A model generated the notes under the pieces. The model did no database searches, was not told where the DNA came from, and worked only from the letters and a program-made list of their open reading frames with translations. A stretch of 23,729 nucleotides of DNA from a virus. Of the stretch, positions 1 to 23,729 are shown piece after piece (positions within the stretch are counted from its first letter, which is position 1; every line of letters starts with the position of its first letter). Location: IMG/VR virus record IMGVR_UViG_3300020428_000085, positions 1 through 23,729 of that record; one strand, given 5' to 3'. A program made the position numbers and the translations under genes.

Positions 1-194
1 AACTCGTCTTTCCATCCTTGTTGATTATTAGTTATTACTGCTTTCTTATATTCTAATTCACCTGAAGCCATACGTTCAGCATGTTTCATTTCAGCCACTG
101 ATTCAAGTTCTCTTGTTTTTCTTCTATTTGTTGCTATACTCATTCCAGTTTTAATGATTCCCGGTACAAGTTTTGATGCTATACTAAGCCACAT
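1..194 (-). CDS. Holin-like small protein, 5' part only
   Basis: A reading frame opens with ATG at 192-194 and stays open for 64 codons to the window edge, so the C-terminal part is missing. The protein begins MWLSIASKLVPGIIKTG, a short hydrophobic or amphipathic stretch, and continues as a charged, probably helical region (RRKTRELESVAEMKHAERM) ending with WKDE. Small proteins of this build, next to the endolysin and with a membrane segment after a WKDEF motif, are common in marine phages and are usually taken as holins; the membrane part would lie beyond the window. AAGGAAG at 201-207 is a good ribosome binding site, and the start overlaps the end of the amidase gene by 11 bases, so the two are probably translationally coupled. 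The holin role rests on position and remembered family shape only. Confidence 0.6.
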   Translation of the reverse strand, partial: MWLSIASKLVPGIIKTGMSIATNRRKTRELESVAEMKHAERMASGELEYKKAVITNNQQGWKDE

Positions 195-627
195 TTATAT
201 CTTCCTTAATTAACCATTCTTTTAAATTAAATCCAGGACAATTTGGTTTATTATCTTGAACATCACAATGTCCTACTACTTCTACAATATTAGGATTAGT
301 CATTTTAATTTTTTTAATTAAATCTTTTAATGATAAAAATTGTTCTAAAGTAAAATTATTTTCAGCACCACCATCTTCTGCCATACCACCTACTAGACAA
401 ATAGCTATACTTTTAGAATTAACAGCAGGAGCATGTGCTCCTTGAAAAGCTTCAGCTCTAGCTACTTCTACAGTACCATCACGTTTTATAATGTAATGAT
501 AACCTACATCATCCCAACCGTTATCTTCTACGTGCCATTTACGAATTTCTTTATAACCAATATCCATAGATGGTTTAGTTGCAGCACAATGTACTACAAT
601 CATTTCTGTTTTTTTTCTTAACTCCAT
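184..627 (-). CDS. N-acetylmuramoyl-L-alanine amidase (T7 lysozyme-type endolysin)
   Basis: A 147-residue Amidase_2/PGRP-fold zinc amidase that would cut the bond between muramic acid and L-alanine in peptidoglycan at the end of infection. Zinc ligands are H13 (in IVVHCAAT), H120 (in GHCDV) and C130 (in NCPGF). Y43 (GYHYII) and K127 fit the catalytic Tyr and Lys of T7 lysozyme, which is almost the same length. No signal peptide or transmembrane segment is present, so release would need a holin, and a holin-like gene follows directly. The ATG at 627 has GGAAAG a few bases upstream and overlaps the endonuclease gene by 10 bases. T7 lysozyme also inhibits T7 RNA polymerase; nothing here shows whether this protein does so. 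Function is secure, any regulatory role is not. Confidence 0.93.
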   Translation of the reverse strand: MELRKKTEMIVVHCAATKPSMDIGYKEIRKWHVEDNGWDDVGYHYIIKRDGTVEVARAEAFQGAHAPAVNSKSIAICLVGGMAEDGGAENNFTLEQFLSLKDLIKKIKMTNPNIVEVVGHCDVQDNKPNCPGFNLKEWLIKEDINVA

Positions 628-914
628 TTTGCTTTCCTTTTTGGAACTATTCTACATTTTTTATTAATTAAGTCTACCGATAAAATATGTATACGTTTGT
701 CTTTAATTCTAGGTGAACGAGCTATAATACTTCCATCTTTTCTTTTACCTAACATTTTTACATCAAAAAATTTATGTTCTAATGTTTTTGGATCCACGGC
801 AATTAAATCAATAGCACAATGTGTTTGACTTCCTTTAAACACATAATAACCTTGTTCTTGTAACCACACTGTTGCTAAATTTTCACAAAGACACCCTTTA
901 TTTTTTGCTATCAT
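618..914 (-). CDS. PD-(D/E)XK-type endonuclease, small resolvase-like
   Basis: A 98-residue protein with the layout of a minimal PD-(D/E)XK nuclease: an N-terminal helix with E11 (GCLCENLA), D36 in the strand AIDLIAVD, and D51-V-K53 in the strand FFDVK, followed by a basic tail (VPKRKAKWS). This pattern occurs in Holliday junction resolvases and related phage endonucleases. A role in resolving branched DNA before or during packaging is plausible, but the substrate cannot be read from the sequence. Its ATG overlaps the end of the large upstream gene by 4 bases (ATGA) and its end overlaps the amidase by 10. T7 also has a PD-(D/E)XK endonuclease (gene 3) directly before its lysozyme (gene 3.5), so this gene pair is reminiscent of T7 although the surroundings differ. 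Confidence 0.65.
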   Translation of the reverse strand: MIAKNKGCLCENLATVWLQEQGYYVFKGSQTHCAIDLIAVDPKTLEHKFFDVKMLGKRKDGSIIARSPRIKDKRIHILSVDLINKKCRIVPKRKAKWS

Positions 915-3900
915 TCAACCATCAATTTCTTTTCAAAATCTTCTTCTTCGTAATCTTTTTCTAATCCTGATTCACCAGCAGTTATTGCATTTACAAATTG
1001 ACTAATTAAAAATTTTGTATTATTATAAACATCTTTTTTTACCTTTTTTCCTAAAGTAGATAAAGTTTCATCAACAGCAGTAAATACATCAGGGTCATCG
1101 GGCATAGGTCGATCATCTCCTCCAATATCTTCAGCTTTATCTTTGACATATTCTAAAGTAATTGCTCCTTTTTTACTTAATCCTTTATACTCTGTAGGCT
1201 TCCTCCATATTATTTCTGTAAATTTTCTTAATAAACTTTTATGAGCTGGTTTTGTAGAACCACTTAAAATATCTAACATCATATGATAATTTCCACCTAA
1301 TGCACTTTTTTTAGCTGCCTCAAGAAACATTTTATAATCCATAAGTACATTTATACTATCTCCGCCTAAACCAAAAGCTTCATATATTCTCGCTAATCTA
1401 TTTATAATTAATCTTTTGTGATTTAAAGGTCCTGCCCATATATCTACAAATAAACCAGCTTGATTTGCTACTTCTGTTACACTTTTATTTGCAGCATTAG
1501 CTCCTAAAAAACTAATATCTTGAAGTGCTGTAAGACCTTTAGCAATTGATCTATAAGTTTCTAAAAATTGTTTATTAAATAATTGTTCTATTGCTTCTTT
1601 ATTTTGATCTAAAAAAGTATTTAATCTAACTCCATTATGTAAACCATTTACTTTAGTTTGATCTAAAAAGTCATAAACAAATACTCTTCTGATATCTTGT
1701 AATACACCTCGTCCTTCTACTGTTTTATTTAAATTAGAAACTAATTTAGTTACATTATCACCTCTCATTTTAGTTAAAAGATGTTTAACTATTTCAGTTG
1801 GATTTTGTTTATCGAGAACTTTTACACTTAAACCTGGTAGAGCTTCAGAAATTTCCTTTGAAATTTTTAATTGATTGTTTACAGCATCATCCATTACTTT
1901 TAATGCATTTTTAGAACTACTAGCAAATTTTGACCATATTTCTTTTCCTAAAATTGTTTCATAAATTCTACCATACTGTGCAACAAATTCTGAGTGTTTC
2001 ATTACATCTTTACCTGATCCTGTCTCTTTATAAACCTGTTTAAAATATTTTTCATATAAAGCATTATAAATTTTATTTTTATCAGCTACTGTTACAGGCT
2101 TTAATTTATTATCTAATATTTGTTTTAATCTAGCCGCATTAGGAAGTGCATCTTCACCTTCAGTAAAATATTTAATTACTTTGTCACCTTCTCCTATTAT
2201 ACCCGCTTGTCGTGATACTTTAATACCACTACCATATCCAAATTGTTGAGATAACTCACGTAAAAAAGAACTTTGATACATACTTAATAAATGATCATAT
2301 TGATTATGTGCTATTAATAATTTACTATCTTTAGGTAATGAATTTTGAATAGCATCATCAAAAGGTTTTTTTAATTTTCTTAAAGCATTAGCCATTACAC
2401 CAGTCATTTCACCTGATTCAGCAGCCATGATAAGTTTTCTCCAAGCTAATACTTGGCTATAACTCATATTTTCAATATTTGTAACTCCTCCTTTTAATAT
2501 TTTTGTAAACTCAACAACATCTTCTCGACTACTATATTTAGATAAAGTTTCATAAAATTCTTTTACTTTTTGATTAGCTAAATATTTTTTTACATATGCT
2601 GGCGAACTTGTTTTAGTAGGTTTTTTCATTTTTTGTACTACTTTTTCGCTATATTCTCTAATAATGTTATTTAAAACTTTTTTAGTTTCACCTATATTTA
2701 AATTAAATTTTACATTTGAATTTGAAGCTATTCTTTTTACACTTTGTTCTGCATCAAATAAGATAGTTTTTATACCTTGATTTATTTTTGCAAAACTTAT
2801 TCCTAATTGATCTATTTCATTTACAACTGGATTATCAGTTCTAAATTTAATTAATTTTCCTTCTGCAGATTTTACTATTTCTTTAGCAGCATCTGTTTCT
2901 GCTTTTCTCATTTTAATAAGTTGATTTGATATATTATTTATAATATCATCTTTTTGTGATCCTGTTATATTTACATTATCTAATCCCGAAACTATTTTAA
3001 TTATGTCATTTTCAACTTCTTTTGTTTTTATAATTTTATTAGCTCTACCTCTTTCTATTTCGCTTAAAACTTTTTTTGATATTGATTTAGGTGCCTCTAT
3101 TTCAGCAAGTGGAAAAGCTTTATTTACACTTGCTACTAAATAATCGTCAGCTACTTTTTCTGGAATTCCATGATCTTGTAAAATTTTTTTAGCTTCATCT
3201 AAATTTTTAAGTAAACCTTCATCTAATTTTCCACCTGATTTAATTACATTTTCTATTGATTTAGAACTAATTTTATCTTGAGCTGCAGTAAGAACAGCTT
3301 TTTTTATTGCTTGACCAGTTAATAAAAAAGCAGGAGTTGCAACTAAATCTATTCCAGCCATGATTGCAGCTTGAGTAAAAGCCATTTTATAATAGTCGTC
3401 ATCACTAACACCTTCTCCTAATCCATAGATTTCTCTTCCTACTGCATATTTAGTTACTTCAGCAGTAAAAGTAGCTCCAGCGGAACCTACTGATGTTCCT
3501 ACAACTGGAGTTACGAAACTTCCTCCAATAGCACCAGTGATTGCTGATCCAACTGTAAAAATATCTCCAGCGATAGCTGATAAATCTCCTGTAGTAGGAT
3601 ATAAAGTAGGAGCATTTGTAGTAGTCCATTTATTAGTTCCACCTAATTCTTTTGGAACTCGATAAGTTAAAACATTATATTCTCCTTTTCCTCCATCAAA
3701 AATATTTTTATTTAATTTTTGATATTTAAATTTAATCTTATCTTTATGTAGTTCTACTAGCTCTGGATCTAATTTTTTATCTTCTAATAAATATTCTTTA
3801 ATATATAAATTTTTAGCATCTCTTAATGTTAATGTTTCATTATTAATTCCTAAACTTAAAGCAAATCTTACTTCTTTAGGAAGTTCATTTTCTTTTTTTG

Positions 3901-4234
3901 CATTAATACCATAAGCTTGTACAACATCAGCTTTACTTGGCTCATATTCAGCTAACATATAACTTTCTTCAGAAAAATCTGATGCCGCTGCACTTTCAGC
4001 CAATTTAGCTTGTTTTTCTGCAACTTTCTTTTTAGTCTTATCACTTAATTCAACACTATATCCAGCATTGTCAATAGTTTGATCTTCACTTGTAAGTTTG
4101 TTTTTTTCTAATTGTTTTTCATAATCAGAGGCACTTAATTCACCAGTTGCTAATTTAAGAGCTGTATCTTTATCTATCTCATTAGCAATATAAAGATTAT
4201 AGGATTCTTTTTGGTATTCTGAAAGTTCTGCCAT
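911..4234 (-). CDS. Large internal virion / DNA-ejection protein candidate
   Basis: A 1107-residue protein with no recognisable enzymatic motif. It is rich in Lys, Glu, Asn and Leu and looks mostly helical. A Gly/Ala/Val-rich hydrophobic region runs from about residue 216 to 262 (IAGDIFTVGSAITGAIGG and onward), with a second hydrophobic stretch at about 284-316. These could insert into or cross a membrane. Large helical proteins encoded after the nozzle in short-tailed phages are typically carried in the capsid and ejected with the DNA (like T7 gp15/gp16 or P22 gp16/gp20), which is the basis for the call. It starts 4 bases after the stop of the preceding large gene with only a weak ribosome binding site, so coupled translation is likely. 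No transglycosylase or peptidase motif was found. Confidence 0.6.
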   Translation of the reverse strand: MAELSEYQKESYNLYIANEIDKDTALKLATGELSASDYEKQLEKNKLTSEDQTIDNAGYSVELSDKTKKKVAEKQAKLAESAAASDFSEESYMLAEYEPSKADVVQAYGINAKKENELPKEVRFALSLGINNETLTLRDAKNLYIKEYLLEDKKLDPELVELHKDKIKFKYQKLNKNIFDGGKGEYNVLTYRVPKELGGTNKWTTTNAPTLYPTTGDLSAIAGDIFTVGSAITGAIGGSFVTPVVGTSVGSAGATFTAEVTKYAVGREIYGLGEGVSDDDYYKMAFTQAAIMAGIDLVATPAFLLTGQAIKKAVLTAAQDKISSKSIENVIKSGGKLDEGLLKNLDEAKKILQDHGIPEKVADDYLVASVNKAFPLAEIEAPKSISKKVLSEIERGRANKIIKTKEVENDIIKIVSGLDNVNITGSQKDDIINNISNQLIKMRKAETDAAKEIVKSAEGKLIKFRTDNPVVNEIDQLGISFAKINQGIKTILFDAEQSVKRIASNSNVKFNLNIGETKKVLNNIIREYSEKVVQKMKKPTKTSSPAYVKKYLANQKVKEFYETLSKYSSREDVVEFTKILKGGVTNIENMSYSQVLAWRKLIMAAESGEMTGVMANALRKLKKPFDDAIQNSLPKDSKLLIAHNQYDHLLSMYQSSFLRELSQQFGYGSGIKVSRQAGIIGEGDKVIKYFTEGEDALPNAARLKQILDNKLKPVTVADKNKIYNALYEKYFKQVYKETGSGKDVMKHSEFVAQYGRIYETILGKEIWSKFASSSKNALKVMDDAVNNQLKISKEISEALPGLSVKVLDKQNPTEIVKHLLTKMRGDNVTKLVSNLNKTVEGRGVLQDIRRVFVYDFLDQTKVNGLHNGVRLNTFLDQNKEAIEQLFNKQFLETYRSIAKGLTALQDISFLGANAANKSVTEVANQAGLFVDIWAGPLNHKRLIINRLARIYEAFGLGGDSINVLMDYKMFLEAAKKSALGGNYHMMLDILSGSTKPAHKSLLRKFTEIIWRKPTEYKGLSKKGAITLEYVKDKAEDIGGDDRPMPDDPDVFTAVDETLSTLGKKVKKDVYNNTKFLISQFVNAITAGESGLEKDYEEEDFEKKLMVE

Positions 4235-4238
4235 ATCA

Positions 4239-5765
4239 TTAGTTCTTTTTATTTTTATTTTCCTCTAATTGTCTTTGTTTTATTAATTCCAATGTCTCCG
4301 CTGTATCTTTTGCTTCTTTTTCTTTAAATATTTCAAAATATCCACCTTGACCTTCCATTTCTTTATATTGAGGTTCTAATTCTTGATAATAAAAAGCATT
4401 AATTACTTGAAAAGGTGATGTAGGTTTTTCATTCCCAAATAATTTCATATAAGTTTCTGGACTTACTTTATCTTTTAATTGTGCAGCTAATTCAGTTGCG
4501 GCAGCATTTTGTGATAATTCTCTAAAATTAGCCTGACCTTCTCCTTCAAAAGCAATATCAAAAGATTTACTATGAGCTAATTTTCCAATCTCTGATATTG
4601 CTTTCTGAGCAGCAACCATTGCTCTAAAAGCTTGAGGATTTGTACTTATATCACCTATTGTTTTTTTCAAAAGTTCAAGGTCTTTATTAGATACTGGATA
4701 TAATTTTTTAGCTTCTCCCACTATTTGTGAAAAAGTAGCTGCATTAACTATTTCTTTAAATTCAATTAAATCGTCATCTGAAAATTCTGTTGTATCTTTA
4801 TTTCTATTTAGAAGTTTGTTTGCTCGTTCAAGCATTCCTACTTCATCTAATATTTTTTCTAATCCAAAGAAAGTTGATTCTAAAATACCAGTAGGTGGTT
4901 CTTTTCCTAATTGAGCTAATTTATATACTTCAGTGTATCGAGTATCAATAGCTTTAGAAGCATCACCTTTATAATATTCCTCAGAATATTTTTCATAAAT
5001 TTTACCTAAACTTTGGTTCCTTTGAGAATCAAATTTTTTCTCAGGATTTTTAGCTTTATACCAAGCTATATCTTCAGCAGTAAATTTTCCTTCAGCTTTA
5101 AGTAGTCCTTCAGAAATTTTACCTAAAGAAGATTTAGCTTGAGAAAGTGGTGTAATACCAGATGAAGCATTTATAATTTCTAAACCTCTTAATATATTTC
5201 TTCTTTTATTTTTATCAGACCATACTTCTTCAATTTTATTAGGTAACTTTGTAGCAATATTTTCAAAAGCTGATCCAACAGCTTCTGTAAACTGAGATAA
5301 ACCAGTTTTTTCTTGATCTGATTTTTTCTTTGGTAAAATTTTATCACTTAAAGCATTTCCACCATCAACTTCTATTTTCTCATCTACTACTATTTCATCG
5401 TTATCATCTTCTACCTTTTCATCAAAAATAAATTTACCTTCTTCATTTAAGCTACCCCAATTATGACCACCATCTTCATCTATTATATATCCTGTTCCTG
5501 CATCACCAAATTTACTAGGGACTTCAGGGTTTTTACTCCAATTATCAGGATGACTATCTATATCTTGAGTGCTTTCTACATTTTTATCTGAAGATTCAAT
5601 GTCCTCATATTTTTCTAAATTTTTCATATTTTTTTCTGCCTCCAATAATACTCCAGTTTCTTCATTATAAAGATGTGCATCTTCATCTTTATAACCTTGA
5701 ATAATTTCACTATTATCCCAACCTGGAAAAGCTTTTTCTAAATCAGATAATTCTTTTGTAGCCAT
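4239..5765 (-). CDS. Probable internal virion protein, acidic N-terminus
   Basis: A 508-residue protein I cannot assign to a family. Residues 1 to about 150 are very acidic and probably disordered (for example KVEDDNDEIVVDEKIEVDGG). A short basic patch follows (PKKKSDQEK), and the rest is mainly helical with coiled-coil-like stretches, ending in a Lys/Glu/Asn-rich tail (QRQLEENKNKKN). It lies between the protein with the S74-like end and the 1107-residue ejection candidate. The TAATG arrangement shares one base with the preceding gene, and AAGGAGG stands 4 bases before the start. Size and position suggest one of a set of two or three ejection proteins. A role as chaperone or scaffold for those proteins is an alternative. 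Confidence 0.5.
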   Translation of the reverse strand: MATKELSDLEKAFPGWDNSEIIQGYKDEDAHLYNEETGVLLEAEKNMKNLEKYEDIESSDKNVESTQDIDSHPDNWSKNPEVPSKFGDAGTGYIIDEDGGHNWGSLNEEGKFIFDEKVEDDNDEIVVDEKIEVDGGNALSDKILPKKKSDQEKTGLSQFTEAVGSAFENIATKLPNKIEEVWSDKNKRRNILRGLEIINASSGITPLSQAKSSLGKISEGLLKAEGKFTAEDIAWYKAKNPEKKFDSQRNQSLGKIYEKYSEEYYKGDASKAIDTRYTEVYKLAQLGKEPPTGILESTFFGLEKILDEVGMLERANKLLNRNKDTTEFSDDDLIEFKEIVNAATFSQIVGEAKKLYPVSNKDLELLKKTIGDISTNPQAFRAMVAAQKAISEIGKLAHSKSFDIAFEGEGQANFRELSQNAAATELAAQLKDKVSPETYMKLFGNEKPTSPFQVINAFYYQELEPQYKEMEGQGGYFEIFKEKEAKDTAETLELIKQRQLEENKNKKN

Positions 5766-6847
5766 TAAACCTCCTTAAAGTCTACATCTAGTTTAGAGTA
5801 ATCTACCATTAAATATCCAAATTGATTAGGAGTAGCCGCTTGTGGTACTTGATGAGCCATTACACCTTGATATGTTCTATCATCACCTAGATATTTAAAG
5901 TTATAAATTTTAATTCCTTTAGGAGATTTACCAACTAATTTAATATCTTTCTTTAATCTTATATCAGAAGGTGGCATAAATTGTGCTCCAGCTAATGCTG
6001 CACCTGTTACTTGACCAAAGATACTCGGACCACCTACTGGTGTACCTACTGATCCTGATCTTTCTTCTCCATAACTTCTTATAGGAGCACCTGATAATGC
6101 TCCAACCATTTGTCTTATTTGTCCAGCAGGATATTCTCTTGCTTCTATAAAGTCACGATATCCTTCTGCTAATTTAGCTTGTTCTATACCACGTGCTTGT
6201 GCACCAAAAGCTTGAAGACCTTGTGCACCTGATTGTAAAGCTCCTATCTGAGTAGTTGCAGCACCTAGTTGTTGACCTAGTCCTGCCATTTGTGTTTGTC
6301 TATCTTGTGCAAATCTACTTGCACCTGATTCAAAACCTGCTTGTCTTAATCTTGCTGTTGTATCAGCTACTGAATCTAAATATCTTTCTTGTCCTAAAAC
6401 ATTTTGAATACCTTGTCTTGATCCTCCAAAAGCTCCTGAACCTATAGCTTGAGCATCCATAGCTTTTTGAGATTGACCGTAAGCATCACCTAAATCTGTT
6501 AATGCTCCTGAAATAACTTGATTCTCATAAGGATTAGCATAAGCTTGAGCTGTCGCTGTATCATAAGTTTGAGCACCAGCATTTGCTATTTGTTGACCTA
6601 TACCAGCTAATTGTCCAGCTTGAGGAATTACTTGTTGAGAATATACATTTTCTGCTGCAATTTCTTGAGGATCAAGTGAAGCTATACGTTGACCTTGATA
6701 TGCAGTATAAGGTTGACTAAAAACATTCTCTGCTGTTCTTAAAGTTCGTTCTTGAATTTCTTTAAAGTATTCAGGTATATCATAGCTAGTCTGTGACGTG
6801 CTAGGTGCCTGTACTACTGTTGTGCTTGGTTTGAATATACTACCCAT
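5765..6847 (-). CDS. Internal virion/tail protein with short S74-like C-terminus
   Basis: A 360-residue protein. Residues about 25-260 are rich in Ala, Gln and Gly and look like long helices (AGIGQQIANAGAQTYDTATA, GLGQQLGAATTQIGALQSGA). The C-terminus from S294-D295 (SDIRLKKDIK, then GIKIYNFKYLGDDRTYQGVMA) matches the start of the S74 intramolecular chaperone of endosialidase-type tail proteins. Only about 66 residues follow the Ser, which is shorter than the complete self-cleaving domain, so autoproteolysis is doubtful. Marine short-tailed phages often carry such a protein beside the ejection proteins. The start overlaps the acetyltransferase gene by 8 bases; AGGAGG lies unusually far upstream (about 15 bases). 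The module identification is fairly firm, the role in the particle is inferred. Confidence 0.62.
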   Translation of the reverse strand: MGSIFKPSTTVVQAPSTSQTSYDIPEYFKEIQERTLRTAENVFSQPYTAYQGQRIASLDPQEIAAENVYSQQVIPQAGQLAGIGQQIANAGAQTYDTATAQAYANPYENQVISGALTDLGDAYGQSQKAMDAQAIGSGAFGGSRQGIQNVLGQERYLDSVADTTARLRQAGFESGASRFAQDRQTQMAGLGQQLGAATTQIGALQSGAQGLQAFGAQARGIEQAKLAEGYRDFIEAREYPAGQIRQMVGALSGAPIRSYGEERSGSVGTPVGGPSIFGQVTGAALAGAQFMPPSDIRLKKDIKLVGKSPKGIKIYNFKYLGDDRTYQGVMAHQVPQAATPNQFGYLMVDYSKLDVDFKEV

Positions 6848-7295
6848 TGACGATAAAAGTTCCTCCTATAACTTTAAAACCTAATTTAATAAAGGCATTG
6901 TTTTTTCTTTCAACATCTTTACCTTGGAATATTTCACATATAGCAGTAACTTTATTAGCTAATGCATATTCCTTAAATACTATCATTAAAGAACGAAAAA
7001 TGCTAAATCTTCGATGTTGTGGACTTACATGTAACCATAAAGTTCTCATAAACTTTTTATCACTATACCACGTTTCATCTACTGTAGCAGCTAATGTTCC
7101 TACAATAATATTTTCATATTCTACTACTATAACAAAACTATTCTTAATGTAAAATACTATATTTTCTAATGCTTTCTTATTATTAGTATTTCCAAAGTTA
7201 AAAGGAGCCTCTATTAACCATGTTTTTAATAATTCTCTTATTCGAACAGCATCAGAAATCTGTGCTTTTCGTATTTTATATTTATCTTTTTCCAT
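6840..7295 (-). CDS. GNAT-family N-acetyltransferase
   Basis: A 151-residue protein with the order of elements of a GNAT acetyltransferase. It opens with a strand and helix (YKIRKAQISDAVRIRELL), has a central strand pair (FVIVVEYENIIVGTLAA), then the acetyl-CoA-binding motif A region (TLWLHVSPQHRRFSIFRSLM), and a C-terminal part with FIKLGFKVIGGTFIV. The pyrophosphate-binding loop is degenerate: QHRRFS stands where Q/RxxGxG/A is usual, so cofactor binding needs testing. The gene overlaps the end of the nozzle gene by 14 bases and the next gene by 8, placing it firmly in the virion operon. The acetyl acceptor is unknown; a phage structural protein, a host protein or a small molecule are all possible. 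Confidence 0.75.
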   Translation of the reverse strand: MEKDKYKIRKAQISDAVRIRELLKTWLIEAPFNFGNTNNKKALENIVFYIKNSFVIVVEYENIIVGTLAATVDETWYSDKKFMRTLWLHVSPQHRRFSIFRSLMIVFKEYALANKVTAICEIFQGKDVERKNNAFIKLGFKVIGGTFIVNG

Positions 7296-9126
7296 CAGCT
7301 CTTAAATTCACTCTTAAAGTTCCAAATCTCCAATTGTCTCCTATCGCTGTATTTTCTATTTTTATATTAGATTGTCTACCACGGATTCGTGTATTAATAA
7401 ACCCTGTTGTGTTACTTACTGTCACAGTTTCTCCAACGGTGGTATTACCATAAGGATAATCTCTTGTAGTTAAAGTAATTAAAGCATTACCTGTTTGATT
7501 TTGAAAATCAGGTATAATTTTGTTTATAAACATAAATTCTTCTCCGTCAGCTAAATCTCCATCACCTGATTGAATATATGCTGTTAAAGCAGAGCCATCA
7601 GCATCTACGCCATCTTCCATTCTATAAATTATACTTCTACCTGCTGTTAAACCATTTATTTGTGAAATAGTATTAGAAGTAGAATTAGCTGTATATGAAG
7701 TAGCTAAAGGATTTAATTCAACTCCATTATCTTGATATGTACTTCTATTCATAGTTCCAAAACACCAAGAGTTTTCTAAATAATTATAAATAACATATCT
7801 ATCATTTTGATCCGAGGAACTAGAACAATAATACCATATTACTTCAGAGAAATTAGAGTTTTGTGCAGCATAAACCTGAGCATATTGAACTTTATTTATA
7901 TTATCAAAAACATGATTTAATACAGGACAAGGTATTTCTTGAACAGCACCAGCATATCTAAAGAATTGTCCATCAGACATCCAATAAGCTATGTCATCTA
8001 TTACTATTGCAGAATTAAGACCTACAGCTCCACAATCATTACCTAATTGTCTAAAACCAAAAATAAAAGGAGGACCAATAAATGACATTGATTGCATTGT
8101 AGTATCAGTCCATACTAGAATAGTTCCTTTAGCAGGACGTGCACATCTAATTTCACTTCCTCCTGCTATTCTTTGTGATCCAGCTGAATTAGTTACATTA
8201 GGAGTCCATTGATTATATTCTTCTTGATCAGACCAACGAATAAACATTTTATCTTGAGTTGAAGTATTACCAATAGAAGTTTCTGTACCCATACATACGA
8301 CATGTCTAGTTTCAGTAGATACCATTGATAAAGTTGATTTAGTTGGAGCATTAGCAATTATTGTAGCTCTATTACCTGTCATTCCACCTGATAAATCCCA
8401 TTCATAAGTTCCACCTTCTTTTTGAGTAATAATTAAATCTTCTCCCCAATTATTTATAGACCATAATCTTGCATCAATAGTTACATTTGAAGTTGTTCGA
8501 GGAGTTCCCCATGTACTTGCACTCCAAGCACCTGAACCCCAGCCATATCCAAAAGTTTGAAGACTAGGACCTACATTTAATTGATAAGTTACTGTACAAT
8601 TACCAGTAGGACCAATTGTTGAAGTAGCAGTAGCATTACTTTGAATTACATAAGCATCTACATTAGTAACTGATAAGATTTCATATTCAGCATCTAAAGT
8701 TGCAGCTGCAATTCCTCCAACTGAAGTGCTGGTACTACTTAAAGTTACAAAATCGCCAGTTGTAGCTCCATGACCTGTATCTGAAATAGTGACATTAGCA
8801 CTCGTGTTAGTGGTTGTAAAAGCATTAACTAAATTGGCTGTAGCTCTAATAGGAGTAATATCTTGACTATCTCCCGAAGCATAAGTATAGACTTTTCTAT
8901 CTGTTCCTAAAGCTTCATATCTAGCTCCTGTTAAAGAAAACCATTGCTCTAAAGCTCTTCCTACTCCTACATAATAAGCTGTACTAAATTTATTCCAGCC
9001 TCCTAATTTTTGAGGAAGTCCTTTACGAAATCTGATTTTATCTCCGTCAATCCATCTACCTTCTGCTCCGGTTTCTGTATTTTCGGTATCTAATCCAGGT
9101 TGAAAATTTAACTTTGTTAATGGCAT
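7282..9126 (-). CDS. Tail nozzle / DNA stabilisation protein, P22 gp10-like
   Basis: A 614-residue beta-rich protein. The N-terminus (LNFQPGLDTENTETGAEGRW, then DGDKIRFRKGLPQKLGGW) and the central part (FIRWSDQEEYNQWTP, then GGSEIRCARPAKGTILVWTD, then WYYCSSSSDQNDRYVIYNY) are characteristic of the tail-tube nozzle proteins of short-tailed phages related to P22 gp10. These proteins form a hexameric tube below the adaptor ring, keep packaged DNA from leaking, and carry the fibres. The start at 9126 lacks any Shine-Dalgarno sequence (TTTTGTTATATACTTATTATT precedes the ATG), unlike most genes here. It follows the enzyme cassette after a 101-base spacer holding a hairpin, and its end overlaps the acetyltransferase gene by 14 bases. 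Confidence 0.85.
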   Translation of the reverse strand: MPLTKLNFQPGLDTENTETGAEGRWIDGDKIRFRKGLPQKLGGWNKFSTAYYVGVGRALEQWFSLTGARYEALGTDRKVYTYASGDSQDITPIRATANLVNAFTTTNTSANVTISDTGHGATTGDFVTLSSTSTSVGGIAAATLDAEYEILSVTNVDAYVIQSNATATSTIGPTGNCTVTYQLNVGPSLQTFGYGWGSGAWSASTWGTPRTTSNVTIDARLWSINNWGEDLIITQKEGGTYEWDLSGGMTGNRATIIANAPTKSTLSMVSTETRHVVCMGTETSIGNTSTQDKMFIRWSDQEEYNQWTPNVTNSAGSQRIAGGSEIRCARPAKGTILVWTDTTMQSMSFIGPPFIFGFRQLGNDCGAVGLNSAIVIDDIAYWMSDGQFFRYAGAVQEIPCPVLNHVFDNINKVQYAQVYAAQNSNFSEVIWYYCSSSSDQNDRYVIYNYLENSWCFGTMNRSTYQDNGVELNPLATSYTANSTSNTISQINGLTAGRSIIYRMEDGVDADGSALTAYIQSGDGDLADGEEFMFINKIIPDFQNQTGNALITLTTRDYPYGNTTVGETVTVSNTTGFINTRIRGRQSNIKIENTAIGDNWRFGTLRVNLRADGKR

Positions 9127-9172
9127 AATAATAAGTATATAACAAAATTATTAAATTTATACTAAAATTTAA

Positions 9173-9211
9173 GGAGCATGAGGGGTGGTGTGGATATATA
9201 TCTCATGCCCC
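9173..9211 (-). terminator. Hairpin after the enzyme cassette, possible weak terminator
   Basis: Inverted repeat 9173-9182 / 9202-9211 (GGGGCATGAG and CTCATGCTCC in the minus-strand transcript). It forms 10 pairs including one G-U, around a 19-base loop. The transcript continues UUAAAUUUUAG, which is U-rich but not a clean U-run, so termination would be partial at best. The hairpin sits 17 bases after the stop codon of the last oxygenase and 46 bases before the nozzle start. It may instead be an RNA processing or stability element. The rest of this 101-base spacer (9127-9172) is AT-only-like sequence in which I see no convincing promoter. Confidence 0.5.
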
Positions 9212-9227
9212 AAGATTATGTTTTATC

Positions 9228-9863
9228 TTACTTTTTAGGTAAAGTAAAGCCTTTATAAAAGGCTGGAAGTCCTATAAATGGACGTTTATCAAACTCATTT
9301 TCTTTAGCATTTTTTGATCCTGCTTTATTATAATGTAAAAATACTTGTGCACAATCTTTACCAGTAAATTCTTCTCGCCAATGTTCAAGATCACAACCAG
9401 AATAAATTAACATGTCACCTGGTTCTAGTTTTACTTTAATACCAGCTTGACCTTCTTTACCTGTTGGGTCTAAATATATAGGCCAATCACCACCACCTAG
9501 ATTTAAAGTAGTAGATATTTCACACGAATATCTATCTTTGTGTCTAGCTAAAACATCTCCTTTTTTATAAATTCTTGCATAAGAATAAGTTTCAGATAAT
9601 TTCATACCTGTATGTTTTTCCATAACTGGTTTAACTTTTTGTAATAAAGTTTCCATAACTAAATCACTATAATGGGAATAAGTATTAGGAACTTGTTGAT
9701 CATTCCATACTCCCCAATACTCTGTAAATGGTGATATGTATCTTTGATCAAATAAAAGTCTGGCAACCTTTCTTTTATTAAGAAAATAAGCAAAACAAAA
9801 GTCTGCCATTTCTCTATTAAGTGCTTTTTTTAAAATACTGTATTTATTTTTTTTGAACGACAT
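9228..9863 (-). CDS. 2OG-Fe(II) oxygenase, prolyl-hydroxylase-like
   Basis: A 211-residue member of the 2-oxoglutarate/iron(II) dioxygenase superfamily. The core is YARIYKKGDVLARHKDRYSC with H108-x-D110 as the first two iron ligands. Strands ISTTLNLGG and WPIYLDP follow, then KLEPGDMLIYSG and the distal ligand H161 (LEHWREEF), ending with AQVFLHYN. Such enzymes couple oxidation of 2-oxoglutarate to hydroxylation of a substrate, often Pro, Lys or Asn in proteins. The usual distal Arg/Lys that binds 2-oxoglutarate is not obvious here; R163 and K169 are candidates. AAAGGAG stands 7 bases before the ATG, and the start overlaps the preceding oxygenase gene by 20 bases. It is the last gene of the four-enzyme cassette. 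Family assignment is firm, substrate unknown. Confidence 0.85.
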   Translation of the reverse strand: MSFKKNKYSILKKALNREMADFCFAYFLNKRKVARLLFDQRYISPFTEYWGVWNDQQVPNTYSHYSDLVMETLLQKVKPVMEKHTGMKLSETYSYARIYKKGDVLARHKDRYSCEISTTLNLGGGDWPIYLDPTGKEGQAGIKVKLEPGDMLIYSGCDLEHWREEFTGKDCAQVFLHYNKAGSKNAKENEFDKRPFIGLPAFYKGFTLPKK

Positions 9864-10590
9864 TTAATACTCCTTTCGGTATTGCTTGACAGTTAAAATG
9901 TATAAATCTAAATGGTTCATACCCCATATCTATTACATATTGATGTGGCATATAAGACGGAAAAAATATCATTCGTCCAGGTTTTACTTCATAATTAATT
10001 TGTGAACTTGCATATGTAACTTTAGATTTATCTTTTTCTGGTAAAAGATTCATTATATTACCAGGTCTAGGATCTTCAAATAAAGGTCTTGAAGTTTTAT
10101 TACTAGCTTTTAAAAAATAAAAACCTGAGATATGACCATTCCAATGAGTATGTAAGGTATGATGTCCTCCACCATTCTTAGCAAATTCTTGTACCCATAA
10201 TTCAGTAATAAATACTTGATAATTAGTTAAATCAAAACCCATTTCTAATAATAAATTATTTGCTGTTGCACCAATATAATTAGTTAATTGATTAAAATTA
10301 GGATCTCCAATCAAACTTGTTGAATGAAAAACATTCCCCATATCTCCTTTATCACCAAATTCTTTATTTCTTTTATCTATATCTTTTTTTAAATTATCTT
10401 TAGAAATTTTAATATAAGGATCAGATGCTTTATTTAAATCTTCTACAAATGAATCATCATCAGCAAACCATATAGGACATTTAAATAAATCTTCTTTTGC
10501 TAATTGTATAGGAAATGATTTAACACTTTCTTTTTTATTTCTTTTTTTCTTTTTCATTTTTATCACTTTGTCATTCCATTGTACCAACAT
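9844..10590 (-). CDS. 2OG-Fe(II) oxygenase, TIGR02466/PF13759-like
   Basis: A 248-residue putative 2OG-Fe(II) dioxygenase. It starts FPIQLAKEDLFKCPIWFAD at residue 26. The metal site is H147-T-H149-W-N followed by GHISGFYFL, where HxH replaces the more usual HxD, as in this family. It continues with PLFEDPRPGN, then GRMIFFPSYMPH with distal H216, and R228 (EPFRFIHFN) for the 2-oxoglutarate carboxylate. The start is uncertain. ATG at 10590 gives 28 bases of overlap with the halogenase gene and a weak GGAA upstream. ATG at 10557 gives a natural MKKKKRNKKES N-terminus just after the halogenase stop but without a clear ribosome binding site. It is the third gene of the cassette. Substrate unknown; related genes are common in marine phages. 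Confidence 0.83.
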   Translation of the reverse strand: MLVQWNDKVIKMKKKKRNKKESVKSFPIQLAKEDLFKCPIWFADDDSFVEDLNKASDPYIKISKDNLKKDIDKRNKEFGDKGDMGNVFHSTSLIGDPNFNQLTNYIGATANNLLLEMGFDLTNYQVFITELWVQEFAKNGGGHHTLHTHWNGHISGFYFLKASNKTSRPLFEDPRPGNIMNLLPEKDKSKVTYASSQINYEVKPGRMIFFPSYMPHQYVIDMGYEPFRFIHFNCQAIPKGVLNVVQKK

Positions 10591-11711
10591 TTAAAGTTCC
10601 ATTTATGCCATTGACCATATATGTCAGGTGCATTAGTCACGTTACTGTCGAGCAATTCAATCATTGGAGACAATTTAGCCTCATTTAGAATTTTATTAAA
10701 TAATGGATCCTTAATTTTAAGTTTTTTAGCAGCTTTCCAGAAAGGCGTATTATATTTAGAACCATAGCTATAATGCCACATAATAAAGTTTTGTATTTGA
10801 TTTACATAGTTATGAAATTGATTAGTAATAACTTCAGGAGTTATTTTTTTCTCTATGATCCAATCCCATGTACAACGTGCCCAATGTAAATAGGATGCAA
10901 TAGCGGTGGATTCTAAAGGTTCAAGAAAAAATAAACGATTACCACTTAAAATAATTCTATTATCTATTATAGGTTGCTTAGCTACATAATTTTTAAATTT
11001 AAAATTATCTACTTTTTCATTTAAATAAATACCTTGTTCTGCCAACTTAAATAACTTTTTGAAATTAGTGGCTGCTTCGTTAATAGGAGTAATTTTATCA
11101 TTATAAAGATAACCATAAGAAGTAGTATTAGTAGTGTTGGGAATAACAAAAGTCCATCCATCAGGAGTAGCTACAGCACGTGTCCAGTTAATATCACAAT
11201 CTTTAGATTTTCCTTCTCCTAAAAGAACAGCATTTAAAGGATTGTTGAGCATTGTATAGTTCTCCCAATTAGTTATATGTCTACCACGACAATCAAAAAT
11301 ATAGTCTGAATCAATTTGTTCATAGTTATTAATAGATTTTTTTATCACCTTAAAATATTTAGATTTTAAAATAGTGTCTTGTAATTTAGCAGGATTGTAT
11401 TGAAGACCAACTGAATGTAAGCTAAAAGGATGAAAGACTTTATTATTTTTCTTTCCCCAATTTTCATACAAAATTCCAAATTTAGGAGTAGCATTAATAG
11501 GATTATTATACCAATTGATTCCAAGAGCTGCCCATAAAAGTTGAGGTGGTTCCAAGAGAGTGGCTTGTCCTACCTTTTCAGGAGGAATATTAGGATCATA
11601 AAGTAGTTCAACAGAAATATTTGCTCTATTACGAGTATAATAAGCATAATGCAAAGCAGTTAAACAGCCAGCATTTCCTCTTCCTAAAATAGTAATTTTT
11701 ATCTTTTTCAT
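10563..11711 (-). CDS. Flavin-dependent tryptophan-halogenase-like protein
   Basis: A 382-residue flavoprotein of the tryptophan halogenase family. Visible are the FAD dinucleotide-binding loop GRGNAG (residues 10-15), KVGQATLLEPP (46-56, family VGEAT motif), and K77 in NATPKFGILYENW at the place of the PrnA catalytic Lys79. WTFVIP (186-191) is a variant of the family WxWxIP, and FFLEPLESTAIASY has E267 at the place of PrnA Glu346. Both residues thought to direct hypohalous acid are therefore present. It is clearly shorter than PrnA or RebH (over 500 residues), so the substrate-binding part is reduced. Marine phages do carry such genes; VirX1 from a cyanophage was shown to iodinate varied substrates. 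The start overlaps the upstream oxygenase stop by 4 bases. Non-halogenating monooxygenase activity remains possible. Confidence 0.82.
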   Translation of the reverse strand: MKKIKITILGRGNAGCLTALHYAYYTRNRANISVELLYDPNIPPEKVGQATLLEPPQLLWAALGINWYNNPINATPKFGILYENWGKKNNKVFHPFSLHSVGLQYNPAKLQDTILKSKYFKVIKKSINNYEQIDSDYIFDCRGRHITNWENYTMLNNPLNAVLLGEGKSKDCDINWTRAVATPDGWTFVIPNTTNTTSYGYLYNDKITPINEAATNFKKLFKLAEQGIYLNEKVDNFKFKNYVAKQPIIDNRIILSGNRLFFLEPLESTAIASYLHWARCTWDWIIEKKITPEVITNQFHNYVNQIQNFIMWHYSYGSKYNTPFWKAAKKLKIKDPLFNKILNEAKLSPMIELLDSNVTNAPDIYGQWHKWNFKCWYNGMTK

Positions 11712-12334
11712 TTAAAAGGCAATCCTAAATTCCATATTACTAAACTATGTCTAGATCCTTTTGTAACTGGACATACTCTATGCCAAATAAATCCAGGAAA
11801 GACCACTAAAGATCCTTTAGGTAATATTTCTTTACATTTTTTAATATTACGTTTTTTATCAGGGTCTAAATTTCTAAAATCAAATTCTAATTCTCCACCT
11901 TTATAATCTTTAGGATCTGATAAAGTAACTGTAACTGATAGTTTTCTTATTTTACCATGCGATGGAGTATTAGGTTGATTATAAGGTTGATCCCAACCAT
12001 CACAATGCCAATCATAATATTGACCTTTATTATATTTAGTAAATTGACAAGCTTCTGAATAATCCCATTGATAATTCCAACCTGCATTAGCATTTGCTTG
12101 ATGAATATAAGGTTGTATTTCTTTATAAATCCAACGATCAGACATCCAGACTATATTTGAATCTCTTTTTTTTTTTAAATCTTTAATTTGTTTTTGATTT
12201 AATTTTTTAGAATCACCATAACCACCAGTAACTGCCATTTGATCTGATAATTGTTTTCCATAACGTACAATGTCATCACATACACGATGTGGAATTACTG
12301 ATTGAAAATAATAATAATGATTTGCTAAATTCAT
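11708..12334 (-). CDS. 2OG-Fe(II) oxygenase, PKHD-type
   Basis: A 208-residue dioxygenase of the 2-oxoglutarate/iron(II) superfamily, closest in shape to PKHD/PiuC-type hydroxylases. Iron ligands are H110-C-D112 (YYDWHCDGW) and H185 (FPGFIWHRV); R195 (KGSRHSLVIW) should bind 2-oxoglutarate. Between them lie KLSVTVTLSDP and YKGGELEFDF. It is the first gene of the four-enzyme cassette and overlaps the halogenase by 4 bases. The start codon lies at the base of a nested inverted repeat (12333-12381), and only a poor AGAAAG precedes it, so initiation is probably controlled. A run of eleven A residues on the coding strand (12166-12176) encodes part of LKKKRD and could allow slippage. Family is firm; the substrate is not known. 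Confidence 0.87.
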   Translation of the reverse strand: MNLANHYYYFQSVIPHRVCDDIVRYGKQLSDQMAVTGGYGDSKKLNQKQIKDLKKKRDSNIVWMSDRWIYKEIQPYIHQANANAGWNYQWDYSEACQFTKYNKGQYYDWHCDGWDQPYNQPNTPSHGKIRKLSVTVTLSDPKDYKGGELEFDFRNLDPDKKRNIKKCKEILPKGSLVVFPGFIWHRVCPVTKGSRHSLVIWNLGLPFK

Positions 12335-12381
12335 ATTTACTTTCTATAATATTTAAACATATTATAAACAAAAGTAAATAT
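12333..12381 (-). promoter_or_regulatory. Nested inverted repeat covering the cassette start codon
   Basis: Perfect 11-base outer arms (12333-12343 and 12371-12381) enclose perfect 8-base inner arms (12345-12352 and 12359-12366) with a 6-base loop. In the minus-strand transcript the 3' outer arm contains the weak ribosome binding site and reaches into the AUG of the first oxygenase. The 5' arm starts 3 bases after the stop codon of the upstream fibre gene. A ribosome ending translation of the fibre would melt the 5' arm and free the start, which suggests translational coupling. The region is AT-rich, so some inverted repeat is expected by chance, but 19 matched positions in this nested arrangement is notable. 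Confidence 0.55.
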
Positions 12382-12384
12382 TTT

Positions 12385-14166
12385 TTAAGAAACTGTTAAT
12401 GTTCCAGTTACAGTAAAAGTAGCAATTTTTTCTCCACCTGGGGCTGTTGAAGTTGCGTTACATCCAGGCGATACTGATAAACTAGAACAAGCTGGAAATC
12501 TTACAATAACTACACCACCACCTCCAGTTGATATACCTGACGCACCTCCACCTGTTCCTGGTGCACCAGAATTAGCTGGTGTATTTCCAGATCCTGTACC
12601 TCCACCACCACCTGGTGCAGCTGGTCCTTGACCTCCAGTATTTCCATGCGCTGCTCCACCACTAGCTCTTGTTACTGCCGCTCCTGTTATTGAACTAGCA
12701 ATTCCCGCACCTGCTGGTCCATATCCTTCACCTGGTGTAGAATTGCCTCCTGCGCCACCGGCACCTCCACCACCACCTCCGCCAAAAGTACCTGGCCATG
12801 TTCCACCATTACCACCTGGGTTACCTTGAGGTTGAGGACTTATAGGAGGCACATTTCCAGAACCTCCAGTATTACCACCGCCGCCAGCTCCACCTCCTGA
12901 ACCTCCATCAGCACCATTAGGTAATGAACTGCCAGGGAATTGAGATCCTCCGGATCCACCTCCTCCATTGGATGTTATTGTATGAAAAGTTGAATCTCCT
13001 CCATTAGCTCCAAGAGGAAATCCAGTAGCACCTCCACCGCCAATTGTAATTGTATAATCTCCTTCTTCTAATGCTGGAAAACCAGATACTCCTGATCCTA
13101 ATGGAGAGGCAGAATAAGAACCAGTATTTGTTCCAGCTGATTCTCTATATCCTCCAGCTCCACCACCACCAAAAGTACCGCTCCAGTTACCATTACTACC
13201 ACCGCCACCACCGCCGGCAATAACTAAATAATCCATTGCATAAGTTGCTAAAAATTTTGGCCATGTTCCATCTTGCTTGGATTGAAATTGTGATTGCATC
13301 GACCACATACCACTTGCTTTGTTTAATTCTTTAAATACTACAATTCCTGAACCACCTGCTCCACTTGTTTTACCTGGATAAGAAGCAGGAAAACCTCCAG
13401 CTCCTCCACCACCGCCACCAGTATTAGCAGTTCCAGATGTTGCAGTTGCTGTTCCACTTGGAGCTCCAGCTCCACCGCCTCCTGATCCACCAGCTCCACT
13501 ACTTCCGCCTGGTCCTTCACCAGCTCCACCGCCACCACCAGCGTATGTTGTACAATTTAATGGACTTGGCGAACCTGCTCCGCCAGCTGCTCCGGCGTTA
13601 CATGAACCATTAGCTCCAACACCTCCAGCGCCACCACCTCCACCACCACCTGCTGTTCCAGGTGCTGGTATTTTTGATCTTCCACCGTCATTTCCTTCTG
13701 GAATTGTAAATCCACCTTCGTTACCAGATCCACCAGGAGAGTTATTTCTTTGACCACCTCCACCACCAGATCCACCGTCTCCAGCAGCTACTCCACATGG
13801 ACCTCCAGCTCGACCACCACCTGTTGATATATATTCTGTACTTCCTACTGTAATTTTTGTATTTTCTCCTTTATTACCAAAGGTTCCAGCAGGAGATGAA
13901 GATACTGCTGCACCTCCAGCTCCAATAGTTACTGGAACATTTCCGGGAACACTAATACATGTAAAATTTCTAAAACCACCTGCACCGCCGCCACCACCAG
14001 CATATGCGCCACCACCAGATCCTCCACCTGCAACTACTGTTGCATCGACAAGTCTAGTTCCTGTTTGAAAAGATGAACATCCTGTGGCTGTTACAGTTGT
14101 AACTTTACACTTCCCAAAAGAAGTTTCATTTACTTTACCGATTATACCGCCATTATTATTAGGCAT
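12385..14166 (-). CDS. Glycine-rich tail fibre/adhesin 2
   Basis: A 593-residue fibre-like protein. A short N-terminal peptide (NNNGGIIGKVN) resembles that of the other glycine-rich fibre and may be the particle attachment point. Two tandem modules follow. Each starts with a hydrophobic strand running into poly-glycine (DATVVAGGGSGGG at about 41; MDYLVIAGGGGGG at about 311), then AGGFR or AGGYR, a TIGAGG-type strand, and a closing GIVVFK or GVVIVR. The linker KASGMWSMQSQF precedes module two. Glycine-rich repeats of this kind form polyglycine-II bundles in phage adhesins such as S16 gp38, so receptor binding is the likely job. The C-terminus ends FTVTGTLTVS, as in the paralogue. AAGGAG stands 10 bases before the start. 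The enzyme cassette follows directly. Confidence 0.8.
   Translation of the reverse strand: MPNNNGGIIGKVNETSFGKCKVTTVTATGCSSFQTGTRLVDATVVAGGGSGGGAYAGGGGGAGGFRNFTCISVPGNVPVTIGAGGAAVSSSPAGTFGNKGENTKITVGSTEYISTGGGRAGGPCGVAAGDGGSGGGGGQRNNSPGGSGNEGGFTIPEGNDGGRSKIPAPGTAGGGGGGGAGGVGANGSCNAGAAGGAGSPSPLNCTTYAGGGGGAGEGPGGSSGAGGSGGGGAGAPSGTATATSGTANTGGGGGGAGGFPASYPGKTSGAGGSGIVVFKELNKASGMWSMQSQFQSKQDGTWPKFLATYAMDYLVIAGGGGGGSNGNWSGTFGGGGAGGYRESAGTNTGSYSASPLGSGVSGFPALEEGDYTITIGGGGATGFPLGANGGDSTFHTITSNGGGGSGGSQFPGSSLPNGADGGSGGGAGGGGNTGGSGNVPPISPQPQGNPGGNGGTWPGTFGGGGGGGAGGAGGNSTPGEGYGPAGAGIASSITGAAVTRASGGAAHGNTGGQGPAAPGGGGGTGSGNTPANSGAPGTGGGASGISTGGGGVVIVRFPACSSLSVSPGCNATSTAPGGEKIATFTVTGTLTVS
12394..12417. 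repeat. 24-bp direct repeat, copy at 3' end of fibre 2
   Basis: The 24 bases here are identical to those at 14716-14739. Both copies encode the FTVTGTLT ending of a glycine-rich fibre gene. Identity at the DNA level, including third codon positions, points to recent duplication or recombination rather than only protein-level conservation. Confidence 0.75.
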
Positions 14167-14179
14167 GCTTTAAGTCTCC

Positions 14180-14647
14180 TTATGCGGATACCCAAGCTAA
14201 TGTTGAAGCATCCCAATTAAAATTATTTACTGGATCTGAAAAATCCGTTGCAGTCCATCTTAGATTAGGTTCATCCCAACTTATCGCTTTATCTGTTGTA
14301 TCAGTTGGAAAAGTAACTGGCGCTTGCCAATCATCATTTCCGTCTAATGCCCAAGATGCGTAAGGTTGAGGTGATAAAAATTTATCTTTTGCAACATTAT
14401 AAGTATAACTTTTACCTGCATATTGTTTTCTGAAATTATTATTGTAAGAAGTTTGTTTCCACTCTCCACCTTTAAAGAAATTTTTACACCATGTTTCACC
14501 ATCAACATGCATGTCATTATTTCCTAAAGGACCTGCTGCTGTAGAAATATCATTTCCTGCAACAATGACTCTTTCAACAACCCATAAAGTATCCGTTGTA
14601 TGGCCGGTTGGATCTGTTTTTTGTCTTATTTCTGCAAAATGTGCCAT
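14180..14647 (-). CDS. Small fibre-associated structural protein (marine-phage family)
   Basis: A 155-residue protein of a type widespread in cyanophages and other marine phages, beginning MAHFAEI and containing KQTSYNNNFRKQYAGKSYTY, PQPYASWALDG, WQAPVTFPTD and a W-rich end (WDEPNLRWTATDF, FNWDASTLAWVSA). No enzymatic motif is visible. Members usually lie among tail-fibre genes, and this one separates the two glycine-rich fibres. It may be a fibre cap, chaperone or collar piece, but no function is established from the sequence. AAGGAGA stands 6 bases before the start. The 62-base spacer upstream of it (14648-14709) contains long A-runs on the coding strand and nothing else recognisable. Confidence 0.7.
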   Translation of the reverse strand: MAHFAEIRQKTDPTGHTTDTLWVVERVIVAGNDISTAAGPLGNNDMHVDGETWCKNFFKGGEWKQTSYNNNFRKQYAGKSYTYNVAKDKFLSPQPYASWALDGNDDWQAPVTFPTDTTDKAISWDEPNLRWTATDFSDPVNNFNWDASTLAWVSA

Positions 14648-14709
14648 AATTTTCTCCTTAATTAAAGTCTAATTTATATTTTTTTTTAAGTTTGTACATA
14701 TTTTTTTTA

Positions 14710-16668
14710 TTATATTGTTAATGTTCCAGTTACAGTAAATGTCATTACAGTACACCCTCCTGCAGGGGCTGGTAATGTTGTTTTAGTATTAGTTCCTGGG
14801 GCTACTGTATAACTAGGTCCCGCAGGTCCTGGAACTCTTAAAATAACTACTCCTGAACCTCCTGTTGCACTACATGAAGCACCATTACTTCCACCAGCTC
14901 CACCTCCAGTATTAGCAGTTCCATTAGCTCCAACACCAGGTCCTGATGGGGCTCCAATAGATCCTGCTCCACCGCCGCCTGCTCCAGCAGTTCCTCCAGT
15001 TCCTCCATTATAACTAGATCCTCCACCGCCACCTGCATAAGTAACTGGACTTCCTGAAATTGAATTAGCTTTTCCTGCTCCACCAGCTCCACCAGCAGTT
15101 GGGGTTCCTGCACTACCGGCAGCACATGCTCCACCACCTCCGCCAGATCCATAATTTGGTGCACCTGTTGAATTACTTGGAGACCCATTAGTTCCTTGAA
15201 CAGGAGATACTGGTGAACTATTTGCGGGAACATTTCCAGTTCCACCTGGAGCATCATTTCCACTCCATGCTCCAGCTCCACCACCTGAACCTCCTGGTTG
15301 ACCATTATCACTACCACTACCATTACTATTACAAGCGGTTCCTCCACCGCCTCCACCACCAAAAGAAGTAATATATCCTATCCAAGAATCAGTACCTGAT
15401 TTTCCAATTGATCCTACACTTGAACAAACAGTAGCCATACCACCTGCTCCACCAGCACCAATTACAACTTGATTAGTTCCTGGATTTAAAAATAATTTTG
15501 TTCCACCTGGAAATGAACTTCTATAACCACCAGCTCCACCACCGCCTCCGCCAGAAGCAACGTTTCCACAAATTCCTCCACCACCGCCTCCGCCAGCTAC
15601 TACTAAATAATCTAATTCATTTGAACCTAGCGATGTAAAAGTTACATTACTTGATGCTTTAAATTCTGCTATAAATGTTCCTGTACCACCATCAGGTGAA
15701 TTAACAGGTGCACAATTACTATCTGTTGACATATATGAACTTGATCTTAAAATTACTACTCCAGACCCACCTACAAGACCATCATAATTAGCTGAACCTG
15801 AGGGGTTAGCTGGACTCGGACCTGCGCCTTGAGAATATGCACCATTTCCAGTATTATCTTGTGCATCTATTCTTCTTATTAAAGCTCCAGCAGGATTACG
15901 TGAAGCAAAACCACCGCCTGCTGCATAAGTTAAAGCTGTTCCTGTAATAGCATTTGGTGCACCCGCACCACCGCCTAAAGGAGTTTTAACTCCAGCACCA
16001 GGAGAAGTTCCTCCTGCTCCAAGTGCTCCACCACCTGCACCTGAACCTGTCATACATCCTGTTCCTCCTGCTCCACCAGCATTTCCTTCTGATTTACAAT
16101 AACCTCCAGCATTTCCTGTTCCTGCGCATCCACCTGATCCACCACCTCCTCCACCTGATCCACCAGGTTGAGCATTATGTCCAGGTGCACCTTGAGTAGA
16201 AGGTTGTGCACCTCCTCCTCCACCTGAAGCTGAAATTTTTGTAGTTCCTTCTACACCTGCGGGATTATAAACTGAAGCTCCACCAGCACCAGCTGTAGTA
16301 CCAGGTCCTGGTGATGAACCAGCAGAAGCTTGACCTCCTTTAGTTCCACCTGCTCCTACCGTAACTCCATAAGTTCCCCACCTTTGACTGATTGCAGTAC
16401 CTCTTAAAGGAGAAGGTCCGTAACCAGAAGCACGATAGCCTCCAGCTCCACCTCCTCCACCACCTTGAATATGATAATAATTTCCACCTGATCCACCGCC
16501 ACCACCGACTACTAAATAATCGGATGTTGCAAAATTATAAACCCAATCTGAATTTTTTACATAAGAATATACAGTATTTGTTCGCCACATACCAGAAGCT
16601 TTTCCACAAGCTGCACATCCATTAGTTACTGTGTTAGGGGGTCCAATTATTCCGCCATTGCCAGCCAT
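14710..16668 (-). CDS. Glycine-rich tail fibre/adhesin 1
   Basis: A 652-residue fibre-like protein and paralogue of the following glycine-rich fibre. The N-terminus AGNGGIIGPPNTVTNG is followed by the linker KASGMWRTNTVYSYVK at about residue 23. Two modules then appear. The first begins SDYLVVGGGGGSGG at about 49 and closes with GVVILR near 310; the second begins LDYLVVAGGGGGGG near 352 and closes with GVVILR near 615. Each includes AGGYR and a TVGAGG or VIGAGG strand. The protein ends TFTVTGTLTI. Several cysteines lie in the first half (CAAC, GGCAGTG, GTGCMTGSG). Polyglycine-II type adhesin architecture, as in S16 gp38, is the likely fold. AGGAGG stands 8 bases before the start. Receptor recognition is inferred, not shown. 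Confidence 0.8.
   Translation of the reverse strand: MAGNGGIIGPPNTVTNGCAACGKASGMWRTNTVYSYVKNSDWVYNFATSDYLVVGGGGGSGGNYYHIQGGGGGGAGGYRASGYGPSPLRGTAISQRWGTYGVTVGAGGTKGGQASAGSSPGPGTTAGAGGASVYNPAGVEGTTKISASGGGGGAQPSTQGAPGHNAQPGGSGGGGGGSGGCAGTGNAGGYCKSEGNAGGAGGTGCMTGSGAGGGALGAGGTSPGAGVKTPLGGGAGAPNAITGTALTYAAGGGFASRNPAGALIRRIDAQDNTGNGAYSQGAGPSPANPSGSANYDGLVGGSGVVILRSSSYMSTDSNCAPVNSPDGGTGTFIAEFKASSNVTFTSLGSNELDYLVVAGGGGGGGICGNVASGGGGGGAGGYRSSFPGGTKLFLNPGTNQVVIGAGGAGGMATVCSSVGSIGKSGTDSWIGYITSFGGGGGGGTACNSNGSGSDNGQPGGSGGGAGAWSGNDAPGGTGNVPANSSPVSPVQGTNGSPSNSTGAPNYGSGGGGGACAAGSAGTPTAGGAGGAGKANSISGSPVTYAGGGGGSSYNGGTGGTAGAGGGGAGSIGAPSGPGVGANGTANTGGGAGGSNGASCSATGGSGVVILRVPGPAGPSYTVAPGTNTKTTLPAPAGGCTVMTFTVTGTLTI
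14716..14739. repeat. 24-bp direct repeat, copy at 3' end of fibre 1
   Basis: Second copy of the 24-base sequence found at 12394-12417. It lies at the same relative place, in the last codons of the paralogous fibre gene, just before the poorly conserved final residue(s). Confidence 0.75.
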
Positions 16669-16680
16669 AATTTAAACCTC

Positions 16681-17037
16681 CTAATCTGCTATTACTTCAT
16701 ATGAAATCAAACATTCAAGATCACTATTTGCAGAAGCTAATCCTGAAATTTTTTCATTTTCTTCTAAATAAAATCCGTTATTTTTATCTATTAAAGAAAG
16801 AGTAGCATCCGCAGGTACAGAAATTGTACTTGCTATTGATCTGGTATCTGATCCATCAAAAAATTTAACAGTTACATCTGCAGCATTAGTCCCATCTATA
16901 TTTGAGATTAAAATTGAATTAATTTTAAAAACAGTATTTGCTGTTGCAGTAACTAAATTAGCACTTGTAGTAGTTAAAGCAAAAGTATCTGTTTTTCCAT
17001 TAATAGTTGCTACATTAACTATATTAGGGTTTGCCAT
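16681..17037 (-). CDS. Small virion-associated protein (marine-phage family)
   Basis: A 118-residue beta-rich protein with NIVNVATINGKTDTFALTT at the start and KINSILISNIDGTNAADVTV in the middle, features I recognise from a small protein common among tail genes of marine phages. No catalytic residues, signal peptide or membrane segment are seen. It lies between the short tail-fibre protein and the first large fibre, with AGGAG 9 bases before the ATG. A role as a decoration, collar or fibre-base protein is possible. Function is unassigned. Confidence 0.6.
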   Translation of the reverse strand: MANPNIVNVATINGKTDTFALTTTSANLVTATANTVFKINSILISNIDGTNAADVTVKFFDGSDTRSIASTISVPADATLSLIDKNNGFYLEENEKISGLASANSDLECLISYEVIAD

Positions 17038-17052
17038 ATTTATTTTCTCCTA

Positions 17053-17667
17053 TTATCCAAATACTATCGCCATTGCAATAGCTTTTCCTGTTGTTATTCC
17101 AGCTGTAGAAAAAGATAGATTTTTACTTCCATCAGTTACTAAAGCTTGTCCACTACTACCATCAGAAGCTGGTAAAGTAAAGTAATTTGATGATCCTGCA
17201 TTACCTATTCCAGTAACATTAATATCACCTAAATCTGCCATTACATCATTTACTGTAGACCCTGTAGTATATACTAAAGTTTTTGTTCCTTGTTTAAGAG
17301 CAACTCCATTTGCAGCATGGCCTGTATTTGCAAAAGTTAAAGTATATGAACCTGATGTATTATTAAACAAAGTATATTTAGATTCAACAGCATCTGTAAA
17401 AACATGAATATTAGCTGTTAAAGCACCTGTAAATTCTAATACAGCATTATGTACTTGATCATCTGTAGAAGAATCATCTGTATTGGTTGTTGAATTAGCT
17501 GAAGTTAAAGTAACATTTGCATTTCCTGCAACGTTGGCTGCTTGATAACCTTTTACTGAACAGTCAACTCTATTGAAAACATAGTTAACAAGGTTACCCC
17601 AATTTCCTGAGTTTTCACCTGAGCCTTGACGTTCTAATTTTAAACGAGCTGTATAAGTTGAAGACAT
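17053..17667 (-). CDS. Tail fibre / fibre-base protein
   Basis: A 204-residue protein. The N-terminus (STYTARLKLERQGSGENSGN, then WGNLVNYVFNRVDCSVKGY) is a conserved tail-attachment-type region in marine phage fibres. The middle is beta-rich (YTLFNNTSGSYTLTFANTG, ALKQGTKTLVYT), and the end FTLPASDGSSGQALVTDGS, then LSFSTAG resembles the repeat units of trimeric fibre shafts. It likely links the nozzle to the receptor-binding fibres encoded after it. The ribosome binding site is weak (AAGG 12 bases upstream). The 61-base spacer before it (17668-17728) is AT-rich with no recognised element. Confidence 0.7.
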   Translation of the reverse strand: MSSTYTARLKLERQGSGENSGNWGNLVNYVFNRVDCSVKGYQAANVAGNANVTLTSANSTTNTDDSSTDDQVHNAVLEFTGALTANIHVFTDAVESKYTLFNNTSGSYTLTFANTGHAANGVALKQGTKTLVYTTGSTVNDVMADLGDINVTGIGNAGSSNYFTLPASDGSSGQALVTDGSKNLSFSTAGITTGKAIAMAIVFG

Positions 17668-17728
17668 AATTATTTATACCTTATTAATTTATTTTTGTAA
17701 ATAATATATATTTGTAGTCATTTGTACA

Positions 17729-18493
17729 CTAAATATTAGTCCAAGTATAAGTATTTCCATCAGAAATATTATCCCAAAATCTTAAATCTACAGGAGTAAC
17801 ATTCGCTTGTATTCCAGTCATTTCTAGAAAGTTATTAGAATCAGGAATTATAGTAGCTAAAGAAATAGTCATACTTTGACCAGTTATACTTAAAATTTGT
17901 TCTCCTTTAAATATAAAAGATCCAGCATTAGCATTAGCATGAATTCCAGTAATAGGAATATAATTTTCAGTATCAGTAGTAATACTACTTATATAAGTAG
18001 TTATTTCTTGACCTATTATATCAATAATATTAGCTGATCCTGTAGTAATATTACCTAAATCTACTTCTAAATCAAAACCAGGTGTTACAATAGTAATAGC
18101 TCCACCGGCTGCAATGGAATAAGTTCCTATAAAGGTATTTGCTAATAAACCAGTAATAGAATTAATAGTTGCTCCGGTAGTTACTACACTTCCTAAATTT
18201 GCATTAGCATTAATTCCTGTTATAGAAGTTTGTGCTGAACCTTGTGCAAGAGAAAAGTTTAAAGCTGTATTGGCTTGTTGACCAGTTGTAGCAAAGATAG
18301 CTCCATTACCTGTAAATACTAATCCAATATTAGTATTCCATGCACCTTCACTCCAATCTTCTCTACCCCAACCAAATCCAAAATTAACAGATGGTAATAT
18401 TTGTTGACCAGTTATTGCAGCTGCAACATCGGGTGATGTATTCCATGCACCTACATTATAACCGTAACGTCCGTATCCTACACTTACACTCAT
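17729..18493 (-). CDS. ITG-repeat beta-structured tail protein
   Basis: A 254-residue protein built mostly of a repeat of about 22-23 residues, with consensus s-ITG-x-x-A-N-x-x-L-G. Units begin AAITGQQILPS, ATTGQQANTAL, TSITGINANANLG, NSITGLLANTFIG, IDIIGQEITTYI, IPITGIHANANAG, LSITGQSMTISL and MTGIQANVTP. The N-terminus (VGYGRYGYNVGAWNT) and the related FGFGWGREDWSEGAWNT are Gly/Trp/Tyr-rich. Similar repeats occur in structural proteins of cyanophages and other marine phages, and a beta-solenoid or stacked-strand fibre is the likely fold. The start codon and its AAGGAG lie inside a small hairpin that also contains the stop of the preceding gene. Function as a tail or fibre component is inferred. 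Confidence 0.68.
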   Translation of the reverse strand: MSVSVGYGRYGYNVGAWNTSPDVAAAITGQQILPSVNFGFGWGREDWSEGAWNTNIGLVFTGNGAIFATTGQQANTALNFSLAQGSAQTSITGINANANLGSVVTTGATINSITGLLANTFIGTYSIAAGGAITIVTPGFDLEVDLGNITTGSANIIDIIGQEITTYISSITTDTENYIPITGIHANANAGSFIFKGEQILSITGQSMTISLATIIPDSNNFLEMTGIQANVTPVDLRFWDNISDGNTYTWTNI

Positions 18494-18510
18494 AAGGAAT
18501 TTCTCCTTAT
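18492..18510 (-). promoter_or_regulatory. Hairpin over ribosome binding site and start codon
   Basis: Perfect 7-base arms 18492-18498 and 18504-18510 with a 5-base loop; in the transcript AUAAGGA-GAAAU-UCCUUAU. The arms contain the stop codon of the upstream gene (18507-18509), most of the AAGGAG site, and two bases of the AUG of the ITG-repeat gene. A ribosome finishing the upstream gene would open it, which suggests coupled translation. Confidence 0.45.
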
Positions 18511-18932
18511 GCTATTCTGATTAAACCAGCAGTCGAGTTAGCAGTAGGAAACTGTAATTCAAAAGTTCCGTTTGTAGAAGTTTTCACTCCTCCAAAATCT
18601 AAAACTGCAATTGCAGAGTTACTGTTATTTGCATTGTATAAAAGTGCAGCTTGAGCAGAAATAGTTGCGTTAGCGAATGTAACATTATCAGCATCAAAAA
18701 TTGCAGTTGTTCCATCTACAGAAATTGCAACATTAGTTAAAGCATTTCCACCTGTAGTATAATTAGTTCCAGATGAAGATACTTCATTTGCAGTATCGTA
18801 TACAGTTGTGTTGGCTGCTAAAGAAGCTGTGTTATCATACAAAGCACACTTTAAAGTTTGTGCTGCAAGGTTTCCACCAGGCGACATTAAGTCTTGTTTG
18901 AATACAGTGCAAATTGCTTGTGTTATTGCCAT
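18507..18932 (-). CDS. Small tail/virion structural protein
   Basis: A 141-residue beta-rich protein: MAITQAICTVFKQDLMSPGG, then LKCALYDNTASLAANTTVYD, TANEVSSSGTNYTTGGNALT, and AVLDFGGVKTSTNGTFELQF near the end. Proteins with the ALY...TVYxxxNEVS...YTxGG pattern are frequent in tail gene clusters of marine and other environmental phages and have no proven function. It could be a tail knob or fibre-base component. GGAGG stands 9 bases before the ATG, inside the end of the upstream adaptor-like gene, whose stop is only 2 bases away. No membrane segment or catalytic motif is seen. Confidence 0.6.
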   Translation of the reverse strand: MAITQAICTVFKQDLMSPGGNLAAQTLKCALYDNTASLAANTTVYDTANEVSSSGTNYTTGGNALTNVAISVDGTTAIFDADNVTFANATISAQAALLYNANNSNSAIAVLDFGGVKTSTNGTFELQFPTANSTAGLIRIA

Positions 18933-18934
18933 AT

Positions 18935-19594
18935 TTATTGTCCTCCAGTTAATGTATTTGTACCTAGTGGGCTACCAGGAAACTTATAGTCTGTTCTTCT
19001 TCTTCTACGAGCTTCATTATTTATAGTAGCTACTTGTTCTTTATACAAATTTTTGTATATAGTATAGTCTTCCATGTTCTTTGTAAAGAGATTTGCTTCA
19101 GCTAAACAAGCATAAGTTAATGTACTTGGAATATTTTCAGTATACCAATTTGTAGTATTGGTATTAGATAAAGGATTAATTTTACCTTGATATCCTAATT
19201 TCATTGTATATGCTTGATCTGGAGTAGGAGCTAAATAAACTCTATTATCATCAAAATTAGCAAAATATTTAGGTTGACCTTGAATTGATATATCAGGCCA
19301 ATATTCTTGACAAAAAGCTAATGTTTTCATTTCTAAATAACTTACATTAGAACCTACTGTAATAGTTAAATAATTAAATAACATTGGTTCAATAGCAGTA
19401 GGAAGATTTACAAATCTATCTCCAGCGATGGAAGTAGTAGTTACATTTTCATTAAATCCAATAGGGTCAATATCTCTTGATAAAGATTCAAAAGCATTTT
19501 GAATAAAATTTTCTATTTGTGCAGTAAAATCAGTTCCTGTATTTTCAGCCCAAACTTTAATATCATTTTGGAGACTGCTGTACGTCATTGCCAT
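18935..19594 (-). CDS. Second adaptor-type (head-tail connector) protein
   Basis: A 219-residue protein with the layout of phage adaptor proteins. An N-terminal helix region (YSSLQNDIKVWAENTG, then FTAQIENFIQNAFESLSRDI) is followed by strands (DRFVNLPTAIEPMLFNYLTI), the family-typical VYLAPTPDQAYTMKLGYQGK, and a C-terminal helix pair (ACLAEANLFTKNMEDY, then YKEQVATINNEARRRRR). It resembles the adaptor encoded two genes upstream, particularly at the PxPDQxYT core, so the window has two related connectors. They may form successive rings between portal and nozzle. The start overlaps the glycosyltransferase gene by 32 bases, with GAGG 9 bases upstream. The basic C-terminal RRRRR is unusual and may touch DNA. 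Confidence 0.68.
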   Translation of the reverse strand: MAMTYSSLQNDIKVWAENTGTDFTAQIENFIQNAFESLSRDIDPIGFNENVTTTSIAGDRFVNLPTAIEPMLFNYLTITVGSNVSYLEMKTLAFCQEYWPDISIQGQPKYFANFDDNRVYLAPTPDQAYTMKLGYQGKINPLSNTNTTNWYTENIPSTLTYACLAEANLFTKNMEDYTIYKNLYKEQVATINNEARRRRRTDYKFPGSPLGTNTLTGGQ

Positions 19595-20375
19595 GTTTAA
19601 TTACCTCATCAACTTTAAATTTAGTCCATACATGTCCAGCAAATGGATAAGTTCCATAATGCGTCAAAGGACTTTGAAGATCAGCATATATCTTACCGCC
19701 TATTTTTTGCCATAATCTACAAAAAGCATAATCTTCACTTAAATATCTATTACTTTTTTCATCAATAATACAGTCAAAAAATGCATAGCAATTTTTACTT
19801 GAATATCTATCATTATTTATAATTTGATCACTGGTATATTTAAGATTAGGATAAGCTTCTTTCATTTTATCAAAAACTTCTTTTTTTATACACATAAATC
19901 CAGTTGCAGCATCTAAAACTTCAGTAAATCCTTTTTCTACTTTAATATTGTTAGGATTAGCAAAATTTAAATTATAACCTAATGCTTTTTGTTCTAAATT
20001 AGTAGGATCTTCTTTTACAAAACCAGGAATTCCTTTCCAATCAATTGATTTTCTAGGATATATACCACAAGCAATATCAAAATCTGATTGTAATAATCTA
20101 GTTACAGCTTCTCCATTAAATCCTATATCTGCATCAATAAACATTAAATGAGTAAAAGAATGTTCATCTTTTTCACAATAATCTAAAAATTGACTTACTA
20201 ATGTATTTCTAGCTCTAGTAACTAAACTTTCATTTCCCATTGTATTTAAATGAACTTTAAATTTATTTTTAGCTGCAAATTGAGTTAGACTTAATATACC
20301 GTGTAAATATCCTTCGGATAAAAGACCACCATAACAAGGTGTTGCGACCATAACACCAATTTTTTTTTCACTCAT
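19563..20375 (-). CDS. GT-A-fold glycosyltransferase-like protein
   Basis: A 270-residue protein with the marks of a family-2-like GT-A glycosyltransferase. The N-terminal strand GVMVATPCYGG is followed by a helix, LVTRARNTLVSQFLD, and then LMFIDADIGF, where D81-A-D83 would bind metal and the nucleotide sugar. Downstream are DIACGIYPRK, AATGFMCIKKEVFDKM and the acidic LSEDYAFCRLW, a likely catalytic or acceptor-side motif. There is no transmembrane segment, so it should act in the cytoplasm. Its position between two connector genes, overlapping them by 4 and 32 bases, suggests it works during particle assembly, for example glycosylating a virion protein. Donor and acceptor cannot be read from the sequence. 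Host surface or DNA modification are alternatives. Confidence 0.78.
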   Translation of the reverse strand: MSEKKIGVMVATPCYGGLLSEGYLHGILSLTQFAAKNKFKVHLNTMGNESLVTRARNTLVSQFLDYCEKDEHSFTHLMFIDADIGFNGEAVTRLLQSDFDIACGIYPRKSIDWKGIPGFVKEDPTNLEQKALGYNLNFANPNNIKVEKGFTEVLDAATGFMCIKKEVFDKMKEAYPNLKYTSDQIINNDRYSSKNCYAFFDCIIDEKSNRYLSEDYAFCRLWQKIGGKIYADLQSPLTHYGTYPFAGHVWTKFKVDEVIKHGNDVQQSPK

Positions 20376-20824
20376 AATATTACGACTGTAACATTTCCGA
20401 GCGCAGTTTGTAACAAATTTGTGTCAGTAGTATACCAAGTTTCTGGTAAAGTAGCAACTCCTACATATAAAGGTGAACCTGATGTATTTTCAAAACCAGG
20501 TAAAGCAGTTACTTGATTAGGAACTCCACCGGTAGATGATCCAGCAACTCCTCCTCCAGTTCTTGCTGCTTTAGTAGAAGAAACATTAGCTTGAAGTCTT
20601 GCATTTTCTAAACTTTGAGCATCAGTAAAATAAGTTAAATCTAATTGAGGCTGTTTAGGTTCCCATTCTGAAGTATGAACTAACATACCTGTCCATTCAA
20701 ATACCATTTCTTGATAAGGAAATCTTAATCCTGATCTATCAGAAATAGCATAAGCATATTTACCTGCAGCAAATTTATTTGAAGGTGCTCTATGAGGTCT
20801 TGTAGTAGCTGGTATTTTTGGCAT
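20372..20824 (-). CDS. Conserved marine-phage virion protein
   Basis: A 150-residue protein with the N-terminal signature AYAISDRSGLRFPYQEMVFE followed by WTGMLVHTSEWEPKQPQLDL, which I recognise as a small conserved protein found beside connector genes in many marine phages. The rest is low-complexity (ARTGGGVAGSSTGGVPN) and ends in a hydrophobic strand (LGNVTVVIL). No function is established. The SDRSG and WEPKQPQ stretches suggest a compact N-terminal domain of about 60 residues and a flexible tail. It shares one base with the adaptor gene before it (TAATG) and overlaps the glycosyltransferase by 4 bases, and lacks a good ribosome binding site, so coupled translation is likely. Confidence 0.62.
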   Translation of the reverse strand: MPKIPATTRPHRAPSNKFAAGKYAYAISDRSGLRFPYQEMVFEWTGMLVHTSEWEPKQPQLDLTYFTDAQSLENARLQANVSSTKAARTGGGVAGSSTGGVPNQVTALPGFENTSGSPLYVGVATLPETWYTTDTNLLQTALGNVTVVIL

Positions 20825-21513
20825 TAATTATAAAACCTATTAGCTGTAGCTGGTAAAATTCGAGTAGAAGGAGTATCATCTCCTGCTATTAATCTTTCGA
20901 AAGCTTGTTCATAATCTACTCTTAAAATTTCTTGAGTTGCAGCAGGTATACCTGGTCTTTTTTTAGAAAGATAATAAGCTAGTCCTGCGCACATACATTC
21001 AAAAGCTCTAAAAGGTACATCTATATTTTGTTCTACTCCACTTACTGTTGAAGCTGTTATATCTTCAATTCTTCTCATTCGATAATATGTAATAGTATAA
21101 GATTGATCAGGTGCTGGATAAATTTTAAGAATAGGAGAAATTAATCTTTGTAAATAATATTGTGTAGGTCTAGATTGAGTTGTTTTATTTGAAATAACAG
21201 CATAATCATTAAGACCTAAACGTGTCATTGCATATTCAGATCCATCTGCTATTTTAATATTAGCATTTATAATATCTACAGTATCACTATCTAAAGTATA
21301 ATCAGTAGTGCCTTGAGTTACAGCTTGAGTTTTATATTCGACAGTCCATTGATTATAACCTCGATTAGCCCAATCACTAAACATAATATTTAAACTACGT
21401 CTAGCTGATCGTACATCATAACCTAAAATAGGATCTCCTCCTAATCTATCATAGGCTTCTTGTATTACATCATTTACTGTTAAAGTAAAAGTTGAACTTC
21501 CTGATAATGCCAT
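20824..21513 (-). CDS. Head-tail adaptor, P22 gp4 / SU10 adaptor-like
   Basis: A 229-residue protein of the short-tailed phage adaptor type. Visible are the N-terminal TVNDVIQEAYDRLGG, RSARRSLNIMFSDWANRGYN, strands with TVEYKTQAVTQGTTDYTL, the typical PTQYYLQRL and ILKIYPAPDQSYTITYYRMR, and a C-terminal helix with FECMCAGLAYYLSKKRPG, then LRVDYEQAFERLIAGD. Such proteins form a dodecameric ring under the portal and make the platform for the nozzle. GGAGG lies a few bases before the start. The capsid genes come before it and a paralogous adaptor comes two genes later. The family assignment is confident; a tail-tubular gp11-like role as in T7 is a close alternative. Confidence 0.8.
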   Translation of the reverse strand: MALSGSSTFTLTVNDVIQEAYDRLGGDPILGYDVRSARRSLNIMFSDWANRGYNQWTVEYKTQAVTQGTTDYTLDSDTVDIINANIKIADGSEYAMTRLGLNDYAVISNKTTQSRPTQYYLQRLISPILKIYPAPDQSYTITYYRMRRIEDITASTVSGVEQNIDVPFRAFECMCAGLAYYLSKKRPGIPAATQEILRVDYEQAFERLIAGDDTPSTRILPATANRFYN

Positions 21514-21522
21514 ATTCCTCCA

Positions 21523-21825
21523 TTATGCATAAAATACTGTTACTGATATAGCACCATTAACTGAAGCTTTAGCTTGTAAACTTGTTCCAAATTTTATACC
21601 TTCTGCTGGAAGATTTAATTGAACAGTTGAAGCACCCGCACTTACATTTCCTGTAGTTACTTCAAATACATCAGTTCCTCCATCTATAAAAGTAAGAGTT
21701 CCAGTAGTTACATTAGGTTCAATTATAAAACCTTTAAGTCTAATGGGACCAGCAAATAAAGTAGCTGTAGCATTATTAATAGTAGCTCCACTTGCTGAAT
21801 TTGCAAATATATCTGATCCTGCCAT
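21523..21825 (-). CDS. Small beta-rich virion protein
   Basis: A 100-residue protein with no recognised domain. It is Thr/Ala/Gly/Val-rich with alternating strands (RLKGFIIEPNVTTGTLTFID, VFEVTTGNVSAGASTVQLNL) and no charged clusters. Its composition resembles small head decoration or tail-base proteins. AGGAG lies 6 bases before the ATG and partly overlaps the end of the upstream acidic gene, from which it is separated by 8 bases. It lies just before the adaptor gene, where head-completion or decoration proteins are common. Function not assigned. Confidence 0.55.
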   Translation of the reverse strand: MAGSDIFANSASGATINNATATLFAGPIRLKGFIIEPNVTTGTLTFIDGGTDVFEVTTGNVSAGASTVQLNLPAEGIKFGTSLQAKASVNGAISVTVFYA

Positions 21826-21833
21826 TTTTTCTC

Positions 21834-22334
21834 CTATATTAAATTATATTTTTTTAAATTATCGTATAATAGAGCAATTCTGTCATCATGAACAGTGCTT
21901 GGTTTTAAATATTCTGCTTGATAAGCTTTAGCTTGAACATTTCCTAAATCTAATGGTTGTTGATTTAAATCCATACTTTCAGCTTCTCCTACAGATTGAC
22001 CACTATCTATCACTGTTGATCCTCCACTAAATGTGTCTATTACTTTTTCTATATTTTCTAATTTTTCTTCTAATGATTCTTCGGTATCTTTTTCTTCTTC
22101 TTTTTGTTTATCTTTTGTAGTAATAATTCCTTCATCTTTTTGATAAATTTCTTCAGCTTTTGAAGCATCACCGCCTTCTAATACTGTTGTTGTAGATATA
22201 TCAGTTTCTTCTTCATCATCATCTTTTAATTCAGTTACTTTTTTATCTTTAACTTTAATTAATTGATCATCTTTTTTAGCAAAATTTTTTAAAGCTTTAG
22301 CTGGTTCATATAAAAAATCTAAATTTAATTCCAT
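21834..22334 (-). CDS. Acidic, low-complexity protein after the capsid genes
   Basis: A 166-residue protein, highly charged, with acidic clusters (ELKDDDEEETD, KQKEEEKDTEESLEEKLENIEKV) and Lys-rich patches near the start (AKKDDQLIKVKDKK). The middle is likely disordered or coiled-coil. The C-terminus is more ordered (YLKPSTVHDDRIALLYDN, then LKKYNLI). The acidic helical character recalls scaffolding proteins, but scaffold genes usually precede the capsid gene. A minor head protein is also possible. It starts only 14 bases after the terminator stem, with GGAG 4 bases before the ATG, so it depends on read-through or on reinitiated transcription. Unassigned. Confidence 0.55.
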   Translation of the reverse strand: MELNLDFLYEPAKALKNFAKKDDQLIKVKDKKVTELKDDDEEETDISTTTVLEGGDASKAEEIYQKDEGIITTKDKQKEEEKDTEESLEEKLENIEKVIDTFSGGSTVIDSGQSVGEAESMDLNQQPLDLGNVQAKAYQAEYLKPSTVHDDRIALLYDNLKKYNLI

Positions 22335-22342
22335 AATTCTCC

Positions 22343-22369
22343 AATAAAAGGAGGCCCGAAGGCCCCCCT
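22343..22369 (-). terminator. Intrinsic terminator with UUCG loop
   Basis: In the minus-strand transcript AGGGGGGCC-UUCG-GGCCUCCUU forms 9 pairs (7 standard, 2 G-U; arms 22348-22356 and 22361-22369) closed by C-G around a UUCG loop, followed by UUUUAUU. It lies about 9 bases after the stop of the small capsid-associated gene and 14 bases before the next start. It would cut down transcription of everything after the two capsid genes. Confidence 0.8.
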
Positions 22370-22378
22370 AAATTATTA

Positions 22379-22855
22379 TTAAGCTATTGTAAATACTCTT
22401 TGCAGATGATTGTCTTGAACGTAAGTAACAGAAGTTGTTATAGCTCCTGTATTACCATCGCCATCTGTACCAGTAAATACACCTACTACTTTAATATCAG
22501 AAGCTCCAACGTTTGCCATTAAACCTAAAGCTGCAGAAGATTGTGATGTTCTTCCTAAAGCTTTACAGTTTGCAGCAGCAGTGAATGCTGTAGCATTCGA
22601 AGTTGTTCCTACTGAAAAAGTTGCAGCATTTGTATCATTTGATACTTCAGTAACATCTACATGCACAAATAAAATTTGTGAATTAGCAGGAATTACAGCA
22701 ACATTTGTATTTGCTGTTGCTCCAGTAATTGTAACATCTTTACCTTGTGCCATTGTTACATAGCCAGTGTTTTTTACATTCGAGCCTAAAGTGCTACCAG
22801 TAGTTTCATTAATACTACCAGCTAATACCGGACCCGAAAATGTTGTTTTTCCCAT
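22379..22855 (-). CDS. Capsid-associated small protein, possible decoration protein
   Basis: A 158-residue Ala/Thr/Val/Asn-rich beta protein directly following the major capsid gene. Examples of strands are GKDVTITGATANTNVAVIPA, SQILFVHVDVTEV, DIKVVGVFTGTDG and ITTSVTYVQDN. It lacks charged clusters, signal peptide and catalytic motifs. Position and composition fit a head decoration or cement protein, which would be needed in amounts similar to the capsid protein. Expression supports this: it has the strong AAAGGAGG site 8 bases before its ATG, and it is the last gene before the terminator, so capsid and this gene form a separate highly expressed unit. I do not recognise the family, and a role as a minor tail protein is possible. 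Confidence 0.62.
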   Translation of the reverse strand: MGKTTFSGPVLAGSINETTGSTLGSNVKNTGYVTMAQGKDVTITGATANTNVAVIPANSQILFVHVDVTEVSNDTNAATFSVGTTSNATAFTAAANCKALGRTSQSSAALGLMANVGASDIKVVGVFTGTDGDGNTGAITTSVTYVQDNHLQRVFTIA

Positions 22856-22871
22856 AAGTCTATCCTCCTTT

Positions 22872-22926
22872 AAAAAATAGTCTGCTTGCGCAGTCGTTTG
22901 GGTTACTAGGCGCCGAAGCGCCTAGT
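22872..22926 (-). other. Double hairpin between capsid gene and next gene
   Basis: A perfect 9-pair stem (22905-22913 / 22918-22926) is capped by a C-G-closed UUCG loop and starts about 12 bases after the capsid stop codon. It has no U-run behind it. A weaker second hairpin follows (CUGC-GCAA-GCAG, 22882-22893, GNRA loop), then ACUAUUUUUU (U-run 22872-22877) and the next gene's binding site. The first stem is better read as an RNA stability or processing element; together they could cause partial termination. Confidence 0.6.
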
Positions 22927-22938
22927 AGTGATTAGTGA

Positions 22939-23729
22939 TTATGCAGCTCCTTCGGAACCGTATACACCTCTCCAGTCAGTGAAACCGAAAGAATATCTTT
23001 CTCTAACTTTGTATCTCAAGTTACCAGTTTCAAAATCGCCTTCTACAGCTTTTTTGATTGGTGCTCTAACAAAGTGTTTCATTCCATCTGGGCAATCAGT
23101 TAATATGAAATATTGATCAGGGTCAGTAAATCTTTGATTTACTACAACACCTTCAGGGATCATACCCATATTTCTCATTGCGTTGATGTCATTGTCAGCA
23201 GTTCCCGGTCTTAAATTAGACTTAAGGATTCTTTCTGCAATAAACACCAATTGAGGTGGAACCGCAAGTTTTCTTCCAGATAAAGCAACAGGAATACTTC
23301 TGTCATCAACAGCTGTTGAGATTTGAACTAAAAGTGTCTCTAAAGACGTTTCAGATAAATCTGCAGCAGTAGCTAATTTATTAGAAGCAGTACCGCCACC
23401 ACCTAGTGGGTGAGAGCCATTTAATAATGATACTCCATCTCCACCAACTGATGTGCCAGTTGCGTTATTGAAAACATTTGCGCCTTTTACTTCTTTAGTT
23501 TGTTGCATTGATCTTGCTAGTGCTCTTGCGTATTTAGCGCCTAGAGAACCGTACAAGCCATCTTCTTCAGCTTCCTCAGTTATTGCGAATGCTAAAGCGA
23601 CAGTTTCATGCACATACCTAGAAACAAAGCCTTCTCTGCCAGAATCATAATTGATCATGGCACCTTCAGCTTTTGTTGGTGCAGCACCGAATCCGATCAT
23701 TTGTACATCTTCTTCGAATGCTTTCATTG
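22939..23729 (-). CDS. Major capsid protein, N-terminus outside window
   Basis: The frame is open to the right edge. The 262 residues from the first ATG end at a TAA at 22939, but related capsid proteins have additional N-terminal residues, so KAFEEDVQMIGFG is probably internal. Typical segments are ETVALAFAITEEAEEDGLYG, KYARALARSMQQTKEVKGAN, VFNNATG, SLLNGSHPLGGGG, DLSETSLETLLVQIS, PVALSGRKLAVPPQLVFIAE and the C-terminal YKVRERYSFGFTDWRGVYG. This is the HK97-fold capsid type related to Mu-like gpT heads and common in marine phages. It assembles the icosahedral or prolate shell. It heads the gene order in this window; portal, terminase and scaffold presumably lie beyond the right edge. Confidence 0.88.
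   Translation of the reverse strand, partial: MKAFEEDVQMIGFGAAPTKAEGAMINYDSGREGFVSRYVHETVALAFAITEEAEEDGLYGSLGAKYARALARSMQQTKEVKGANVFNNATGTSVGGDGVSLLNGSHPLGGGGTASNKLATAADLSETSLETLLVQISTAVDDRSIPVALSGRKLAVPPQLVFIAERILKSNLRPGTADNDINAMRNMGMIPEGVVVNQRFTDPDQYFILTDCPDGMKHFVRAPIKKAVEGDFETGNLRYKVRERYSFGFTDWRGVYGSEGAA

Follow-up and report, generated by a model that had tools for sequence, protein, structure and literature searches.

What do four overlapping genes, three for oxygenases and one for a putative halogenase, do in the middle of the virion genes of a phage, and on what would their products act? The locus lies in a stretch of 23,729 nucleotides (IMGVR_UViG_3300020428_000085, hereafter the window) from a marine phage whose hosts are probably SAR11 bacteria. 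2OG oxygenases and 'ferrochelatases' are auxiliary metabolic genes often reported from abundant ocean phages.

Four enzyme genes inside the virion gene block

A first, sequence-only reading had placed four ORFs back to back within the virion gene block, between a glycine-rich gene and a tail gene. This arrangement was confirmed: all four are intact on the minus strand, they overlap by 4 (OxA/HAL), 28 (HAL/OxB), and 20 bases (OxB/OxC), and they are flanked as follows.

16681–17037, minus strand: g16681, upstream member of the adhesin and oxygenase block common with HTVC033P (50% identity)
14710–16668, minus strand: GLY1, second glycine-rich putative adhesin (PF21722, 1e-19)
14180–14647, minus strand: g14180, short protein rich in Trp (phrog_7759; 155 aa, 9 of them Trp) that is conserved between glycine-rich genes
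12385–14166, minus strand: GLY2, glycine-rich putative adhesin, the proposed substrate (PF21722, 6e-22)
11708–12334, minus strand: OxA, PKHD/PF13640-type 2OG-Fe(II) oxygenase (PF13640, 1e-16)
10563–11711, minus strand: HAL, putative flavin-dependent halogenase of compact size (382 aa), inserted between OxA and OxB as an accessory gene (PF04820, 6e-31)
9844–10590, minus strand: OxB, PF13759/TIGR02466-type 2OG-Fe(II) oxygenase (PF13759, 5e-14)
9228–9863, minus strand: OxC, assigned as a 2OG-Fe(II) oxygenase by predicted fold and motif; phage annotation 'ferrochelatase' (phrog_2954, 2e-50)
9127–9231, minus strand: spacer between OxC and the nozzle gene with a conserved hairpin, downstream border of the block
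7282–9126, minus strand: tail nozzle/stabilization-type virion protein, backbone, outside the exchanged block (phrog_3287, 3e-80)

These are not chance ORFs, as the genes are under purifying selection (dN/dS about 0.1–0.25 against the closest relatives) and the three oxygenase genes are syntenic in 175 contigs. The proposed joint expression at a fixed ratio, in turn, is weakened by the existence of opposite-strand cassettes, by the lack of an obvious ribosome-binding site in front of OxA, and by the hairpin preceding the nozzle gene. This hairpin has a GGGGCATGAG/CTCATGCTCC stem with CCACACCAC in the loop (z = -3.4); its motif is present in 120/141 relatives, and the stem encloses the motif in 89/89 distinct spacers compared to 31% of arm-shuffled controls. 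No Rfam match was found for it, and a sigma-70 promoter scan returned 46 sites vs 42 expected.

The enzyme families named from sequence were borne out by Pfam for OxA, OxB, and HAL, and by predicted fold together with the HxD..H motif for OxC. OxA carries both the iron triad and the RxS 2OG-binding motif (H110-x-D112...H185...R195-x-S197), each at least 95% conserved among 99 sequences, with PiuC (9ghl) and Sbal_3634 (3dkq) as the nearest solved relatives. OxB can be placed in the PF13759/TIGR02466 family because both family scores, including that of TIGR02466, exceed the cutoff. Its sequence suggests a different apparent ligand set, with a conserved H147-x-H149...H216 (88 sequences) instead of the HxD/E...H iron triad; the same HxH...H pattern is present in 3bvc. 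In most homologues the alignment begins only at OxB residue 11–25, and the real start is possibly M12 (10557) rather than the first ATG. A start there would leave no HAL/OxB overlap, the figure of 28 bases being one that assumes the first ATG.

OxC matches phrog_2954, which carries the label 'ferrochelatase'. This label cannot be upheld: the protein has no significant Pfam match and no ferrochelatase signature, its model matches 2OG oxygenases, and the ferrochelatase domain PF00762 was found in 0/14 phage genomes; the control was positive in 8/14 known genomes. The HxD...H triad is present with H108, D110, and H161 invariant, and the predicted model (pLDDT 90.5) matches many 2OG oxygenases at a Foldseek probability of 1.0. 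We conclude, on the strength of this model, that OxC is a 2OG-Fe(II) oxygenase with a prolyl-hydroxylase-like predicted fold. The best matches are protein-modifying enzymes, namely Pseudomonas putida prolyl-4-hydroxylase (4j25; 4iw3 with EF-Tu) and PHD-type hydroxylases such as PHD2, although with only 11–16% identity, a distance at which substrate specificity is not inferable from fold likeness.

HAL, which also matches phrog_2928 (4e-68), has the features of a putative compact flavin-dependent halogenase. The GxGxxG motif is present as GRGNAG at 10–15; nearly all homologues keep G10 and G12, and some have Ala for the third Gly. K77 and E267, equivalent to the catalytic pair K79 and E346 of PrnA, are invariant in a 37-member alignment, and H94-x-F96 is retained. 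The counterpart of WxWxIP is GWTFVIP, in which the first Trp is invariant and the second is Phe in nearly all members. All top Foldseek matches of the AlphaFold model (pLDDT 89.8) are tryptophan halogenases (PyrH/RebH/PrnA; PyrH E 3e-23); the TM-score against PyrH is 0.81 normalised by query and 0.63 by target, the latter being lower because HAL is shorter, with a reduced region between its FAD and C-terminal parts. The free-L-Trp residues Y443, Y444, and E450 of PrnA pair with Y365, G366, and N372, so that two of three differ in what is a marginal profile alignment.

Linkage of the oxygenase trio to glycine-rich adhesins

As a check, the sequence-only reading had suggested looking in relatives for the same four families in the same order beside glycine-rich fibres. 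This held for the three oxygenases and failed for HAL. OxA-OxB-OxC occur in order in 175 contigs, immediately preceded by a glycine-rich gene in 132/158 and immediately followed by the tail nozzle gene in 125/142, and thus the oxygenase genes are far from being scattered away from tail genes. By contrast, HAL is present in only 6 of the 175 trio contigs and is missing from all 80 loci closest to OxC. Its position varies, at times on the opposite strand. HAL is therefore accessory, which rules out one conserved four-gene cassette. The idea of a single four-enzyme pathway is not well supported.

The linkage between the trio and the adhesins is well supported, and the association with glycine-rich adhesins holds in other phage families too. 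When distances were measured in sequenced phage genomes, a PF21722 gene stood no further than 12 kb from HAL in 6/8 cases (null 1.0, p about 0.001) and from 2OG matches in 33/109 (null 17, p about 0.003); the other 76 2OG matches are more than 12 kb from glycine-rich genes, and the 2OG genes of large myoviruses are mostly distant from them. A 2OG gene stands no more than four genes from a HAL homologue in 48/64 contigs; in 40 of these a glycine-rich or nozzle gene is visible as well, and 15 of the 64 show neither 2OG nor adhesin/nozzle genes; in complete phage genomes HAL-2OG proximity was not significant (p about 0.15). Cyanophage HALs may adjoin a transaldolase or major head gene. In S-SCSM1 oxygenase genes are interleaved with tail-fibre genes and include a natural OxC-OxA fusion, and in HTVC008M a g14180-type gene likewise adjoins the glycine-rich gene and the 2OG cluster.

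The cultured pelagiphage HTVC033P, an HMO-2011-type phage, has g16681, GLY, g14180, Ox genes, and an amidase in common with the window, in the order GLY-g14180-GLY-OxA-OxB-OxC around gp58–gp61 and with 79–83% identity between the Ox proteins. It differs in that the halogenase gene is absent, the annotation places a 52-aa ORF between OxB and OxC, and another tail gene lies downstream. None of the window's backbone genes, capsid and nozzle included, turned up in its late region, the nozzle homologues being those of HTVC023P, HTVC027P, CRP-901, and DSL-LC04. Because the block is common to two otherwise unrelated late backbones, the sequences indicate that the enzymes move with the adhesins as one block; metagenomes likewise show this block in both backbones. 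HTVC023P-type pelagiphages were described as having the same kind of 2OG and 'ferrochelatase' genes in the same neighbourhood, the ferrochelatase always with an adjacent 2OG oxygenase, and no halogenase is mentioned there (PMC9599517). To this we add the reassignment of the 'ferrochelatase' as a 2OG oxygenase, the adhesin linkage, and the exchange with HMO-2011-type phages.

Candidate substrates of the enzymes

We suggest, with slightly better than even confidence, that the block is a receptor-binding-protein maturation module, in which the oxygenases hydroxylate and HAL sometimes halogenates the glycine-rich adhesin complex. Late in infection, OxA-OxB-OxC would hydroxylate side chains of the glycine-rich adhesins and/or of the Trp-rich g14180; in some lineages, including this one, the added HAL would halogenate aromatic side chains of those same proteins, with Br or I as plausible halides in seawater and reduced flavin drawn from the host. 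The modified adhesin would then enter the virion, which the enzymes need not do. We infer here the enzyme activity, the adhesin as substrate, the modified residues, and receptor binding as the purpose. The phage's own fibres, already proposed from the sequence, are the best-supported candidate substrate, since the oxygenase block travels with these attachment proteins between unrelated phages. Protein hydroxylation is favoured by the JmjC_2 proteins that occur in some cassettes and by the OxC fold, nearest to prolyl-4-hydroxylase/PHD. Characterised JmjC_2 and prolyl-4-hydroxylase/PHD family members hydroxylate proteins. Supporting the adhesin reading further is HAL itself, which keeps K77, E267, and H94-x-F96 but, in the marginal alignment, not all PrnA free-Trp residues, and the existence of flavin halogenases acting on peptidyl Trp, such as ChlH (PMC12518702) and a leader-guided RiPP brominase (PMC10286304). 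Together with MibH, these RiPP halogenases act on Trp within a ribosomal peptide, the type of chemistry proposed here; they serve bacterial peptide natural products rather than virion proteins, and no specific homology to HAL is claimed.

Physical linkage alone can carry neighbours along, a counterpoint to the adhesin reading. Also against it stand the 15 HAL contigs showing neither 2OG nor adhesin/nozzle genes, the cyanophage HALs beside other genes, the many 2OG genes distant from glycine-rich ones, and the non-significant HAL-2OG proximity in complete genomes. Adhesins of HAL-positive contigs show a slight Trp/Tyr enrichment, which may be explained by phylogeny, since the nozzle protein too is richer in Tyr and g14180 contains less Trp. 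Comparing the amino-acid composition of adhesins, g14180, and nozzle protein with and without HAL was discarded as a substrate test, as the nozzle protein differs too.

The published alternative treats such genes as auxiliary metabolic genes, the oxygenases changing host 2-oxoglutarate/nitrogen (2OG/NtcA in cyanophages, PMC3037559) or iron metabolism (2OG and 'ferrochelatase' as partner genes, PMC9599517) and HAL a host metabolite (PMC10452541), with the adhesin neighbourhood as a hot spot for insertions among the late genes. It agrees with the finding that adhesins are far from some HAL genes and from many 2OG genes. We nevertheless regard it as unlikely: the 'ferrochelatase' is not one, the trio keeps its place beside the adhesin and is exchanged together with it from one backbone to another, and the many diverged 2OG paralogues per phage would be easier to reconcile with numerous protein sites than with a single metabolic step. 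More improbable again is a reading in which the enzymes act late in infection on glycans, lipids, or porins of the host surface or envelope, for instance against superinfection or re-adsorption of progeny to debris. This could equally explain the co-transfer of enzymes and adhesins, since receptor and adhesin match, and it would fit the glycosyltransferase-annotated genes that HTVC023P and HTVC027P carry in their late regions and a phrog_1574 protein at 19563–20375 of the window; however, reading the sequences by eye brought up neither signal peptides nor membrane segments, and protein hydroxylases are among the strongest fold matches of OxC. Finally, that HAL is a flavin monooxygenase hydroxylating protein Trp/Tyr like QhpG, in a wholly hydroxylating cassette, finds some agreement in its best NCBIfam match (a weak QhpG, E 0.0035, far below cutoff), the Phe in place of the second WxWxIP Trp, and the reduced region between FAD and C-terminal parts, but is made the least probable of these readings by the invariant halogenase pair and by fold matches that are all tryptophan halogenases.

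The evidence thus points from host iron insertion towards receptor-binding-protein maturation, and the OxC reassignment corrects a misannotation already used in ecological conclusions. We propose, only tentatively and as the broadest extension, that phages of SAR11 and picocyanobacteria might carry exchangeable oxygenase/halogenase sets that hydroxylate and halogenate their own receptor-binding proteins after translation and so diversify adhesins chemically; VirX1 and many 'auxiliary metabolic' 2OG oxygenases would then have this as their native role. The question is directly testable in the cultured phages HTVC033P, HTVC023P, and Syn10. VirX1 (PDB 6QGM), the iodinating flavin halogenase of cyanophage Syn10 according to reviews, is a studied biocatalyst to which the reviews consulted assign no native substrate. 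Like HAL, it is a phage flavin-dependent halogenase amid fibre/glycine-rich and 2OG genes; at 531 aa it is closer to full-length Trp halogenases, whereas HAL is a distant relative (phmmer E 1e-7) that lacks about 100 residues between the FAD and C-terminal parts. In Syn10, a pair of PF21722 fibre genes and another halogenase precede VirX1, which is followed by a run of 2OG, JmjC_2, and DUF6445 genes, the last of which is an OxC homologue.

Gene layout and enzyme families

The 23.7-kb virus record carries podovirus late genes on the minus strand, and its capsid and tail genes have their nearest relatives in HTVC023P, HTVC027P, the Roseobacter phages CRP-901/902 and DSL-LC04. The sequence-only reading had placed three 2OG-Fe(II) oxygenase genes (OxA, OxB and OxC, together the trio) and a flavin-dependent halogenase gene (HAL, between OxA and OxB) back to back; these positions were borne out exactly, as were the overlaps of 4, 28 and 20 bases. 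The OxB start is uncertain: the alignment of most homologues begins only at residue 11-25, and if translation began at M12, HAL and OxB would lose their 28-base overlap. A dN/dS of ~0.1-0.25 indicates purifying selection on all four genes.

OxA belongs to PF13640 with a complete HxD...H...RxS set, and OxB to PF13759/TIGR02466 with a conserved HxH...H. Nearly all OxB-type relatives examined have this motif instead of HxD...H, which would be an uncommon set of iron ligands. OxC gave no significant Pfam match and is assigned to phrog_2954, labelled "ferrochelatase". Its AlphaFold model (pLDDT 90.5) finds structural matches among 2OG oxygenases, prolyl-4-hydroxylases included, H108, D110 and H161 are invariant, and a ferrochelatase profile found no match across 14 phage genomes, with a working control. 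On the predicted fold, the motif and the empty profile search we reject OxC as a ferrochelatase. We conclude that the widely reported phage "ferrochelatase" (phrog_2954) of pelagiphages and cyanophages is a predicted 2OG-Fe(II) oxygenase; iron/heme ecological inferences built on it need revision. Matches to OxC in the phage collection came from cyanophages, pelagiphages and two unassigned records. phrog_3531 covers an OxC-like half plus an OxA-like half, and in S-SCSM1_248 OxC and OxA are truly fused into one protein, encoded close to tail-fibre genes.

HAL (PF04820) retains the FAD motif, catalytic Lys K77, catalytic Glu E267, GWxFxIP and H94-x-F96, the last of which we take to correspond to the indole sandwich of PrnA. 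Its model (pLDDT 89.8) has a predicted tryptophan halogenase fold. Compared with solved halogenases, it lacks ~100 residues between its FAD and C-terminal parts. A marginal alignment suggests that two of the three residues with which PrnA holds free Trp by its amino-acid end differ in HAL. A halogenase relative in Campylobacter phage CP21 (L152, 8001-9200) lies near portal and tail sheath genes; this genome had no PF13640, PF13759 or PF21722 matches.

Conservation and transfer of the cassette

Four viral-contig scans (HAL, OxC, OxB, OxA) yielded 267 contigs after duplicate removal, the window included, selected without use of neighbours; the contigs are related, so that the following counts are not independent events. 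The trio occurs in order in 175, with the OxA-OxB junction empty in 149 and the OxB-OxC junction in 163 of these. A glycine-rich gene directly precedes OxA in 132/158 cases, and the tail nozzle gene directly follows OxC in 125/142. HAL occupies the OxA-OxB junction in 6/175; elsewhere the same junction is filled by other ORFs of ~160-205 aa. Most representative ORFs of the cassette clusters score as 2OG oxygenases; JmjC_2 and DUF6445 also occur, and one match, a weak one, is to a sulfotransferase.

A 2OG gene lies within four genes of HAL in 48 of the 64 HAL contigs, 40 of them also with a glycine-rich or nozzle gene. Gene order in HAL contigs is free, and in several contigs (L010, L038, L039, L071 and L035-L037), as in HTVC027P, enzyme genes run in the opposite direction to structural genes or to one another. 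What is conserved is therefore co-location and not a fixed operon order. Cassettes opposite to their flanking structural genes (the same seven contigs and L292) suggest repeated independent insertion or inversion at one place. In the phage Mosig EXVC030M (L157, 11984-13220), whose SAR11 host is non-photosynthetic, a 2OG cassette ends with annotated heme oxygenase and phycocyanobilin:ferredoxin oxidoreductase genes.

In 11 phage genomes with a PF21722 (putative adhesin) match, 33 of 109 2OG matches lay within 12 kb of PF21722, vs 17 expected by rotation (p ~0.003), and 6 of 8 halogenases vs 1.0 expected (p ~0.001); these genomes were picked for carrying OxC or HAL, and general late-gene clustering could contribute. 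Halogenase-to-2OG distance was not significant in sequenced phage genomes.

The late region of the cultured pelagiphage HTVC033P matched only the gene g16681, the glycine-rich adhesin genes GLY1 and GLY2, g14180, the trio and an amidase; the window's capsid, nozzle and other backbone genes found no match there. The adhesin and trio block is present in contigs of either backbone. CRP-901 has a related backbone but infects a different host, and none of the genes in its corresponding region is annotated as 2OG.

Expression and possible function

Two features bear on expression and substrate:

9127-9231, minus strand: hairpin with a CCACCAC-type loop, in the OxC-nozzle spacer
14180-14647, minus strand: g14180, a Trp-rich protein of 155 aa (9 Trp), phrog_7759

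The CCACCAC-type motif occurs in 120 of 141 related spacers, the stem encloses it in 89/89 distinct spacers (vs 31% with arms shuffled), and changes at paired stem positions compensate each other; a search of the window against Rfam gave no match. The hairpin may be where the adhesin-cassette transcript ends or is processed. Joint late expression with tail proteins, as proposed from the sequence, is thus plausible for the adhesins and less so for the nozzle.

We favour, at about even odds, a role for the enzymes in maturing receptor-binding proteins, given the observed families, catalytic residues, predicted folds, linkage and co-transfer; activity, substrate and purpose are what we infer. g14180-type proteins are kept beside glycine-rich adhesins, myovirus HTVC008M included, and g14180 is a candidate halogenase substrate. 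The main rival, and the published view, is a role in host metabolism, which is favoured by the many 2OG genes of large myoviruses far from adhesins and by the quarter or so of HAL contigs with neither a 2OG nor an adhesin/nozzle neighbour in view. These two observations and a confounded amino-acid composition test keep our confidence in maturation, a candidate function, at this level.

The iodinating halogenase VirX1 (CPUG_00131 of cyanophage Syn10) has another halogenase as its neighbour and two PF21722 fibre genes upstream, and is followed by a run of ORFs, mostly 2OG, JmjC_2 or DUF6445, the last an OxC homologue. Reviews discuss VirX1 for its use in biocatalysis and name host metabolites as the targets of halogenases; we found no mention of its gene context in the open-licence literature. 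That 2OG oxygenases and "ferrochelatase" lie together in HTVC023P-type phages has already been published (PMC9599517), and both are reported as enriched in seasonal viruses (PMC11561400). Within that literature, the ferrochelatase reassignment, the association of trio and halogenases with PF21722 adhesins, the setting of VirX1 and the transfer of the block between backbones are apparently new.

Two further candidate modifying enzymes lie within the virion block, both on the minus strand: a GNAT-type acetyltransferase (6840-7295, phrog_1249) and a phrog_1574 protein (19563-20375), glycosyltransferase-like in appearance and without a Pfam match.

Follow-up and report, generated by a model that had tools for sequence, protein, structure and literature searches.

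Gene, family, and distribution

Why would a virus encode a flavin-dependent halogenase of only 382 amino acids, with altered motifs, in the midst of oxygenase genes? This question is raised by a virus record of 23,729 bases, the whole of which is referred to here as the window. An original prediction, made from the sequence, had placed a viral flavin halogenase at positions 10563 to 11711. These coordinates are right. The minus strand carries the open reading frame (ORF), with 382 codons from ATG to TGA; in this segment, the plus strand is crowded with stops. The gene and the motifs that are relevant to its interpretation are the following.

10563 to 11711, minus strand: compact flavin-dependent halogenase, 382 amino acids (PF04820, phrog_2928, AlphaFold2 model, fold matches)
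11667 to 11684, minus strand: GRGNAG, FAD dinucleotide-binding loop of the GxGxxG type, residues 10 to 15
11559 to 11573, minus strand: VGQAT, residues 47 to 51, with Q49 where long enzymes carry Glu (relatives)
11481 to 11483, minus strand: K77, counterpart of PrnA K79 (profile alignment to PrnA)
11139 to 11156, minus strand: WTFVIP, residues 186 to 191, with F188 in place of the second Trp of WxWxIP (relatives)
10902 to 10928, minus strand: FLEPLESTA, residues 262 to 270, with E267 (PrnA E346) and with A270 where most long enzymes carry Gly (alignments)

The proposed identity as a viral protein of the flavin halogenase type was borne out by profile, sequence, and fold comparisons. The protein matches PF04820 with 108.2 bits (E = 6e-31; Pfam curated cut-off, 21) and phrog_2928 of PHROGs (E = 3.9e-68), and its best sequence matches in the PDB are Trp-6-halogenases (E = 2.2e-17). 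VirX1 is a distant PDB match (E = 1e-7, 34.6 bits). Comparison of the window halogenase with seven relatives gave omega values of 0.16 to 0.35, corresponding to purifying selection. The 382-codon gene is genuine and encodes a protein of the flavin-dependent halogenase type, a class of enzymes that put chlorine, bromine, or iodine on aromatic rings.

A tblastn search of a phage collection with the window protein returned 51 records, and a profile scan of viral contigs retrieved at least 530 encoding stretches. Among genome contigs, 3 of 94 pattern matches were relatives, all three in metagenome bins; because a sequence had to contain one or the other of two peptide patterns exactly to be picked up, absence elsewhere carries little weight. 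The compact clade is found almost only in viral contigs. The capsid protein of the window is 61% identical to the capsids of Roseobacter phages CRP-901/902 and Pelagibacter phage HTVC023P, the GC content outside the glycine-rich genes is 26 to 35%, and the host is likely SAR11-like.

These data bear on the idea that the protein is a degenerate or structural remnant without activity. Its reduced size and the loss of an insert (see below) would fit a remnant, but the omega values, the strong conservation of all catalytic residues, and the wide spread in viral contigs speak against it, and we consider this reading extremely unlikely.

Catalytic residues and altered motifs

The proposal that GRGNAG, K77, and E267 are equivalent to the FAD loop, K79, and E346 of PrnA is upheld by the reading of the sequence and by a profile alignment to PrnA; in the latter, K77 falls on K79, E267 on E346, and W186 and F188 on W272 and W274. 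The readings of WTFVIP (GWTFVIP occupies residues 185 to 191) and VGQAT were also correct. The motif change is wider than had been noted, in that the window protein has Ala (A270) directly after FLEPLEST, where the published Fx.Px.SxG motif ends in Gly; in active halogenases, this residue is Gly or charged. FLEPLE agrees with the FX[DE]PX[EFL] motif of flavin halogenases given in PMC8407142. The WxWxIP motif of classical tryptophan halogenases is replaced by WTFVIP; according to the same source, WxWxIP or its variants are missing from some active halogenases.

For the analysis of conservation, 160 halogenase rows were collected, and 9 rows shorter than 330 amino acids were dropped, leaving 140 compact and 11 long ones. 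The compact rows included the window twice; removal of the window and identical rows resulted in 127 unique compact relatives, a sample biased toward the window, since the loci had been fetched with the window sequence. In this set, (i) K77, G79, and W186 are present in 127/127; (ii) E267 is present in 124/127, with Gln in S-SSM7, P-TIM40, and CP21; (iii) F188 is present in 126/127, the exception being Campylobacter phage CP21 with Trp; (iv) position 270 is Ala or Ser in 126/127; and (v) Q49, R142, and N258 are found in 119, 117, and 126 relatives, respectively, and W368 and W376 in 118 each. The 11 long rows carry Glu at position 49 (10/11), Trp at 188 (11/11), Leu at 258 (9/11), and Gly at 270 (8/11).

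Because the Lys is invariant and the Glu nearly invariant in the clade, halogenation by the window enzyme is likely. All Lys79 variants of Thal are reported to be inactive for bromination (PMC7948982), and Lys79Thr, the variant examined in that work, still made hydroperoxyflavin.

Positions 49, 188, and 270 belong to active-site motifs, and the changes there could affect the reaction. The protein might be a flavin monooxygenase derived from a halogenase that hydroxylates an aromatic residue within a protein, in the manner of QhpG, which acts on a Trp of QhpC. This reading stays in play because all three clade-specific changes affect active-site motifs: F188, Q49, and A270 would open the flavin site, the motif WxWxIP, said to prevent monooxygenation (PMC8407142), is altered, and the Gly of Fx.Px.SxG is Ala or Ser in nearly the entire clade. 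There is also a weak NCBIfam match to QhpG (E = 0.0035), but with 16.3 bits against a cut-off of 240 the protein falls far below membership in the QhpG-type family NF049967. Retention of Lys and Glu argues in the opposite direction, all the more as the Lys of Thal is dispensable for hydroperoxyflavin formation (PMC7948982), and halogenases come out on top in both the fold and the sequence comparisons. Taken together, we regard hydroxylation as unlikely. The three altered positions (Q49, F188, and A270) represent a natural test of what these motifs do.

Predicted structure and substrate site

The AlphaFold2 model of the window protein, based on 43 aligned sequences, has a mean pLDDT of 89.3. 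Model residues 1 to 382 superimpose on AbeH with a Z score of 37.9 (rmsd 3.0 over 363 residues); further fold matches are SttH (Z = 37.7), BrvH and Xcc4156 (Z = 36), PrnA (2ard; Z = 33.3), MibH (Z = 32.0), and VirX1 (Z = 28.5, aligned from model residue 2). The predicted fold is thus that of the tryptophan halogenases and VirX1 along the full model, with Z scores from 37.9 to 28.5.

The original prediction of a reduced substrate module agrees with an alignment to a long reference, a PrnA-like plasmid protein that adjoins prnB (locus L148), in which whole blocks are missing from the window protein: about 50 amino acids after residue 96, 16 after residue 131, 8 after residue 146, and about 77 (25 + 52) at the C terminus. 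In terms of PrnA, the substrate cap is cut down by loss of the insert 104 to 153 and of the C terminus beyond about residue 460, together with the Glu of the Trp4 motif.

Could the enzyme nevertheless be a classical free-tryptophan halogenase that makes halotryptophan or an antibiotic precursor? An antibiotic role has been suggested for cyanophage prnA (PMC2984593), the best PDB matches are Trp-6-halogenases, and the HPF of the Trp2 motif is kept. The Trp1 and Trp4 motifs were compared by eye with the motif list given in PMC8269204. The C-terminal W-N-F-K-C-W-Y-N-G resembles Trp4 and aligns alone, without the Tyr-Tyr or the Glu of the full motif, and the Trp1 segment reads ATLLEP instead of AT[IVF][PS]. 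We noticed no pathway genes in the window, nor any other genes for biosynthesis or transport. We therefore judge this reading very unlikely. Most of the Trp4 motif, which binds free tryptophan, is gone; this speaks against free tryptophan as the substrate, but the broad substrate range considered in the original prediction does not follow from it. With a reduced cap and no Trp4 Glu, the enzyme probably acts on something other than free tryptophan, perhaps a large substrate.

A compact viral clade separate from VirX1

VirX1 of cyanophage Syn10 (6QGM) corresponds to CPUG_00131 (E = 0 over all 530 residues), which is annotated as hypothetical, and the neighboring CPUG_00132 is a paralogue. Among the viral halogenases that we encountered in the comparison, it is the only one whose structure has been solved. 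The original prediction had named VirX1 as a relative, but this kinship did not hold: in an IQ-TREE phylogeny of 46 taxa, all 35 compact proteins grouped together against the 11 long enzymes, which included VirX1, with an ultrafast bootstrap support of 100, and a FastTree phylogeny of all 151 rows gave the same split with a support of 0.996. Small size and altered motifs, initially seen as peculiarities of this protein, are traits common to the compact viral clade, whose members are the smallest halogenases of this fold type among those compared.

Compactness in phages is not new, because phage prnA genes of 1104, 1116, and 1167 bp were listed in 2010 by Sullivan et al. (PMC3037559), and the records of S-ShM2, S-SSM7, and S-SSM5 carry compact genes labelled tryptophan halogenase. 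It is the cassette setting described below that looks new; the literature searched, as far as it was covered, describes neither the compact clade nor its slot in an oxygenase cassette.

The oxygenase cassette

The genes that surround the halogenase in the window are the following.

14710 to 16668, minus strand: second glycine-rich (fibre-like) protein (PF21722, E = 9.6e-20)
14180 to 14647, minus strand: 155-amino-acid Trp-rich fibre-region protein (phrog_7759), six C-terminal Trp conserved
12385 to 14166, minus strand: glycine-rich (fibre-like) protein upstream of the cassette (PF21722, E = 6.1e-22; phrog_2295)
11708 to 12334, minus strand: 2OG-Fe(II) oxygenase immediately upstream (PF13640, E = 1.1e-16; HCD 110...H185...R195)
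9844 to 10590, minus strand: 2OG-Fe(II) oxygenase immediately downstream (PF13759/TIGR02466, E = 5.4e-14)
9228 to 9863, minus strand: third oxygenase-like gene with an invariant HxD...H, labelled "ferrochelatase" in PHROGs and GenBank

The end of the upstream PF13640 gene and the start of the halogenase gene overlap in ATGA, and the true start of the downstream PF13759 gene is probably near 10557. Searches of Pfam and the PDB with the 9228 to 9863 protein gave no match; in its family, H108, D110, and H161 are invariant in 25 sequences. The 11708 to 12334 protein also matched WelO5 (E = 0.054). A nonheme-iron halogenase was ruled out, as the protein keeps HCD, which is the hydroxylase form of the nonheme-iron motif.

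An exchangeable slot

Close relatives of the cassette differ in what lies between the upstream and downstream oxygenase genes. (i) HTVC033P has the three oxygenases of the window at 80 to 82% nucleotide identity and 6 bp at the site of the halogenase; the remaining window proteins with a match in this phage are 43 to 54% identical, and its coat protein does not match that of the window. (ii) In locus L163, the slot is empty, and the flanks are 89.8% and 84.3% identical at the nucleotide level over 2.8 kb and 0.8 kb, respectively. (iii) Locus L194 is 93.0% identical over 4.4 kb, and a phrog_274 gene occupies the slot. (iv) Locus L001 contains both a phrog_274 gene and a halogenase that is 94% identical to that of the window. 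Among the best 80 loci with the upstream oxygenase, 63 were usable, with 900 bp or more downstream; the slot is empty and the second oxygenase comes next in 51 of them, and another gene comes first in 12, with HxD...H...R in 9 of these 12 genes.

In the phrog_274 family, H108, D110, and H159 are present in 18/18 sequences and R170 in at least 90%. Its profile matches prolyl 3-hydroxylase 1 (P3H1; E = 8.7e-4), and its predicted fold resembles PHD2 (Z = 15.1) and Pseudomonas prolyl-4-hydroxylase (Z = 14.0). By residues, profile, and fold, phrog_274 is a 2OG oxygenase, which makes its PHROG label, "DNA endonuclease V," doubtful. The slot is an exchangeable place in a 2OG/Fe(II) oxygenase cassette of marine phages that is empty or holds a prolyl-hydroxylase-like gene or a halogenase. 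That the slot alternates with hydroxylase-like genes is a further point for a hydroxylating flavoenzyme, the reading that we consider unlikely on the grounds given above.

Co-occurrence of halogenases and oxygenases

How general is this association? From 147 sequences, 136 compact loci were counted; the second copy of the window, 2 repeat contigs, 7 named-phage loci, and 1 locus without a halogenase were left out. A recognized oxygenase was found within 4 kb in 73 loci, two or more in 52, and three or more in 44, and an oxygenase is the immediate neighbor of the halogenase in 48. Oxygenases accounted for 229 of 1100 ORFs within 4 kb of a compact halogenase versus 13 of 347 beyond, although ORFs from related contigs cannot be counted as independent. 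The gene for the T4-type major capsid protein, gp23, lies within 4 kb in 15 loci, immediately upstream in 13 of them, and no locus (0/136) has both gp23 and an oxygenase within this distance. The link to oxygenases is not universal, since 63 of the 136 loci have no recognized oxygenase within 4 kb and 13 halogenase genes stand directly behind gp23.

Long halogenases occur in the same kind of cassette. In locus L233, one of the best 80 oxygenase loci, a long halogenase closely precedes the same cassette on its upstream side. This halogenase shares 44% identity with VirX1 (418 aligned positions) and only 27% with the window protein, over the conserved part of the latter. A scan for relatives resulted in a VirX1-type set of 69 loci, L233 included. 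An oxygenase lies within 4 kb of the halogenase in 60 of these and within 250 bp in 52, and 41 loci have three or more; up to 2.5 kb away there are 0.65 oxygenases per kb, and farther off 0.23. A member of the upstream-oxygenase family is located immediately upstream in 20 loci and immediately downstream in 20, and in L250 and L256 the long halogenase directly follows the upstream oxygenase, the position of the compact one in the window. Downstream of VirX1 itself lie three oxygenases of the second (PF13759-type) family. The L233, L250, and L256 loci, the VirX1-type set, and the compact loci together indicate that one kind of cassette is a recurrent setting for halogenases of two clades. The uncultured Mediterranean phage AP013490 is reported to have two tryptophan halogenases along with two Fe(II) oxygenases (PMC5628290).

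Proposed role

We propose, with a probability of roughly 60%, that the protein is an active halogenase of the compact clade and that it is an interchangeable part of a phage cassette for oxidative tailoring, beside fibre-like genes. A host flavin reductase would supply FADH2, which would form C4a-hydroperoxyflavin with O2 and then HOX with halide; HOX would travel down the tunnel to K77 and E267, and an electron-rich aromatic ring would be halogenated. The enzyme would act together with the several prolyl-hydroxylase-like 2OG/Fe(II) oxygenases of the cassette. From the exchange at the slot we infer a substrate shared with the oxygenases, which may be a virion or fibre protein or another target late in infection.

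In agreement with the original prediction, no flavin reductase was recognized in the window by ORF reading and profile scans of part of the ORFs. This is uninformative, because a PF01613 flavin reductase, the one family sought, was detected in 0/16 phage and virus records, Syn10 included, and in 13 of 14 cell genomes used as controls. Reduced flavin would come from the host or from another type of reductase.

As a candidate substrate, a virion or fibre protein is of the greatest interest. The Trp-rich protein of the fibre region is unsupported as a target, as there is no halogenase-specific Trp site: in 64 sequences compared, the same six C-terminal Trp are found with a halogenase match (11/11) and without one (50 to 53 of 53). 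Members of the folds concerned act on proteins and on small molecules, as seen with PHD2, P4H with EF-Tu, and MibH. A more speculative extension, which we put forward as tentative, is that compact and VirX1-type halogenases and prolyl-hydroxylase-like oxygenases alternate in the fibre-adjacent slot and would halogenate and hydroxylate residues of the tail-fibre or other virion proteins of the phage itself. Such tailoring would be the native role of viral halogenases and, to our knowledge, the first post-translational halogenation of a virion. The recurrence of two clades in a fibre-adjacent oxygenase cassette suggests, in a concrete and testable way, what purpose halogenases serve in phages; the review table in PMC8407142 gives no native pathway for VirX1.

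Oxygenases are common in marine phages, and adjacency may simply mean a crowded accessory site. The same halogenase might act on a small molecule from the host or from infection metabolism (an indole, a phenol, a signal, or a defence compound), with the oxygenases as independent neighbors at a hot spot. VirX1 accepts many small aromatics (PMC8407142), the frequent oxygenases of marine phages have been read as 2OG/nitrogen modulators (PMC3037559), and in the T4-like phages the gene behind gp23 (13/136) stands without recognized oxygenases. Against this, no biosynthetic or transport setting was noticed in the window, and two halogenase clades return repeatedly to the same oxygenase cassette; we consider a small-molecule role rather unlikely.

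Comparison with known systems

The pelagiphages HTVC033P and HTVC023P have the same three oxygenase genes as the window, adjoining fibre-region genes, and no halogenase in the stretches examined. Cyanophages S-ShM2/S-RIM14 and Sf-CH8 and the marine virus AG-345-E15 share the clade of the window protein; their compact "tryptophan halogenases" (prnA, T4-like GC 212) have 359 to 390 amino acids, are 41 to 45% identical to that of the window, and keep F188 and K77, and no characterization of them was found in the literature searched. Their gene neighbors differ from those of the window, with the Sf-CH8 gene behind the major head protein and the S-ShM2 gene behind talC.

VirX1 is likewise a viral flavin halogenase with this fold that is encoded near PF13759-type oxygenases, but it has 530 amino acids, reads WVWNIP, VGEST, and FIEPLESTG, and belongs to the long clade. 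PrnA, RebH, Thal, and AbeH share the fold, the FAD loop, and the Lys/Glu pair, whereas they are about 130 to 170 amino acids longer, with an intact WxWxIP and a full Trp4. The BrvH/Xcc4156/MHal type is similar in fold, and BrvH and MHal also lack the full free-tryptophan motif, according to PMC8269204; these enzymes are bacterial, with PDB chains of 511 to 523 amino acids. MibH, with 541 amino acids, and the RiPP halogenases have the same fold and provide a precedent for the halogenation of Trp within a peptide. The substrates of MibH and other RiPP halogenases are dedicated precursor peptides.

Oxygenase-like genes and their labels

Two gene families associated with the halogenase carry database names that differ from the oxygenase features found in them. 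The relevant genes are as follows.

Window 9228-9863, minus strand: gene labeled "ferrochelatase" (phrog_2954)
L001:7468-8004: phrog_274 gene, labeled "DNA endonuclease V"
L194:914-1294: phrog_274 gene, labeled "DNA endonuclease V"

The phrog_2954 family, named "ferrochelatase" both by PHROGs and in pelagiphage GenBank records, has kept an HxD...H oxygenase motif, and on the basis of this motif the label looks wrong. The phrog_274 family is a prolyl-hydroxylase-like 2OG oxygenase in both its residues and its fold.

Two further genes of the window were recorded.

Window 6840-7295, minus strand: GNAT-type acetyltransferase, within the late gene region
Window 14180-14647, minus strand: 155-aa protein (phrog_7759) with six conserved C-terminal Trp residues

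The GC content is 42 to 47% across positions 12385-16668, which hold the glycine-rich, fibre-like genes, versus 26 to 35% elsewhere in the window.

Halogenase variants and relatives

Gln replaces the catalytic Glu in the halogenases of S-SSM7, P-TIM40, Campylobacter phage CP21, and Sf-CH11 (L070, L155, L156, and L157); these four proteins may be inactive or may work differently. On a plasmid from Streptomyces (L153), the protein annotated as "tryptophan halogenase family protein" carries Gln in place of the catalytic Lys. At 13 of the 136 loci (e.g., L132), and also in L067, the compact halogenase of T4-like marine phages comes immediately after gp23, which encodes the major capsid protein.

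Long halogenases were located in cyanophage Syn10 and in L233.

L065:5377-6900: long halogenase gene, Syn10
L065:6890-8482: long halogenase gene, Syn10
L233:2290-3786: VirX1-type halogenase, 498 aa

VirX1 is the Syn10 gene annotated as "hypothetical," and the adjoining gene annotated as "tryptophan halogenase" is the second long halogenase. The VirX1-type gene of L233 is located between a glycine-rich gene and the same kind of oxygenase cassette that the window carries.
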